Made by a program: the position numbers and the translations under genes. Source: Hespellia sp. (GTDB taxonomy: Bacteria > Bacillota > Clostridia > Lachnospirales > Lachnospiraceae). From it: 64,000 nt of DNA. The notes under the pieces were generated by a model, which was given only the letters and a program-made list of their open reading frames with translations, was not told the DNA's origin and did no database searches. The stretch covers positions 23,253 to 87,252 of the forward strand of contig JAAVXR010000016.1 of assembly GCA_022790755.1 (NCBI GenBank), written 5' to 3'. Of this stretch, positions 1 to 64,000 are shown in pieces (position 1 is the stretch's first letter; the number at the start of each line of letters is the position of its first letter).

Positions 1-2
1 AT

Positions 3-518
3 ATTTTCTCGAAGTTTATGATTGCTTATCTGAGTTTCTTCCTGGCGTTGGCAATCGTGCAGGAACTGACGCCGATTCATGTGATTGATCTGCTTCCGCT
101 AAACGATGTATGGACGGTCTGCGGTTCCATTGCGATCATGCTTGCCGGAGCATATCCGTTGGTGAAAGTGTTGACCCGTGTGCTTGGAAAGCCGCTCGGA
201 AAAGTGGGAGAGAAGATTGGCATAAACGACGTGGCGGTTGCGGGATTAATTGCCTGTTGTGCAAATTCGATACCAGCGTATAACATGCTGAAGGATATGG
301 ATAATAAAGGAAAGGTAATCAACATAGCATTTGCCTGCTGTGCAGCGTTTGCGATAGGAGATCATTTGGGATTCTGTGCAGGTGTGGAGCCAGATTTGGT
401 GGCGGCTATGGTAGTTGCGAAGATTGCAGGTGGCGTGCTTTGTATTATTTCGGCGATGATCTTTATTAATCTGAATAAGAGTCAGATGGAAGATGTTCCG
501 AAGGGAGACGTTGCATAA
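3..518 (+). CDS. eutH: Ethanolamine permease EutH, C-terminal part (5' end outside window)
   Basis: The frame is open to the left edge, so this is the C-terminal part (about 170 residues) of an integral membrane protein. The visible part has several hydrophobic helices, including a conserved small-residue-rich stretch (CCANSIPAYNMLKDMDNKG, then AIGDHLGFCAGVEPDL) that I recognise from the EutH family of ethanolamine transporters. EutH brings protonated ethanolamine across the cytoplasmic membrane for the ethanolamine ammonia-lyase pathway. The rest of a eut cluster, if present, lies upstream of this window; nothing downstream is a recognisable eut gene. The ATG at position 18 is internal, not the start. 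Confidence 0.85.
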   Translation: MFSKFMIAYLSFFLALAIVQELTPIHVIDLLPLNDVWTVCGSIAIMLAGAYPLVKVLTRVLGKPLGKVGEKIGINDVAVAGLIACCANSIPAYNMLKDMDNKGKVINIAFACCAAFAIGDHLGFCAGVEPDLVAAMVVAKIAGGVLCIISAMIFINLNKSQMEDVPKGDVA

Positions 519-530
519 GGAAGGTTGTTT

Positions 531-1556
531 ATGAGCTTTCAACATACATCATCGAATAAAAAATATATTTTGATATTGATGGCAGTGATTGCGCTGGCAG
601 GCGTTTTGTATGTGGTGACAGGAGGCGCGTTAGACTTCTCCAGGCTGGGAAAGACGGAGAAGTTGCCCACTGACAAAGAGGAAAACCTTGCGTATGGTCT
701 TGCGTATCGTCCTGCTTCCGATCATGTTCTGGAGCGGGATGGAATTGTTCTGAAAAGCTTCGGGACGATGTTGAGGGCGCAGGATCTGGAGAGCGGCGTC
801 TGTCTGGATGCCGCAAGTATAGAAGAACGCAGTGAGAAGCCGATCCAAAGGTTTTCGGAATACGTAGGATATTTTTATCTGTACGATGGAGAGACTGTGT
901 ATCGGACGACGGTGAGCGGGGATAAATTAAGAGCAACCGTCGAAGATTGTCTCAAATTTGAGCCGATGGGGGATTATATTTATTCCCTGAAAATGGAACG
1001 GGGAGAAAAAAAGCTGTTTCGGTGTTCCATCGTGGGTACTTACGAAAAAAGGCTTTTTAAGGAATCGGTGGAAGATTTCTGGGCTTATGGAGGAAACCTG
1101 TTGTTGCAGTTGGAAGACGGTCGATATCGTTGGTATGATGTGATTACGCAGGAGACGGTGGAACATACCCTGCCGGATACAGCCAGGGAGATCGCGCTGG
1201 AGGGAGAGCATATTTTCTACCTTGCTGCGGATGAAACGACGAAGCATACCGTTTTATATCGACGGCCCTGCAATCTGCAGGAAGATAAGGCGCTTCCATT
1301 TTCTTCTGTGGGGGATTATTGTGCGGCGGAGGGACGAATCGGAGCGAACGTTCAAAAAGAAGATGGAAAAAATTATGCCGCCTGGTGCCAGGCAGAGGGT
1401 GGAGAAGTCAGCATGTTTGGACAGAAAGAGTTTTCAGCGGAAAGCGAGGTCGATATCTCCTCGAAACATCTTTTTGTGACGGAACCGGACGGTACGACTT
1501 ATTATACGCCGCTGGAGAAGGAAGAATGGAGTATTTTATTCGATGATGTAGGGTAA
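531..1556 (+). CDS. Membrane-anchored protein of unknown function (possible beta-propeller ectodomain)
   Basis: Not recognised. A 341-residue protein with one N-terminal membrane segment (about residues 11-30, ILILMAVIALAGVLYVVTGG) and a long outer domain rich in short beta-strand-like segments with aromatic residues (YFYLYDGETVYR, YIYSLKM, HIFYLAADE). This resembles the DUF5050-like propeller proteins of clostridia, but only by pattern. The ATG at 531 is preferred to the TTG at 525 because AAGGAAGG at 517-524 sits six bases before it. The gene begins 12 bases after eutH stops, so the two are probably co-transcribed. It may be an extracytoplasmic accessory of the ethanolamine system, but nothing proves that. 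Confidence 0.7.
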   Translation: MSFQHTSSNKKYILILMAVIALAGVLYVVTGGALDFSRLGKTEKLPTDKEENLAYGLAYRPASDHVLERDGIVLKSFGTMLRAQDLESGVCLDAASIEERSEKPIQRFSEYVGYFYLYDGETVYRTTVSGDKLRATVEDCLKFEPMGDYIYSLKMERGEKKLFRCSIVGTYEKRLFKESVEDFWAYGGNLLLQLEDGRYRWYDVITQETVEHTLPDTAREIALEGEHIFYLAADETTKHTVLYRRPCNLQEDKALPFSSVGDYCAAEGRIGANVQKEDGKNYAAWCQAEGGEVSMFGQKEFSAESEVDISSKHLFVTEPDGTTYYTPLEKEEWSILFDDVG

Positions 1557-1599
1557 AAGCTTTTCAAAGCGATAGATTTCGTGGAAAAGGAGGTATCCT

Positions 1600-3117
1600 A
1601 TGAATAAATTGATAGCGGGAATTGATCTCGGCACGACAGCCCTGAAGATCGCGATTTTTGATACGCAGGGGAAAATGCTGGGAAACGCTACGTTAGAATA
1701 TAAGCTTTACACACCGCAGAGTTATTTTGTGGAATCCGATCCGACCGTATATATGGATGCGATCGAAAAAGGATTTGCAAAACTTTCTGAGAAAGGAATC
1801 CATCTAAAAGAAGTAGTGGCGATTGGATTTTCTCTGCAGAGCGAGACGATGTTCTTTGTGGATGAACATTGTAAACCGCTTCGCAACTCCATCAGTTGGA
1901 TGGATAACAGGGCGGTGAAGCAGTCAGAATATCTGACAGAGAAGTATGGAGATGATTTATGCTATAAGCATACCGGGCAGGTGAGCTGGGGTGCAAACTG
2001 GCCGATGGCGAAAGCGCTTTGGGTAAAGGAAAACGAACCGGAAGTGTTTGCAAAGACGAAAAAGATACTTCTGATTGAAGACTTCATTATTTATCAGCTG
2101 ACCGGGCGCTACGTATCCGATTGTTCGATGCTTTGCTCTACATTGTATTGGGATATTACGACAAAGAAATACTGGCAGCCGATGCTAGAAGAACTTGGAA
2201 TGACGGAAGAAAATTTCCCGGAAATACTGGAGCCGGGAGAGGTTGCCGGAGTGATTCTGCCGGAAATGGCGGAAAAGTTGGGCTTAAGTCCAGATGTTCA
2301 GGTTTGTACGGGAGCCATGGACAATGCGATTGGCGCCGTCGGCGTCGGGGCGGTTCGTCCGGGCATGTTTTCTGAAAGTATCGGTTCGACATTGGCGGTA
2401 TGCGTACCGACGGACAAGATTGTCTATGATTACAATCGTCAGATGCCGGTTCATTACTATCCGATCAAAGACACTTATATGATGCATACATTTACGTCGG
2501 GTGGAATCTGTCTGCGCTGGTATCGGGATCATTTCTGCCAGTTTGAAATTACGACTGCAGAAATGACAGGAGAAGATAGCTATGATTTGCTGACAAAGCA
2601 GGCGCTTCAGACGCCGCCGGGTGCCGATGGCTTAAGTTTTCTGCCGCATTTGAGCGGTTCTCTGGCGCCGGATGTGAATCCACATGCAACGGGAGTGTTC
2701 TTTGGAATCACGATGGTACATGGAAAAGGCCATTTTATTCGCGCGATTATGGAATCACTCGGCTATCTGGTGCGCCGTAATATGGAAGCTTTGTCGGCGA
2801 TGGGAATTGAAGTGGATGAAGTGAGGGCATTTGGAGGCGGCTCCAAGAGTCCGGTCTGGAATCAGATCAAAGCGGATATTTTGCAGAAACCAATCTGTGT
2901 TACGAGCAGCAAAGAAGCGGCTTGTCTGGGAGCGGCTATTTTGGCCGGCAAGGCGGTTGGTCTCTTTGACAGCGTGGAGAGCGCGAGTGAAAGTATGGTA
3001 GAAGTGATTGCACGTTACGAGCCGAATCCGGCGAATGAGGAAATATATGACCAGGGATATGCGGTGTATAAAAAGATGCAGGAAGACTGTGCTGCTCTGT
3101 TTGAGATGGTGGCGTAG
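1600..3117 (+). CDS. FGGY-family carbohydrate kinase
   Basis: A 505-residue sugar kinase of usual family length, which would phosphorylate a sugar or sugar acid using ATP in the cytoplasm. The N-terminal phosphate-binding segment GIDLGTTALKIAIFD (about residues 7-21), the mid-protein GAMDNAIGAVGVGAV segment with the likely catalytic Asp, and the C-terminal FGGGSKSP adenosine-binding turn are visible. The start follows AAAAGGAGG. The relatives that come to mind are gluconokinases and xylulokinases, but the substrate cannot be read from sequence. It is followed by a strong terminator, so it ends the transcription unit containing eutH or forms its own 43 bases downstream of the preceding gene. 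Confidence 0.85.
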   Translation: MNKLIAGIDLGTTALKIAIFDTQGKMLGNATLEYKLYTPQSYFVESDPTVYMDAIEKGFAKLSEKGIHLKEVVAIGFSLQSETMFFVDEHCKPLRNSISWMDNRAVKQSEYLTEKYGDDLCYKHTGQVSWGANWPMAKALWVKENEPEVFAKTKKILLIEDFIIYQLTGRYVSDCSMLCSTLYWDITTKKYWQPMLEELGMTEENFPEILEPGEVAGVILPEMAEKLGLSPDVQVCTGAMDNAIGAVGVGAVRPGMFSESIGSTLAVCVPTDKIVYDYNRQMPVHYYPIKDTYMMHTFTSGGICLRWYRDHFCQFEITTAEMTGEDSYDLLTKQALQTPPGADGLSFLPHLSGSLAPDVNPHATGVFFGITMVHGKGHFIRAIMESLGYLVRRNMEALSAMGIEVDEVRAFGGGSKSPVWNQIKADILQKPICVTSSKEAACLGAAILAGKAVGLFDSVESASESMVEVIARYEPNPANEEIYDQGYAVYKKMQEDCAALFEMVA

Positions 3118-3125
3118 TAAGGTGG

Positions 3126-3170
3126 AAATGCAGACATCAATCGAAGCGAAGGTTGGTGTCTGCATTTTTT
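3126..3170 (+). terminator. Rho-independent terminator after the FGGY kinase
   Basis: A stem of about 14 pairs (AATGCAGACATCAA against TTGGTGTCTGCATT, one G-U pair) is followed by six T residues. It starts nine bases after the kinase stop codon and lies between the convergent kinase and Fic genes. Confidence 0.9.
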
Positions 3171-3181
3171 ATTCGAACATT

Positions 3182-3784
3182 TTATAATTCTTCTGTCTTG
3201 AAGGTTGTATACCCCTCGTAGTAATAGCTGTGGTCGATACCTTTCATATAGACTTCTCGGCTGCCTATTTCATCGGTTAGGGCTTCTTTGAGAAAATGCT
3301 TGATTTCAATATCTCTGATTGGACTGCGCTCCATCGCAAGCAGATAATCTTCTTTGTCAATTTTGCTCCAATCAACAACCTTTCTGAGTTCGGTTTTCAA
3401 GATGTGGTCAAGCCAAATACGGGTACTGCGACCGTTTCCCTCTCTGAACGGGTGGGCAATGTTCATTTCAACATACTTTTCTATGATCTCATCGAATGTA
3501 GATTGCGGCATTTTATCAATATTTTCGAGCGCAACCTGTAAATACATAAGCGGTGCAAAGCGGAAATTACCTTTTGCAAGATTTACTGTGCGGATTTTTC
3601 CTGCAAAGTCGTAAATATCCTCAAACAAGAACTGGTGAATTGCCTGTAAAGTGGAAAATTTACCAGCAGGAAGGAGAGCTAAAATATCTTTTTCAAAGAG
3701 CATTGCAGCTTTTTTCTTACTAATACGTTCTTCCTCACGGAAAAGATCGGCGGAGCTTGTAAGTCCCAATTTATTTGCAAGCAT
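3182..3784 (-). CDS. Class III Fic protein (adenylyltransferase with C-terminal inhibitory helix)
   Basis: A 200-residue Fic-domain protein. The catalytic loop HPFREGNGR is at residues 111-119 with the essential His at 111, so the enzyme should be able to transfer AMP from ATP to a target hydroxyl. The C-terminal helix carries SYYYEG at 186-191, matching the inhibitory motif [S/T]xxxE[G/N]. With the motif at the C-terminus this is the class III layout, as in Neisseria meningitidis NmFic, which it resembles along its length. Class III enzymes are self-inhibited by Glu190 and relieved by dilution or automodification. It is a single gene with its own GAGGAG ribosome site, convergent with the FGGY kinase; no separate antitoxin gene is present. 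The target is unknown. Confidence 0.9.
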   Translation of the reverse strand: MLANKLGLTSSADLFREEERISKKKAAMLFEKDILALLPAGKFSTLQAIHQFLFEDIYDFAGKIRTVNLAKGNFRFAPLMYLQVALENIDKMPQSTFDEIIEKYVEMNIAHPFREGNGRSTRIWLDHILKTELRKVVDWSKIDKEDYLLAMERSPIRDIEIKHFLKEALTDEIGSREVYMKGIDHSYYYEGYTTFKTEEL

Positions 3785-3898
3785 AGGAATCTCCTCAAAA
3801 ATAGGTTTCGATACAATTGTACAAATGTATTATATCATATAAAAGCTGTTGAGGTCAAAAGTGGCCTTCATTTCCCTGACTTTTTTAACCAATAGACC

Positions 3899-3927
3899 TA
3901 GACATTTTGGGAAAATCGTGACATAAT
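3899..3927 (+). promoter_or_regulatory. Promoter of the atp operon
   Basis: TAGACA (3899-3904), a 17-base spacer and CATAAT (3922-3927) match a sigma-A promoter. The predicted start near 3934 gives a leader of about 40 bases to the atpZ start at 3976. Confidence 0.65.
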
Positions 3928-3975
3928 GGTGAACAAAGAATTTTTTCTGATTCATTTATGGAAAGGCATCGGCGA

Positions 3976-4269
3976 ATGAAGTACAATGGAAGTGTTTATC
4001 GATCTTTTGTTTTGATTACACAATTGGGACTGAGTATGCTTGTTCCCATTTTTTTATGTACTTTTATTGGAGGATTTCTAGAGGACCAATTTCAGATTCC
4101 TGTGACATTGCCGCTGATTATTCTGGGGATTCTTGCAGGGATACGGAACACATATGTCATTGTCAGAAATGTACTAAAAGGTCAGAAAGATCGGGTGCGT
4201 GATATCCCATCCGGGCTCGGCTCTTCAGTATCTGAAAGGAAGGAAGAGGGAGATGTCAGAGACAACTGA
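3976..4269 (+). CDS. atpZ: AtpZ/AtpI-family ATP synthase accessory membrane protein
   Basis: A 97-residue protein with two membrane helices (about residues 9-30 and 39-60) joined by a short loop with GGFLEDQFQIP, typical of the AtpZ/AtpI family that precedes F-type ATP synthase operons and assists F0 assembly or magnesium supply. The ATG at 3976 is chosen over 3958 because GAAAGG at 3961-3966 serves it with a 9-base gap. The acidic tail (SERKEEGD) is predicted cytoplasmic. The gene overlaps atpI by 17 bases, so the two are translationally coupled. The small size and low conservation of this family make the family call, not the exact role, secure. Confidence 0.7.
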   Translation: MKYNGSVYRSFVLITQLGLSMLVPIFLCTFIGGFLEDQFQIPVTLPLIILGILAGIRNTYVIVRNVLKGQKDRVRDIPSGLGSSVSERKEEGDVRDN

Positions 4270-4651
4270 TGTAAAAACAGTGGGGAGAGAAATGATTCTT
4301 ATTATGGTGGCATTTGGTTTGCTGGTGCAGACGATACTTTTGCTGTTTCCAGATAAGATGTATCATTCTCTGGGACTCTGGGCAGGAATTGCCATTGGAA
4401 TCGCTTCTTCGATTCATATGCGAGTTTCGCTGGAAGATGCAATGGAACAGGATGAAGATGGAGCGGTCAAATATGTTCGGTCACGTTTCGTGATTCGTTA
4501 TCTGGTAACGGCAGTGGTATTGGCAGCCGTTATCTATCTACGGATTGGAAGTATTGTGACGGTGCTGATTGGAATCGTTGGTCTGAAGATTTCCGCGTAT
4601 TTGCAGCCGATCATTCATAAATTGTTAGTAAAATTCAAAAATAACGAGTAA
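4253..4651 (+). CDS. atpI: ATP synthase subunit I (AtpI)
   Basis: A 132-residue membrane protein with four likely helices, in the position and of the size of AtpI, a non-stoichiometric factor known to help assemble the c-ring in F-type ATP synthases. The start at 4253 has AGGAAGAGGGAG directly upstream, and a longer frame from 4199 is rejected for lack of a ribosome site. It is the second gene of the atp operon and ends 13 bases before atpB. A helper for c-ring assembly fits the sodium-type c subunit found two genes downstream. The call rests on context as much as on sequence. Confidence 0.75.
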   Translation: MSETTDVKTVGREMILIMVAFGLLVQTILLLFPDKMYHSLGLWAGIAIGIASSIHMRVSLEDAMEQDEDGAVKYVRSRFVIRYLVTAVVLAAVIYLRIGSIVTVLIGIVGLKISAYLQPIIHKLLVKFKNNE

Positions 4652-4664
4652 AGGAGGAGATTGT

Positions 4665-5378
4665 GTGGGGAATGGCTATGGTATATTGGCCGCTTCAGAT
4701 GTAGACTTTATGATTCACGGTCTTTTGAAGTTTCGTCTGTTTGGCCAGGAGTTGTGGCTGACTACAACCCATGTCAGTGTGCTGATCGTAATGACAGGAC
4801 TGCTCATTTTTGCGATTGTCGTTCGATGTAAACTTAAGGACACGGAAGGCAGACCAGGAGCCCTGCAGAATATAGCAGAGCTTATTGTGGAGTCGCTGGA
4901 CAACATGGTTGCAGGCAGCATGGGAACAAAAGGCAAGAAGTACCGGAATTATATTGGTGTGCTGTTCCTATTTATTCTGTTTAGCAATTTATCGGGACTT
5001 CTCGGGTTGCGTCCCCCTACGGCAGACTTTGGCGTGACGTTTCCATTGGGACTGATTACGTTTGGAATCATCCAATACAATAACGTGAAATGGAATAAGT
5101 TTGGAGCGGTGAAATCTTTATTTGAACCGATCCCATTGTTTTTCCCGATTAATTTAATCGGAGAGCTTGCGGTTCCGTTTTCGTTGTCGTTGCGTCTGTT
5201 CGGAAATATCATGTCTGGAACGGTAATGATGGCGCTGATTTACGGATTATTGTCTAAAATCGCCATTGGATGGCCCGGATTTTTGCATATTTATTTTGAT
5301 ATTTTTTCCGGATGTATTCAGACATATGTATTCTGTATGTTGACAATGGTATTTACTGTTGACAAGATGGGCGATTGA
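4665..5378 (+). CDS. atpB: F-type ATP synthase subunit a
   Basis: Subunit a forms the stationary ion channel of F0 next to the c-ring. This 237-residue copy has the family's five to six helices, and the essential helix segment SLSLRLFGN carries the invariant arginine at residue 177, which interacts with the c-subunit carboxylate during rotation. Further hallmarks are GLLGLRPPTADFGVTFPLG (about residues 111-129) and the C-terminal helix. The start is GTG at 4665, preceded by AAAGGAGG at 4650-4657. The N-terminus is short compared with proteobacterial versions, as is usual in Firmicutes. Confidence 0.95.
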   Translation: MGNGYGILAASDVDFMIHGLLKFRLFGQELWLTTTHVSVLIVMTGLLIFAIVVRCKLKDTEGRPGALQNIAELIVESLDNMVAGSMGTKGKKYRNYIGVLFLFILFSNLSGLLGLRPPTADFGVTFPLGLITFGIIQYNNVKWNKFGAVKSLFEPIPLFFPINLIGELAVPFSLSLRLFGNIMSGTVMMALIYGLLSKIAIGWPGFLHIYFDIFSGCIQTYVFCMLTMVFTVDKMGD

Positions 5379-5420
5379 AGTTGTTTGTAAACTGCATATA
5401 ATTAAGTGCAGAAAATATAA

Positions 5421-5726
<306 letters not shown>

Positions 5727-5797
5727 GAGACGCGGGTTTTGGTCGCAGAAATGGCGGCCGTTTCAATTGAGGATGAACAGATAAAGGAGGCGAAATC

Positions 5798-6300
5798 TTG
5801 GAACGCTTATTTAACCTGGATCCACAGTTACTTTTTGACGCTTCAGTGCTTGCGATCAGTATGTTTGTACTGTTTACATTTCTGTCTTATCTGCTGTTCA
5901 ATCCGGTCCGGTCACTTTTGGAAAAGAGGAGACAACGGATTGCGGATGCTCAGGAGGAAGCAAAGAACGAACGGACAGAGGCAATCGCATACAAAGAGGA
6001 GTATGAGGCGAAACTAAAAGAAGTGGATAAAGAAGCACAGGAGATTCTAAGTGAAGCCCGGAAAAAAGCGCTGAAAAATGAAAATCAGATAGTTGCGGAG
6101 GCCAAAGAGGAGGCTGCCCGCATTATTGCGCGCGCGCAGAAGGAAGCTGAGCTTGAGAAAAAACGTGCATTAGATGATATGAAACAGGAAATGATAACCA
6201 TCGCATCCATGATGGCAGGAAAAGTCGTTGCGGCAAATATTGATACAACCGTGCAGGCAGGTCTGGTGGATGAGACGTTGAAAGAAATGGGTGAGAGCAC

Positions 6301-6313
<13 letters not shown>
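5798..6313 (+). CDS. atpF: F-type ATP synthase subunit b
   Basis: A 171-residue peripheral stalk subunit. One N-terminal membrane helix (about residues 15-36) is followed by a long charged coiled coil rich in Lys, Glu, Ala and Arg (about 40-150), the normal layout for subunit b, which ties F0 subunit a to F1 through delta. The start is TTG at 5798, with AAAGGAGG ending seven bases upstream; no ATG is in a comparable position. The 3' end overlaps atpH by 13 bases, so the two are translationally coupled. Confidence 0.92.
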
Positions 6314-8387
<2,074 letters not shown>

Positions 8388-8403
8388 AGAGGAGGAATAG
8401 GCC

Positions 8404-9279
8404 ATGGCATCCATGAGAGATATCAAAAGACGCCGGGGAAGTATCCAAAGTACCCAGCAGATCACAAAGGCCATGAAGCTCGTTTCTACTGTGAAGCTGC
8501 AAAAAGCAAGGAGTCGTGCGGAAAGTTCAAAACCATATTTTGACTGTATGTATGCCACTATGATGTCCATGCTGACCAAAGCCGGTAACATTGATCATCC
8601 TTATTTAAAGGAGAACGGTTCTAAAAAAATCGGAATTGTTGTGGTGACGTCGAATCGTGGATTGGCGGGAGGTTACAATTCAAATGTAATTAAGCTGATC
8701 ACCGGAAACGACTTTCCAAAAGAAGATGTGCGGATCTATGCAGTAGGTTCCAAGGGCGTAGAAGGTCTTGTGCATAAAGGATATGAGATCGCTCAGGATT
8801 TTTCGGATGTGATTGAAGCGCCTGTATATGGGGATGCGAAGACGATCAGCGAAACGTTGCTGAAAGATTTTATGGATGGGGAGATCGGTTCGATTTACCT
8901 TGCATATACGTTCTTCAAAAATACGGTCAGTCATATTCCGAAGTTGATGAAACTGCTTCCTCTCACGGTGGAGGATGCACCGGAAGAAATGCAGACGACT
9001 GGTAATTCGGATGAGTCAAAGACGTTGATGGAATTTGAACCAGATGAGGAGGAAGCAATCGGGCTTCTGATTCCCAAATATATGACGAGCATACTCTACG
9101 GGGCCTTTGTGGAGGCGGTTGCCAGTGAAAATGGCGCGCGTATGCAGGCGATGGATTCTGCGACAAGCAATGCAGAAGAGATGATTGAAGCCTTGGGATT
9201 GATGTATAACAGAGCTCGTCAGGGAGCGATCACCCAGGAATTGACAGAAATTATAGCAGGTGCAGAAGCTTTGAATTAG
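8404..9279 (+). CDS. atpG: F-type ATP synthase subunit gamma
   Basis: A 291-residue gamma subunit, the rotating central shaft. The N-terminal helix (MRDIKRRRGSIQSTQQITKAMKLVST) and the C-terminal helix (SATSNAEEMIEALGLMYNRARQGAITQELTEI, shown in parts) form the antiparallel coiled coil, with a Rossmann-like middle domain containing SNRGLAGGYN. An acidic insertion (about residues 193-216, PEEMQTTGNSDESKTL) is somewhat longer than in compact relatives. The ribosome site is GAGAGGAGG. A 93-base gap to atpD holds an imperfect hairpin and a further AGAGG site. Confidence 0.95.
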   Translation: MASMRDIKRRRGSIQSTQQITKAMKLVSTVKLQKARSRAESSKPYFDCMYATMMSMLTKAGNIDHPYLKENGSKKIGIVVVTSNRGLAGGYNSNVIKLITGNDFPKEDVRIYAVGSKGVEGLVHKGYEIAQDFSDVIEAPVYGDAKTISETLLKDFMDGEIGSIYLAYTFFKNTVSHIPKLMKLLPLTVEDAPEEMQTTGNSDESKTLMEFEPDEEEAIGLLIPKYMTSILYGAFVEAVASENGARMQAMDSATSNAEEMIEALGLMYNRARQGAITQELTEIIAGAEALN

Positions 9280-9360
9280 AGGAATGGAGGGGACCGATCT
9301 CAGGTTTATTAGAGGTGGGAAGGAAGCCTTCACCCGATATGAAACAAAAAAATATTATGA

Positions 9361-10764
<1,404 letters not shown>

Positions 10765-10775
10765 GAGGGGATCCT

Positions 10776-11177
10776 ATGGCAGAAAATACATTTGAATTGA
10801 AAATCATCTCTCCGGACACAATGTTTTATGAAGGAAAAGCAGAGTTTCTGGAGTTTACGGCGACGACCGGCGAGATGGGTGTCTATGCGCAGCACGTGCC
10901 GACAACCGTGATTCTGGAGCCTTGCGTCATGCGGATTCACCAGAATGGTGAACTGAAGAAGGCGGCGATCATGGGCGGTTTTGTGGAGATTCTCAAAGAA
11001 CGGATTACTGTGATGGCGGAAGATGCGCAATGGCCGGATAGTATTGATGTGGAACGTGCGAAAAAAGCCGAGGAGCGTGCCAGAAAGCGGCTCGCAGATC
11101 GGGAGTCCGATATGGATGTCAAACGGGCAGAGATGGCACTGAAACGTTCCATTGCGCGGATTGAGACGACGCGGTGA
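10776..11177 (+). CDS. atpC: F-type ATP synthase subunit epsilon
   Basis: A 133-residue epsilon subunit, a small rotor component that damps ATP hydrolysis. The N-terminal beta-sandwich (residues 1-85, with the GEMGVYAQHVPTT loop) and the C-terminal two-helix part rich in Arg, Ala and Glu (about 90-130) are both present. It closes the operon, 11 bases after atpD, and is followed by a terminator. Confidence 0.93.
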   Translation: MAENTFELKIISPDTMFYEGKAEFLEFTATTGEMGVYAQHVPTTVILEPCVMRIHQNGELKKAAIMGGFVEILKERITVMAEDAQWPDSIDVERAKKAEERARKRLADRESDMDVKRAEMALKRSIARIETTR

Positions 11178-11201
11178 TTGGAAACAGAATAAGATTAAGA
11201 T

Positions 11202-11263
11202 AAAATATCCTTTATAGAATCAGCAGTTGTAAGATGCTGGGGATTCTGTGGGGGATATTTTTT
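11202..11263 (+). terminator. Terminator of the atp operon
   Basis: AAAATATCC pairs with GGGATATTTT, with an inner pairing of AGAATC against GATTCT, followed by six T residues. It begins 25 bases after atpC. Confidence 0.75.
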
Positions 11264-11274
11264 GGTTGGGAGGG

Positions 11275-11507
11275 GCAAATTGCACAAATTGTATTCGGTT
11301 TTGTTCCGGGTTTCGAATCTAAGAGGCTCTAAATGTTCTGGTGGAAGATATTATAGTACGGACGCAACCGCCTTCAATGCGCCGTCCGTGGCGCAGATCG
11401 GGCTTTCGCCGGCGTCCGTGCCGGCGAATTGCTGAGGACTGGCAGAACATTAAGAGTCTCTAAGATTCTTCACAGTCACCAAACCGAATACAATTTGTGC
11501 AATTTGC
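11275..11507. repeat. Long imperfect palindrome 1 (233 bp)
   Basis: The outer arms, about 66 bases each, are complementary over nearly their whole length: GCAAATTGCACAAATTG at 11275 against CAATTTGTGCAATTTGC ending at 11507, and further in GAATCTAAGAGGCTCT against AGAGTCTCTAAGATTC. The interior holds two GC-rich hairpins with the same six-base loop GTCCGT (GCGCC/GGCGC near 11371 and GCCGGC/GCCGGC near 11413), and ACGGAC upstream could pair with either loop. No credible gene is inside; short open frames here are by-products of the palindrome. It could be a small non-autonomous element or a large structured RNA. Confidence 0.8.
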
Positions 11508-11569
11508 TGGTCGCAAGTTTGAAAATTTCTCATAGGATCTGCAGTATCTTGGAGATATTGGACTCACCC

Positions 11570-11638
11570 ATTGAAAGTTGTGAGGGTGCACTAGGCATTC
11601 CTGAATTCATGCCGCCTATCCGGCGGCGGACTTTTAAG
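11570..11638 (-). repeat. Dispersed structured repeat, copy A
   Basis: Read on the minus strand this copy has AAAGT at one end pairing with ACTTT at the other, and an inner hairpin GCCGCC-GGATA-GGCGGC, followed by AGGAATGCC. It matches copies at 12931-13000 and 25589-25664 in order and spacing. Compared with copy C (GCTGCC-GAGTA-GGCAGC), the hairpin has changed on both sides so that pairing is kept. Confidence 0.65.
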
Positions 11639-11737
11639 GTAATTACGCAAATAATTTAATATTTACGTAATTTTTTGGGATATAGTTCTAATTTTATCAA
11701 ATAATTTTGTGGAAAACATAGAAAAAAATTGTGAATA

Positions 11738-11798
11738 TTGCAACTGGAAGTAGACGGATGCTATAATATCCACATAAATAAAACGTAAAGGTTTACGT
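11738..11798 (+). promoter_or_regulatory. Promoter and self-operator of the LacI-type regulator
   Basis: TTGCAA (11738-11743), 18 bases and TATAAT (11762-11767) form a sigma-A promoter. ACGTAAAGGTTTACGT at 11783-11798 has perfect arms around a GG centre and would cover the first transcribed bases. Its core GTAAA-NN-TTTAC recurs in the two operators downstream of the gene, which suggests self-repression. Confidence 0.75.
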
Positions 11799-11826
11799 AA
11801 TGTCGTAAGAGGAAAAGAATTCTATT

Positions 11827-12831
11827 ATGAAAACAAAGATTTCCATAAAAGAGATTGCGGCACAGGCGGATGTCTCGATCGCAACAGTATCCAGAGTGGT
11901 CAACCAGAAAGGCGGATATTCGGCGGAGACGGAGCAACTGGTTAAGCGGGTGATCAAGGAGAGTGGATATACACCAAATCTGATGGCAAAAGGACTTCGT
12001 ACCAGCCAGAATGCAATCATTGGGATCTTAATCCCAGATATAGCAAATGAATATTTTTCTAGTCTTGTTCTGGAATTGCAGAAAGAATTTTTTCAAAACG
12101 GATATTTGACGATGGTGTGCAATTCCGATGAAAATTTTGAGCTAGAGAAAGATTATCTAAAGGCGATGGTTGGGCAGCAGGTGAGTGGAATCGTGCTCGT
12201 CTCCGGAACAGAATTGAGTTTGAAGCCAACGGGAATTCCGACTGTATATGTGGGAAGAAAGCCCCGTGGGAGTTCCGGAAATGAAAGAGACATTGTATTC
12301 ATAGAATCCGATAATATAGAGGGCGGCTATCTTGCAACAAAGGAACTCTTAGACAAAGGATGCAAAAAGATCGCGTTTTTGACAGACATATTGCGGGGAA
12401 GCAGCAAGGTAGAGCGATTTCAGGGATATTGTAGTGCGCTGATGGAAGCAGGGATAGAGATGAATCCATCAATGGTTTTGAAGGTTGATAAGATAGAAGA
12501 AGAGAAAGCGAAAGAAGTCGTAAATCAGGCATTGACTGGGGGAATCCGAATGGATGGGATCGTATGTGCGACGGACATTCTGGCAATTGGAGCGATCACG
12601 GCATTGGAAGAAAGGGGCGTCTTCGTCCCAGAAGAGATCAAAGTGACTGGATTTGATGATATTAGCGCATCGCGGTATTTCCGGGTTCCGATTACAACGG
12701 TTCATCAGTATAATGATAAAATGGCAAAGGCGATCTCAGAGATGCTGATGTGTTTGATGAAGGGAGAAAAAATTGTGGATAATCGAAAAATCATTCCAGT
12801 TTCTCTGATTCAAAGAAAATCTTCGGAATAA
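11827..12831 (+). CDS. LacI-family transcriptional regulator
   Basis: A 334-residue regulator with an N-terminal helix-turn-helix (residues 5-25, SIKEIAAQADVSIATVSRVV) and hinge helix, then a periplasmic-binding-protein-like effector domain starting at IIGILIPDIANEYFSSLV. Such proteins repress or activate sugar genes on binding a small ligand. An operator-like palindrome overlaps its own start site and two related palindromes (12914 and 13178) lie between this gene and the GATase-like gene at 13239, so that gene is the likely target. The ligand is not deducible. It sits alone between repeat-rich stretches. Confidence 0.92.
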   Translation: MKTKISIKEIAAQADVSIATVSRVVNQKGGYSAETEQLVKRVIKESGYTPNLMAKGLRTSQNAIIGILIPDIANEYFSSLVLELQKEFFQNGYLTMVCNSDENFELEKDYLKAMVGQQVSGIVLVSGTELSLKPTGIPTVYVGRKPRGSSGNERDIVFIESDNIEGGYLATKELLDKGCKKIAFLTDILRGSSKVERFQGYCSALMEAGIEMNPSMVLKVDKIEEEKAKEVVNQALTGGIRMDGIVCATDILAIGAITALEERGVFVPEEIKVTGFDDISASRYFRVPITTVHQYNDKMAKAISEMLMCLMKGEKIVDNRKIIPVSLIQRKSSE

Positions 12832-12913
12832 AAGCAACAATGTAGACGCTCTGGAAATATCCTGCCAAATGGACATCTGCATTCAGAATGCTAAAGAGGT
12901 TTATTTATAAAAT

Positions 12914-12929
12914 TAGTAAACGTTTACTA
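12914..12929. promoter_or_regulatory. LacI-type operator, perfect 16-bp palindrome
   Basis: TAGTAAACGTTTACTA is a perfect palindrome with a central CG, the standard form of LacI/GalR-family operators. It shares GTAAA-NN-TTTAC with the site at the regulator's own promoter. The 80 bases before it (12832-12913) show no gene. Confidence 0.75.
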
Positions 12930-12930
12930 T

Positions 12931-13000
12931 AAAGGTCAGCTGCCGAATAGGTAGCATAGGTTCAGGGATGCCAAATGTGCTCACATGCAGGTTTACCTTT
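12931..13000 (+). repeat. Dispersed structured repeat, copy B
   Basis: AAAGGT (12931-12936) pairs with ACCTTT (12995-13000), enclosing the hairpin GCTGCC-GAATA-GGTAGC and the conserved GGGATGCCAAATGTGCTC. In copy C the outer stem is AAAGTT/AACTTT, so the change G to T is matched by C to A on the other side. Confidence 0.7.
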
Positions 13001-13031
13001 AATATTGGGAAAAAGGTGGTGATATGTAACA

Positions 13032-13169
13032 TTACCCAAAGGGTACACCGTAACACATGCTCCTATGGAGCTGGAAACCAGCAGAGCTGGTTTATAAGGG
13101 TTACCCAAAGGGCATACCGTAACACATGCTCCTGAGGAGCGGGGAACCAGCAAAGCTGGTTTATAAGGG
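13032..13169 (+). repeat. Two tandem 69-bp units made of triloop hairpins
   Basis: Unit 1 is 13032-13100 and unit 2 is 13101-13169, with seven differences between them. Each contains three short hairpins with three-base loops: TACCC-AAA-GGGTA (weaker in unit 2), GCTCC-NNN-GGAGC and ACCAGC-NNN-GCTGGT. The last two stems are unchanged between units while their loops differ (TAT/TGA, AGA/AAA). The array lies between two operator sites upstream of the gene at 13239. The 70-codon frame on the minus strand is only the translated repeat. Confidence 0.85.
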
Positions 13170-13177
13170 TTCATTCA

Positions 13178-13191
13178 AGTAAACGTTTTCT
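13178..13191. promoter_or_regulatory. LacI-type operator, one mismatch
   Basis: AGTAAACGTTTTCT-type site with a central CG and one mismatched pair, otherwise the same as the palindrome at 12914. It is 48 bases before the start of the gene at 13239. Confidence 0.55.
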
Positions 13192-13238
13192 TATTATAAA
13201 TATATCATATAAAATTGAAAATATGGAGGAATGATAAT

Positions 13239-13994
13239 ATGAAAAAAGTGCTTATTGTAGGAGAATCATGGACTGTTCAGGAAACGCATGTAAAGGGATT
13301 TGACACGGTCGATCTGGGACGCTTGGAGCAGACGAGTGTAGACCCGCTGAGAAACGCTTTGACGAACGCTGGAATCGAAGTGGAATATATGCCGAGTCAT
13401 ATCGCACAATATAGTTTTCCGGATACGGTGGAAGCATTGCAGGAATACAGCGCCATCGCGTTGAGCGATATCGGCAGCAATACGATTATGATGGACCCCG
13501 TCATGCAGTTTCAGGGAGTCAGAAAACCAAACCGATTTCTGGCGCTCGTAGAATATGTAAAACAGGGCGGAGGTCTTGTGATGATGGGCGGATACTTAAG
13601 CTTTGCGGGAATTGAAAATAAAGCGCGTTACGCAATGACGCCGTTGGCTGAAATACTTCCGGTAAAAATGCTTCACTATGACGACCGTATGGAACACCCG
13701 GAAGGTATCTGTCCGGTTATGGTGAAAGAAGATCATCCGGTATTGAATGGTGTAACAGGAGAATGGCCCTGGTTCCTTGGATATAACAAAATCAAAGCGA
13801 AAGAAAATGCGGTTGAAATCGCGCAGATTGGCAATGAAGACACCTTCATGGCAGCAATGGAATATGGAGAAGGGCGTACCTTCGCGTTTGCATCCGACTG
13901 TGCAATGCACTGGGGCTCCAAAGAATTCCTCGCGTGGGATGGATATGGGAGAGTAATGCCAAACATCTTTAAATGGCTGGCAAAAGAGATTTAA
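13239..13994 (+). CDS. Glutamine amidotransferase-like (GATase1 fold) protein, probably non-catalytic
   Basis: A 251-residue cytoplasmic protein with the flavodoxin-like layout of the GATase1/ThuA superfamily: an opening strand MKKVLIVGESW, a middle GGGLVMMGGYLSF turn where the nucleophile elbow would be, and a C-terminal GEGRTFAFASDCAMHWG segment. The elbow has no cysteine, so amide hydrolysis is unlikely. It resembles the DUF1355-type putative glutamine amidotransferases found beside sugar genes. The start at 13239 is served by GGAGGA eight bases upstream. Operators at 12914 and 13178 point to control by the adjacent LacI-type regulator. Confidence 0.8.
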   Translation: MKKVLIVGESWTVQETHVKGFDTVDLGRLEQTSVDPLRNALTNAGIEVEYMPSHIAQYSFPDTVEALQEYSAIALSDIGSNTIMMDPVMQFQGVRKPNRFLALVEYVKQGGGLVMMGGYLSFAGIENKARYAMTPLAEILPVKMLHYDDRMEHPEGICPVMVKEDHPVLNGVTGEWPWFLGYNKIKAKENAVEIAQIGNEDTFMAAMEYGEGRTFAFASDCAMHWGSKEFLAWDGYGRVMPNIFKWLAKEI

Positions 13995-14004
13995 GGGGGT
14001 GGAG

Positions 14005-14241
14005 CTTCGGCGTTCAAAGGCGCCGGTGGTTTCGAATTTTGGATGACACATACAGAAAAGGGTTTTGACTGCGCTCCATTGCACAGGACATTACGATGAG
14101 CCTTTGAAAGCGAAAATCGTGTTCAGCTTAGGCTTCCACGATTTTTAAGTCTCATCTCCATAGTGCAAAAGTCGCGCAGTCAAAACCCTTCTCTGTACGT
14201 TGTCCAAAATTCGAAACCACCGGCACCTTTGAACGCCGAAG
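14005..14241. repeat. Long imperfect palindrome 2 (237 bp)
   Basis: The arms pair from CTTCGGCGTTCAAAGG at 14005 to CCTTTGAACGCCGAAG ending at 14241, continue through GGTTTCGAATTTTGGA and AAGGGTTTTGACTGCGC with few mismatches, and further pairing (GAAAATCGTG/CACGATTTTT) reaches the centre, so nearly the whole segment folds into one hairpin. It starts 11 bases after the GATase-like gene. GGTTTCGAATNT also occurs in the left arm of palindrome 1. No gene is inside. Confidence 0.85.
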
Positions 14242-14306
14242 CATTGAACTTGGTTGGCAGAGATGGTGCAGAGTAGTGGGATAATCGCTTTCCCACCCGT
14301 TCAATG
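14242..14306. repeat. Hairpin between palindromes 2 and 3
   Basis: CATTGAAC (14242-14249) pairs with GTTCAATG (14299-14306), enclosing GTGGG/CCCAC. It abuts palindrome 2 directly. Confidence 0.55.
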
Positions 14307-14352
14307 TGCGATGCATTTCATAGCAGGAATGAACAGTTATCGCCAGTAGACA

Positions 14353-14535
14353 GCGAAGCAAGGGCAGGGACCATCTCTATGCAGACAATGCAGGGGCGCT
14401 CTTTATGGAGGTGAAATCCACTACTTATGGAATCTTAGGCGTGAAGCCTCTGCTGAACGTCTTAGATTCCGTTAGCAGTTAGTTCACCGCAATTTTGCCC
14501 CGTCTGCATAGAGATGGTCCCTGCCCTTGCCTCGC
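14353..14535. repeat. Long imperfect palindrome 3 (183 bp)
   Basis: The 34-base left arm starting GCGAAGCAAGGGCAGG at 14353 pairs with the right arm ending CCTGCCCTTGCCTCGC at 14535 with one mismatch. Inside, GGTGAA/TTCACC and GGAATCT/AGATTCC continue the stem. Together with palindrome 2 it fills the 640-base stretch between genes; nothing else is seen there apart from the promoter at 14582. Confidence 0.85.
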
Positions 14536-14581
14536 GTCCCCACTTCGAGAAACTCAAAAAAAGAAATGAAAGCGCACATCC

Positions 14582-14610
14582 TTGCATTTTTTGCATATTT
14601 CTAATAATAT
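14582..14610 (+). promoter_or_regulatory. Promoter of the 119-residue unknown gene
   Basis: TTGCAT (14582-14587), 17 bases and TAATAT (14605-14610) fit a sigma-A promoter 25 bases before the gene at 14635. Confidence 0.6.
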
Positions 14611-14634
14611 ATCATAAGAACTGGAGTTAGATTT

Positions 14635-14994
14635 ATGAGCGCAAAATTACCGTATTACATGACATATCCGATACCGCACTTGCTAGACGACGACTGGATG
14701 GAGCGAAGAGATTTTGCTTATATGAAGAATCTGTATCCAATGATGGTAAAGCGCTTGCTTCCTTATATAGAAGAAGAATGTGACCGCCTGGAATACAGAT
14801 GTAGTATGATGTATGATGAATATCCGGATAAGCTGCAGCTCATACTGTTACAAAGACGTATTGTGGAGAGAATCTTAAAAGAGGAGAACATCGAAGAACA
14901 GGAAATATTGGAAGATCTGGTTGCAGTATTGCTTTATCAGGAGATTTATAGAAGACGCTGTGATGATCGCCGGACAAGGCAAAAATACTATTAA
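14635..14994 (+). CDS. Small helical protein of unknown function
   Basis: Not recognised. A 119-residue, probably all-helical, highly charged cytoplasmic protein with many Met, Tyr and Arg residues and a basic tail (YRRRCDDRRTRQKYY). The opening MSAKLPYYMTYPIPHLLDDD is proline- and aromatic-rich, followed by long helices with Glu/Arg heptads. No signal peptide or membrane segment is present. It has its own promoter and ends 40 bases before the shikimate-kinase-like gene. It is probably real because of its promoter, codon use and position. Confidence 0.65.
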   Translation: MSAKLPYYMTYPIPHLLDDDWMERRDFAYMKNLYPMMVKRLLPYIEEECDRLEYRCSMMYDEYPDKLQLILLQRRIVERILKEENIEEQEILEDLVAVLLYQEIYRRRCDDRRTRQKYY

Positions 14995-15034
14995 TTAGTA
15001 AAAAATCGTTGCGAAAAAGGAAGAGGAAGTACAT

Positions 15035-15547
15035 ATGAATAATATTATTTTTATTGGGATGCCGGCGGTTGGAAAAAGCTCTGTTGGAATTGTGATTGCA
15101 AAACGCCTTGGACTCGAATTTGTGGATACGGATTTGCTGATTCAAAAGCAGGAAGGAAAACTATTGAAAGAGATTATAGAAGAAGTGGGAATTGATGGTT
15201 TTCTTGCAATTGAGAATCAGGTAAACAAGGAACTTGTTGTATCGCAAAGTGTGATTTCTCCAGGCGGAAGTGTTGTCTACTGTGAGGAAGCCATGCAACA
15301 TTTCAGAAAAATTGGGACGGTGGTATATTTACGAGCATCTTATGGCAGTATAAAAAAGAGGATACGAAATCTAAAAAAGCGGGGAGTCGTCTTAAAAGAC
15401 GGACAGACATTCCAGGATCTTTATAATGAGCGTTTACCACTATTTGAGAAATACGCGGACATTACTGTAGATGAGGACGGATACAGGATGGAGGAGACAG
15501 TCGAAAGAGTATTGAACGCATTAAAAGGATGCTGGAAAGACGGGTGA
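15035..15547 (+). CDS. Shikimate kinase-like P-loop kinase with altered substrate site
   Basis: A 170-residue P-loop kinase of shikimate-kinase size and fold. The Walker A GMPAVGKSS (residues 8-16) and DTD (31-33) are present, as is the C-terminal NERLPLFEKYAD (131-142), like the family's RxxxY motif. However the shikimate-binding FRxxE motif reads FLAIE (56-60), lacking the arginine; GGG reads PGGS (76-79); and the lid motif RPLL is absent, replaced by RGVVLKDGQT. Such proteins are often labelled AroK in Lachnospiraceae, but the missing arginine makes shikimate an uncertain substrate. The ribosome site is AGGAAGAGGAAG. No aromatic-pathway gene is nearby. Confidence 0.75.
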   Translation: MNNIIFIGMPAVGKSSVGIVIAKRLGLEFVDTDLLIQKQEGKLLKEIIEEVGIDGFLAIENQVNKELVVSQSVISPGGSVVYCEEAMQHFRKIGTVVYLRASYGSIKKRIRNLKKRGVVLKDGQTFQDLYNERLPLFEKYADITVDEDGYRMEETVERVLNALKGCWKDG

Positions 15548-15633
15548 GTATTCCTGATTATATGGAAAAACGGGAATTTATTGGGAAATTTGGCGGAAAT
15601 GCTCAGAAAACGTAATAAATTCGTAAAAAATAA

Positions 15634-15661
15634 TTTACAAACCGTTAAAATGTGTTATACT
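15634..15661 (+). promoter_or_regulatory. Promoter of murA
   Basis: TTTACA (15634-15639), 16 bases and TATACT (15656-15661). It implies an untranslated leader of about 175 bases before murA. Confidence 0.6.
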
Positions 15662-15667
15662 GACAAA

Positions 15668-15841
15668 GGGGAGATTGATGGTAATATCAGTGTTTCCATT
15701 CTGTGAAAGAGAATATCACAGGGTGTGCCTTTCGAGGGGATGCGCATAGTGCGCAGTGAGATATGGCCCATATGTGGTCACGCTTCAAAGCGGGAGTATT
15801 CTTTGGAGAGGCGTAGAAAATATGATTGATTGAGGTGCGGT
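15668..15841 (+). other. Long structured 5' leader of murA
   Basis: The stretch between the promoter and murA holds no gene but several local stems: CTGTG/CACAG near 15700-15722, TGCGCA-TAG-TGCGC near 15744, a two-part stem GTGA/TCAC with ATATG-GCC-CATAT near 15758-15782, and GCTTCAAAGC. A weak outer pairing of GCCTTTC with GAGAGGC could close them into a multibranch. It does not match T-box, c-di-GMP or other riboswitch consensus sequences I know. Confidence 0.4.
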
Positions 15842-17134
15842 ATGGAGCAATATATCATTAAGGGTGGAAACTCATTGGCAGGGGAAGTAGAGATTGGTGG
15901 AGCGAAAAATGCAGCACTTGCGATTCTGGCAGCGGCGATTATGGCGGACGATACGGTTGAGATTGATAAGCTGCCGGATGTGAACGATATCAATGTAATG
16001 CTTGAGGCAATCACAGCGATTGGAGCTTCGGTTCAGAGGATTGATCGTCATACAGTTCGGATCAACGGAAGTGGAATTACGAATATCAATATTGAATATG
16101 ATTATATTAAAAAGATTCGTGCATCTTACTATTTACTTGGTGCATTACTTGGCAAGTATAAAAAGTCTCAGGTGGCTTTGCCGGGAGGATGTAATATCGG
16201 AAGCAGGCCGATTGACCAACATTTGAAAGGCTTTCGTGCGCTGGGAGCGGATGTAGATATAGAGAATGGTAAGATTGTAGCGGAGGCCGAAGCGCTTCGG
16301 GGAACACATCTGTATTTCGATGTGGTATCGGTTGGCGCTACGATTAATGTGATGATGGCGGCGGCGATGGCTGAGGGCGTTACAATCATGGAGAACGTGG
16401 CAAAAGAACCTCATGTCGTAGATGTGGCGAATTTCCTGAACAGCATGGGGGCGAACATTCGAGGCGCCGGAACAGATGTCATTAAGATTCGGGGAGTAAA
16501 GAAGCTTCATAAGTCGGAGTATTCCATTATCCCAGATCAGATTGAAGCTGGAACGTTTATGTTTGCTGCTGCTGTGACAAAAGGTGATGTGACGGTAACA
16601 AATGTAATACCAAAGCATTTGGAATCTATGATCGCCAAGTTAATTGATATAGGTTGTGAAGTATATGAATCTGATGATGCGGTTCGTGTTGTGGCAAAGC
16701 GGCGTCCGAGATGCACGCAGGTGAAGACGTTGCCGTATCCAGGGTATCCAACAGATATGCAGCCTCAGATCGGTGTGGCGCTTGCCTTGGCGGGCGGTAC
16801 AAGTACTATCACAGAGAGTATCTTTGAGAATCGTTTTAAATATCTGGATGAGCTCGCGAGGATGGGTGCGAATATCAAAGTAGAAGGGAATTCTGCGATT
16901 ATCCGTGGTGTGGAAAGATTCTCCGGTGCGAGGGTGAGCGCTCCGGACCTGCGGGCAGGTGCGGCGTTGTGTATTGCAGGTCTTGCGGCAGAGGGGATTA
17001 CAATTGTGGATGATATCGTTTATATCCAGCGAGGATATGAGTGCTTTGAGGAGAAGCTCAGAAGCCTCGGGGGAATCATTGAGCGGGTATCCAGCGAAAA
17101 GGAGATACAGAAGTTTCAGTTGAAAGTAAGTTGA
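15842..17134 (+). CDS. murA: UDP-N-acetylglucosamine 1-carboxyvinyltransferase (MurA)
   Basis: Catalyses the first committed step of peptidoglycan synthesis, transfer of enolpyruvate from PEP to UDP-GlcNAc, in the cytoplasm. The 430-residue protein has the normal length, the opening GGNSLAGEVEIGGAKNAAL substrate loop and the active-site loop PGGCNIGSRPIDQH with the catalytic cysteine at 117, so it should be fosfomycin-sensitive at target level. The start at 15842 (MEQYII) is chosen over 15830 because the family begins here and GAGGTGCGG precedes it. It has its own promoter, long leader and terminator, and so is a single-gene unit. Firmicutes often carry two MurA copies; only one is in this window. 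Confidence 0.95.
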   Translation: MEQYIIKGGNSLAGEVEIGGAKNAALAILAAAIMADDTVEIDKLPDVNDINVMLEAITAIGASVQRIDRHTVRINGSGITNINIEYDYIKKIRASYYLLGALLGKYKKSQVALPGGCNIGSRPIDQHLKGFRALGADVDIENGKIVAEAEALRGTHLYFDVVSVGATINVMMAAAMAEGVTIMENVAKEPHVVDVANFLNSMGANIRGAGTDVIKIRGVKKLHKSEYSIIPDQIEAGTFMFAAAVTKGDVTVTNVIPKHLESMIAKLIDIGCEVYESDDAVRVVAKRRPRCTQVKTLPYPGYPTDMQPQIGVALALAGGTSTITESIFENRFKYLDELARMGANIKVEGNSAIIRGVERFSGARVSAPDLRAGAALCIAGLAAEGITIVDDIVYIQRGYECFEEKLRSLGGIIERVSSEKEIQKFQLKVS

Positions 17135-17171
17135 TCTACACGATTTGAATGATTTTAATTTTAATATTCTG

Positions 17172-17213
17172 AAAAATGACACTGGCAGAGGGCGCGCTAT
17201 CGGTGTCATTTTT
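17172..17213 (+). terminator. Terminator after murA
   Basis: AAAAATGACAC pairs with GTGTCATTTTT around a GC-rich loop; the T run is part of the descending arm. Confidence 0.8.
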
Positions 17214-17233
17214 GCGAAAAAAGGAGTGTACAT

Positions 17234-18229
17234 ATGGGACAGGAGAAGAAAAATATGGCCAAAGACATAACAATAATTGGACCGGCGGTGATAGATGTGC
17301 TGGCGAGTCCGGTCACACCAGATGTGTTTCAGATTGGAACGCAGCCGGTGAAGGAGATGAAACTTTCCTTTGGGGGAGATGCGCTGAATGAGTCGGTAGT
17401 ACTCACCCGTTTGGGAAAACAGGTAGAACTGGTCTCTAAATTGGGAAAAGATGATGCGGGGGATCGCGTCGTGGACTATATCAGAAATGAAGGTCTGTCA
17501 ATGGACAGCATCACGCGAGAAGAACATTTACAGACAAGCATGATTATTGTTCTGGTCGATGAGTCGGGTGAACGATGTTTCTTGACCAATCCCGAGGGAA
17601 GCCACAGAAAGCTTTCAGAAAAAGATGTAGAGCCATACTTAGACCAGGCGGCGGATATCGTCAGTTTTGCAGGCTTGTTTATTTCTCCTGCGTTGGATAT
17701 TCCGGCGACGGAGCGGATTTTCCGTAGAATCAAGGAGAAACCGGAGCGAATCTTGGCTGTGGACATGACGAAAGCAAAAAATGGAGAAACATTGGGTGAT
17801 ATTCAGGGACTACTGCCATATGTTGATTATATGCTTCCGAACAACGAAGAGATCGCATTATTGACGGGAGAAAAGGACCCATATATCAATGCGGGGCTTT
17901 TGATCGACGCAGGAGTGACTTGTGCTGTGATCAAATGTGGAAGCGAGGGCTGTTTGATTCGGACAAAAGACGTTTGCATGAGGATTCCGACGTATCCGGT
18001 AGAACATGCAGTTGACAGTACGGGGGCGGGAGATTGCTTTGCCGCTGGTTTCTTATGGGGATTATCGCAAGGATTGTCGTTGAAAGAGTGCGGATGTTTC
18101 GCGTGTGCAGTTGCATCCTGTACGGTGGAGAAGATTGGGGCGACGGAAGGCGTTCGGTCTCTGGAGGAACCGATGAGGCGATATCAGAAATTGCTGACGT
18201 CTGCCGACGGTGACAGTGTATGTAGGTAA
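17234..18229 (+). CDS. PfkB-family carbohydrate kinase
   Basis: A 331-residue ribokinase-fold sugar kinase. The N-terminal PfkB region has SFGGDALNESVVLTRLG (about residues 45-61), like the GGxxxNxA substrate motif, and the C-terminal DSTGAGDCFAAGFLWG (261-276) contains the GAGD anion hole and catalytic Asp. It would phosphorylate a sugar or nucleoside in the cytoplasm; fructose, ribose and deoxygluconate are all possible. The start follows AAAAGGAG. It lies between two terminators and is convergent with the sugar operon on the other strand, so it appears to be a single-gene unit; no promoter was clear. Confidence 0.9.
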   Translation: MGQEKKNMAKDITIIGPAVIDVLASPVTPDVFQIGTQPVKEMKLSFGGDALNESVVLTRLGKQVELVSKLGKDDAGDRVVDYIRNEGLSMDSITREEHLQTSMIIVLVDESGERCFLTNPEGSHRKLSEKDVEPYLDQAADIVSFAGLFISPALDIPATERIFRRIKEKPERILAVDMTKAKNGETLGDIQGLLPYVDYMLPNNEEIALLTGEKDPYINAGLLIDAGVTCAVIKCGSEGCLIRTKDVCMRIPTYPVEHAVDSTGAGDCFAAGFLWGLSQGLSLKECGCFACAVASCTVEKIGATEGVRSLEEPMRRYQKLLTSADGDSVCR

Positions 18230-18260
18230 AAGACGAATGACTTTGAACGAAAATAAAATG

Positions 18261-18367
18261 AAGGGACTCTCCTGAAATGATTAGATCCCACAATATATCT
18301 CGTGGCTTTTTGAGAACTGTGGAGATATATTGCATATAGATTTCATTTCTCGAGGGTCCCTTTTTTT
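18261..18367. terminator. Bidirectional terminator between convergent units
   Basis: A long stem starts with AAGGGACTCTCCTGAAATGA and ends with TCATTTCTCGAGGGTCCCTT, with an inner AATATATCT/AGATATATT pairing, then seven T residues. On the other strand the A-rich flank is weaker. It separates the PfkB gene from the GH13 gene. Confidence 0.85.
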
Positions 18368-18406
18368 GTGCTTTTACGTTATACAAAATGAAGTAGATGA
18401 TTGCTT

Positions 18407-20257
18407 TTATGCGCCTGCTTCGATCCTCTTGAGATAATAAAAGCCGTATGCTGGGATATCGACTCCAGCGGCTTCCCTCTTGTTTCCGGACAGCAGATCG
18501 ACATATGTACCGTCTGTCTCATTGATCCAGGCAGTTTTGTCGAATTCACTAAAATTGAACAATCCAAGAATCTTTTCGTCTTTATAAGCTCTTGCGATAC
18601 ACAGGATGCTGGAATCCCAGGTGTCGATGGTCCAGGTGTCTGCAGTGGAGATAAAGACTTTTTCTTTGCGGCGAATCTGCTCTAATTGGCTGAGATGTTG
18701 GAACAGTTTTCCTTGGACAGTCGTTTTATCTGACGCCAATTTGGCCAGCTCCCAGTTCATGGCTCCACGGTGAATATAGCGCGAATCTGCGGCTTTGAAA
18801 GGGTCTTCTTTGTAAGTATAGTCATTGACCTGTCCGATCTCATCACCACTGTACAGAACAGGAATGCCGGATTGCATGAACATGTAAGCGTGCAGCATGA
18901 TATCCAATTGAATGGCCCGATTCATGGCGTTCGCATCTTGTTCAAAACCGGCCTTCTCAATCCCGCACATGGAAGCGGTAGTTCCGCAAAACCGTGCATC
19001 TCCGGAAACGGGATCTGCATTATAGAGTTCTCCGCGGCTGTTGCTTTCACCCGCATATCCTTGGAAATAGTCGTTCAGATATTTTTTATGAGAACGCTCC
19101 TCGATCCCTTCGTTTTGCAGAGATGCATAGTCAAGTCCCCATCCGATATCATCGTGGCATCGCAGATAATTCAAAAAGACATATTCTTTCGGCAGTCGGT
19201 TTACAATATCTAACTGTTGTTTCAAGAGCCGGACATCCCTCGTCGCAACGGTATGCCAGGTGGTTGCCATTGTCGTCACATTGTAAAGCATGTGACATTC
19301 TGGTTTCTCTATCGTTCCGAAGTAAGGTGCTACTTTTTCTGGTTCCATCACCACCTCACCCAACAAAAGAATCCCAGGGCATACAATCTCGCTGATTATG
19401 CGCATCATACGCACGATCGTGTGCACACGTGGAAGATTTCTGCACTGTGTGTTTAACTCCTTCCAGATGTATGGTACGGCGTCAATACGGATAATGTCGA
19501 TCCCTTGATTGGCAAGGTATAAAAAGTTGTACATCATTTCATTGAATACTCGCGGATTCTTGTAATTCAAATCCCACTGGTATGGATAGAAAAAGGTCAT
19601 CACAAAATGTCCAGCATCAGGGAGCCAGGTGAAATTACCCGGTGCCGTCGTGGGAAATACTTGTGGAACCGTTTCTTCGTACTTGGAGGGGATTTCATAG
19701 TTATCGAAGAAGAAATAGCGGCTCATATATTCTCCGTCTCCCTGACGTGCTTTTCTGGCCCATTCGTGATCCTCGGATGTGTGATTCATGACAAAATCCA
19801 TGCAGACATTCATTCCCCTTTTATGGCATGCCGCGGTTAGATTTTGTAGATCTTCCATCGTGCCGAGTTTTTCCTGTACTTTGCGGAAATCGGATACCGC
19901 ATATCCGCCGTCTGAACGATCTTTCGGGGTGTCTAGGAAAGGCATCAGATGGATATAGTTTACATTACTTTTCTCCAGATAATCCAGCCGGCTTTCTACT
20001 CCTTTGAGGGTTCCTGCGAAATTATCCACATAGAACATCATTCCCAGCAGGTCGTTCTTCTTGTACCAGTCAGGTTGTGCTTCCCGTTTCTGATCTAAGT
20101 CTTTTAAACTTTGGTTTCGCTTCTGATAAAAATGGTACAGTTGGTTGCATAATTCATCAAACATGGAATCGTTGTCATATATTTCCGTATACAACCATTT
20201 CAATTCGTCAAAATGACGGGCAAAGCGTTTTTCATACAATGCATCTCTTTGTTTCAT
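18407..20257 (-). CDS. GH13 amylosucrase-like glycoside hydrolase/transglucosidase
   Basis: A 616-residue GH13 enzyme of the amylosucrase group. Catalytic signatures: RIDAVPYIWKE with the nucleophile Asp259, LLLGEVV with the acid/base Glu301, and RCHDDIGW with the transition-state Asp369. The last and the IWK motif are typical of amylosucrase or sucrose hydrolase (subfamily 4) rather than ordinary amylases. The all-helical N-terminal domain (about residues 1-85) also fits. No signal peptide is present, so it acts on imported sugar. It is the last gene of the ABC-transporter operon, which points to sucrose or a related alpha-glucoside as substrate. GGAGG is six bases before the start. Confidence 0.85.
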   Translation of the reverse strand: MKQRDALYEKRFARHFDELKWLYTEIYDNDSMFDELCNQLYHFYQKRNQSLKDLDQKREAQPDWYKKNDLLGMMFYVDNFAGTLKGVESRLDYLEKSNVNYIHLMPFLDTPKDRSDGGYAVSDFRKVQEKLGTMEDLQNLTAACHKRGMNVCMDFVMNHTSEDHEWARKARQGDGEYMSRYFFFDNYEIPSKYEETVPQVFPTTAPGNFTWLPDAGHFVMTFFYPYQWDLNYKNPRVFNEMMYNFLYLANQGIDIIRIDAVPYIWKELNTQCRNLPRVHTIVRMMRIISEIVCPGILLLGEVVMEPEKVAPYFGTIEKPECHMLYNVTTMATTWHTVATRDVRLLKQQLDIVNRLPKEYVFLNYLRCHDDIGWGLDYASLQNEGIEERSHKKYLNDYFQGYAGESNSRGELYNADPVSGDARFCGTTASMCGIEKAGFEQDANAMNRAIQLDIMLHAYMFMQSGIPVLYSGDEIGQVNDYTYKEDPFKAADSRYIHRGAMNWELAKLASDKTTVQGKLFQHLSQLEQIRRKEKVFISTADTWTIDTWDSSILCIARAYKDEKILGLFNFSEFDKTAWINETDGTYVDLLSGNKREAAGVDIPAYGFYYLKRIEAGA

Positions 20258-20296
20258 TTTGTGCCTCCGAGTGTGATTGTGGATGATCGGAAATTC

Positions 20297-21373
20297 TCAT
20301 GCCCATTTCTGCGTTGTAGTCTGTATTTCGGCATTTGGATGTGCCAGAGCTTCGTCCATCTTCAGACAGAGATACATATCCTGCAGCGCATCTCTGAGAC
20401 TGTAGAATTCCGTTCCATTGTCCAGATATTCTTTCATTTGCAACATGCATGTCGCAACGGCAATTTCGTCATCGTTGAATCGTGCATTGATAAACGGGGT
20501 TCTATACAAGAATTCTTCCCCCAGCATGATTCCAAAATGAGACCACTCCTGATTACCGTATACGCCAAGATCAATTCGATGCAACTGCTGCATTACGGGC
20601 ACGTTGTCTCTGGTCAGATAACGGATGGTAAGATCATCAATCTCACCTCGGACGCCCTGTACAGACAATTGTCTCGTCCTGATAAAAGAATGATACTGCA
20701 CTGGGTCGGAAAAGTCAAAGAAAGCTGTCTTTCCATTTTCAAATTCAAATGTCAGACGATCTCTGGAACATTGAAAAATGTTTCCGTCAAATGCCATTCC
20801 ATCCCGGCCATAGGTGTTTGTAACATCGAACCAGAACCGCTTTCCATAAATCTTACAATTGGTGTATCCAACATTCAGGAATCTGCGGATGACGCTTGCA
20901 CCGTGGTATCCGTGCAAGGCAGAGATGTTTATGTTTTGAATTTCCCCTAATTTGTGGTCGGAAATTGCCTTGTACCAGGCGGCGTAAAGCGGTTGTTGTA
21001 AATATTGTTCGGCAACCTGAATCTTTCCATTATGTAATTGACAACTGTCCCAGACACTTTCCAGCGCCTCCAGGCTTTCACCAGGAGGCGTTTCACAGAG
21101 GACGGGTACTTTTTTTTCAAATAAAATGGGAAGATATTCCGAGAGGATTCCTCGCTTAATTGACAGTACGACATAGTCTGGCTCTGTCTGCAACAGCTCT
21201 TCCAGTGTGTTTACGACAGGAATCTGCATTCGGTGAGAGAACAGATTTCCTTTTTCCGGATCTCGTACTACGACTGCGGTGAGTTCAAATATTTCAGGGA
21301 GCGCTTTGGCAATTCGTATATAAAATTCCGCTCTCCAGCCGGAACCAATGAGTCCGAATCGGATTTTTTTCAT
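20297..21373 (-). CDS. Gfo/Idh/MocA-family oxidoreductase
   Basis: A 358-residue NAD(P)-dependent dehydrogenase. The Rossmann motif GLIGSGWRAEFY (about residues 7-18) opens the protein, followed by a DxxxV-type second strand region and a C-terminal beta-sheet substrate domain. The usual EKP catalytic motif reads CETPPGES, a common variant. Such enzymes oxidise or epimerise sugars and inositols. It lies between the aldo/keto reductase and the GH13 gene, so two redox enzymes act beside the importer, suggesting that the imported compound is an oxidised or modified sugar. GAGGAGG precedes the start. Confidence 0.88.
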   Translation of the reverse strand: MKKIRFGLIGSGWRAEFYIRIAKALPEIFELTAVVVRDPEKGNLFSHRMQIPVVNTLEELLQTEPDYVVLSIKRGILSEYLPILFEKKVPVLCETPPGESLEALESVWDSCQLHNGKIQVAEQYLQQPLYAAWYKAISDHKLGEIQNINISALHGYHGASVIRRFLNVGYTNCKIYGKRFWFDVTNTYGRDGMAFDGNIFQCSRDRLTFEFENGKTAFFDFSDPVQYHSFIRTRQLSVQGVRGEIDDLTIRYLTRDNVPVMQQLHRIDLGVYGNQEWSHFGIMLGEEFLYRTPFINARFNDDEIAVATCMLQMKEYLDNGTEFYSLRDALQDMYLCLKMDEALAHPNAEIQTTTQKWA

Positions 21374-21411
21374 AGTGATTTCCTCCTCATATCAATAAAA
21401 TAGCGTGTTAC

Positions 21412-22308
21412 TCACGGTACATGATATCCGCGTGACGCTGCCAGAATCTGATACCATTCGTCATAGGACAGTTTGATTTCTTGTGCGTCTGCTGCCACTT
21501 TTATCCGAGCTGGATTCATTGTTCCCGTGATTGCAGTGATTTTGGCGGGGTGAGCAAATAACCATGCGTACATAATCGTGTCGATTGCCGTACGATGGTC
21601 GGAAGCGATTTCTCCCAAAGTCTCACGCAGACGCAGTGATTGTGGATCTTCACCGGTAAATACCGTTCCTCCGCCGAGAGGGGACCATGCCATGAGTGGA
21701 ATCTTTCGGGTCAGAGCATCGTCCGTCACGCCGTTAAAGAAGTGGTCTACACTCTTTACAGATAATTCTACCTGATTTGTTACTAACGGAATGGAAAGAT
21801 AACTTTGCAGCATTTCCATCTGAGAAGGCATGAAGTTGGAGACGCCGAGATTCAACGCCTTTCCCTCTTTTACAATAGTTTCCAGCGCGTCTGCCGTTTC
21901 CGCCGGGTCAGCCAGAAGGTCCGGACGATGAATCAGTAACAAATCCACGTGGTCGGTGGCTAATCTTTGGAGAGAATTTTCTATTTCAGTAAGTAATTTC
22001 TTTTTCGAAGAATTATAATAAATGACTTTGTTTCCTTCCGCTCTGGGAAGAACAATGCCGGCCTTTGTCACCAGTTTCATTTTGTTTCGCAATCCGGGCT
22101 GCTTTTTGAGTACGGCTTCGCCAAAAAGTGTTTCGCAGCCGGTAGCGCCGTATACTGGCGCGTGGTCGAAAGAATCAATGCCCATATCCAGACATTCTTC
22201 CACAAAGCGTAGAATCTGTGCCTTATCCATGTTGGCATCTTTCATCCTCATACAACCGACTGTTACCTGGGACAATTCCAGATTATCACTGAATTTTATC
22301 ATTTTCAT
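21412..22308 (-). CDS. Aldo/keto reductase
   Basis: A 298-residue TIM-barrel NADPH-dependent reductase with the full catalytic tetrad: Asp48 and Tyr53 in GIDSFDHAPVYG, Lys82 in TKAG and His127 in LLIHRPD. It would interconvert a sugar or aldehyde with its alcohol. It resembles the YdhF-like group of bacterial enzymes. AGGAGG is 11 bases before the ATG. It follows the second permease gene by 20 bases within the sugar operon. Confidence 0.9.
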   Translation of the reverse strand: MKMIKFSDNLELSQVTVGCMRMKDANMDKAQILRFVEECLDMGIDSFDHAPVYGATGCETLFGEAVLKKQPGLRNKMKLVTKAGIVLPRAEGNKVIYYNSSKKKLLTEIENSLQRLATDHVDLLLIHRPDLLADPAETADALETIVKEGKALNLGVSNFMPSQMEMLQSYLSIPLVTNQVELSVKSVDHFFNGVTDDALTRKIPLMAWSPLGGGTVFTGEDPQSLRLRETLGEIASDHRTAIDTIMYAWLFAHPAKITAITGTMNPARIKVAADAQEIKLSYDEWYQILAASRGYHVP

Positions 22309-22328
22309 AGTTAAAAGTCCTCCTGTAA

Positions 22329-23168
22329 CTATTCTTTTACGCCGCCTGTTGTCAGGCCCGCGATAATTTTCTTCTGGAATATCAGTACCAGTATGATTAA
22401 AGGTACTGTAACTACTACGGTTGCCGCTGCCATATCACCCCATGGAAGTTCGTAATTACTTGGGAACAGAGAGATTCCGACAGGAACCGTTCGCATCAAG
22501 TCATTGGTCATGAAAGTCAGAGCGTAAATATACTCATTCCAAGCATTGATAAATACGATCAGACCAACCGAAAAAATAGCAGGTTTGATCAGCGGAAGCA
22601 TGATCTGGAAAAATACGCGCGCGCGGGAACAGCCGTCGATGGCAGCGGCTTCTTCAAAACCTTTGGGAAGCTGCGCAAAAAAGTTGGTCAACAGCCAGAT
22701 AGACAACGGCAGTGCAAACGTAATATATGGGATCACAAGACCCGCGTAAGTATTCAACAGACGTAAATCCTTTAATAAAAGGTAGATCGGACTTAAGGTG
22801 GCGATCGTTGGAAACATGGAAATGCTCAGGATCGCCATGAGCATAATCTTTTTGCCTTTAAATCGAAGTCGTGCCAGTGCATAAGCCGCGGAAGCGCCGA
22901 TCAGTATACTCAACAAGGTGGTGGTAGTAGCTACAATAAAACTGTTTATCAGATACCTGGCAAATGGATGTTTCTCAAACACATTTACATAAAATTGTCC
23001 GTGCACGGAGCTGGGAATCCATTTTGCCGGTATTGCCGAAATTTCAGCCATGGGTTTGATGGAAGTCAAGAATTGCCAGAAGAAAGGCAATACAATAATT
23101 CCAACAAACACGATGACAAACAGATAAAATAATATTTTTGTTATAATAGAACCATTTTTTTTCTGCAT
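22329..23168 (-). CDS. Carbohydrate ABC transporter permease (MalG type)
   Basis: A 279-residue inner-membrane permease with six helices and the EAA loop (EEAAAIDGCSRARVFFQIMLPLIKPA, shown here only as EEAAAIDG...LPLIKPA), which binds the ATPase. The start at 23168 (MQKKNG) follows GTAGGAGGGAGA; the longer frame to 23210 overlaps the upstream gene and lacks a ribosome site. It partners the permease upstream and the binding lipoprotein. No ATPase is encoded in the operon, so a shared MsmX-like ATPase elsewhere is expected. Confidence 0.92.
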   Translation of the reverse strand: MQKKNGSIITKILFYLFVIVFVGIIVLPFFWQFLTSIKPMAEISAIPAKWIPSSVHGQFYVNVFEKHPFARYLINSFIVATTTTLLSILIGASAAYALARLRFKGKKIMLMAILSISMFPTIATLSPIYLLLKDLRLLNTYAGLVIPYITFALPLSIWLLTNFFAQLPKGFEEAAAIDGCSRARVFFQIMLPLIKPAIFSVGLIVFINAWNEYIYALTFMTNDLMRTVPVGISLFPSNYELPWGDMAAATVVVTVPLIILVLIFQKKIIAGLTTGGVKE

Positions 23169-23178
23169 ATTCTCCCTC

Positions 23179-24087
23179 CTACATATCCGTGATCTGATCG
23201 CCGAGGACACGCATGTAAATCAGACTGATGATGAATACGATGATAAAGATCATTACCGCCATCGCGGAACCATATCCGAAGTCAAGGAATTTCATCAAAT
23301 GATTGTAGGCATAGACGGATACACTTTCGGTTCCGTTGGCTCCGCCGGTCATAACTGAGATCAAATCAAATACACGGAAGGCATCTAATGTTCGGAACAG
23401 CAAGGCAACTAGTGCAGTTGTCTTGACGGTTGGTAAGGTGACATAGAAGAATCTTTGGAAAACATTCGCGCCGTCAATTTTGGCCGCTTCATAGAGTTCT
23501 TCCGGAACCATCTGAAGTCCAGCTAGGATTAGCAGGGCCATATAAGGAGCCGTCTTCCAGACGTCGGTAATCACCAGGGCCATAAAGGAACCACTGGAAG
23601 TACTGAGCCATGCCTGATATTTTTCGATGATACCCAGGCGCATCAGGATATCGATAAAAAGACCATATTGATCGTTGTAAATGAATTTCCACATCAACGC
23701 GGAAACGGATGTGGGGATGGCCCATGGAATCAAAATAGCGGCTCTTACAATACCTTTGCCGCGGAATGGCTTATTCATAATCAGAGCTGCGGCGAAACCG
23801 ATTAAAAATTCCAGCACCACCGTAGTCACTGTAAATTTCAGAGTAAAAATAATTGCTGTAATCGCTCTTTCATCTTTAAAAATGTTCAAATAATTTTGAA
23901 AGCCGATAAAGGGATATCCGCTGCCCGGATCGGTCAAAACCATTTCATGAAGACTGATCCAGAGGGTTCTGAGAATCGGGTATACTGCAATGGCCAGCAA
24001 GACGAGGATTGCCGGAGTCATCATGATCCACGCATCCCGGGCTTCGGTTTTCATAATAGAACTGGTTTTCTTCTTTTTTTCTGACAT
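23179..24087 (-). CDS. Carbohydrate ABC transporter permease (MalF type)
   Basis: A 302-residue permease with a Lys-rich cytoplasmic N-terminus, six membrane helices and the EAA motif (EELYEAAKIDGANVFQRF). The start at 24087 (MSEKKK) has GGAGG six bases upstream; the ATG at 24099 lies within that ribosome site. It belongs to the CUT1 family that takes up oligosaccharides and glycosides. It is separated from the binding-protein gene by a 119-base gap holding a perfect hairpin. Confidence 0.92.
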   Translation of the reverse strand: MSEKKKKTSSIMKTEARDAWIMMTPAILVLLAIAVYPILRTLWISLHEMVLTDPGSGYPFIGFQNYLNIFKDERAITAIIFTLKFTVTTVVLEFLIGFAAALIMNKPFRGKGIVRAAILIPWAIPTSVSALMWKFIYNDQYGLFIDILMRLGIIEKYQAWLSTSSGSFMALVITDVWKTAPYMALLILAGLQMVPEELYEAAKIDGANVFQRFFYVTLPTVKTTALVALLFRTLDAFRVFDLISVMTGGANGTESVSVYAYNHLMKFLDFGYGSAMAVMIFIIVFIISLIYMRVLGDQITDM

Positions 24088-24146
24088 CGCTGCCTCCATT
24101 CCTTTTTCATACTATGAAATGTCAGTATATCGAGCATCACCAAACT

Positions 24147-24180
24147 AATATAGGGTGTGTCAGATTACACACCCTATATT
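24147..24180 (-). other. Intercistronic hairpin between binding-protein and permease genes
   Basis: AATATAGGGTGTG and CACACCCTATATT form a perfect 13-pair stem with an eight-base loop, without a T run after it on the minus strand. It is more likely to protect or partly terminate the upstream message, keeping binding protein in excess over permeases, than to stop transcription fully. Confidence 0.7.
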
Positions 24181-24206
24181 GTTGGTATAAGTTAGAGAAA
24201 CAAGAA

Positions 24207-25514
24207 TTATTTGCTCAATTCTTCTGCTTCTGCCTGTAAAGCGTCTAATGCTGCTTTTACCTCTACTTCGCCGGTCAAAGCCTGATGGATATTTCTCTGA
24301 ATTGCATCAGAAAGCTTTGCGTACTGTGGAGATGCAGGTCTGGATTTTCCACCTTCGATAATGCCATAGAAATCTTCGTAGAATGGAATTTCTTCGAGAA
24401 TCTCAGCGTCCTGATATACAGATTTTACGACTGGAGGCTGAGCGGAGATCAGAGTCATCTCTTTCTGAGTCTCTTCGCTGGTCATGAATTTGATAAATTC
24501 GCCTGCAGCTTCTTTGTGTGCGTCGTCGATATTATTGTTTACTACGAGATCCAGACCGCCCAGGCAGGAGTGAGGATCGGTTCCGTTCGGTCCGATTGGA
24601 AGAGTTGTTGCGCCGATCTTATCTGTTACCTGAGAGCCTTCACCCTGTCCTGATGACCAGAATCCTGACCAGTCACGGATGAAGAAGCATTTACCCTGTT
24701 TAAATACGTCTTCGCTTTCTGTTTCTGCATAGGTGGTAACGCCTTCTGGAGCATACTCATCGACCAATTTCTTCATGATTTCAGTTGCTTCGATGTTTTC
24801 CTCGGAGTTGATAATCGGAGCTCCGCTTTCGTCCAGGATGTCTCCGCCATTACCCCAAACATACTCTACCCAGTTTGTAACCAGCGCCTCAGACTGTGCA
24901 GCCTGGAAGTCAGCGCCGTATTCTACGCCGTTGATGCCAACCGCTTTGTCTGCGAGTTCCATCCAACCGTCCCAGGTGGTTGGCACTTCTGCCTTTAATT
25001 CCTCTAATACGTCCGTTCTATAGAACAGAACGCTAGAGTTGGTGAACCATGGAGCCGCGACTAATTTTCCATCATATGTAGCTGCTGCTACAGTACCTTC
25101 GATCATGGCGTCGGTCGCTGAGGAGTCGAGGTATTCGCCCAAATCAGCCAGCCATCCGGCAGATGCAAACTCTGCAATGTAAACGACGTCAAGGCCCATG
25201 ATATCAACGCTGGTATCTCCGCCTGCCAGTTTGTTGACAAAGTCGTCATGCACCGTGTTGGCGTCTTGTGGCAGAATAACGGTATTCACTTCGATCTTGT
25301 CCTGACTCTCATTGAACTTGTCGACGATCTTCTGTGTTGGCTCCCCGACGCCTTGGTCGAAAGAAAAGTTCAATGTGATCTTCTCACCGCCATCTGATGT
25401 AGCATCTGTGCTACCGCTTCCACTTCCGTTGCTTCCGCCGCAACCTGCCAGCGAAAAGGCCATAACTGCAGATGCTGCGAGTGCTGCTGCTCGTTTCCAT
25501 GTTCTCTTTTTCAT
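24207..25514 (-). CDS. Extracellular sugar-binding lipoprotein of the ABC transporter
   Basis: A 435-residue family 1 solute-binding protein. The N-terminus MKKRTWKRAAALAASAVMAF is a lipoprotein signal peptide ending in the lipobox LAGC with the lipidated Cys25, followed by a Gly/Ser/Asp-rich linker. It would sit on the outer membrane face and deliver an oligosaccharide to the two permeases. The start at 25514 is served by GGAGGA eight bases upstream. It is first in the operon; a LacI-type operator lies about 270 bases upstream. Confidence 0.93.
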   Translation of the reverse strand: MKKRTWKRAAALAASAVMAFSLAGCGGSNGSGSGSTDATSDGGEKITLNFSFDQGVGEPTQKIVDKFNESQDKIEVNTVILPQDANTVHDDFVNKLAGGDTSVDIMGLDVVYIAEFASAGWLADLGEYLDSSATDAMIEGTVAAATYDGKLVAAPWFTNSSVLFYRTDVLEELKAEVPTTWDGWMELADKAVGINGVEYGADFQAAQSEALVTNWVEYVWGNGGDILDESGAPIINSEENIEATEIMKKLVDEYAPEGVTTYAETESEDVFKQGKCFFIRDWSGFWSSGQGEGSQVTDKIGATTLPIGPNGTDPHSCLGGLDLVVNNNIDDAHKEAAGEFIKFMTSEETQKEMTLISAQPPVVKSVYQDAEILEEIPFYEDFYGIIEGGKSRPASPQYAKLSDAIQRNIHQALTGEVEVKAALDALQAEAEELSK

Positions 25515-25588
25515 GTGAAATCCTCCTTCATAATAAAATAATTGATGTATCACATTATACCTTTCGGTGTAACGTCTATTTTTACTTT

Positions 25589-25664
25589 GAAAGTTCGCTG
25601 CCGAGTAGGCAGCATAAATTTAGGGATGCCCCATGTGCACGCAACTTTCATGTTTGGAGATGGG
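25589..25664 (+). repeat. Dispersed structured repeat, copy C
   Basis: GAAAGTT (25589-25595) pairs with AACTTTC (25643-25649), enclosing the hairpin GCTGCC-GAGTA-GGCAGC and AGGGATGCCCCATGTGC. The downstream CATGTTTGG is shared with copy D. Confidence 0.7.
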
Positions 25665-25780
25665 GAAAATGCTTTCCTTATATGCTATTTCTTGTGCGGA
25701 TTTGGCAAATAAAATTATAAAATACGACATTTTTTACAAATATTATTGCGTATTTTTGTGTGGTTTTGCTAAAAAATATT

Positions 25781-25796
25781 AGGAAAGCGTTTTCTT
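25781..25796. promoter_or_regulatory. LacI-type operator upstream of the sugar operon
   Basis: AGGAAAGCGTTTTCTT is a near-palindrome very like AGGAAAAGGTTTTCCT in front of the adjacent regulator gene, so both are probably bound by that regulator. CcpA control through the same sequence is an alternative. Confidence 0.6.
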
Positions 25797-25848
25797 GATG
25801 CCGATAGGATAAGAGCTGTTTGTTACAGCTCTTGGTTTATATATGTTC

Positions 25849-26868
25849 TTATATGTTCAATGTTCGGATTGTGCTTCTGCGGATAATCTTATGAGGGACA
25901 TAGTGTGTCATCGCCGTTTTGTCTTCCTGGTCAATCCATTTCATTAACTCCCGTGCCGCCATTTCTCCTTCGTGGAAATAGGAGATACGAACCGTTGAGA
26001 GTTCCGGTTGAAAATAGGTGGCGAAATCTGAATCGTCGAATCCCATCACAGAGATCTCTCCTGGTACATCTACGTGCATATTTTTTAAAAATTGTATGAC
26101 ACCGACTGCAATGACATCGCTTCCCGTCACGACGGCTGTCGGAAGGATACTATTTTCCTCATAAATCTTCCTCATCCCATCATAACCAAATTGGAAAGAA
26201 AAATCGCCCTGTTCAATATAAGAGTCTATGATATCTATTCCGGCTTGTTTTAGTGCTGTTTTATAACCCTGAAGTCTTTTCTGTCCCGATGAGAAGTCAT
26301 GTTTTGGTCCACCCAGATAGGCGATTCGGCGATGCCCGTTATCCAGCAAAAATTGTACCGCATCTGACATTGCCTGAATGTTGTTATGTACAACGGTGTC
26401 AATGATGCCTTCACCCACGGGCGTTTCCTGCGTAACCAGAACAGTGGGATAACTGCGCTTTAGAATAGAGTCGACCAATCTTTGGTTGATATTGATTCCT
26501 GCAAATAGGAGTCCGTCGATCTGCTTTTCTTCCAATAGCTCCAACAGTCGAATCTCCCGGTCCTGTTCTCCGCCGGATTCGCAGATCATGATGGTATATC
26601 CTCTGTTTTCGCATACGCTGTTGATGCCTTTTGTCAATGTTCCAAAAACGGTATTGGAAATGTCGGAGACAATGACTCCGATCATGTTTGTTTTCTTTGT
26701 AACCAGACTTTGCGCCAGGGGGTTTGGCTTGAAGTGATTTCGCTTTATCACTTCATAAACGCGTGCGCGAAGCTCCGGACTGACGGGCTTTGTGCCATTC
26801 ATAACCCTGGAAACTGTGGAGATAGATACGCCTGCCTCCTTTGCAATATCTGAAATTGTAACTGCCAT
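25849..26868 (-). CDS. LacI-family regulator of the sugar operon
   Basis: A 339-residue regulator. Helix-turn-helix at residues 4-24 (TISDIAKEAGVSISTVSRVM), hinge helix NPLAQSLV, then the effector domain beginning MIGVIVSDISNTVFGTLTKG. It is directly upstream of the binding-protein gene on the same strand. Operator-like sequences precede both it (26899) and the operon (25781), so it probably represses itself and the operon until an imported sugar binds. This ligand is likely to be the same sugar handled by the GH13 enzyme. Confidence 0.93.
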   Translation of the reverse strand: MAVTISDIAKEAGVSISTVSRVMNGTKPVSPELRARVYEVIKRNHFKPNPLAQSLVTKKTNMIGVIVSDISNTVFGTLTKGINSVCENRGYTIMICESGGEQDREIRLLELLEEKQIDGLLFAGININQRLVDSILKRSYPTVLVTQETPVGEGIIDTVVHNNIQAMSDAVQFLLDNGHRRIAYLGGPKHDFSSGQKRLQGYKTALKQAGIDIIDSYIEQGDFSFQFGYDGMRKIYEENSILPTAVVTGSDVIAVGVIQFLKNMHVDVPGEISVMGFDDSDFATYFQPELSTVRISYFHEGEMAARELMKWIDQEDKTAMTHYVPHKIIRRSTIRTLNI

Positions 26869-26898
26869 TTTTTTCTCTCTTTTCGATATGATTCACAT

Positions 26899-26968
26899 AG
26901 GAAAAGGTTTTCCTTCTTTTGTTTGCATATTAACACTCCAAAATAGGAACGTCAATCCTATTTTGGAG
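26899..26968 (-). promoter_or_regulatory. Promoter, self-operator and inverted repeat before the regulator
   Basis: On the minus strand TTGACG (26955-26950), 17 bases and TAATAT (26932-26927) form a promoter. AGGAAAAGGTTTTCCT (26914-26899), a perfect inverted repeat with a GG centre, covers the first transcribed bases. CTCCAAAATAGGA (26936-26948) and its complement (26956-26968) flank the -35 box; this repeat could be a second operator or end the upstream gene. Confidence 0.7.
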
Positions 26969-27035
26969 CTACTTTGCATTTTTGTTATTTATTACTAATT
27001 TCAACGGGAAAAATTGTGCGATTTCAACAGAGAAG

Positions 27036-27719
27036 TTATGCTGTTTTCTGCATTTGTCCTTCTGGCTTTGCTTTTGGTTGTGTATCGGAAGCTGTCACGG
27101 TTCTGGTTGTTCCACCGGAGACATAAACTTTCCCGCATTCCGGACAGATATCGGTATGTAAACTTACGCTCTGGCTGAGGACACGTCGGTCTTCCTTCTC
27201 TGCGGCAGCCTGTTCTCGTACCACGTGCTCCATCTCATGACCGCGTACTGCGGATGCCGCCTGATCTGGTGAAATATGCGTTGGAGTCTGATAGGATACT
27301 CCGGGATCATCGGAGCCGTCTTGATATTTTCGTTTTGCACAGGTCTGGCATTCCCCTTTCTCGGCTGCCTCCAGCACACCATCGACGCCTGCCTTTTCGT
27401 TCCCTAGTCCAATTTTTACACCTTTTTGTTCTGGATCGTACTGCTGCATGCGCATACGCACAGCCATCTCTGCAGGATCGGCACCTTCCCGCAAAAAAGG
27501 AATGACGTTTCCAGACATTCCTGGTCGTACTCTTGATATGGCATCCACTGGCGGTACAGGAGTATCCAGACTGATCGCCCGTACTGGGGTGACGGCTGTC
27601 GTCGCCTGTACTGGTTGAACAGGCTGTACTCTTTCGGCTGCACTGATTCGCATTCTGGAATACCCGCCATATTGATAATAATTGTAGTATGGATTCACTC
27701 CTGAAATACTTCCTACCAT
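27036..27719 (-). CDS. SprA-related putative zinc protein with HEMEH motif
   Basis: A 227-residue protein. The N-terminal third is low-complexity (Val/Gln/Pro-rich, VQPVQPVQ). The conserved part has two Cys pairs, CQTC (124-127) and CPEC (192-195), and between them GHEMEHVVRE with the HExxH pattern at 161-165. The surrounding YQDGSDDPGVSYQTPTHIS and the motif together resemble the SprA-related family, described as putative metalloproteases. No signal peptide is seen, so it may be cytoplasmic. The ribosome site is GGAGGG. Its substrate is unknown. It is a single-gene unit divergent from the gene at 27993. Confidence 0.7.
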   Translation of the reverse strand: MVGSISGVNPYYNYYQYGGYSRMRISAAERVQPVQPVQATTAVTPVRAISLDTPVPPVDAISRVRPGMSGNVIPFLREGADPAEMAVRMRMQQYDPEQKGVKIGLGNEKAGVDGVLEAAEKGECQTCAKRKYQDGSDDPGVSYQTPTHISPDQAASAVRGHEMEHVVREQAAAEKEDRRVLSQSVSLHTDICPECGKVYVSGGTTRTVTASDTQPKAKPEGQMQKTA

Positions 27720-27901
27720 ATACAGTTCCCTCCGTCATGAACTTCTGTCAACGTACTTACTTGTTTGATAAATTTGATAAATGGATTATCAATCTTCTGT
27801 ATTTAATATCGTCAAAAAAGGAATAAAAATAATGAGGACTTAAAGAAATAAGTTTTGTAATAATTCAGCTTTTTTGTTGAATTATTAAGAAGTAGTGCGG
27901 C

Positions 27902-27930
27902 TTGTAAACCTTAAATTGCTATGGTATCAT
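27902..27930 (+). promoter_or_regulatory. Promoter of the Rpn-like gene
   Basis: TTGTAA (27902-27907), 17 bases and TATCAT (27925-27930). The rest of the 27720-27992 gap is AT-rich with one hairpin (AATAATTCA/TGAATTATT near 27859) and no gene. Confidence 0.55.
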
Positions 27931-27992
27931 AATATAAATATCAGAAGGATACTTTACAGGTAATGTAGCATATAATAAAGGTGGTGAATCCT

Positions 27993-28943
27993 TTGGGAGT
28001 AAAAGATACGGTAACGACAAAATATATGAGGCAGAATGAAATCTTTGCTGACGCTTTTAATTATTATATATATGGCGGCGAACAGGTAATCAATCCGGAA
28101 AACCTGGAGGAACTCGATACCCGTGAGATAGATGTTCCTTATGGCGGAGAAAAAGGAGTGGAACAGCCAGTACAGAAAACCAGAGATGTTATTAAATCGG
28201 TCATTGCGATGATGGATAAACGGCTCGCATATCTGCTTCTGGCAATTGAGAATCAGTCCAATATTCATTATGCGATGCCAGTAAAAAATATGGTTTATGA
28301 TGCTCTTCAATATGCGAAACAAGTGAAAGGAGCGATAGCTTCTCATAAAGTGTCTGGCGATTACGAAGGTGTTGGCAGTGATGAATATCTGTCAGGATTT
28401 ATGAAAGAGGATCGGTTGTTACCAGTAGTGACATTGGTTATATATTTTGATTCCAAAGAATGGGATGGCCCGCTGTCAATTCATGAAATGTTTTTGGAAC
28501 AGGACGCCAGAGTGCTTGCGCTGGTTCCTGATTATAGGGTTAATTTGCTTGCACCGGCTTCGATAGAGGATCATAACTTTGAAAAGTTTCAGAGTTCTTT
28601 GAAAGAAGTTTTATCATTTATTAAGCATGCAAGGGATAAGGATAAATTGAAGAAGGTTTTAGACGCGGATGAGTCATTCCGGCATCTCGGAAGAAGTGAA
28701 GTTGATGTGTTAAATGCTTGTGTAGGTGCAAAGATAACAGTAAATGAAGGGGAGGAGGCGATTGATGTGTGTTTGGCGATTCAGCAAATGAATGAGGAAG
28801 CTGCACAGAAAGAAAGAATTTCTACGCTGTTGAATAGCATTAAGAACCTTATGAAAAAAATGGATTGGACTGCAGAACATTCCATGGACGTACTGAATGT
28901 TTCTGAAAACGATCGAGAGGTACTTACACAGCTGCTTAAATAG
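27993..28943 (+). CDS. Rpn/YhgA-like PD-(D/E)XK nuclease-family protein
   Basis: A 316-residue protein of the Rpn (recombination-promoting nuclease, formerly YhgA-like transposase) type. Features seen: an N-terminal helix with MRQNEIFADAFNYYIYGG, a mid-protein LLLAIENQSNIHYAMPVKNMVYDALQY that matches the E-x-Q part of the nuclease core, and LPVVTLVIYFDSKEWDGP, a strand typical of this family. The C-terminal 80 residues are helical. The TTG at 27993 is chosen because AAAGGTGG is eight bases before it; the GTG at 27981 overlaps that site. Other copies in gut Firmicutes occur in many per genome. Whether it cuts DNA is not shown. Confidence 0.75.
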   Translation: MGVKDTVTTKYMRQNEIFADAFNYYIYGGEQVINPENLEELDTREIDVPYGGEKGVEQPVQKTRDVIKSVIAMMDKRLAYLLLAIENQSNIHYAMPVKNMVYDALQYAKQVKGAIASHKVSGDYEGVGSDEYLSGFMKEDRLLPVVTLVIYFDSKEWDGPLSIHEMFLEQDARVLALVPDYRVNLLAPASIEDHNFEKFQSSLKEVLSFIKHARDKDKLKKVLDADESFRHLGRSEVDVLNACVGAKITVNEGEEAIDVCLAIQQMNEEAAQKERISTLLNSIKNLMKKMDWTAEHSMDVLNVSENDREVLTQLLK

Positions 28944-28985
28944 ATGAGTTGCCATCATCTTAAATTTTTGTGTACCAAAATTCTC

Positions 28986-29014
28986 TTGACATTCTCCTCA
29001 AATCAGTGTAAAGT
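28986..29014 (+). promoter_or_regulatory. Promoter of the SAM riboswitch-metK unit
   Basis: TTGACA (28986-28991), 17 bases and TAAAGT (29009-29014). The predicted transcript starts just before the aptamer. Confidence 0.75.
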
Positions 29015-29048
29015 TTTATATGTATAAAAATAATAAATAACAATCTTT

Positions 29049-29204
29049 CTCTTATTCAGAGCAGTGGAGATACATAGGATCTGAGAAGCTGCGGCAACCC
29101 CTTTGCAGGAAGGTGCTAACCTGAGCGAGTGAATCGAACAATAAGAGGATTGGTTTATTTCAAAGATAAAGCAGTCCGCTTTGAGTGGACTGCTTTTTGT
29201 TTTG
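29049..29204 (+). promoter_or_regulatory. SAM-I (S-box) riboswitch
   Basis: The aptamer spans 29049-29147: stem P1 is CTCTTATT/AATAAGAG, and the core segments GCGGCAACC and AAGGTGCTAACCTG match the S-box consensus. The expression platform is the terminator AAAGCAGTCC/GGACTGCTTT plus T run at 29168-29204. When S-adenosylmethionine binds, P1 forms and the terminator stops transcription before metK. Confidence 0.95.
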
Positions 29205-29248
29205 GAATTTATATCATATGGTAAGAGAAAGAAGAAAGAGAGGATTTT

Positions 29249-30436
29249 ATGGAGAAAAGATTATTTACTTCGGAATCGGTGACAGAAGGACATCCGGACA
29301 AAATGTGCGATCAGATTTCAGACGCGATACTGGACGCTTTATTGGAACAAGATCCGATGAGCCGTGTGGCTTGTGAAACCAGCACGACAACAGGAATGGT
29401 TATGGTGATGGGAGAGATCACGACGAAAGCGTCTGTGGATATTCCAAAACTTGTACGGAGTACGATTCGTGAAATCGGATACACGAAGGGAGAATATGGT
29501 TTTGATGCGGATACCTGCGCCGTCCTTACGACGTTGGATGAGCAGTCTGCCGATATCGCGCTTGGAGTCGATAAAGCGCTGGAGGCAAAGGAAAATAAAA
29601 TGTCTGAGGAAGAGCTGGAGGCAATTGGTGCTGGGGATCAGGGGATGATGTTTGGTTACGCGTCCGATGAGACAGAAGAGTATATGCCTTATCCGATTGC
29701 TTTGGCACATAAATTGGCATTAAAACTCACAGAAGTGCGTAAGAATGGGACTTTGAAGTATCTCCGTCCAGATGGCAAGACGCAGGTGACGGTCGAATAT
29801 GATGCGGAAGATAAGCCGGTTCGTTTGGATGCAGTGGTTCTTTCCACACAGCATGATCCAGATGTAACGCAGGAGCAGATTCATGCAGATATTAAGAAAT
29901 ATGTGTTTGATGAAGTTCTTCCACAGAAATTGGTAGATGCGGATACGAAGTTCTTTATCAATCCGACAGGCCGGTTTGTGATCGGTGGACCTCACGGTGA
30001 CAGTGGTTTGACAGGAAGGAAGATCATCGTAGATACATATGGTGGAACGGCACGTCACGGCGGCGGTGCATTTTCCGGAAAGGATTGCACGAAGGTGGAT
30101 CGGTCTGCGGCATATGCAGCCAGATATGCAGCGAAGAATATCGTTGCGGCTGGCATTGCGAAGAAATGTGAGATTCAGTTGTCTTATGCGATCGGTGTGG
30201 CACATCCGACATCAGTGCGGGTAGAAACGTTTGGAACGGGCAAACTAAGTGATGAGCAGATTGTAGAAATCGTTCGTAAGCATTTTGATTTGCGCCCGGC
30301 AGGCATTATCAAGATGCTGGATTTGCGGCGGCCAATTTATAAACAGACAGCCGCCTATGGACATTTTGGACGAAATGATTTAAACTTACCTTGGGAGAAG
30401 CTGGACAAGGTTGAGGAATTGAAACAGTATTTGTGA
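29249..30436 (+). CDS. metK: S-adenosylmethionine synthetase
   Basis: Makes S-adenosylmethionine from methionine and ATP in the cytoplasm. The 395-residue protein has the expected length and motifs: [20 protein letters not shown] at the N-terminus with the ATP-contacting His, [12 protein letters not shown] (about residues 126-137) and [22 protein letters not shown], shown here in part, near 272. Only family-typical residues are seen. It is under a SAM-I riboswitch, so its product controls its own synthesis. A terminator follows. Confidence 0.97.
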
Positions 30437-30452
30437 TCCGCGCAGGAGATTA

Positions 30453-30505
30453 CAGCGTGCGGACGGTTTCGGCAGTATCCGGAAATCGTCCGTGCGCTGT
30501 TCTTT
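30453..30505 (+). terminator. Terminator after metK
   Basis: CAGCGTGCGGACGGTTTC pairs with GAAATCGTCCGTGCGCTG (with G-U and one mismatched position), followed by TTCTTTATT. Confidence 0.65.
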
Positions 30506-30586
30506 ATTCCGGCAGGCTTTGTTTCAACACAGAAAAGATTTTGGAAGATTCCGGTAGACTTTCCACAAGATTCAGGAGGAATGCAG

Positions 30587-31642
30587 ATGAAGCTGAAAAC
30601 CAGACTTTTTATTACATTTGTGGCGATTATGATTCTGCCAACAATTTTTACAACATTGGCGACATACACGATGGACCCACAGCAGGTGGGAGAGATGCAG
30701 CAAATGTTTCTGGGGATTATTCTTTGTACCGCTGTATTGTTGATCCTCTGGATTTACCGTACAGTGTCGGTGCCGCTCAGGAAGATGCAGGAAGCGGCGC
30801 GCAATATCAAAGAAGGAAATCTGGATTTTGAACTACATTATGAAAAAGATGATGAGTTTGGACAGCTTTGTCAGGATTTTGAGGAAATGCGTCAGCGGCT
30901 GAAAGATAACGCAGAAGAAAAACTGGAGTTTGACCGAGAAAATAAAGAGTTGATCAGCAATATTTCACACGATTTGAAGACCCCGATTACAGCGATCAAG
31001 GGATATGTGGAAGGTATTATGGACGGTGTTGCGGATACGCCGGAAAAGATGGACAGATACATTAAAACGATATACAATAAAGCAAATGAAATGGATTTGT
31101 TGATCAATGAATTGACGTTATACTCCAAAATTGATACAAATCGAATTCCGTATGATTTTACGACGATTTCTGCCAATGCTTATTTTAATGATTGTGCGGA
31201 AGACTTGTCTATAGAGTTGGAATCGAAAGGAACGATATTTGTCTATCACAATGAGATGACAGAGGATTGTGAAATCATTGTGGATACAGAGCAGCTTCGC
31301 CGCGTGATTGGCAATATTATCAATAATTCCCTAAAGTATATGGATAAGACACAGGGAAGAATAGAAATGACCTTAAAAGATGTGGGCGATTTTGTGCAGA
31401 TCGAACTGCAGGATAATGGAAAGGGAATCGCGGCAAAAGATTTGCCGAGAATCTTTGAACGGTTTTACCGCACAGACGCTTCGAGGAATTCTTCAAAAGG
31501 AGGAAGTGGAATCGGGCTGTCGATTGTCAAGAAGATTGTAGAGGAACATGGGGGAAATATTTGGGCAACCAGCAAAGTGGGGGAAGGCACAACCATGTGT
31601 TTTGTCGTCAGAAAATATCAGGAGGTACCGTTAGATGAGTAA
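30587..31642 (+). CDS. Sensor histidine kinase
   Basis: A 351-residue membrane kinase. Two helices (about residues 8-27 and 41-58) enclose only a 13-residue outer loop, so it probably senses within the membrane or from its cytoplasmic side. A HAMP linker (59-110), dimerisation domain with phospho-accepting His128 in ISHDLKTP, and ATPase domain with NNSLKY (N box), DNGKGI (G1) and GSGIGLSIV (G2) follow. The start at 30587 has AGGAGGA at a good distance; 30581 is too close. It overlaps its response regulator by eight bases and is directly upstream of the Ktr potassium uptake genes. Confidence 0.93.
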   Translation: MKLKTRLFITFVAIMILPTIFTTLATYTMDPQQVGEMQQMFLGIILCTAVLLILWIYRTVSVPLRKMQEAARNIKEGNLDFELHYEKDDEFGQLCQDFEEMRQRLKDNAEEKLEFDRENKELISNISHDLKTPITAIKGYVEGIMDGVADTPEKMDRYIKTIYNKANEMDLLINELTLYSKIDTNRIPYDFTTISANAYFNDCAEDLSIELESKGTIFVYHNEMTEDCEIIVDTEQLRRVIGNIINNSLKYMDKTQGRIEMTLKDVGDFVQIELQDNGKGIAAKDLPRIFERFYRTDASRNSSKGGSGIGLSIVKKIVEEHGGNIWATSKVGEGTTMCFVVRKYQEVPLDE

Positions 31643-32324
31643 GATTTTAATTGTAGAAGACGAAGAAGCCATCGCAGATCTGGAAAAGGATTATCTGGAA
31701 CTGAGTGGATTTGAGGTGGAACTGGCGAATGATGGGGATACCGGTCTTTCGCAGGCCTTGAACGGGGACTATGATCTGGTGATCCTGGACTTGATGCTTC
31801 CAGGGGTGGATGGGTTTGAGATCTGCCGGCAGGTGCGCGATCAGAAGAATACCCCGATTATCATGGTTTCTGCAAAGAAAGATGATATTGACAAGATTCG
31901 GGGACTGGGCCTCGGCGCGGATGATTATATGACGAAGCCTTTTAGTCCCAGCGAATTGGTTGCCAGAGTGAAAGCACATTTGGCGCGGTATGAACGTCTG
32001 ATTGGAAGCAATGCGGAAGAGAATAAGGTGATCGAAATTCGTGGATTGAAGATTGATACGACGGCAAGACGTGTCTGGGTAAACGGGGAAGAGAAATCAT
32101 TTACAACGAAAGAATTTGATTTACTGACATTTCTGGCGAGTCATCCGAACCATGTATATACAAAGGACGAACTGTTCAGCGAAATCTGGGATATGGAGTC
32201 CATCGGAGATATCGCGACGGTTACGGTGCATATCAAAAAGATTCGAGAAAAAGTGGAGTATGACACTTCCAAACCGCAGTATATTGAGACAATCTGGGGC
32301 GTAGGGTATCGCTTTAAAATGTAG
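31635..32324 (+). CDS. OmpR/PhoB-family response regulator
   Basis: A 229-residue regulator. The receiver domain has the acidic pair EDE (8-10), phospho-accepting Asp52 in LDLMLPG, and TKPF near residue 105; the C-terminal winged helix (about 135-228) binds DNA and ends with the typical TIWGVGYRFKM. Its kinase gene overlaps it upstream. The closeness of ktrB and ktrA, 69 bases downstream, suggests potassium or osmotic control, but no binding site can be named from sequence. Confidence 0.95.
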   Translation: MSKILIVEDEEAIADLEKDYLELSGFEVELANDGDTGLSQALNGDYDLVILDLMLPGVDGFEICRQVRDQKNTPIIMVSAKKDDIDKIRGLGLGADDYMTKPFSPSELVARVKAHLARYERLIGSNAEENKVIEIRGLKIDTTARRVWVNGEEKSFTTKEFDLLTFLASHPNHVYTKDELFSEIWDMESIGDIATVTVHIKKIREKVEYDTSKPQYIETIWGVGYRFKM

Positions 32325-32393
32325 AGATACACGACGATATTTTGTTGGATTATCGTAGAATCATTGAGTATAGATGGACAGGAGTTCTGGGAT

Positions 32394-33770
32394 TTGGGGA
32401 CAGAGAAAAAGAACAAGGGACTGAGTAATGTCCAGTGGATTGCGATAGGTTTCTTCGGAGTGATTCTTCTGGGAGGAATCCTGTTGTGGTTGCCGGTAAG
32501 CAACCGACAGCCGATCATGTTTATCGACGCATTGTTCACAGCGGTCTCAGCGGTTTGTGTGACCGGTCTGGTGACGATCGTGCCGGCAACGCAGTTTACG
32601 GTGGTCGGTAAGTGGATTTTGCTGCTATTGATTCAGATTGGGGGATTGGGCGTCATTGCCTGCACTGTGGCATTTTTTCTGATGATTCGGAAGAAGATTA
32701 CTATGAAGGAACGGATACGTATTCAGCAGGCCTATGGTCTGGATACGTTGTCGGGGATGGTCCGATTTATCATTCGTATATTGAAAGGAACTTTTTTGGC
32801 GGAGGGAATTGGTGCAGTCCTGTATGCGTTCTATTTTGTGCCGGAGTTTGGACTTTTGCGCGGGATATGGTATGGAGTGTTTCATGCTGTCTCGGCATTC
32901 TGTAATGCGGGCATTGATATTCTGGGCGATAGCAGTCTGATCGGTTATAGCGGTTCGCCATGGCTCCAGTTTACCACAATGTTTCTGATTGTGTTTGGAG
33001 GACTGGGATTTACCGTGTGGTACGATGTAGTCGGAAATGTGCGGCGTGTCTGCAAAGAACGCATGCCGAGAGAGCGAATCTTTACTAGGCTAGAGCTACA
33101 TTCCAAGATTGTACTTGTGATGACGGGTTTCTTGTTGGTTCTGGGTACAATTCTATTTTTCCTTTTGGAATATCATAATCCGGAGACGTTGGGGCGTCTG
33201 TCTTTCTTCGAGAAGTGGGAGGCCGCTTTGTTCCAGTCTGTGACGACTAGAACTGCGGGGTTTGCAACGTTGCCGCAGAGTGCGTTGACAGAAGGCAGCA
33301 AAATGATAGGGTGTATTCTGATGTTTATTGGCGGGTCTCCGGCAGGAACGGCCGGAGGTGTGAAGACCACGACGATTGCAATGCTGCTTTTGACCTGTCT
33401 GTCGGTGATACGGGGGAAAAGGGATACGGAGTGCTTCGGGAGAAAGATTCCGCAGGATAATGTCAGGTCAGGCGTCACGATTATTATGGTGACATTTTCA
33501 TTTTTAATGGCAGGGGTGACCATACTGAGTATATTAGAACCAACGATAGATATGATGCGTATTTTGTATGAGGCTGTTTCTGCAATTGCCACCGTTGGGC
33601 TGACAGCAGATTTGACACCGACGTTGTGCATGGGAAGTAAAGTGGTCCTGATGGTGTTGATGTATGTTGGCAGAATCGGGCCGGTAACGATGGCGCTGAT
33701 TTTCAGTGGAAAGGTCAGACTAGGCACGCATTTTCGCGATCTGCCTCAGAAGAGAATCTTAATCGGATAA
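32394..33770 (+). CDS. ktrB: KtrB/TrkH-family potassium transporter subunit
   Basis: A 458-residue membrane protein with the four-repeat K+ channel-like layout. The four selectivity-filter glycines are recognisable in VCVTGLVT, CNAGIDI, TRTAGFAT and ATVGLT. It imports K+, usually coupled to Na+, and needs the cytoplasmic NAD-binding subunit encoded next. The TTG start at 32394 follows CAGGAG by nine bases; the TTG at 32364 is an alternative with no ribosome site. It forms an operon with ktrA (58 bases on). A Na+-linked transporter fits the sodium-type ATP synthase in this window. Confidence 0.9.
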   Translation: MGTEKKNKGLSNVQWIAIGFFGVILLGGILLWLPVSNRQPIMFIDALFTAVSAVCVTGLVTIVPATQFTVVGKWILLLLIQIGGLGVIACTVAFFLMIRKKITMKERIRIQQAYGLDTLSGMVRFIIRILKGTFLAEGIGAVLYAFYFVPEFGLLRGIWYGVFHAVSAFCNAGIDILGDSSLIGYSGSPWLQFTTMFLIVFGGLGFTVWYDVVGNVRRVCKERMPRERIFTRLELHSKIVLVMTGFLLVLGTILFFLLEYHNPETLGRLSFFEKWEAALFQSVTTRTAGFATLPQSALTEGSKMIGCILMFIGGSPAGTAGGVKTTTIAMLLLTCLSVIRGKRDTECFGRKIPQDNVRSGVTIIMVTFSFLMAGVTILSILEPTIDMMRILYEAVSAIATVGLTADLTPTLCMGSKVVLMVLMYVGRIGPVTMALIFSGKVRLGTHFRDLPQKRILIG

Positions 33771-33828
33771 GAGGTACGCAGATACAGAGAGTAGTCTTTG
33801 ACGGGAATCCAAATCGCAGGAGGAGACG

Positions 33829-34500
33829 ATGGGTGAGAAAAAGCAGTATGCAGTATTCGGACTGGGGGGCTTTGGGCGCAGTGTTGCGTTGACATTGGAA
33901 CAGATGGGGTGCGACGTTATCGTGGTGGATCAGTCTTATGAGCGGATTCAGGAAATCGCAGATTCGGTATCTTATGCATTCCGCGCGGATGTCACGGAGC
34001 CGGATGCGTTGGATACATTGGGAGGAAGGAATCTGGACGCCGCGATTGTGGCGATCGGAGAGAATCTGGAAGCGTCCATTATGGCGATTATGGCGGCCAA
34101 AGAAATGGGGATTCCCTATGTGCTTGCGAAAGCAAAGGATAAGTTGCAGGCGCAGATCCTGCAAAAGATCGGTGCGGATGCCGTGATTTCCCCAGAGCAT
34201 GATACGGGGGCAAGAGTTGCGCGCAGCTTGGTTTCGGCAGCATTCACGGATTGGATTGAGCTTTCCAATGATTTCAGTTTAGTGGAAGCGCAGATACCGG
34301 GAGCTTGGGTAGGAAAGACTTTGGAAGAGCTTCGTGTGCGGGAACGTTATGGTGTCAACATTGTCGGGTTGATTCATGATGAAAAGATCAGCGTCATCTT
34401 GAATCCACAGGCGCCGTTGCCGGAAAAATGTCTGTTGATTTTGATCGGTGCGGACAAGAATCTGGAGTTTCTGAGAAATGGAGACTGGTCTTCCAAGTGA
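33829..34500 (+). CDS. ktrA: KtrA/TrkA-family potassium uptake regulatory subunit
   Basis: A 223-residue cytoplasmic gating subunit. The RCK-N Rossmann domain opens with FGLGGFGRSVA (GLGGFG at 11-16) and continues with the acidic end of strand 2 (VVDQS), binding ATP/ADP or NAD(H); a RCK-C domain follows from about residue 145 to the end. It forms a ring under KtrB and opens it on nucleotide binding. The ribosome site is AGGAGG. Copy D of the dispersed repeat begins at its stop codon. Confidence 0.93.
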   Translation: MGEKKQYAVFGLGGFGRSVALTLEQMGCDVIVVDQSYERIQEIADSVSYAFRADVTEPDALDTLGGRNLDAAIVAIGENLEASIMAIMAAKEMGIPYVLAKAKDKLQAQILQKIGADAVISPEHDTGARVARSLVSAAFTDWIELSNDFSLVEAQIPGAWVGKTLEELRVRERYGVNIVGLIHDEKISVILNPQAPLPEKCLLILIGADKNLEFLRNGDWSSK

Positions 34501-34570
34501 GATGCCAAATGTGCTCTCATAGCTTTCATGTTTGGTGGCGCGCTCCCTTGCGGGCGCATGCAGGTTTACT
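34500..34570 (+). repeat. Dispersed structured repeat, copy D (5' part missing)
   Basis: GATGCCAAATGTGCTC and CATGCAGGTTTAC are identical to copy B, but 41 bases lie between them, including TTTCATGTTTGG (as in copy C) and a GC-rich hairpin GCGCTCCC-TTGC-GGGCGC. The first hairpin of the family is absent. It fills most of the 88-base gap between ktrA and the methyltransferase gene. Confidence 0.6.
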
Positions 34571-34588
34571 GTGAAAGAGGTGCAAACG

Positions 34589-35383
34589 ATGATTACAAGC
34601 ACGTCAAATGCTAGAATCAAAGAGTTAATAAAGATTCGCAAGCATACAAGATTCCGAAATAAAAAACAAGTTTATCTTGTGGAGGGCAGTCGAATGGTCC
34701 GGGAGGCGCCCGAGGAAGAGATTGTGCAAATATGGGTGTCGGAACGTTTTGCGGATAAAAATCAAACACTTTTGAGAAGATTTCCGGATCGAATTCCAGT
34801 GGAAATACTTTCAGATTCCGTGTTTGCGCATGTTTCGGATACGAAAACGCCGCAGGGTGTGCTCTGTGTACTCCGGCAAAAGTCTTATGATTTGGCTCAA
34901 ATCATACAGACAGAGAAACCGCTGCTTTTGCTGTTGGATGGTTTGCAGGACCCGGGGAATTTGGGGACGATTCTGCGGACAGGTGAAGCAGCTGGGGTGA
35001 CGGGAATGATTCTGAGCAAAGACTGTGTGGATATTTATAATCCGAAAGTGATTCGTTCCACGATGGGTTCCGTTTATCGAATGCCGTTTATCTATGTGGA
35101 AGATCTTGCCAAAACGGCTATTTGGATAAAAGGAAAAGGAATCCATATCTATGCCGCGCATTTACAAGGGAAAAATGCATATGATAAAGAAGGATATCAG
35201 AATGGAACGGCGTTTCTGATCGGAAATGAGGGAAATGGCCTGAGAAAAGAAGTGGCAGAACAGGCAGATGTCAAGATTCAAATTCCGATGCAGGGACAGG
35301 TAGAATCTTTGAATGCGGCGGCAGCAGCGACAATATTAATGTACGAGGCAATGCGACAGAGACGGGAGGAATTAGAATGGTAG
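34589..35383 (+). CDS. TrmH/SpoU-family RNA 2'-O-methyltransferase
   Basis: A 264-residue SPOUT-fold enzyme that would methylate a ribose in rRNA or tRNA with S-adenosylmethionine. The N-terminal substrate-binding domain (residues 1-90) is followed by the three knot motifs: NLGTILRTGEAAGV, IGNEGNGL and IPMQGQVESLNAAAAATI. The start at 34589 (MITSTSNARIKEL) matches the usual family N-terminus and has GAGG upstream; the longer frame runs into the repeat. It overlaps the nfeD-like gene by seven bases. The exact RNA target is not clear. Confidence 0.9.
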   Translation: MITSTSNARIKELIKIRKHTRFRNKKQVYLVEGSRMVREAPEEEIVQIWVSERFADKNQTLLRRFPDRIPVEILSDSVFAHVSDTKTPQGVLCVLRQKSYDLAQIIQTEKPLLLLLDGLQDPGNLGTILRTGEAAGVTGMILSKDCVDIYNPKVIRSTMGSVYRMPFIYVEDLAKTAIWIKGKGIHIYAAHLQGKNAYDKEGYQNGTAFLIGNEGNGLRKEVAEQADVKIQIPMQGQVESLNAAAAATILMYEAMRQRREELEW

Positions 35384-35847
35384 AATCAATCATAACGGAA
35401 GGAATGTGCTGGCTGATCTTGTTTGTGATGCTGGTTGTGATAGAAATTGTGACGCTTGGGCTGACAACCATCTGGTTCGCAGCCGGATGTCTGGTGGCTT
35501 TTGTGCTGTCATTATTCCATATTTCTCTTCCAGTGCAGATTTTTGTGTTTTTGACGGTGTCTGTATTACTATTTATACTGACCAGGCCGGTGGCCATTCG
35601 TTATTTTAACAAAGATCGTGCAAGGACGAATGTGGAAAGTGTGATCGGACGTTCTGCAGTTGTGTTGGAGACGATCGACAATGTGCATGCGAAAGGACGC
35701 GTGGAGCTTGACGGAATGGAGTGGAGCGCGAGGTCCAGTTTAGATACAGAGACGTATCAAAAAGATGAGGTAGTGCGAATTACGGATGTTCAGGGAGTAA
35801 AACTGATTGTGGAACATTTGCATACGGAGGATTCAGAGAAAGTGTGA
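35377..35847 (+). CDS. NfeD-like membrane protein
   Basis: A 156-residue short-form NfeD protein: three to four membrane helices in the first 75 residues and a C-terminal OB-fold domain (about 90-150, SVIGRSAVVLETIDNVHAKGRVELDGMEW in parts). Short NfeD proteins are found next to stomatin/flotillin genes and work with them in membrane microdomains. Here the SPFH protein gene starts 69 bases downstream, as expected. The start overlaps the end of the methyltransferase gene. Confidence 0.88.
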   Translation: MVESIITEGMCWLILFVMLVVIEIVTLGLTTIWFAAGCLVAFVLSLFHISLPVQIFVFLTVSVLLFILTRPVAIRYFNKDRARTNVESVIGRSAVVLETIDNVHAKGRVELDGMEWSARSSLDTETYQKDEVVRITDVQGVKLIVEHLHTEDSEKV

Positions 35848-35916
35848 TTAGGGAGTGAACCGGCTGAGTGTTTCATGTGTAATAAAAAAATAGAAAATTT
35901 TAAGGAGGATTTAAAC

Positions 35917-36849
35917 ATGGGATTAAAAGGAATTATTGGATTGCTGGTTGTTATTTTGGTGATTGTGATTCTGGTATCTAGCATCGTCAGGATTGTACCG
36001 CAGGCAAAGGCAATCGTAGTGGAGCGTCTGGGCGCTTATCAGGCGACATGGAGTGTTGGTTTGCATTTCAAGGTTCCGATCATCGACCGCGTGGCGAGAA
36101 GAGTAGACTTGAAAGAGCAGGTAGTGGATTTTGCGCCGCAGGCGGTGATTACGAAAGATAATGTTACGATGCAGATTGATACGGTGGTATTTTATCAGAT
36201 CACAGATCCAAAACTGTTCTGTTATGGAGTTGCCAATCCGATTATGGCGATTGAAAATCTGACGGCGACGACACTGCGTAATATTATCGGTGATCTGGAG
36301 CTGGATCAGACATTGACGTCCAGGGAGACGATTAACACGACGATGCGTTCGTCTCTGGATGTGGCGACAGATCCGTGGGGAATCAAGGTGAATCGTGTGG
36401 AGCTGAAGAATATTATTCCTCCGACAGCGATTCGGGATGCGATGGAGAAGCAGATGAAAGCGGAGCGCGAGCGTCGTGAGGCAATCCTTCGCGCGGAAGG
36501 TGAGAAAAAGTCTACGATCCTGGTAGCGGAAGGTCACAAAGAATCTCAGATTCTGGAAGCGGAGGCTGAGAAACAAGCGGCGATCCTGCATGCGGAAGCT
36601 GAGAAAGAGAAGATGATCAAAGAGGCGGAAGGTCGGTCAGAAGCAATCCTCAAAGTACAAAAGGCGAATGCCGACGGTATTCGTTTCCTGAGAGAGGCTG
36701 GTGCTGATGAGGCGGTTCTTACCATCAAGAGTCTGGAGGCATTTGAAAAGGCGGCTGACGGAAAAGCAACGAAGATTATTATTCCGTCCGAGATTCAGTC
36801 TATTGCTGGTCTGGCAAAGTCTTTGGTAGAAGTCGGTAAGGAAGAATAA
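35917..36849 (+). CDS. Stomatin-like SPFH/Band 7 protein
   Basis: A 310-residue membrane-bound scaffold protein. One N-terminal helix (about residues 4-27, rich in Val, Ile and Leu) is followed by the SPFH domain (VPQAKAIVVERLGAYQATWSVG onward) and a long Ala/Glu/Lys coiled coil with repeats of EAEKQ/AEKE (about 190-265), then a C-terminal hydrophobic part. It oligomerises in the membrane and is thought to organise lipid domains. The start at 35917 (MGLKG) follows AAGGAGG. It pairs with nfeD upstream and lies just before a patatin-type lipase domain, which suggests a membrane-lipid theme. Confidence 0.92.
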   Translation: MGLKGIIGLLVVILVIVILVSSIVRIVPQAKAIVVERLGAYQATWSVGLHFKVPIIDRVARRVDLKEQVVDFAPQAVITKDNVTMQIDTVVFYQITDPKLFCYGVANPIMAIENLTATTLRNIIGDLELDQTLTSRETINTTMRSSLDVATDPWGIKVNRVELKNIIPPTAIRDAMEKQMKAERERREAILRAEGEKKSTILVAEGHKESQILEAEAEKQAAILHAEAEKEKMIKEAEGRSEAILKVQKANADGIRFLREAGADEAVLTIKSLEAFEKAADGKATKIIIPSEIQSIAGLAKSLVEVGKEE

Positions 36850-36898
36850 GTTTGGGCGGGGCTGATTGAACAGCTCTGATTCCGACGGAGAGAAAAGA

Positions 36899-38989
36899 AT
36901 GAAACCTGTAATTGACTTAGAAAAAGAGTATGCCATTGTGTTGGACGGAGGAGGCGCCAGAGGCGCTTATCAGATCGGTGCATGGCTGGCGCTCAAAGAA
37001 GTTGGCGTGCGAATCAAAGCGGTGGCGGGAACCTCAGTGGGGGCGTTGAACGGCGCTTTGATTTGCATGGACGATGCAGAGAAGGCGAAGCAAATCTGGA
37101 GTGAAATCACCTTTTCCAAAGTGATGGATGTGGACGATTCGTGGATGGAGCGTCTGTTTCACAAAGAGAACAAGATTTCTGAAGTGATTAAGGAACTTTG
37201 GAATGTTTTGGCGGATGGCGGAGTTGATGTAACACCTCTGCGAAATCTGATTCACTCTGCGATTGATGAGGACAAGATCCGCAATTCAGGTAAGGAATTC
37301 TGTCTGTTAACATTTTCTGTTTCAGACATGAAAGAATTGGATTTGAGTCTGGAGGAGATTCCGGAGGGACTTTTGGAGGATTTCCTTCTGGCCAGCGCAT
37401 ATCTGGTTGGTTTCAAAAATGAGAAGCTTCATGGGAAACGGTATGTCGATGGCGGTGTCATCAATAATATGCCGATCAACTCTTTGTTGGACAGAGGATA
37501 TAAAGATGTCATAGAGATCCGGATCTTCGGACCGGGTCGGGTGCCGCATGCAAAATTGCCGGAGGACGGTACCTTCTATTCGGTCAGGCCGCGAATCAGT
37601 CTGGGCAATATCATCGAATTCGAAACACGGAGGAGTCGGCAGAATCTGAAAGTCGGATACTATGATGGAATGCGCATGATTTATGGACTGGATGGATTTA
37701 TTTATTATCTGGTCCAGACACATGAAGAGGCATATTATGAAAGACTTCTTTCGGGAATCAGTGAAGTGGAGAAAGCGGAGATTCGGTTTGTCTTGAAATT
37801 GTCGATCGGGGCTTCGGACAAGGATTTGTATCTGGGGATGTTGGAAGCATGTGCAAAGCTCATGCGTATTCAGAAATACCAGATATATACGGTAGATGAA
37901 TTAAAAGAGACGGTAACCGCGCGTTATGAGAAGATGGAAGATCCAATCAATCTGCCGCGGTTTGCACATATATTTATGCAGCTTGGAAAGGAACATACTA
38001 TGAACTTAAAAGGAAGAGACTTTTTGACCCTGAAGGACTTTACGACGGAGGAGATAACGTATCTGTTGGATTTATCGGCAGAGTTGAAGGAGAAGAAGAA
38101 AAACGGCGTGTCAACCGAGTATTATAAAGGAAAGAATATTGCTTTGATTTTTGAGAAGACCAGTACGAGGACGAGATGTTCTTTTGAAGTGGCGGCGCAT
38201 GATTTGGGAATGGGAACCACTTATCTCGATCCGTCTGGTTCACAGATTGGCAAGAAAGAGAGTATTGCCGATACGGCGCGCGTCTTGAGCAGAATGTACG
38301 AGGGTATCGAGTATCGTGGCTTTGGCCAGGAGATCGTGGAAGAGTTGGCAAAATATTCTGATGTGCCGGTCTGGAACGGTCTGACCAATGAATACCATCC
38401 GACACAGATGCTCGCGGATCTTCTGACAGTCCGAGAACATTTTGGTAGGCTGAAAGGACTCAAGTTGGTTTATATGGGGGATGCCCGTTATAATATGGGA
38501 AATTCTCTGATGATAGCGTGCGCAAAGATGGGAATGCATTTTGTGGCGTGTACGACGAAGGAATACTTCCCAAATGAGGAACTTGTGAAACAGTGTGAAA
38601 CGTATGCAAAGGAGACCGGGGCGACGATTACCTTGACAGAAGATGCTCTTGTGGGCACGAAGGACGCTGATGTGATTTGTACGGATGTGTGGGTATCTAT
38701 GGGGGAACCAGATGAGGTATGGGAGAAGCGGATCCGGGAGCTGAGTCCATATAAAGTTACCAGGAGCATCATGAAAAATGCCGGTCAGCAGGCGATTTTC
38801 CTGCATTGTCTTCCGGCATTTCATGATCTGAAGACGAAAATCGGGAAGGAAATGGGAGAGAGATTTGCGATTCAGGATATGGAAGTGACGGATGAAGTGT
38901 TTGAATCCGAACAGTCCAAAGTATTTGACGAGGCAGAGAACCGGATGCATACAATTAAGGCTGTGATTGTAGCAACATTGGGAGAGTAG
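36899..38989 (+). CDS. Patatin-like phospholipase fused in frame to ornithine carbamoyltransferase
   Basis: One open frame of 696 codons holds two complete enzymes. Residues 1 to about 365 form a patatin-like lipid acyl hydrolase: oxyanion loop GGGARG (17-22), nucleophile GTSVG with Ser46, and catalytic DGG with Asp184 at 184-186. From Met368 to the end is a full 329-residue ornithine carbamoyltransferase. No stop codon separates them. A second ribosome site (GGAAAGGA, 37985-37992) seven bases before ATG 38000 allows separate synthesis of the second enzyme. So the product may be a fusion, two proteins, or both; a sequencing slip removing a stop is also possible. The start at 36899 has GGAG eight bases upstream. 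An unrelated pair of functions makes a purposeful fusion doubtful. Confidence 0.85.
38000..38989 (+). CDS. argF: Ornithine carbamoyltransferase, internal start within the longer frame
   Basis: Joins carbamoyl phosphate and ornithine to give citrulline, in arginine synthesis or, in reverse, in the deiminase pathway. The 329-residue protein is full length by itself. The carbamoyl-phosphate loop STRTR is at residues 55-59, the substrate segment [11 protein letters not shown] in the middle, and HCLPAFHD with the ornithine-site cysteine towards the C-terminus. The N-terminal [19 protein letters not shown] is exactly where OTCs normally begin, which favours initiation at 38000. No other arginine gene is nearby. 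Confidence 0.88.
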
Positions 38990-39013
38990 GGAAATTGAAT
39001 CCGAGGTGAGAGT

Positions 39014-39994
39014 GTGAAAGCAGAGATCTTGAAAATGCTCAGGAAAAATGACGGGTACATATCCGGTCAGCAGATTTGTGAGTATTTCGGTGTTTCCCGT
39101 ACTGCGGTCTGGAAGGCGATCAATCAGTTGAAGGAAGAAGGATATGTTGTAGAAGCGATCCGAAACAAAGGATATCGTATTTTGTCCAGCCCAGATATCA
39201 CGACCAAGGAGGAGTTGGAAAGCCAGATCAATACATCCTGGGCAGGGAGAACGATTTACTATTATGCAGAGCTGGATTCTACAAATCTGGAGGCAAAACG
39301 GCTGGGAGAGAAGGGGGCGCCTCACGGTACGTTGGCTGTGGCAGATATGCAGACCGCGGGAAGAGGGCGAAGAGGTAGAGGTTGGAGTTCTCCGTCGGGC
39401 AGCAGTATTTATATGACGATTTTGCTGCGGCCGGATCTGGAACCAAATCGCGCTCCGATGATGACCCTCATCATGGCATACAGTGTGGCATGCGCGGTGC
39501 AGGAACAGACGGGACTGGAGGCCAAGATCAAATGGCCGAACGACATCGTCATCCATGGCCATAAGATTTGCGGGATCTTGACGGAGATGAGTACGGAGAT
39601 TGATTATATTCATTATGTGATTATAGGGGTTGGAATCAATGTTAATATTCAAGAATTTCCAGAAGAGATTCGGGAAACAGCAACCTCGCTTAGTCTGGAG
39701 CTGGGACAGGCTGTCAAAAGAAGTTCTCTGCTTGCGTGTGTGATGAGTCATTTCGAAAAAAATTATCAGGTATTTATGGAGACGCAGGATCTCTCCAAAC
39801 TGCGGGAGAAATATAACCAATTGTTGGTAAACTATGGACGGGAAGTAAAGGTTTTGGGAGAAACGGTATCGTATCATGCGATTGCGCTCGGAATCAACGA
39901 TAAAGGGGAACTACAAGTGAAAAAGGAGGACGGGACGGAAGCGTCTATATTATCCGGCGAGGTATCCGTACGTGGTATTTATGGATATGTGTAA
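39014..39994 (+). CDS. birA: Bifunctional biotin-protein ligase / biotin operon repressor BirA
   Basis: A 326-residue group II biotin ligase. An N-terminal winged helix (residues 1-65, GYISGQQICEYFGVSRTAVWKAI in parts) binds DNA; the central catalytic domain has TAGRGRRGRGW (about 115-125), the biotinyl-AMP loop, and KWPNDI; a small C-terminal SH3-like domain ends it. It attaches biotin to carboxylases and, when loaded with biotinyl-AMP, represses biotin genes. The start is GTG at 39014 with GAGGTGAG upstream, 24 bases after the argF stop. Confidence 0.95.
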   Translation: MKAEILKMLRKNDGYISGQQICEYFGVSRTAVWKAINQLKEEGYVVEAIRNKGYRILSSPDITTKEELESQINTSWAGRTIYYYAELDSTNLEAKRLGEKGAPHGTLAVADMQTAGRGRRGRGWSSPSGSSIYMTILLRPDLEPNRAPMMTLIMAYSVACAVQEQTGLEAKIKWPNDIVIHGHKICGILTEMSTEIDYIHYVIIGVGINVNIQEFPEEIRETATSLSLELGQAVKRSSLLACVMSHFEKNYQVFMETQDLSKLREKYNQLLVNYGREVKVLGETVSYHAIALGINDKGELQVKKEDGTEASILSGEVSVRGIYGYV

Positions 39995-40071
39995 TGAAGA
40001 GGCTTTCATCGTGAAAGTGAGTTGCCGTTGGCGTGCCAGTTATGTGAAATATGGTGAAAAGGGAGGAAATT

Positions 40072-40404
40072 GTGGAAGAAAAGACGGTGCTTTGTGCAGC
40101 CAGTTGTTATGAAAAGAAATTTTATCTAAATCCGGATTTTGGAATGTTGCCGGAACATATACAGCAGGAGCTCCAGATTATGTGCGTACTTTATACGGAA
40201 GATGTTGGCGGGGTTATTGTGTTGGCATTTGACGGAAATGGGGAGCTGCGGCTGGAAGTTACTCATGAAGAAAACGATTTTCTATTTGATGAAATTGGAA
40301 GCGAGCTGAAGATTAAGCAGATTCAGCGGGAGAAACGGGAGCTGTTCGAAGAATTGCAGCTCTTTTATCAGGTAGAAAATTCTTTGGTGGAAGGAGAAAA
40401 ATAA
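40072..40404 (+). CDS. Small conserved protein of unknown function (DUF6145-like)
   Basis: A 110-residue soluble protein, acidic with a C-terminal helix (IKQIQREKRELFEELQLFYQ). The opening EKTVLCAASCYEKKFYLNPDF and the middle ELQIMCVLYTEDVGGVIVLAFD resemble a small family I recall as DUF6145, often found next to coaX in Lachnospiraceae; this is from memory and not verified. The GTG at 40072 is preferred because AAAAGGGAGG is five bases before it. It ends exactly where coaX begins. Function unknown. Confidence 0.65.
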   Translation: MEEKTVLCAASCYEKKFYLNPDFGMLPEHIQQELQIMCVLYTEDVGGVIVLAFDGNGELRLEVTHEENDFLFDEIGSELKIKQIQREKRELFEELQLFYQVENSLVEGEK

Positions 40405-41175
40405 ATGTTATTGGCAGTTGATGTAGGAAATACCAATATTACATTAGGCGTTTATCGGAAAGAGGAATTGATTGGCACATTTCGCATGACAACCAAGCAG
40501 TCCAGGACTTCCGATGAATATGGAATCGTAATCTGTGAAATACTGGAGCGCAGAGGAATTCGTTCCAGCGAGATTCAGGAAGTAATCCTTGCGTCTGTGG
40601 TGCCGGATGTGATGCATTCACTGACAAACGGTATTCTGAAATATCTCAAAGTCACACCCCTCGTCGTGTCTGCAGGAATCAAGACAGGGATTCGGATTGT
40701 TACGGAAAATCCAAAGGAAATTGGTCCTGATCGAATTGTGGATGCGGTGGCAGCGTATGTAAAATATGGGGGTCCGGTAATTGTGGTGGATTTCGGTACA
40801 GCGACCACTTACGATCTGGTCGGGAAAAACGGAACATTTGAAGCCGGCATTACGGCTCCGGGAATCGAGACGTCTGGACGTTCTCTGTGGGGCGGGGCCG
40901 CTATGCTGCCGGCCATCGAGATTAAGAAGCCGGCATCTATCCTGGCAAAAGAAACGATTTCCAGTATGCAGGCCGGTCTCGTGTATGGCGCGATTGGACA
41001 GACAGAATACATTGTGGAAAAGATCAAAGAAGAGTCAGGATATAAAGATGCTGTAGTGGTAGCAACAGGAGGTCTTGGTCGTATCATCGCGAACGAGACG
41101 AACAGTATTCATAAGTATGATGCAAATCTGACGCTGGAAGGGTTGCGGCTGATCTATGAAAAAAACAGAAAGTAA
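40405..41175 (+). CDS. coaX: Type III pantothenate kinase
   Basis: Phosphorylates pantothenate in the first step of coenzyme A synthesis. The 256-residue protein has the family's three regions: [12 protein letters not shown] at the N-terminus for phosphate binding, [12 protein letters not shown] for pantothenate, and [13 protein letters not shown] near residue 129 for catalysis. Type III enzymes need a monovalent cation (K+ or NH4+) and resist feedback by CoA. The start codon abuts the preceding stop and is preceded by AAGGAG. Together with birA it makes a cofactor cluster. Confidence 0.95.
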
Positions 41176-41189
41176 ATGATGCGTGTGAT

Positions 41190-42164
41190 ATGAAAACATT
41201 GAAGATTGGTAATGTGACACTGGAGAATTCTTATATACTGGGTCCAATGGCAGGCGTAACAGACCTGCCATTCCGTTTGCTCTGTAAAGAACAGGGAGCA
41301 GGATTACTCTGTATGGAAATGGTCAGTGCGAAAGGAATTTTGTATCATAATAAAAATACAGAAAGTTTATTGACCATCCATTCGGATGAAGTACCAGTTT
41401 CTTTGCAGTTGTTTGGTTCGGAACCGAAGATTGTCAGTGAAATGGCAAAACGGATTGAGGAGCGTCCTTTTTCGTTTTTGGATATCAATATGGGATGTCC
41501 AGTACCTAAGGTGGTTCGTAACGGAGAAGGTTCGGCATTGATGAAGAATCCGAAACTTGTTTTCGAGCTGGTAAATGCAGTGGTAAAGGCGATTCAAAAG
41601 CCTGTCACCGTAAAGATACGAAAGGGCTTTGACGATACGTGTATAAATGCGGTGGAAATTGCGAAAATAATTGAGGAGGCCGGCGCCTCAGCAATCGCTG
41701 TCCATGGAAGAACTAGAGAACAGTATTATTCGGGAAAAGCAGATTGGGAGATTATTCGCGAGGTGAAAGAGGCGGTGCATATTCCTGTGATTGGAAATGG
41801 AGACGTCACATCGCCGCAAAAGGCCGAAGAGATGCGACAGCAAACAGGCTGTGATGGAGTTATGGTTGCACGTGCGGCAGAGGGGAATCCCTGGATCTTT
41901 GCACAGCTTTGTGCGTATGAAGAAACGGGGAAGATATTGGAGCCGCCTTCATTTGCGGAGGTGAAGCAGATGATACTTCGTCACGCAGCTATGCAGATTG
42001 CGTGGAAGGGAGAGTTTTCCGGAATGCGTGAAATGCGCAAACATGTAGCCTGGTATACAAAAGGGCGGAACGGATCGGCAAGGTTTCGGGACATTGTTCA
42101 TAAGGTGGCAACGTATGAGGAGTTGAAGCAGTTGTTGGAAGAATGGGAAATTCTGGAGCGTTGA
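41190..42164 (+). CDS. dusB: tRNA-dihydrouridine synthase (DusB type)
   Basis: An FMN-dependent enzyme reducing uridine to dihydrouridine in tRNA. The 324-residue protein has the TIM-barrel motifs GPMAGVTDLPFRLLC, DINMGCPVPKVV with the catalytic Cys103, VHGRTREQYYSG and VIGNGDV for FMN phosphate, and a helical C-terminal tRNA-binding domain. No strong ribosome site precedes the ATG, so translation may be coupled to coaX, which ends 14 bases upstream. It is the last gene of this run; greA has its own promoter. Confidence 0.94.
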   Translation: MKTLKIGNVTLENSYILGPMAGVTDLPFRLLCKEQGAGLLCMEMVSAKGILYHNKNTESLLTIHSDEVPVSLQLFGSEPKIVSEMAKRIEERPFSFLDINMGCPVPKVVRNGEGSALMKNPKLVFELVNAVVKAIQKPVTVKIRKGFDDTCINAVEIAKIIEEAGASAIAVHGRTREQYYSGKADWEIIREVKEAVHIPVIGNGDVTSPQKAEEMRQQTGCDGVMVARAAEGNPWIFAQLCAYEETGKILEPPSFAEVKQMILRHAAMQIAWKGEFSGMREMRKHVAWYTKGRNGSARFRDIVHKVATYEELKQLLEEWEILER

Positions 42165-42210
42165 GGAATAGCTTTATGTAGAGTGAATGAATTGCGGTTA
42201 ACGGAAAATA

Positions 42211-42239
42211 TTGACATCATACGGGGGATTAGTTATAAT
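42211..42239 (+). promoter_or_regulatory. Consensus promoter of greA
   Basis: TTGACA (42211-42216), 17 bases and TATAAT (42234-42239), a full match to the sigma-A consensus. It gives a leader of about 110 bases before greA. Confidence 0.85.
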
Positions 42240-42357
42240 ATTGGAATTGCGGAATATGAATTTAATTAGATGTGAAACAAGCATATCATTGGATTCACGT
42301 GATGTCTCGCAAGGAGACATTACGGTAAGAAGTGGGAAAGAAAGGGAGCAATGAACG

Positions 42358-42843
42358 ATGGCAGAGGCAAAGAAGAGATTACTTACTTATGCAGGGTTAA
42401 AAGCATTGGAAGATGAATTGGAACATCTGAAAGTAGTCAAACGAAAAGAGGTAGCTGCTAAGATTAAAGAGGCCAGAGAGCAAGGAGATTTATCTGAAAA
42501 TGCAGAGTATGACGCAGCAAAGGATGAACAGCGTGATATTGAGGCAAGAATTGAAGAACTGGAAAGCATTTTAAAGAATGCAGAAGTAGTAGTGGAAGAT
42601 GAAGTTGATTACGATAAAATCAACGTAGGTTGCACCGTGAAAGTGTACGATATTACTTTTGAGGAAGAGATGGAGTTTAAAATTGTCGGCTCCACGGAGG
42701 CAAATAGTCTGGAAGGAAAGATTTCGAATGAATCGCCGGTCGGCCAGGCTCTGATGGGAAGACAAATTGGTGATAAAGTAGATGTGGAGACACAGGCAGG
42801 CATCATTCAATATAAGGTATTGGATATCAGCCGTTCTATGTAG
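42358..42843 (+). CDS. greA: Transcription elongation factor GreA
   Basis: Rescues stalled RNA polymerase by stimulating cleavage of the nascent RNA. The 161-residue protein has the N-terminal coiled coil (about residues 12-75) with the acidic tip sequence EQGDLSENAEYDAAKDEQ, and the C-terminal FKBP-like domain ending in ESPVGQALMGRQIGDKVDV, both diagnostic for GreA. It has a consensus promoter and precedes lysS by 43 bases, probably in the same transcript. Confidence 0.96.
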   Translation: MAEAKKRLLTYAGLKALEDELEHLKVVKRKEVAAKIKEAREQGDLSENAEYDAAKDEQRDIEARIEELESILKNAEVVVEDEVDYDKINVGCTVKVYDITFEEEMEFKIVGSTEANSLEGKISNESPVGQALMGRQIGDKVDVETQAGIIQYKVLDISRSM

Positions 42844-42886
42844 GCTGTAATGGCAGCAATCACCTGTATGGAAAGGAGAAAAGACA

Positions 42887-44377
42887 GTGCCCGAGCAGCA
42901 GAAGAAAACACAGGAACCAGATATAAATCAGTTAAGGAAAGTTCGCCGTGAAAAGTTGGCAGATTTACAGGCCAATGGAAATGATCCGTTTGCAATTACG
43001 AAATATGAGCAGACGCACCACAGCCAGGAGATCAAAGATTGTTTTGATGAATTAGAGGGACAGATTGTTTCGATTGCAGGTCGTATGATGTCCAAGCGTG
43101 TGATGGGCAAGGCGTCTTTTTGTAATGTGCAGGATTTGCAGGGAAATATTCAATCTTATGTCGCAAGAGACAGTGTTGGAGAAGAGGTATATAAAGGGTT
43201 TAAAAAGTTTGATGTCGGTGATGTGATTGGCATTGTCGGAGAGGTTTTCCGTACAAAGACAGGCGAGATTTCCATTCATGCATCCGCCATCACTCTGTTG
43301 TCGAAAAGCTTGCAGATTCTTCCGGAGAAATTTCATGGTCTCACGAACACGGATTTGCGTTATCGGCAGAGATATGTGGATTTGATTATGAATCCGGAGG
43401 TGAAAGATACTTTTATCAAGCGATCCAGAATTATCAGTGCGATTCGCAAATATTTGGATGGCCAGGGGTTCATGGAAGTGGAGACGCCGATGCTGGTGCA
43501 GAATGCTGGTGGCGCCGCTGCTAGACCGTTTGAGACGCATTTCAACGCGTTGGATGAGGATTTGAAACTGAGGATTTCTCTGGAGCTTTATCTGAAGCGT
43601 CTAATTGTCGGCGGAATGGAGCGCGTGTATGAGATTGGCCGCGTATTCCGTAACGAGGGTCTTGATACCAGACACAATCCAGAATTTACTCTGATGGAGT
43701 TGTATCAGGCGTATACAGACTATCATGGTATGATGGAATTGACGGAGAATCTATATCGGCATGTCGCGCAGGAAGTGCTTGGGACGACACGGATCGTATA
43801 TAATGGTGTGGAGATGGATCTTGGCAAGCCATTCGAGAGGATTACGATGGTAGAGGCAGTCAGAAAATATGCGGGAATAGATTGGGATACGGTGCAGACG
43901 ACCGAGGACGCGAAGAAACTTGCGGATGAGCATCATATTGAATATGAAGAGAGACATAAAAAAGGAGATATTTTGAGCATGTTCTTTGAGGAATATGCGG
44001 AAGAACATCTGATTCAGCCGACATTTGTCATGGATCATCCGATCGAGATTTCTCCATTGACCAAGAAGAAACCGGACAATCCGGAGTATGTAGAACGATT
44101 TGAATTCTTCATGAATGGATGGGAGATGGCGAATGCATATTCGGAGCTGAATGATCCGGTTGATCAGAGAGAGCGGTTCCGTGCGCAAGAAGAGTTGCTG
44201 GCGCAGGGAGATGAAGAAGCGAATACTACAGATGAAGATTTTATGAATGCATTGGAAATTGGTATGCCCCCAACTGGTGGAATCGGATTTGGGATTGACC
44301 GAATGTGTATGTTGTTAACGGATTCGGCGGCGATACGGGATGTTTTGTTGTTCCCCACGATGCGCACAGTTGATTGA
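42887..44377 (+). CDS. lysS: Lysyl-tRNA synthetase (class II)
   Basis: Charges tRNA-Lys. The 496-residue enzyme has an N-terminal OB-fold anticodon domain (residues 60-150) and the three class II motifs: motif 1 around GFMEVETPML, motif 2 FRNEGLDTRHNPEFTLMELYQ near 260, and motif 3 GIGFGIDRMCML near the C-terminus. The start is GTG at 42887 with AAAGGAG eight bases upstream. greA upstream with lysS is an order known in Firmicutes. A terminator follows. Confidence 0.97.
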   Translation: MPEQQKKTQEPDINQLRKVRREKLADLQANGNDPFAITKYEQTHHSQEIKDCFDELEGQIVSIAGRMMSKRVMGKASFCNVQDLQGNIQSYVARDSVGEEVYKGFKKFDVGDVIGIVGEVFRTKTGEISIHASAITLLSKSLQILPEKFHGLTNTDLRYRQRYVDLIMNPEVKDTFIKRSRIISAIRKYLDGQGFMEVETPMLVQNAGGAAARPFETHFNALDEDLKLRISLELYLKRLIVGGMERVYEIGRVFRNEGLDTRHNPEFTLMELYQAYTDYHGMMELTENLYRHVAQEVLGTTRIVYNGVEMDLGKPFERITMVEAVRKYAGIDWDTVQTTEDAKKLADEHHIEYEERHKKGDILSMFFEEYAEEHLIQPTFVMDHPIEISPLTKKKPDNPEYVERFEFFMNGWEMANAYSELNDPVDQRERFRAQEELLAQGDEEANTTDEDFMNALEIGMPPTGGIGFGIDRMCMLLTDSAAIRDVLLFPTMRTVD

Positions 44378-44426
44378 AGAATCCGGTAAAAATGAAAGTT
44401 TATGGGTTTAGGAACAGTTTGGAATG

Positions 44427-44470
44427 AAAAGGATATTTTTCTAAATAATTTTAGAAAAGTGTCCTTTTTT
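44427..44470 (+). terminator. Terminator after lysS
   Basis: AAAAGGATATTTTTCT pairs with AGAAAAGTGTCCTTTT (two mismatched or wobble positions), then a T run. Confidence 0.8.
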
Positions 44471-44500
44471 ATGAAATGAGAGAAGGTTCTTTAAACAGAC

Positions 44501-44529
44501 TTGATTTTATCGGCATCTTGCTTTAAAAT
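44501..44529 (+). promoter_or_regulatory. Promoter of the signalling cluster
   Basis: TTGATT (44501-44506), 17 bases and TAAAAT (44524-44529), about 50 bases before the receiver gene at 44582. Confidence 0.6.
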
Positions 44530-44581
44530 AAATCCTACAGAAAATAGGAAATGCCGAAGAAGAAAATAGGGAGGCCGCTGT

Positions 44582-44941
44582 ATGCAGAGACGAATTTTAA
44601 TAGTGGATGATGATTCAATGAATCTTGTAAGGACAAAGATGATTTTGGGGAAGTATTATGAGGTGCTTTTTGCAGAATCAGGGAGTGAGGCGCTTGATAA
44701 ACTCAAGGAGGAAAAGATAGATCTGGTACTTCTTGATATTGAAATGCCGAGAATGAATGGGATAGAGACTTTTGAACGAATGAGGGATAACTCTGTTGAT
44801 ATTCCTGTAATTTTCCTGACGGCATCTGGAGATGAAGACGATGTAATGAATGCAATCAAACTGGGGGCGGTTAACTATTTGAAGAAGCCGTTCCGTCCAG
44901 AAGAGTTGATAAAACGGGTAGCACAGGAGTTTGGGAAATAA
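44582..44941 (+). CDS. Single-domain response regulator (CheY-like)
   Basis: A 119-residue protein that is only a receiver domain: acidic residues DDD (9-11), phospho-accepting Asp52 in LLDIEMPRMNG, Thr in FLTASG and Lys in KKPF. Without an output domain it probably passes phosphate on or binds a partner. Its stop codon overlaps the start of the hybrid kinase (TAATG), and that kinase carries an Hpt domain, so a phosphorelay between them is likely. Confidence 0.93.
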   Translation: MQRRILIVDDDSMNLVRTKMILGKYYEVLFAESGSEALDKLKEEKIDLVLLDIEMPRMNGIETFERMRDNSVDIPVIFLTASGDEDDVMNAIKLGAVNYLKKPFRPEELIKRVAQEFGK

Positions 44942-47526
44942 TGAAAATGGAAGAACATACAGGTAGGCACTTGTTGCTGGCTGTCATCGTCACCGTGTTT
45001 AGTGGAATGTTGAGCTTAGTTACACTATTCATGTTATGGGAGTTATGGATGATTCCGCTGATTATTGCCGGCAGTTTCAGCGTATGGTTTTTGCATATTG
45101 CAAGGGTTGGTTCGAACATATTTTATGAGAATTTGTGCGCTGGGCTGATGATGACTGAATTTTTTTTCTTTGGCGTACATAGGACCAGCCTTTTTGAATT
45201 GCCTGCTGTGGCATGCATCATGATTCTCACTCTATTCACGTTAAACAGGAAATGGATGCTACATGTGATCGTAGCCTTGTATCTATTAGAAGTGCTGTAT
45301 CATGTTTTGATCCTTCGAACCATTACTTATGACATGGGAATTTGGGATATGCTTCGTCTATTACTCGGGTTTCTCGTAACAATAGGAGGGGCATTGCTTG
45401 CTCGATATTGGATCAGTAGGCGGGAAGTGCAAAGAGCGTGGTATGAGAATATATTTACGGAGCTGGAGAAGTCAGGGAAGCAGAACGCAGTTTTTTTGTC
45501 AAATGTATCTCACGAACTTCGTACACCGATTAATATGGTGATTGGAATCAGCGAGGTTATACTTGGGAAGGACATTTCCCCAGAGCTAAGGAATGATATG
45601 TTGTCTATTCAGATGGCAGGAAAGCGTCTGTCCAGTCAGATTAACAATATGCTTGACTATACGGAGATTGTAGAGGGTACGTTGACTCCGTCGAAAGAAG
45701 AATATATGATTACTTCGGTACTGAATGATGTGATTACTATGGCGGCGATGCAGAGTAATAGACACCAGCTAGAGATGGTGTTTGATATCAATCCGAATGT
45801 ACCATCGGTTCTTGTTGGGGATGCGGAAAAGATTTCCCATGTGCTGAAAATACTGGTAGAGAATTCCCTTAAATTTACGGAAGAGGGGGGGATTAATGTC
45901 CGAATTGAACATCGGCGAGAGAGTTATGGAGTGAATCTAATTATAGATATTTGTGATACCGGAATCGGTATGACAAACGAACAGCTCATGCAAATGTTTG
46001 ATGATTTTTATCAGGCGGATTCTGGAAGCAGTCGTTTTGCAGGGGGACTAGGACTCGGGATTCCCATTGCAAGGGGGCTTTTGGATGCTATGGGGGGGTT
46101 CATTCATTTTGACTGTAACGATCGGCAGGGATTGCATGCTCACATCGTGATCCCACAGGGCGTAGCGAATGATGGTCCATGTATTGTGCTTTCCAATGTA
46201 GATCAACTTTGTATCGCATGCTATTTCAGGCCGGAAAAATATAGCTGTGATGAGGTCCGGGCATATTATGACGGGCTGATTTTAAATTTGGTGGAGGGAC
46301 TTGGTATTGAAGGGTATCAGGCTCATAACTTCGAGGGATTACTTAAATTACAGCGTAGTCACAAATTGACTCATGTTTTCATCGCACAAGCAGAATATGA
46401 AGAAAATAAAGAATATTATGAGGAATTAGCGGAAACGCTTCGCGTGGTCGTGATCGCAGAGAAGGATTATACATTGGACGGGGAGGAGCGGTTGTTTGTG
46501 ATACGGAAGCCTTTTTCCGTTCTTACCGTCGCAAATTTACTGAACAGAGAGTCGGAAGAGGGTAATCTTGGAGAAGCACAGACCCTAGGTTGTAAGTCGT
46601 TTACTTGTATGGGAGTCCGGGCGTTGGCTGTTGATGATGAAGAGATGAATCTTGTAGTTGCCAAAGGCGTTTTGGGAAGTTATGGAATACAGGTGGATAC
46701 TTGTTTAAGTGGAATCGAAGCAGTGGAGCGTTGCGGCAGCACTTCCTATGACATTATTTTCCTGGATCATATGATGCCGGGGGTTGACGGTGTGGAAACG
46801 TTGAGAAGAATCCGCGAAATGAATGATGGGGTGTATCAGGATCTGCCGGCGGTCGCACTGACAGCCAATACCGTCAGTGGCGCAAGAGAAATGTTTCGGA
46901 ATGAAGGATTTACAGAATTTGTACCGAAGCCGATTGAACGTTCCGTTTTGGAGCGGGTATTGCGAAAGGTTTTGCCCAAGCACAGTATTCAATATGGTAC
47001 AAAGTTAGAAGATATAGAGGAAACTGTAAACCGCATGGCGGCTGTGGTGGAAGAGGATAGATCAGAAGAAGAAAGACCGGAAATAGAAGAGCTCATAGTA
47101 AAAGACGATTTGGAAAGCGTTGAGGAATCCACAGATCAGGATGTGGTATCGAAGAATTTGGCAGATGGCTCTACTTTACCTTATGAACGATTTGTGCAGG
47201 CGGGTATTAATGTAGAAATGGGGTTGGATTATTGTTGCGGAGAGGAAGGTTTTTATCTGGAAATGTTGCGGATGTTTCATGATCAGAGCATGGAGAAAAG
47301 AGCGGAGATTATTTCTTTGTATGAGAGCGCTAATTGGGCGGACTACGCAGTTAAAGTTCATGCTTTAAAGAGTACATCACTGACGATTGGCGCAGAAGAG
47401 CTTTCTGCATATGCGAAAGAGCTGGAGTTGGCAGGGAAGAGAAAAGATGTGAACTATATCCAGGAGAATCACCCCACGCTGTTACATTTGTATGAAGAGA
47501 TCTGTGAGAGTATTGCTGGGGTATAG
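44941..47526 (+). CDS. Hybrid histidine kinase with receiver domains and Hpt domain
   Basis: An 861-residue membrane phosphorelay protein. Five or six helices (about residues 10-160), then a dimerisation domain with His191 in VSHELRTP, an ATPase domain to about 410 (ENSLKF, DTGIGM, GLGLGI), a receiver-like region at about 414-534 that keeps a Lys-Pro end but shows no phospho-accepting Asp, a canonical receiver (560-680, Asp609 in FLDHMMPG) and a C-terminal Hpt domain with His807 in KVHALKSTS. The order is kinase, pseudo-receiver, receiver, Hpt. The signal is unknown and no outer domain is evident. It overlaps the receiver gene by one base. Confidence 0.92.
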   Translation: MKMEEHTGRHLLLAVIVTVFSGMLSLVTLFMLWELWMIPLIIAGSFSVWFLHIARVGSNIFYENLCAGLMMTEFFFFGVHRTSLFELPAVACIMILTLFTLNRKWMLHVIVALYLLEVLYHVLILRTITYDMGIWDMLRLLLGFLVTIGGALLARYWISRREVQRAWYENIFTELEKSGKQNAVFLSNVSHELRTPINMVIGISEVILGKDISPELRNDMLSIQMAGKRLSSQINNMLDYTEIVEGTLTPSKEEYMITSVLNDVITMAAMQSNRHQLEMVFDINPNVPSVLVGDAEKISHVLKILVENSLKFTEEGGINVRIEHRRESYGVNLIIDICDTGIGMTNEQLMQMFDDFYQADSGSSRFAGGLGLGIPIARGLLDAMGGFIHFDCNDRQGLHAHIVIPQGVANDGPCIVLSNVDQLCIACYFRPEKYSCDEVRAYYDGLILNLVEGLGIEGYQAHNFEGLLKLQRSHKLTHVFIAQAEYEENKEYYEELAETLRVVVIAEKDYTLDGEERLFVIRKPFSVLTVANLLNRESEEGNLGEAQTLGCKSFTCMGVRALAVDDEEMNLVVAKGVLGSYGIQVDTCLSGIEAVERCGSTSYDIIFLDHMMPGVDGVETLRRIREMNDGVYQDLPAVALTANTVSGAREMFRNEGFTEFVPKPIERSVLERVLRKVLPKHSIQYGTKLEDIEETVNRMAAVVEEDRSEEERPEIEELIVKDDLESVEESTDQDVVSKNLADGSTLPYERFVQAGINVEMGLDYCCGEEGFYLEMLRMFHDQSMEKRAEIISLYESANWADYAVKVHALKSTSLTIGAEELSAYAKELELAGKRKDVNYIQENHPTLLHLYEEICESIAGV

Positions 47527-47580
47527 GGGTTACCAGTATTTTCTGAGAATAAACATGTTGGTAGAGGAGGAATCAATTGC

Positions 47581-50283
47581 GTGATAAAGAAATGGTTTGA
47601 TATTATCTCTGACCACAGAATCAGTTTGCGTGAGCGTATGTTCCGTATTGTTACGGGGATCTGTATGGTTGCGTTGTTATTTATACTGCCTATGGGTAGG
47701 AGCATTTTGAATATGTTGATCTTAGTGGCGAGTCTTGTTGCTATGGCAATGATTGTGAAAGTGAGCATCCAGAGACAATGTATTCATGCTGGAGCTACTG
47801 CTGTATCGATATTGCTTCTTATACTGTTTCCGATTAGTTTCTTTACAGCGGGTGGGTTTTACAGTGGAGTGCCTGAGTGGTTCGTTTTTTGTTTTATTTA
47901 TATCTGTATCAATTTATCGGGAAGGCGAATGGCAGTGTTTTTTGTACTGTGCACAATAGAGACATTGCTTTGTTACGGCATTGCCTTTTATTTTCCTGAA
48001 TTCGTTGCATGGAATACGCAGAGACATTCCTTTTTTGATTCCTCTTTTTCTGTAGTCATGGTAGGAATGTTGACTAGTGTATTGCTCATGTTTATGAATA
48101 AAATGTATGAGGAAGAAAATGAGCTTTCCAGGCAACAGAAAAAAGAAATTGAGGAGCTGAATAAGGCGGAGAATCATTTCTTTTCCAGTATGAGCCATGA
48201 GATTCGGACGCCCATCAATACGATCATTGGATTAAACGAGATCACGCTACGAGGGGATATTCCAGAGGACGTTGCGGAAAATGCTAGGAATATTCAGGGC
48301 GCAAGCAAGTTGCTGCTTACACTAATCAATGATATTCTGGATTTATCCAAAATCAAATCTGGAAAGATGGATATCGTAAATGTTTCTTATGAAACAGGAG
48401 CTCTTTTTTCAGAAATCGTCAATATGATATGGATAAAAGCAAGGGAGAAGGGATTAGAGTTTAAACTTCATGTAGATTCATCAATTCCAAGCATGCTTTG
48501 TGGAGATGAGGTACGCATCAAGCAGATTCTGATCAATCTGCTCAATAATGCGGTGAAATATACGAGCGAGGGAGCTGTTACACTTTCCGTTCGATGCGAG
48601 CGCTTGACGATCAATAGGGTGCGTGTTTGGTATTCTGTAGAGGATACTGGGCAGGGGGTTAAAAAAGAAAACATACCTTATATTTTTAATGCTTTCCGAA
48701 GGGTGGATGAAGAAAAAAACCGGCATATTGAGGGGACTGGGCTGGGACTAAGTATCGTTCAGCAATTGGTAGAATTGATGGGAGGCGAGATCAGCGTAAA
48801 TAGCGTCTATACGAAAGGTTCGAAGTTTATCGTCATGCTGGAGCAGGATATTATTGATGAGAGGGAATTAGGGACGTTTACATTGGCTTCTCGTGTGAAA
48901 GCCCATGATGGAGAGCAATACAGGCAAAGTTTTGAAGCACCGGAAGCGCATATACTTGTGGTGGATGATAATGATATGAATCTGGTGGTGGTCAGTAAAC
49001 TGCTTGCAGAAACAAAGATTCAGATTGATACTGCATCAAGCGGAGCGGAATGTTTGCAACTGACACAGAACCATCACTATGATTGTATTCTTATGGATCA
49101 TATGATGCCGGAAATGAATGGGATAGAATGTTTTCATGCGTTGCGTATGCAACCCGGCGGTCTATGCCAAGATGTGCCTGTGATTGCTTTGACGGCGAAT
49201 GCCGGTAGTGATAATCAGTTTTTATATCAGAAAGAAGGTTTCAGTGGTTATCTAGCAAAGCCGGTTAGCGGAGCGCTACTTGAAGCTGCTGTATTAAATA
49301 TTCTTCCAAAGGAACTGGTACAGTTGAGCGAAGAGGCGACGCAGTCGGAGATTGGAAAAGATATCCTGATTTTTGAGAAGGCGAAGAGACTCTCAATTGT
49401 AGTGACAACGGACAGTGTGTGTGATCTCCCGGAATCATTAAAAAAGGTGTTCGGGATTTCTGTATGCCCTTATTACGTCTGTACAGATGAAGGTCGTTTT
49501 CTGGATGAGTTGGAGCTCAAGGCAGATGAGTTGCTGCTGCATATGGCCGAAGGGGGGAACGGGTATTCCCAGCCTCCTGAGGTAGAGGATTATGAGAGAT
49601 TTTTTGCAGGAAAACTGACCGAAGCTCAAAATGTGGTACATATTACCATGGCAAAGCATGTCAGTGAAGGATACCAAAATGCCCTTGAGGCGGCGAAATC
49701 TTTTGAAAATGTTACAGTGGTTGATTCCGGGCATCTATCCAGTAGTATGGGTATAGCGGTACTTTGTGCTGCTTATATGGCGGAGAATCATGCTACCAAG
49801 GCGGAGATAGCGCAAGCGGTGAAAAGGCTGAAACGTTTTATTTCTTCTGCATTTATTATAAACAGCACGCATATGATGTGTCAGTCAGGAAGAATATCAA
49901 AAAGGATACAGGTTCTTTGTGACGCGCTGCTTCTGCATCCGGTTATTGTATTGAGAAAAAGTAGGATGGTAGTGGGTAGTATGGAAATGGGAAGCTTTTT
50001 ACGTGTTGCGAGGAGATATATTAAAAAGACGCTGCGTGATACGAGAAGTATTGACCGACGCATCCTGTTCATTACGTATGCGGGAATGGATGAGAAACGA
50101 CTTCAGTACATTCAGGGAATGGTACAGCAGTATTGTTCGTTTGAGCGGGTATATTTGCAGAAAGCTTCTTCTGCAATCGCAAGCAATTGTGGTCCAGGGT
50201 CATTCGGCTTATTGTTTATGAGAAAAAATGACTTTGAGATGGAAATGTTGCAAGATAGAGAAGGAACTGTCTGTGGAACATAA
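47581..50283 (+). CDS. Hybrid histidine kinase fused to a DegV fatty-acid-binding domain
   Basis: A 900-residue protein. Membrane helices cover about residues 25-172, followed by His206 in MSHEIRTPINTI, an ATPase domain (NNAVKY, DTGQGV, GTGLGLSI, to about 420) and a receiver at 455-575 with Asp506 in LMDHMMP. From about 604 to 890 the sequence is a DegV (EDD-fold) domain: TTDSVCDLPESL, YSQPPEVEDYERFF, ITMAKHVSEGYQNALEAA, VVDSGHLSSSMGIAVL and CQSGRIS align with its usual landmarks. DegV proteins bind one fatty acid, and FakB members present it to the FakA kinase. As an output or sensing domain in a phosphorelay protein this is unusual. The GTG start has GAGGAGGA eight bases upstream. Confidence 0.9.
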   Translation: MIKKWFDIISDHRISLRERMFRIVTGICMVALLFILPMGRSILNMLILVASLVAMAMIVKVSIQRQCIHAGATAVSILLLILFPISFFTAGGFYSGVPEWFVFCFIYICINLSGRRMAVFFVLCTIETLLCYGIAFYFPEFVAWNTQRHSFFDSSFSVVMVGMLTSVLLMFMNKMYEEENELSRQQKKEIEELNKAENHFFSSMSHEIRTPINTIIGLNEITLRGDIPEDVAENARNIQGASKLLLTLINDILDLSKIKSGKMDIVNVSYETGALFSEIVNMIWIKAREKGLEFKLHVDSSIPSMLCGDEVRIKQILINLLNNAVKYTSEGAVTLSVRCERLTINRVRVWYSVEDTGQGVKKENIPYIFNAFRRVDEEKNRHIEGTGLGLSIVQQLVELMGGEISVNSVYTKGSKFIVMLEQDIIDERELGTFTLASRVKAHDGEQYRQSFEAPEAHILVVDDNDMNLVVVSKLLAETKIQIDTASSGAECLQLTQNHHYDCILMDHMMPEMNGIECFHALRMQPGGLCQDVPVIALTANAGSDNQFLYQKEGFSGYLAKPVSGALLEAAVLNILPKELVQLSEEATQSEIGKDILIFEKAKRLSIVVTTDSVCDLPESLKKVFGISVCPYYVCTDEGRFLDELELKADELLLHMAEGGNGYSQPPEVEDYERFFAGKLTEAQNVVHITMAKHVSEGYQNALEAAKSFENVTVVDSGHLSSSMGIAVLCAAYMAENHATKAEIAQAVKRLKRFISSAFIINSTHMMCQSGRISKRIQVLCDALLLHPVIVLRKSRMVVGSMEMGSFLRVARRYIKKTLRDTRSIDRRILFITYAGMDEKRLQYIQGMVQQYCSFERVYLQKASSAIASNCGPGSFGLLFMRKNDFEMEMLQDREGTVCGT

Positions 50284-50315
50284 ACATAGTTCCACAGATC
50301 TGTGAAAAAAGAGAG

Positions 50316-50348
50316 AAGTGGGTGCAGTTTACAAAAGCCCCACTTTTT
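50316..50348 (+). terminator. Terminator after the kinase-DegV gene
   Basis: AAGTGGG pairs with CCCACTT, followed by TTTTTG. Confidence 0.7.
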
Positions 50349-50352
50349 GTTA

Positions 50353-50381
50353 TTGGCAAGGAAAGCGGAATTTGTTATAAT
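50353..50381 (+). promoter_or_regulatory. Promoter of the V4R-diguanylate cyclase pair
   Basis: TTGGCA (50353-50358), 17 bases and TATAAT (50376-50381), about 70 bases before the V4R gene. Confidence 0.7.
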
Positions 50382-50449
50382 AAAATGGGATTAGTGCAGC
50401 TAATATATTATATTATGATACTGCTACTATTGAAAGAAAGGGAAACGTA

Positions 50450-50986
50450 ATGGAAGACAACATTTTTTTAAGAAACAAAAAGGAGCTTTCGCTTACAGAT
50501 TATATGAAAGCACAGAAAAATGGCAGGGAAAATCTTGGAACAGAGCTCCCCGTCGCCGTGTACAGACTTCTGGAATATTCTCTTCGTGAGGAATTGACCT
50601 CAAGATTTGGGAAAGAAGTTCAGATTGATATTTTCCGAGAAGCAGGTTACAGAGCAGGAACCTATTTTGCAGAAAAATATCTGGATTCTTCTTTGACTTT
50701 ATCCGATTTTACGGCACAGCTTCAGAATCGTTTGGAAGAATTTAAGATAGGTGTTCTCCGGATTGAAAAGTTTGATGAGGAGACAGGTAAGATAGTTCTG
50801 ACGGTTTCTGAAGATGCGGACTGTTCCGGTTTACCACTTCTGGGAGAAGCTGTATGTAACTATGATGAGGGTTTTTTTGCTGGAATTCTTACTTCGTATA
50901 CAGGGAAATCCTATAATGCGACTGAGGTGAATTGTTGGGCGACTGGTGACAGGGTATGTCGATTCCAAGCAGATATAGTAGAATAA
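50450..50986 (+). CDS. V4R-domain (4-vinyl reductase type) sensor protein
   Basis: A 178-residue cytoplasmic protein of the V4R type. The C-terminal half has the family's ligand-binding pattern with four cysteines at 125 (DADCSGLP), 136 (EAVCNYDEG), 162 (EVNCWATGD) and 170 (RVCRF). V4R domains bind small hydrophobic molecules or metals and feed signals to adjacent domains. Here the likely output is the diguanylate cyclase 13 bases downstream. Its place after a terminator and its own promoter make these two genes a separate unit. The ligand is unknown. Confidence 0.8.
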   Translation: MEDNIFLRNKKELSLTDYMKAQKNGRENLGTELPVAVYRLLEYSLREELTSRFGKEVQIDIFREAGYRAGTYFAEKYLDSSLTLSDFTAQLQNRLEEFKIGVLRIEKFDEETGKIVLTVSEDADCSGLPLLGEAVCNYDEGFFAGILTSYTGKSYNATEVNCWATGDRVCRFQADIVE

Positions 50987-50999
50987 GGAGGAGATGATT

Positions 51000-52268
51000 T
51001 TGGGAACGGATGTGAATAAGGAGTGTGAGGTTTTACTTGAATATTTAAAAGGAATTTTTTGTGATTCACAAGTAGAAAGTATAGATATTGATGAACTTGG
51101 AGAACCTTTCAAGGATTTGGGAAAGGGGCTTCAGTATATGCAGAATGCGGTGAAGGAATTGGTTATGTATTCGGCAGAACTTTCAAAAGGGAATTTGTCG
51201 GTGGAATTTCCAGAGGAATATAATTTTCTGTGTGAAAATCTAAAGAATCTCCATGCCAATTTGAATCATCTTACATGGCAGGCGCAGCAGGTCACAAAGG
51301 GCGATTATTCTCAACATGTAGCTTTTCTGGGAGAATTTTCGGATGCGTTTAACGTAATGACAAAGCAACTTAAGGAGCGAGAGGAACAACTCAAAGAGGC
51401 CGCAGAAACAGCAGAACGAAGAGCGGAAATGATTGAGGGCTATAATGAACTTCTGATAGAAATGTTGAGTAAGCGGAAAGAATGGCTTCTTGTGGTGGAT
51501 AAGGACAGCAAAGAAATCTTGTATTGTAATAAACGGAAACAGGTAGGAGTTATGGACAGTTCTATTTGTCATACTTGTAAACGACGTCTCTCCTTTCAAT
51601 CGAAGCTTTTAACGTGGAAAAGTAATGAGCAATACAAAGTATGGGAGATGGAGGGGGAAGCCGATACATTTTATCGTGTCACTTCTTTTCAGATGGAGTG
51701 GAAGGAGCGGTCTTCCTATGTACATATTGTAGTTGATATTACGGATGAGAAACGTAATGCCCGCAATTTGAATAGTAAGGCATATCATGATCCGTTGACA
51801 GGAACCAAGAATCGTTTGTTTTTTGAGGAATATATGGAAATCGTTCTGCGTGATGAGTTGGAGGCAATGCTTTGCTACTTGCAGTTGGACGGTTTGGAAT
51901 ATGTGAATGAGAATTTCGGACATGATGAGGGAGATGAATATATTCAGAACTTTGTAGAGATTGTTAAGAAAAATTTCCGTGGCGGTGACACGTTTACGCG
52001 GATTGGTGGAGATGAGTTCTGTGTTGTTCTTTCAGGCAATATGGCGGAATTAATTAATAAGAAGCTTGAAGAGATTATGAAAGAATTCCAGGAGGAAGTT
52101 TATAGAAAATACCAATGTAGTTTCAGTTATGGCGTTGTGGAGATCAATGGAAAAGAGAATAGGTTGACCTTAGAAGAGATCCTCGAGAAGGCGGAGGATG
52201 TAGCGTATGAGTGTAGGCTTAAAAATATTGCAAAGTATCCGGTGATATTTTCAACGCTGGTAGAGTAA
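51000..52268 (+). CDS. Diguanylate cyclase (GGDEF) with HAMP-like and PAS-like domains
   Basis: A 422-residue cytoplasmic enzyme making cyclic di-GMP. An N-terminal helical part (about residues 35-145, with HAMP-like repeats and a coiled coil), a PAS-like region (150-255, with a CxxC pair CHTC) and a GGDEF domain with an intact GGDEF at 336-340 and an RxxD inhibitory site (RGGD, 327-330) six positions before it. It should therefore be active and product-inhibited. The TTG at 51000 is chosen because AAGGAGG lies eight bases upstream; the ATG at 50994 is only two bases from it. No membrane segment is seen, so the V4R protein is the probable sensor. Confidence 0.88.
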   Translation: MGTDVNKECEVLLEYLKGIFCDSQVESIDIDELGEPFKDLGKGLQYMQNAVKELVMYSAELSKGNLSVEFPEEYNFLCENLKNLHANLNHLTWQAQQVTKGDYSQHVAFLGEFSDAFNVMTKQLKEREEQLKEAAETAERRAEMIEGYNELLIEMLSKRKEWLLVVDKDSKEILYCNKRKQVGVMDSSICHTCKRRLSFQSKLLTWKSNEQYKVWEMEGEADTFYRVTSFQMEWKERSSYVHIVVDITDEKRNARNLNSKAYHDPLTGTKNRLFFEEYMEIVLRDELEAMLCYLQLDGLEYVNENFGHDEGDEYIQNFVEIVKKNFRGGDTFTRIGGDEFCVVLSGNMAELINKKLEEIMKEFQEEVYRKYQCSFSYGVVEINGKENRLTLEEILEKAEDVAYECRLKNIAKYPVIFSTLVE

Positions 52269-52321
52269 AAAATTTAAGTATTTCTGAGAGCGGGAGCTCA
52301 GGGAATAGACAGTTTTAGAAT

Positions 52322-52368
52322 AGGGAGACTGTGACTCATTGAAAGTTACAGTCTCCCTGAAATTTTTC
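52322..52368. terminator. Terminator between convergent signalling and TelA units
   Basis: AGGGAGACTGT pairs with ACAGTCTCCCT, extended by ACT/AGT, followed on the plus strand by AAATTTTTCC. It can serve both strands, better on plus. Confidence 0.85.
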
Positions 52369-52403
52369 CTAAAAGGAAAAAGGTGATCAGTTCGAATATA
52401 CTG

Positions 52404-53543
52404 TTATGAAAAATGTCCTCCTTTTTCCATTTTAGATAGTTCTCGTTCACCTGCATCAGCGATCGCGCGGAAGTCCTGAATGGTCTTTTCCATTTGTGGA
52501 AGTGCTTTGGACTTATAAGTGCTGATGTTATCCAGTGCAGATAGAGTATCTGCAAATGCTTGTTTTAGTGTATCTGGAGAAATAGTTGCTTCGGTAGCTT
52601 CCTGTTGGATTGCAACTCCTTGTTCTTTAAGCATACGTGACGTAGCGGCGATCATATTACTGGTTGATTCATTTAACATTTCAATCTTTTCGAGAACAAT
52701 CTTTTGATGATAGAGAGCTCCTGCTACGGTGACAGCTACACGAAGAGCGGAGATTGTTACATTCTGTGCGCGGTCTACGGCGCGAATCAGCTCCAGATTG
52801 TTTTTGCGAATGACTTCCATGGCGATGATCCCTTGTTGATTGACGGTTAGCAATTGTTGAAAATCCATCAGACGCTGCCTGAGTGGGAAAAGGATCTCCT
52901 CCTCCACAAACTGGATCCGTTCATTGGAATCACCAGAAATTCTGGCGTTCTCCACTGCGTTTGCCAGATACTGGTCCAATTGTGCACCAAGCTCTATTTT
53001 TTGATTCAGTTGTTTGGTCAGATCGCGCATATTGGCCTGTTCAATCTCCAGAGTGGTATTATCGTTTTTCAAGATGGACCGTCCCTTTTCCAGAGATTTT
53101 ACGATGGTAGCGATTTCTTCGTCTGCAGTTTTGTAGCGCTCAAAATATCTGCGAATGGGATTGAAGATTTTTCCGAGCGCGCCTGTTTTTGTGAAATCCA
53201 AAACAGAAGGGTCCAGATCCTTCATTTTGATTGAGAGCTCTTCCAGTCCCTTGGCAACGTCACCGGATTCCCCGCCGGCTTTACTGAGATCTTTCATTCG
53301 CTGTTGCAAAATATTGTTTTTGGCCTGTGATTGGCGGATGGTGTCTGCACCGAAGGTTTCGATGACATGAATGAATTCTTTGCGTTCGGCCAGGGAATCT
53401 AGGTTTACGGACATGATTTGATCGGCCTTTTCCTTTACAGTGTTGGAAATTTGTGTTTTTTCTTCGACGGATGGGGCCAGCTCTGCCACCACTTCTTTTT
53501 TGATTTCTTCGGTATTGGGTAAATCTAATGTAAATCCGCTCAT
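52404..53543 (-). CDS. TelA-like toxic anion resistance protein
   Basis: A 379-residue, almost all-helical cytoplasmic protein of the TelA (KlaA) family, first noted for tellurite resistance and now linked to envelope stress. Family signs are the repeated coiled-coil segments, LDPSVLDFTKTGALGKIFNPIRRYF in parts (about residues 115-140) and the C-terminal half with NNLELIRAVDRAQNVTISALRVAVTVAGAL in parts. The start at 53543 has AAGGAG nine bases upstream. It is last in the minus-strand unit with the vWA and XpaC-like genes, a set known to occur together. Confidence 0.9.
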   Translation of the reverse strand: MSGFTLDLPNTEEIKKEVVAELAPSVEEKTQISNTVKEKADQIMSVNLDSLAERKEFIHVIETFGADTIRQSQAKNNILQQRMKDLSKAGGESGDVAKGLEELSIKMKDLDPSVLDFTKTGALGKIFNPIRRYFERYKTADEEIATIVKSLEKGRSILKNDNTTLEIEQANMRDLTKQLNQKIELGAQLDQYLANAVENARISGDSNERIQFVEEEILFPLRQRLMDFQQLLTVNQQGIIAMEVIRKNNLELIRAVDRAQNVTISALRVAVTVAGALYHQKIVLEKIEMLNESTSNMIAATSRMLKEQGVAIQQEATEATISPDTLKQAFADTLSALDNISTYKSKALPQMEKTIQDFRAIADAGERELSKMEKGGHFS

Positions 53544-53562
53544 AGTCATAGTCTCCTTTGTA

Positions 53563-55248
53563 TTACATACTTGCGTTGAATAGTGTTTTCAATTGGTATA
53601 CGACATCGTCGGTGGAGGCGTCGATGCTTGCGGCCTCATTGATAGAACTGATGCTCTGAAGAGCGGAGAGATCTGCGTTATAGCCGATGGTATACACCGG
53701 GATTTTCAGTCCACTTAAAACATCGCGGATATCGTTCAGATTATAACCGACATTGGTTTCTCCGTCACTCAATACAAAGAGCATTGGTTTGGCGTCAGGC
53801 ATCTCTTCCATTTGTTCATTAATCATATTCAAAGCGATGCAGATTGCGTCGAAGGTGGCGGTGCCACCGGAAGCGTAAAGGTTTTCGACAGAACCTTTGA
53901 AAAGTGTTTGTTGTTCCAAATCGAACTGGGCGATAGGAACCTCAATGGTGACTTCATCCGCATAACTGACAAGACCGATATAATTTTCGGAATTGATATA
54001 TCGCATACTGTTAATGAGAGAAAGTTGCAATGCAGCCAGTGGCTCTCCGTCCATACTTCCAGACACATCTGTCACAAAAACACCGATGACTGGTCGTCCA
54101 TTGTCTTTGTTTGTTTTATATAACTTCTGAGCAGATGTCAGAATATCCCCGGAAACGGTGTCATATTCGCAGGTATATTCGTCCAATCCGTTGAAGCCAT
54201 ATTCCGTCGCCCGTGCTTTTGCCCGCTCTGTCGTACAATATTCTGCAAAACGCGCTAGTATTTCTTTTTCCTGAGGGCTGGCAGACTCGATACTTACCAA
54301 TGGGTTGTCATGACGATATCCATAAGGGGTGAATTTATAATTTTTGGACAACATGGTATCATTTTGATAGGATTGATATTCCATGATAAAACCGTCCAGA
54401 GAGCCGTTTTCTGCAGCTTCACGCATCTGCATGGTAGTAAGGGCAACAAATGGAACATTCTTCTGGAATTTTTGAAATCCATTTATGGCTGTCTCGGAGA
54501 GCGGATCTGCGAGATCGTACCGCTCCAGAGTGCAGATTAGGAAATTCAGTCCTGCACTGCTGGCGAAGGGATTGGTGTAACCCATTGCAAATTCACCGGC
54601 TTCTGTTGCTTCTGTGATTGCTTTTAAATCTACGCTGCCATATTTTTCTGTCAGTTGTTTATAAGTCTTATCGGAGAGCAGAATCCCCGCTACATTACCA
54701 ACCAGGCGATCTGTGATAATTTCTGTGGGGGTTCCTCTTGCATTCAACATATCTACCCACATCATAGTGGATGGGGCGAATCCGGCAGGAACGGCTTTTC
54801 CGGTTGCAATGTAGTCAAGCGCCTGTCCGCTGTTTACATTGCGGATCTGAACGGATATTGGTTGTCCGTCTACTTGATACCCCTGGCTGTTGAATTCCAT
54901 TGCCATTTCACAGAGCCATCCATCGGTCCCGGAGCCTGCTTTTTCCGGAGAGGAATAGATCTCAGCGAATAGTGCTGTCTCTGCTGATACAGGTACTTTG
55001 CACGTGTCAATGTCTGGCAATTCAGAGGCGGCGTCTTCTGTCGCATCATATTCGACGGGAGATTTGATCGGAGTTCCTGTTTTGGGATTGATTCGGTCTA
55101 CCATCTTCGTCAGACGCTTTTCCGCATTTTCTTCTGAGATAACCCTATCTGACTTGCCGATATTTCTTGTAGCATAAATACCCCCAAATACAGCGGCACA
55201 TACGATAATGATGATCCCTGCCAGAATACCTATTGTTTTTTTGTTCAT
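53563..55248 (-). CDS. Membrane-anchored von Willebrand factor A protein with binding-protein-like domain
   Basis: A 561-residue protein with one N-terminal membrane segment (residues 7-27) and a large outer part. Residues about 85-370 resemble a solute-binding-protein fold (FAEIYSSPEKAG, GFAPSTMMWVDMLNARG, MGYTNPFASSAG). The C-terminal vWA domain (about 385-555) has the metal-ion site DVSGS at 394-398, with Thr in GGTATFD and Asp in VLSDGETN. It could bind a ligand or protein outside the cell. Its gene lies between the XpaC-like and TelA genes, suggesting one envelope complex. GGAGACAC precedes the ATG. Confidence 0.88.
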   Translation of the reverse strand: MNKKTIGILAGIIIIVCAAVFGGIYATRNIGKSDRVISEENAEKRLTKMVDRINPKTGTPIKSPVEYDATEDAASELPDIDTCKVPVSAETALFAEIYSSPEKAGSGTDGWLCEMAMEFNSQGYQVDGQPISVQIRNVNSGQALDYIATGKAVPAGFAPSTMMWVDMLNARGTPTEIITDRLVGNVAGILLSDKTYKQLTEKYGSVDLKAITEATEAGEFAMGYTNPFASSAGLNFLICTLERYDLADPLSETAINGFQKFQKNVPFVALTTMQMREAAENGSLDGFIMEYQSYQNDTMLSKNYKFTPYGYRHDNPLVSIESASPQEKEILARFAEYCTTERAKARATEYGFNGLDEYTCEYDTVSGDILTSAQKLYKTNKDNGRPVIGVFVTDVSGSMDGEPLAALQLSLINSMRYINSENYIGLVSYADEVTIEVPIAQFDLEQQTLFKGSVENLYASGGTATFDAICIALNMINEQMEEMPDAKPMLFVLSDGETNVGYNLNDIRDVLSGLKIPVYTIGYNADLSALQSISSINEAASIDASTDDVVYQLKTLFNASM

Positions 55249-55275
55249 GTGTCTCCTCCAGTAATTTGAATGTTT

Positions 55276-56007
55276 TTATTGATAATATTTTGTTTCTTCA
55301 ATCAGCTTCTCGATTTCTTGTACCAAATGGCTATTTGTATCCGCGCCTTCATCGGAAACAGAAGACGAGAGTTCCAATGCTAACGCGTCTAATTTCAATA
55401 GGATTTTTTCGTTGAGTGCGATAGTGGATTTTACACGTTCAAAATTCTTCTGGTATAGTTTTATCCGTTCTTCCTGGATATCATCTGGAATATCGTCATC
55501 CCGGTAGTGCTGGAGCTTTGTATATTCTTTTTCATCGAATAGTAGCATGCGATTCGCCATTGTGACGACATTCTGAATGGCCGATGTCTGTGCTGCGGCA
55601 GCGACACGATCGAACTTCTCCCAGCTCATAGTGCCTCTGGTGAATCTCTGATCTAAAATCGTTGATAATCGCCGTCGGCCCTTCATGAACCGGTCAAGCT
55701 GTTCGGATGCCGTTTTCGCCAGATGGCCAAAATGTTTACCGCCGTAATGATCTTTAAGTATTGTCTTCGCCTTTTCCAGATCTGGTACATCTTCGAATGA
55801 AATGGGTTTGCGTTCTGGTTCTTTTAGAAATATGAGATTTACCAGAAAGAAAGCGGCAATCAGTGCAAGAGCGGCAATGATCGACATACCAGCCCGGAAA
55901 ATGCTGTAATCGTTTGGACGGAGATATAATAATCCTGGCGAATACAGGATTACAGCAATGATTACAATGCATAGATTGGACAAGAATATCTTTAAGTACT
56001 TTTTCAA
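55276..56007 (-). CDS. XpaC-like membrane protein
   Basis: A 243-residue protein with two N-terminal helices (about residues 8-25 and 38-60) and a charged helical cytoplasmic part with KGRRRLSTILDQRF and IQNVVTMANRML. This matches the XpaC family, named after hydrolysis of a chromogenic phosphate in Bacillus subtilis but now thought to act with TelA in stress resistance. The start is a TTG with AGGAGG ten bases before it. First gene of the three-gene unit, followed by the vWA gene after 27 bases. Confidence 0.8.
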   Translation of the reverse strand: MKKYLKIFLSNLCIVIIAVILYSPGLLYLRPNDYSIFRAGMSIIAALALIAAFFLVNLIFLKEPERKPISFEDVPDLEKAKTILKDHYGGKHFGHLAKTASEQLDRFMKGRRRLSTILDQRFTRGTMSWEKFDRVAAAAQTSAIQNVVTMANRMLLFDEKEYTKLQHYRDDDIPDDIQEERIKLYQKNFERVKSTIALNEKILLKLDALALELSSSVSDEGADTNSHLVQEIEKLIEETKYYQ

Positions 56008-56170
56008 TCCTTTGATTCCTCCTATATATTCCCTGCATGCAGGAAAGGATTTATTGTATCAGTATAAGGTTTTGTATACATAGTTCCGTTCTGTTTCTTT
56101 TACTATAGTTTATCTTTTTTTATAAATAAAATCAACAGATTACAGTTAGTTTTCCTTGTGGTTAAAAGGA

Positions 56171-56220
56171 TAAAAATTCAGGAGGAATCTGAGATTCTTA
56201 TGAATCGTCGATTCCTCCTG
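56171..56220 (-). terminator. Terminator of the LPKTG surface protein gene
   Basis: On the minus strand CAGGAGGAATC pairs with GATTCCTCCTG (11 pairs) and is followed by AATTTTTA. The remaining 56008-56270 stretch is AT-rich and holds no gene. Confidence 0.8.
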
Positions 56221-56270
56221 TTTGAGAATGTCTGTTTTCTAACAGTTTTTTTGTTTCGTATTGTGAATGG

Positions 56271-59200
56271 TTAACGTTTCTTTTTATTCAAAATTCCGAC
56301 TACTACGATCAGGCAAATAACAATCGCCGCGATCCATGGCAGGAAGGACATGGGGTCCCCAGTTTTTGGCAAGACAGATGAAACAATATCACTGGTATTC
56401 TTATTATCGCTCTTGGCATCGGAATCTTTTGTAGTGGTAGTGTTGTCTTTCGTTGGATCGTTTTGGGGGTTGATATTCTTATTTTTGTCATCGTCTGGAT
56501 TCTTTTTATTTTGTTCTTGATCTTTTTCATTATCTGGATCAGTACTATCTGGATTGCCACCTTGAGCAAGATCTTTCCATGCGATTCCAATCGGGGATGT
56601 ACCCATCACCGTGAATTGAAGGCCTTCGTCTACTCTGGTGACAACCGGTTCTTCTATCTGCCCGGGTTCTGTGTGAAGCCTTTCGGATGAGGCAGTAAAC
56701 ATATGAGCCGCGATGAAATCATGAGTATCCTTTCCAGTACCTTCTGGGTATGGTATTACGATTGTGATGCCTTCGTCCGGGAAATTATCGACGGTTGCAT
56801 CTTCCCAGTTTTCGCCGTCAAGGCTAATCTGCAATGTAATGTCATAGAAGGCCATATTCAAATATGTGTATCCAGGGTGTTGTGTAAGTACTTTCGTCAG
56901 TTCCGCCCGAATCTTGTCGGTGCTATTAAATGTTTCATTATCCTTCAAGGATTCCGGAACTTCTGGAATTCCATCCTGAATCGTTAGCTTTGACTGAATA
57001 TCTGCCGCGGTTACTTCGGAGAATTCTGCTGAAACAATCTCACTGTCATTCAAATCATCTCTGGTAGCGATTGCCTTAACGGTTGCGGCAGTATCAATAG
57101 TGAAAGCATCTGTATATTCTGTACTTGAATTTGATGGGTCCGAACCGTCTGTTGTATAATAAATTTTAACGCCTTCTGTTGGACAGGTAATCGTGATTCT
57201 CTGGCTTCCTATGAACTTTCCACCATCCGGAGAAATGACAGGAGTCTCTGCAGTCAATTTCGGTGAGGTCTCTGTGCTGGCTGTAACCGGACTGTCATAG
57301 TGTGTATCATCTTCCGGGAACTTGGCATATCCGGTATACTGGGTGTTCGGCGCGCAGTCTGTCTTTGTATTTTCTTCAGAGAAGTTCTTGTTGTCAAAAC
57401 TATATACCGCACCTTTTATTTTCGGGATCGTGGCAGTGAACGTGCCATCTCCGTTTGCTGTAAATTCCAGAGTGAAATCAGCGGGAGCTTTTTGCTCCAG
57501 TTTCGGCATAGTTATCTTGCCGGTGCTGCCAATCTCGCTTTCATTGACGTTTTTATTGCCTTTTGCGCGAGCCTCGAATGTGTAGACTTTTCCTGGTTCG
57601 AGATTTCGGAAGCTGTCGCTATCCTGCCAGGAAGAATCTCCTACTGTCCGGTATTCATAATCGACGCCGGGAGCCTTATTGCTGATGATTACAGTAAAGT
57701 TAAAGCCAGTACCTTTATCATTTACTTTCGGGCTTCCGCCGAGAATTGGCTTCGCTGGATTCGCTTTTGTAATAGCTGTTTTATCAGTTAAGGATACATT
57801 ATCTTTTGGAGAGACAATGTAATTCCCTGCCTTGTCTCCGGTTAATGGAACTTCCTTTATAGAAACAGAAGTGTAATCTTCACCGACGTTTGCAGAACTC
57901 ACATCGCCGGTTAGGTTAGAGGTATCAACTTGGACGTGGTCTTTGTCATCCAAAACAAAATCATTTTCGTCTAATTTTACATCTGTTAATTTAACGGCAG
58001 GTGTCCCATCAAATTCTTTGCTGCTTTCGGCGGTTGCTTCCAGAATCGTCAACGGCCGCTTTTCAATCTCAAGTTCTCCTTCTGCAGAACCTTGATAGTT
58101 CCCTTGTCCCTCCACGGTTACGGTGATTGTACCTGCGTTTATTAAATCGCCAGGGGAATAAAATACGTTGTAGTTCGAGGGATCAAGAACCGCATCATTT
58201 AAAAATACGGCGATCGTCGGGCTTTTTTTATTGCCGTCATAAACTGCATCGCTAAGTTCGGCTTTAACAGTTGCATTCTCGATTGAAGTCGGGATAATGG
58301 TGAAAGAAGATTCAATCGTCCCTGTGTAGTTTCCTATGCCTTCAATAGTAACCTTGATAGGGTCAGGCTGTACCTCAATGAGATCTCCATCACACTTTAC
58401 GGTAAAATCTTTATCTTGAACTAATGGTGTATCACCATCACTTAACTGAATATCTGGTTCTACTTCCTCGCCGGTATAGTTTTCATTGGCGATTGGAGTG
58501 AGCATGGATTCGGAAAGTGGTTTTGGGGATACCGTAGCGTTTTTTTCAAATCCATCGTAACCAGGTTTTGAAAAAGCTATAACATATGAGCCAGCATTAA
58601 CAATTGTACCGTTCGTATCATTTCCGTCTTGTGTAATTTTAACGTCCCAACTGGTATCTATCGTAAATCCATCTCTTTCCGTTCTCCAATGGATAATATC
58701 TCCAACCAAATCAGAACCGTTGTATACAGCGTCGGTAATTTGGATATCATCAGGGGTTAAGGCCACTGTTTTTTGTGACTGTGAAAGATTAATCTGGCCT
58801 TGATCCACTAAAATCGCGTTATTGGCGTTGACAAGAGTTCCCGCACCACCAATTATACCGGCAACATTTAAGGTCTTCTTTAGAGTAAGTGAACTTCCAG
58901 CGGCGAGATTTATGGTTTGATCAGCATCTAATTTTCCGTTATTATTTGGATCATGCCATGTTGCAGTTCCATACACATTAAATGTTTTCCCATTTTGAAT
59001 GATACCGTTGAATCTTCTAATATTTTCGGCTGGAGGGATGTCTCCGTTGGCGGTAATCACAACATTTTCTCCTAAACCGGAAGAAAGAGATTCACATTTG
59101 ATACTGTTTCCCTGTTTCCCTGATACTGTTATGCCATCGTCATTTTTGAAACTGTTGGAACCACCGGTAGCAGTTACATTGCCTCCCGAAATTTCAATAT

Positions 59201-60077
59201 TTTTACCGCCTAGTCCAGGACCGCCAGCAGCGTCTGGAACTGGGTTTGAAACATTGCCGCCCGTAGCGCGTACTGTAGTAGCGTCTCCGGAAATCGTGAT
59301 ATCAACATTGCCTTTGCCGGAAGCGCCGCAACCAATGCCGGCTGCCGCATTGGTGGGTTGTGGAAGGGTTGAACAACCTGTAGCTTCCACCACTCCGCCG
59401 GAAATGGCTATGGAACCGCCATCTCCCATGGCGCCACACCCAATACCAGGAGCACCATTCACACCGCCGGTAGCGGTTACGTTACCATTTTCAATGGTAA
59501 TATTTCCTGCACTACCTGTTTCGCATCCGCCGATACCGGCGCCTGTAGTGCCTCCTTTTGCATTAATCGTACCACTTTTGATGGTGATGGAACCAGCGTT
59601 GATTTCTTTCACAGTTCCACGATTTCCACCGATACCAGCAGCATTATTAGATGTAACATCTAAACGGTTTCCAGGACTGCTTCCCTGGCTGGCGATGTTT
59701 AAGGTGGCCCCCTGTGGCACGAAAATTCCCGGACTATTTTCGCAGGTCAGTTGATTGGTTCCGGACAGCGTCATATTAACGGTTGCGCCAGCCTGAATAG
59801 AAATCGGGCTGTCATTGGTAGATTGTATGATCGTGCCCTCCAATGTTATATCATGGACGCCATCAATTACATTGATTGTATTCGTACTATTGCCTCTAAC
59901 AATGTGTCCCGGGCAGGTATCGTTACCATTTTTTTTCTCTTCTTCCCCTGATATAGTGGCGTTACCGTGTGTGATATCTATTATCTCGGCCGCCCCCACA
60001 GTCAAAGGCACAAACATTGCAGTGGTGAGCGCCGCTGCAATCAATGGCACTAATTTACGTTTCCTTCTCTGAATCAT
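56271..60077 (-). CDS. Large LPKTG-anchored surface protein
   Basis: A 1268-residue exported protein. A signal peptide (residues 1 to about 30, ending near TVGAA) is followed by a Gly/Asn/Thr-rich, beta-helix-like region (about 30-400) full of short repeats such as ISGGNVTATGG and AGIGCGA, then several YDG- and MBG-like repeats (TYDGN/VYNGSD, IPTSIENATV), a chitobiase C-terminal-like repeat (TDGSDPSNSSTEYT), an acidic Asn/Asp/Lys linker and the sorting signal LPKTG at 1236-1240 with a hydrophobic helix and KKKR tail. A sortase would link it to peptidoglycan. It probably acts as an adhesin or glycan-binding protein. The start at 60077 has GGAAGG seven bases upstream. Confidence 0.88.
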   Translation of the reverse strand: MIQRRKRKLVPLIAAALTTAMFVPLTVGAAEIIDITHGNATISGEEEKKNGNDTCPGHIVRGNSTNTINVIDGVHDITLEGTIIQSTNDSPISIQAGATVNMTLSGTNQLTCENSPGIFVPQGATLNIASQGSSPGNRLDVTSNNAAGIGGNRGTVKEINAGSITIKSGTINAKGGTTGAGIGGCETGSAGNITIENGNVTATGGVNGAPGIGCGAMGDGGSIAISGGVVEATGCSTLPQPTNAAAGIGCGASGKGNVDITISGDATTVRATGGNVSNPVPDAAGGPGLGGKNIEISGGNVTATGGSNSFKNDDGITVSGKQGNSIKCESLSSGLGENVVITANGDIPPAENIRRFNGIIQNGKTFNVYGTATWHDPNNNGKLDADQTINLAAGSSLTLKKTLNVAGIIGGAGTLVNANNAILVDQGQINLSQSQKTVALTPDDIQITDAVYNGSDLVGDIIHWRTERDGFTIDTSWDVKITQDGNDTNGTIVNAGSYVIAFSKPGYDGFEKNATVSPKPLSESMLTPIANENYTGEEVEPDIQLSDGDTPLVQDKDFTVKCDGDLIEVQPDPIKVTIEGIGNYTGTIESSFTIIPTSIENATVKAELSDAVYDGNKKSPTIAVFLNDAVLDPSNYNVFYSPGDLINAGTITVTVEGQGNYQGSAEGELEIEKRPLTILEATAESSKEFDGTPAVKLTDVKLDENDFVLDDKDHVQVDTSNLTGDVSSANVGEDYTSVSIKEVPLTGDKAGNYIVSPKDNVSLTDKTAITKANPAKPILGGSPKVNDKGTGFNFTVIISNKAPGVDYEYRTVGDSSWQDSDSFRNLEPGKVYTFEARAKGNKNVNESEIGSTGKITMPKLEQKAPADFTLEFTANGDGTFTATIPKIKGAVYSFDNKNFSEENTKTDCAPNTQYTGYAKFPEDDTHYDSPVTASTETSPKLTAETPVISPDGGKFIGSQRITITCPTEGVKIYYTTDGSDPSNSSTEYTDAFTIDTAATVKAIATRDDLNDSEIVSAEFSEVTAADIQSKLTIQDGIPEVPESLKDNETFNSTDKIRAELTKVLTQHPGYTYLNMAFYDITLQISLDGENWEDATVDNFPDEGITIVIPYPEGTGKDTHDFIAAHMFTASSERLHTEPGQIEEPVVTRVDEGLQFTVMGTSPIGIAWKDLAQGGNPDSTDPDNEKDQEQNKKNPDDDKNKNINPQNDPTKDNTTTTKDSDAKSDNKNTSDIVSSVLPKTGDPMSFLPWIAAIVICLIVVVGILNKKKR

Positions 60078-60150
60078 AAACATCCCTTCCTTTGATAATA
60101 TATTGAATAGATTTTTATATTACGAAATAGAATCTGACTCGACAGATCTG

Positions 60151-60231
60151 TTTCTGCAAACAATTCGCCGATTATCTGGGGTGTTTGCAGAAAGATACAC
60201 TTAACTATTTGCAGAAAGATACACTTAACTA
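60151..60231. repeat. Inverted and tandem repeats upstream of the surface protein gene
   Basis: TTTCTGCAAACA (60151-60162) and TGTTTGCAGAAA (60182-60193) form an inverted repeat. TTTGCAGAAAGATACACTTA-type units of 24 bases occur twice in a row (60184-60207 and 60208-60231), sharing bases with the second arm. No gene lies in 60084-60545; the rest is AT-rich, with a possible promoter TTGCTT-18-TACAAT at 60424 for the next gene. Confidence 0.75.
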
Positions 60232-60545
60232 TAAGTATACTTTATTACCCTGAGAAATTCAATAATTTTCAGTTTTTCCTGTCTGGCAGATTGATGTAGA
60301 AAATGATATCTACATATATAGTATACAGTCTGAAAATAACCGACACTTATATATATACATCGTCACATTTTTGCTTAAGATAACAGTGGAAAATGGGATG
60401 TTTTAAAGAAAATCAGAAATAAGTTGCTTGAAGCGAGTAGGCTAAGGTACAATGAAAAAAGCAAGTATTTATTGGTTATCATAAAATGTGCTGACTGTGA
60501 ATGAAATAGAAATTTGGAGTTCGGAAGGGGAAAGTAGGTACATAG

Positions 60546-60926
60546 ATGGACTGGGAGTTTTATAAACGGATGGAATTGGTCTGCCGCCATATCCCGGAGG
60601 GGAGGGTTGCCACGTATGGCCAGATCGCTCTTTTATGTGGGAAACCGCGCAATTCCCGGCAAGTGGGGTATGGACTGAAACATGGCCTGGCTGGGGACGA
60701 TATTCCGGCACACCGTATTGTGAATGGAAAAGGAGTTCTAAGTGGTGCGGTATATTTTGAAACGCTCGATTTGCAAAAGTTGTTGTTGGAGGATGAAGGG
60801 GTGGAAGTGCACCGACATCAGGATGAATGGTGGGTGGATTTGCAAAAATATAGATGGAAAAATACGGCGGAAGAAGCGATGGAATTTGAGAAAGCATTTG
60901 GAAGACTATCCGGGAACCAGGAATGA
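60546..60926 (+). CDS. Alkyltransferase-like DNA repair protein (ATL)
   Basis: A 126-residue protein with the DNA-binding domain of O6-methylguanine-DNA methyltransferases: EGRVATYGQIALLCGKPRNSRQVG helix-turn-helix region, shown in part, then DDIPAHRIVNGKG. The active-site PCHR is PAHR here (54-57), so the methyl-accepting cysteine is replaced by alanine. Such alkyltransferase-like proteins bind alkylated guanine and hand it to nucleotide excision repair instead of repairing it themselves. Length and lack of the N-terminal domain fit this group. No repair gene is adjacent. Confidence 0.87.
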   Translation: MDWEFYKRMELVCRHIPEGRVATYGQIALLCGKPRNSRQVGYGLKHGLAGDDIPAHRIVNGKGVLSGAVYFETLDLQKLLLEDEGVEVHRHQDEWWVDLQKYRWKNTAEEAMEFEKAFGRLSGNQE

Positions 60927-60977
60927 TATAACGGATGATTTGGGCGACAAAAGGTCTCAGTTCTTTTATGAAAAAGA

Positions 60978-61006
60978 TAGAAACGCGTCAAACAATATGT
61001 TACAAT
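60978..61006 (+). promoter_or_regulatory. Possible promoter of the small membrane peptide
   Basis: TAGAAA (60978-60983), 17 bases and TACAAT (61001-61006). The leader would contain CCCG-GCAA-CGGG, a GNRA tetraloop hairpin that runs into the ribosome site. Confidence 0.4.
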
Positions 61007-61051
61007 TCGTATGTTGCTCACCGATACCCGGCAACGGGAGGAGGTGATTTC

Positions 61052-61150
61052 ATGTCAGTACTTATATCTTTTTTAATTGCTGTCGCGGCTGGTGTGGCTT
61101 GCCACTACATCATCAAATGGTTAGACAGCAATGACAAGAGCAACAAATAG
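61052..61150 (+). CDS. 32-residue membrane peptide, candidate type I toxin
   Basis: Sequence pattern: a single hydrophobic helix (MSVLISFLIAVAAGVACHYI) followed by a charged tail (KWLDSNDKSNK). This is the shape of type I toxins such as Fst and TxpA, which insert in the membrane. The ribosome site, GGGAGGAGGTGAT, is almost a perfect anti-16S match eight bases before the ATG. A strong sigma-A promoter on the opposite strand, 111 bases beyond the stop, would make an RNA antisense to its 3' end. I know similar short peptides from Lachnospiraceae but cannot name a family with certainty. An ordinary small membrane protein is the alternative. Confidence 0.6.
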   Translation: MSVLISFLIAVAAGVACHYIIKWLDSNDKSNK

Positions 61151-61175
61151 CCTACTGGGTGCTTTGCCAGTATAA

Positions 61176-61261
61176 ACGAAAAGAAGAATCCCTCGACTGT
61201 GTTGCGCCACGGTTGAGGGATTCGTTCTTTGATTTCATGTAGTACTCATATCTATTTGCCT
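61176..61261 (-). ncRNA. Candidate antisense RNA (antitoxin) overlapping the peptide mRNA 3' end
   Basis: Predicted from the promoter at 61296-61268, this RNA of about 85 bases would start near 61261 and end at the stem GAATCCCTC/GAGGGATTC (61223-61186) followed by TTCTTCTTTT on the minus strand. The same stem could end the peptide mRNA on the plus strand, so both RNAs would be complementary over it. This arrangement is known from 3'-overlapping type I systems such as txpA/RatA. Confidence 0.5.
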
Positions 61262-61267
61262 GTTGGC

Positions 61268-61296
61268 ATTATAGCATATGCAGAAATCGTTTTCAA
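61268..61296 (-). promoter_or_regulatory. Promoter for the antisense RNA
   Basis: On the minus strand TTGAAA (61296-61291), 17 bases and TATAAT (61273-61268). No open frame follows it on the minus strand, which supports an RNA product. The 61151-61457 stretch has no gene other than these signals and the tiny frame at 61430. Confidence 0.7.
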
Positions 61297-61429
61297 TATG
61301 TGTTAAAAAATATTTATTAAAATAGTCCCAATCGTCTTTGTCTGGTATCAATCAATTCCAGTTTAAAAACATATTTTTTGATACCAGGATCTAGGAATAC
61401 CATAACAGTAAGAGGAGGATGCCAATCCG

Positions 61430-61453
61430 ATGAAAAAACGGACCGGCAAATAA
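61430..61453 (+). CDS. Seven-residue upstream frame (MKKRTGK)
   Basis: ATG to TAA, seven codons, preceded by AGAGGAGG at 61411-61418 and ending four bases before the acyltransferase start, which itself has no ribosome site. It probably delivers ribosomes to the next start by coupling. It could also be where a short leader peptide acts. Confidence 0.4.
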   Translation: MKKRTGK

Positions 61454-61457
61454 AACT

Positions 61458-62729
61458 ATGAAGATCAAAACAACAAAAATGAACTACGAAGATGTCCTGA
61501 AGTTACAACCGGCACAACATATGCAGCCTCGGAAACCATGGTACATTTTTCGGCTTTTGCTGAAATTACTGTCGGCGTCTGAGCTTAAAAAGGTCCATTT
61601 TCAATGCAGAAAAATCGGAATGGAACGCCTAGGGCCGACAGAGCCCTGTTTGATCCTGATGAATCATTCGAGTTTTATTGATCTGAAGATTGCGTCGACA
61701 GTTTTGTATCCGCGTCCTTTCAATATTATCTGTACGCTGGACGGATTTGTGGGAAAGGAATGGTTGATGCGTGCGATCGGTTGTATTCCGACGAAGAAAT
61801 TTCTTTTGGATACGAACCTGGTTCGAGACATGGTGTACACGGTCAAAGAACTAAAAAGTTCTATATTAATGTATCCTGAGGCAAGTTATAGTTTTGACGG
61901 TACGGCGACTCCTCTTCCGGAGAGTATTGGAAAATGTCTAAAAATGCTGAAAGTTCCGGTAATTATGATTCGTACATACGGTGCGTTTGCCAGAGATCCA
62001 CTCTATAATAGTCTGCAACTTCGAAAAGTAGATGTGTCAGCGGATATGGAGTATCTGTTGTCACCGGAAGAGATTTCTGAAAAGACGCCACAAGAATTGA
62101 ATGAAATTCTTGCCGAAAAGTTTTCATTCGATCATTTTCGGTGGCAGCAGGAAAATAAGGTACAGATTGCGGAGACTTTTCGTGCCGACGATCTGAACCG
62201 GGTGTTATATAAATGTCCGCACTGTAAGACGGAAGGACAGATGCGAGGAAAGGGAATTGAGATCATTTGTAAACATTGCAAAAAAGAATATGAACTCACG
62301 GAAGGCGGCTACATAAAGGCAAGTGAGGGTGAGACAGAGTTCGATCATATTCCGAATTGGTATAGGTGGGAGCGGGAATCGGTGCGGCAGGAATTGATGG
62401 ATGGGACTTATCTATTGGACGTGCCGGTGGAGATTTGTGTGTTGGTTGATACGAAATGTATTTATAAAATCGGAAGTGGAAGATTGGTACATTCAAAGGA
62501 AGGATTTCAGCTTACAGGCTGTGATGGGAAGCTGTGCTATGAACAGGGACCAGGAGCTTCTTATAGTTTGTACTCGGATTTTTGCTGGTATGAAATCGGG
62601 GATATGATCTGTATCGGCGATGGGAAAATGCAGTATTATTGTTTTCCTCAAAACTGTGGTGATGTTGTGGCGAAGGCACGATTGGCGACGGAAGAGTTGT
62701 ATAAGATGACGAGAAGGAGGCGGAGATAA
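61458..62729 (+). CDS. 1-acyl-glycerol-3-phosphate acyltransferase-like protein with zinc ribbon
   Basis: A 423-residue protein. Residues 60 to 200 form a PlsC-type acyltransferase domain: the H(X)4D motif NHSSFID with His70 and Asp75, and YPEASYS (139-145) in place of the EGTR block. After it, CPHC and CKHC (Cys253, 256, 271, 274) make a zinc ribbon, followed by a C-terminal domain of about 140 residues I do not recognise. The first domain would add an acyl chain to a lipid precursor at the membrane; the later part may bind nucleic acid, protein or lipid. The start depends on a coupled upstream mini-frame. Confidence 0.8.
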   Translation: MKIKTTKMNYEDVLKLQPAQHMQPRKPWYIFRLLLKLLSASELKKVHFQCRKIGMERLGPTEPCLILMNHSSFIDLKIASTVLYPRPFNIICTLDGFVGKEWLMRAIGCIPTKKFLLDTNLVRDMVYTVKELKSSILMYPEASYSFDGTATPLPESIGKCLKMLKVPVIMIRTYGAFARDPLYNSLQLRKVDVSADMEYLLSPEEISEKTPQELNEILAEKFSFDHFRWQQENKVQIAETFRADDLNRVLYKCPHCKTEGQMRGKGIEIICKHCKKEYELTEGGYIKASEGETEFDHIPNWYRWERESVRQELMDGTYLLDVPVEICVLVDTKCIYKIGSGRLVHSKEGFQLTGCDGKLCYEQGPGASYSLYSDFCWYEIGDMICIGDGKMQYYCFPQNCGDVVAKARLATEELYKMTRRRRR

Positions 62730-62752
62730 AAAAGGTTGAACGAGTTCGGGTA

Positions 62753-62781
62753 TTGACTAAAATGACTGAAAAAATTATAAT
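62753..62781 (+). promoter_or_regulatory. Promoter of the MORN lipoprotein
   Basis: TTGACT (62753-62758), 17 bases and TATAAT (62776-62781), 50 bases before the gene at 62832. Confidence 0.8.
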
Positions 62782-62831
62782 AATGATAAAATAATTATAT
62801 AAAATACACAAAAGAGGAGGGGCAACGTGGT

Positions 62832-63827
62832 ATGAAAAAGAGAATTGCCTTGACAGTGACAGGATTTGCTTTAGTAATGTTGCTAAGCGCCTGTCAATCA
62901 AAGACAGAAACCCAACCCGTTAAGAAAGCGGTTGAGGAACAGGAAATGACATTGGAATTAGCTGATATTGGTGAGAGAGAAGGTATTTATACGGGAGAAA
63001 CACTTGATGACATACCGAACGGTAAGGGCAAATTTGTAACACATGATCCGGAAGGTAAAGAGTGGTATTATGATGGTTCCTGGACAGATGGACAGATGGA
63101 TGACACACCGACCGTTGAAGAGATGGAACTTACAGTTGAAATGAAAGATGTGGGTGAGAAAAAAGGTTCTTATACCGGAGAAGTTCGCGAGCTTGTACCA
63201 AACGGTAAAGGTAAATTTGTGACGCAAAATTCAGAGGGTGTAACATGGTATTATGAGGGCAATTGGGTTTTAGGAGAAATGGAAGGAACCGGGGTCCAGG
63301 AATGGGAAGAATTGGGGCAAAGATATGAAGGTGATTTTGTAGAAAATGATTATTGTGGAACCGGTAAACTTTACCTGGAGAATTCACTAGCGTATGAAGG
63401 CAATTTCGCTGAGGGACGCTGTGAAGGCGCAGGGAAATTATACAATAAAAAGGGTGAAGTGTGTTTTGAGGGGGAGTTCAAGGCAGGTATACCGGCTGAT
63501 TTGGAGAAGGTTAAAAGCATAGCAAAATCCGTTACCTATGAAGAACTGGCAAGGGATGAAAATACCTACTATTGGGATATTGTTTCTGTGACAGGAAAAA
63601 TTGGTCAGGTGGAGGAAGTCGAAGATAATTTGGCGGCGTATCTGGTTGTATGTGATGATTTATGGAAAGAAACGTTTTTAGTTTCATATACTCGACCAGA
63701 AAATGAAACAAGAATACTGGATGGAGACAACGTTACTTTTTATGGACAGTCAAAAGGACTGGTATCTTATGAAAGTATTTGGGGACAGACGATTACTGTT
63801 CCGTACATAGAAGCATTCTGTAAATGA
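62832..63827 (+). CDS. MORN-repeat lipoprotein
   Basis: A 331-residue exported lipoprotein with a signal peptide ending in the lipobox LLSAC (Cys21). Two related blocks (about 44-90 and 99-152, both with YTGE...NGKGKFVT) are followed by MORN repeats (YEGDFVENDYCGTGKLY, YEGNFAEGRCEGAGKLY) to about 220. The last 110 residues (SVTYEELARDENTYYWDIVSVTGKIGQV in parts) resemble the OB-fold-like tails of other clostridial lipoproteins. MORN repeats bind lipids or proteins. Its own promoter and terminator make it a single-gene unit. Function unknown. Confidence 0.85.
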   Translation: MKKRIALTVTGFALVMLLSACQSKTETQPVKKAVEEQEMTLELADIGEREGIYTGETLDDIPNGKGKFVTHDPEGKEWYYDGSWTDGQMDDTPTVEEMELTVEMKDVGEKKGSYTGEVRELVPNGKGKFVTQNSEGVTWYYEGNWVLGEMEGTGVQEWEELGQRYEGDFVENDYCGTGKLYLENSLAYEGNFAEGRCEGAGKLYNKKGEVCFEGEFKAGIPADLEKVKSIAKSVTYEELARDENTYYWDIVSVTGKIGQVEEVEDNLAAYLVVCDDLWKETFLVSYTRPENETRILDGDNVTFYGQSKGLVSYESIWGQTITVPYIEAFCK

Positions 63828-63876
63828 TTACCTTATATACTGAGAATGTATTTCGAAATAGAGTAAGTTTTGGATA

Positions 63877-63917
63877 AAAAAACAGAACCCCTTTACTATT
63901 TGGGGTTCTGTTTTCTT
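63877..63917. terminator. Bidirectional terminator between the lipoprotein and tRNA-Leu
   Basis: AACAGAACCCC pairs with GGGGTTCTGTT. On the plus strand TTTTCTT follows; on the minus strand TTTTTTT, so it also ends the tRNA transcript. Confidence 0.88.
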
Positions 63918-63932
63918 ATCATCCATGATCAG

Positions 63933-64000
63933 TGCGGAAGAAGAGACTTGAACTCTCACAGGATAAACTCCCACTAGAACCTGAATCTAGCGCGTCTGCC
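63933..64000 (-). tRNA. tRNA-Leu (anticodon CAG), 5' part outside the window
   Basis: On the minus strand the sequence runs from the D-loop (GGCAGACGCG) through the anticodon stem CTAGA-TTCAGGT-TCTAG with anticodon CAG, a long class II variable arm (TGGGAGTTTATCCTGTG), the T-arm GAGAG-TTCAAGT-CTCTT and the acceptor end CTTCCGCA. About 17 bases of the 5' side are cut off by the window. CCA is not encoded. Confidence 0.93.

Follow-up and report, generated by a model that had tools for sequence, protein, structure and literature searches.

The tiny, unannotated reading frame at 61052-61150 on the plus strand raises the question of whether this locus is a type I toxin-antitoxin system and, if so, of which family. 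It was analyzed within a stretch of 64,000 nucleotides from Hespellia sp., here called the window, whose host is a gut-type bacterium (Lachnospiraceae). The initial annotation had proposed a type I locus composed of a 32-residue membrane peptide and a convergent antisense RNA, arranged in the manner of txpA/RatA or fst. Our analysis supports the proposal and narrows the family to par/Fst: the locus is very probably a par-type (Fst family) type I toxin-antitoxin system with a predicted toxin, as judged from its sequence and from that of its relatives.

The frame encodes MSVLISFLIAVAAGVACHYIIKWLDSNDKSNK, a predicted toxin of 32 residues, in which a single hydrophobic helix is followed by KWLD and a charged tail; helix and tail had been described in the initial annotation and were found as stated. 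These properties correspond to those of par-type peptides, which have 25-40 amino acids, one hydrophobic helix, a conserved Trp at the helix end and a charged C-terminal tail. In the alignments of the window peptide with its relatives (A1/A2), residues K22, W23 and D25 are invariant in 35/35 sequences. For the second half of the frame in related loci, the pN/pS ratio was 0.11 in frame versus 0.80 and 0.90 off-frame; the pairwise counts were taken over related sequences and are non-independent, and the contrast between frames is large. These substitution counts show coding constraint (purifying selection) on the frame across the peptide family.

The most informative feature of the locus, overlooked in the initial annotation, is a direct repeat of 28-29 bases at positions 61045-61073 and 61230-61257 of the plus strand. 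The first copy (DRa-like), TGATTTCATGTCAGTACTTATATCTTTTT, spans the tail of the Shine-Dalgarno sequence, the start codon and the first codons of the toxin, and the second copy (DRb-like), TGATTTCATGTAGTACTCATATCTATTT, is flanked by the terminator and the antisense promoter. Since the copies lie on the toxin start and on the antisense 5' end, the antisense RNA would be complementary to the toxin start site, and the duplex predicted for the antisense repeat with the start region of the window mRNA has an energy of -43.2 kcal/mol. The first copy lies at -7 and the second at stop+79, with a match score of 44. The same script, applied to the fst locus of pTEF1 (L130), gave a score of 42, placing DRa at -10 and DRb at stop+76, and 9/10 Fst-family plasmid loci showed the same repeat geometry. 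Direct repeats as in par-type systems, which would allow the two RNAs to pair at the toxin start as well, are therefore found in the window and in the Fst-locus positive controls.

The significance of the repeat was evaluated by comparing cognate and non-cognate pairings, the latter being the start region of one locus against the 3' region of another. A repeat match to the locus's own partner (score of at least 30) was found in 85% of 114 related loci versus 1.7% of 12,856 non-cognate pairings. A held-out set of 93 loci, obtained with a DNA pattern for [HY]YICKWLD and having few species in common with the first set, gave 78% versus 1.3%. The predicted duplex energy in the related loci was -41.5 kcal/mol for cognate pairs versus -24.1 kcal/mol for non-cognate pairs. 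In both sets the position of the repeat is stable, with medians of -8 from the start codon and 67-72 bases past the stop. The repeat sequences themselves differ between loci and match within each locus, as would be expected if the constraint were RNA-RNA pairing. These locus-specific repeats offer antisense pairs, both matched and mismatched, that could be used directly to study specificity.

The promoters of the two predicted RNAs converge. For the toxin mRNA, the sequence TAGAAA-17-TACAAT with an extended -10 (TG) was identified at 60978-61006 of the plus strand (9/12 in the consensus scan). On the minus strand, the promoter TTGAAA-17-TATAAT proposed in the initial annotation was confirmed at 61296-61268, with a TG extension and a score of 11/12. 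It is important to mention that promoter-like sites as such are about as frequent here as expected by chance (5 found versus 3.5 expected from shuffled sequences), so the case for the promoters rests on their conservation. A minus-strand -10 element just after the second repeat was present in 86/97 related loci with the repeat versus 28/97 in a control window, and in the held-out set in 67/73 versus 19/73; the opposite promoter is hence conserved together with the peptide, which the initial annotation had suggested checking. A plus-strand -10 element at about -53 was likewise observed in 90/96 related loci (32 in the control window) and in 64/73 of the held-out loci (25 in the control window).

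From these promoters and the terminator, two transcripts with inferred ends are predicted. The toxin mRNA (RNA I-like) would extend over 61013-61233 of the plus strand, a region that also matches Rfam RF02442, and the antisense RNA (RNA II-like), of about 85 nt, over 61176-61261 of the minus strand. Both fold better than shuffled sequences, with z scores of -5.33 for 61013-61232 and -4.46 for 61174-61261. The stem at 61186-61223, which had been described as common to both transcripts, was verified as a bidirectional terminator stem of 16 bp by sequence scan and by folding in related loci; the region from the stop codon to the second repeat has a folding energy of -12 kcal/mol or lower in 97/97 and 73/73 of the related loci with the repeat in the two sets. 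Convergent promoters and a shared bidirectional intrinsic terminator, both characteristic of par-type systems, can accordingly be read from the sequence. The YUNR U-turn is absent from the terminator loop of the toxin mRNA (UUGCGC). This motif is present in par-pAD1 and not in all of its homologs (PMC7472228), and is therefore not a defining par feature.

The strong ribosome-binding site and the GCAA hairpin before it, both noticed in the initial annotation, are present upstream of the frame. The Shine-Dalgarno sequence AGGAGGTG is read directly at 61039-61046 (+), and adjoining it at 61027-61038 (+), according to sequence and RNA fold, is the leader hairpin CCCG-GCAA-CGGG, a candidate 5'-SL. 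A Shine-Dalgarno match of at least 5/6 was found in 94% of the related loci with the repeat. In the relatives, loop-anchored leader stems covary, with 158 paired cells versus 124 +/- 6.5 (0/2000 shuffles), and 18 complete stems were counted versus 5.8 in shuffles. In the related loci, leader hairpins in general were no commoner than chance, and the same held for sequestration of the Shine-Dalgarno sequence by upstream anti-Shine-Dalgarno pairing. For these reasons we make no claim of sequestration by the leader, which is possible, and the covariation of the hairpin applies to a subset of the relatives.

On the basis of this arrangement we propose the following mechanism. A plus-strand mRNA of about 220 nt would encode the 32-residue single-helix membrane peptide, and a minus-strand RNA of about 85 nt would start just downstream of the second copy of the start-codon sequence and run through the shared terminator. 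The antisense RNA would pair with the mRNA at two places, namely the terminator stem-loop and, by means of the repeats, the Shine-Dalgarno sequence together with the start codon and the first few codons of the toxin. Where the repeats pair, ribosomes would be kept from binding, and the mRNA would stay untranslated. If the antisense RNA were lost or in short supply, translation of the mRNA, the more stable of the two RNAs, would follow, and the peptide would harm the cell membrane or a process taking place there. For this locus we infer transcription, the order of pairing, the relative stability of the RNAs, the toxicity of the peptide and its biological role; on plasmids, such loci probably serve maintenance.

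The system that most resembles the window locus is par of pAD1 from Enterococcus faecalis, the Fst plasmid-addiction system, which we read from pTEF1. It is characterized by a 33-amino-acid toxin, convergent promoters, a shared bidirectional terminator, the direct repeats DRa and DRb, and a 5' stem-loop at the Shine-Dalgarno sequence (Weaver review, PMC7472228). The window locus shares with it the length of the peptide, the helix followed by (W)LD and a charged tail, the convergent promoters, the shared terminator, the placement of DRa and DRb and, as a candidate, the hairpin by the Shine-Dalgarno sequence. In contrast to par of pAD1, the window locus shows no BLASTP similarity, a helix without Pro, no match to the Fst models PF13955 and NF033608, and a terminator loop without YUNR. 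The majority of the Fst superfamily carries a P/D/S/T-XXXG motif, and the Pro and Gly of PXXXG are essential in Fst-pAD1 (PMC7472228). This motif is absent from the window peptide, whose helix has AVAAG (AXXXG) instead of the PXXXG needed for Fst toxicity. In relatives, the first residue at this position is mostly S or A and the last is G, S, E, N or D, so that many of them are without the Gly.

The relationship to Fst was also examined with profiles and curated models. In a profile-profile comparison, the family of this peptide (A2) aligned end to end with Fst (A3), with a probability of 96.2% and a score of 37.6, which lies above those of 100 core-column shuffles (maximum 26.3) and of 100 helix-only shuffles in which WLD was kept (maximum 33.8). 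It is only through profile comparison that the window peptide family is linked, as a putative remote homolog, to Fst. The two Fst models gave weak matches or none for the relatives. PF13955 found none of these loci over 98 related genomes, NF033608 gave no match when searched in the order of genome G767, and BLASTP with the Fst peptide found nothing. Additionally, no entry of Pfam, NCBIfam or PHROGs matched the window peptide or 26 relatives above its curated cut-off, and a profile search of the PDB returned no relative of the peptide. The initial annotation had expected the locus to be invisible to annotation tools. This largely holds, since Pfam and NCBIfam gave no match and Rfam gave only a full-length match below the threshold.

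In this match, RF02442 (SpF66) aligns over its full length (1-239/239) to 61013-61233 with 19 bits and an E-value of 0.019, below its gathering score of 42. On plasmid relatives the same model scores above the gathering score, with 114.9 bits for L073 (Streptococcus pneumoniae pSpnP1) and 50.9 bits for L078 (Enterococcus faecium). F66, for which srn502 and spd_sr109 are synonyms, was detected in S. pneumoniae by sequencing and Northern blot (PMC3395615). Together with the antisense RNA Srf-27 it has been predicted to form an Fst-like type I toxin-antitoxin system, in tandem with a second copy, and both RNAs of the homologous pneumococcal loci were detected by RNA-seq and Northern blot (PMC9812572). 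The tandem neighbor srn503/spd_sr111 is annotated as Fst family in PneumoBrowse (PMC12323649). Pneumococcal SpF66 resembles the window locus in the CKWLD coding core of the Rfam consensus and in the repeat layout, which is the same in the pSpnP1 copy; it differs in organism and has unrelated repeat sequences. Since SpF66 has already been published as an Fst-like system with both RNAs, the mechanism class is known and the window locus is an addition to it. When RF02442, RF02848 and RF02844 were run on L073, L078 and L130-L135, SpF66 and RefB11 fell on the toxin mRNAs of par-type loci, and RefA9 on their antitoxin RNA. The Rfam 'sRNA' labels of these three entries appear misleading; the matches suggest that none of them is a regulatory sRNA, SpF66 and the E. 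faecalis entry RefB11 being mRNAs of toxins and RefA9, also from E. faecalis, an RNA antitoxin.

Relatives of the peptide were found in 38/145 related genomes (E<=0.1), in 86/392 genomes of the order (E<=0.001) and in 17/399 genomes over the phylum (E<=1e-4). They were also found in 266 plasmid records (E<=10, weak matches included), 160 of them conjugative and several only 4-7 kb in size, and, by an exact-pattern scan, in 36 viral contigs. The only other genome of the genus that was examined had no relative and no matching DNA. Among the matches listed in a pattern scan of named genomes were Lachnospiraceae, Oscillospiraceae, Veillonella, Selenomonas, Erysipelotrichaceae, Aerococcus and Enterococcus. 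By these sequence searches, hundreds of predicted and unannotated relatives exist on chromosomes, plasmids and phages across Bacillota, a clade that is overlooked by protein annotation. An addiction-module class invisible to protein-family models would thus be common in this phylum, including on large conjugative plasmids of E. faecium and on plasmids of 4-7 kb with hardly any other content. Head-to-tail arrays of 3-4 loci, about 400-600 bases apart and with a direct repeat of its own in each copy, were observed at L089 1500-2780 and L085 456-1600 (G641:C23, G767:C28), and also at G758:C4 36243-37062.

We tentatively suggest, with somewhat less than even confidence, that the KWLD peptides may be a toxin clade in their own right among par-type systems, found widely across Bacillota, almost always overlooked by annotation pipelines and present in some genomes as several head-to-tail copies with their own repeats. 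Its range would comprise Lachnospiraceae, Oscillospiraceae, Erysipelotrichaceae, the diderm Negativicutes (Veillonella, Selenomonas) and, on plasmids, lactic acid bacteria. Because these peptides are without the Pro, and often the Gly, thought to be essential in Fst, they may act on a different target. Fst-like sequences of Clostridium bolteae and C. asparagiforme, both of the same bacterial family as the window host (Lachnospiraceae), are known by citation alone, from an earlier in silico search to which PMC6563280 refers, and may belong to the clade of the window peptide.

Two partial copies of the locus are found elsewhere in the same genome, on contigs C19 and C25. The C19 copy (L145 1501-1694) has lost the leader and the 5' half of the toxin gene, and has kept the terminator, the second repeat and the antisense -10 element, so that it has the form of an orphan antitoxin. 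That the toxin was lost and the antisense unit retained fits a toxic peptide, as a single and anecdotal case. The C25 copy (L148, minus strand, about 960-1060) retains only the C-terminal codons of the toxin (KWLDSDDKSNN) and some 3' sequence, and adjoins what reads like the start of a nitroreductase gene.

Several other explanations of the locus were considered. The same RNA mechanism could limit the synthesis of a small, non-toxic membrane protein, for instance a stress peptide or one that modulates a membrane enzyme. The replacement in this family of the Pro and Gly essential in Fst-pAD1 would agree with such a function, as would the finding that in pneumococcal relatives the toxin mRNA exceeds the antitoxin RNA during normal growth (PMC9812572). 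We nevertheless consider it unlikely, because the frequent presence of relatives on small or conjugative plasmids and viral contigs, their multiplication in tandem arrays, the specificity of each repeat for its partner, and the genomic remnant in which the antisense part survives and the toxin start does not all fit an addiction module. The locus could also be a domesticated or inactive relic, whose RNAs are perhaps still made and whose peptide is harmless. The two broken copies in the same genome and the AXXXG in place of PXXXG are compatible with this reading, which is nonetheless decidedly improbable given that all parts of the window copy are intact, that purifying selection on the frame is strong across the family, and that close relatives share the AVAAG core together with intact repeats and promoters.

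A system in which the antisense overlap is confined to the 3' part of the mRNA, as in the txpA/RatA or C. difficile types, would have the same convergent layout. In TxpA/RatA of Bacillus subtilis, the antisense RNA pairs with the 3' part of the mRNA only. The txpA/RatA half of the original proposal was rejected on geometry, since the antisense RNA of the window also carries sequence complementary to the toxin start region; the fst half is retained, as the direct repeats and their pTEF1-like geometry agree with it. The type I toxins of C. difficile (NF047374) are, like the window peptide, small and hydrophobic, with convergent antisense RNAs, and several are located on prophages (PMC6563280, PMC7699646). 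They differ in having lysine-rich tails and about 34-53 amino acids, and PMC7699646 mentions no direct repeats. NF047374 (CD_typeI_toxin) gave no match for the window peptide, and the weak matches of relatives, which might favor this type, reach at best 21.3 bits versus a cut-off of 60. With direct repeats at the start codon, which descriptions of those systems do not include, and with the geometry of par-pAD1, such an assignment is very improbable. Finally, a random short frame near a terminator and a fortuitous promoter on the opposite strand might have come together by chance, and promoter-like matches alone are indeed no rarer than in shuffled sequences. This origin is so improbable as to be negligible: every element is conserved in more than 150 loci, including the held-out set, and the comparison of cognate and non-cognate repeats refutes it in both sets of loci. 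With the par-type reading, what began as a conjecture drawn from raw sequence becomes a well-supported predicted pair of toxin and antitoxin RNA, in a gut-type commensal family in which few have been described.

Other features were observed in the window. A predicted secreted surface protein of 1270 residues, with an LPXTG-like sorting signal (SVLPKTGD...) at its end, is encoded at 56271-60083 of the minus strand, and two tandem copies of TTTGCAGAAAGATACACTTAACTA are located upstream of its gene, at about 60180-60232. A TwoAYGGAY RNA was identified at 11308-11475 of the minus strand (Rfam RF01731, 122.8 bits), and a SAM riboswitch at 29049-29147 of the plus strand (Rfam RF00162, 67.6 bits).
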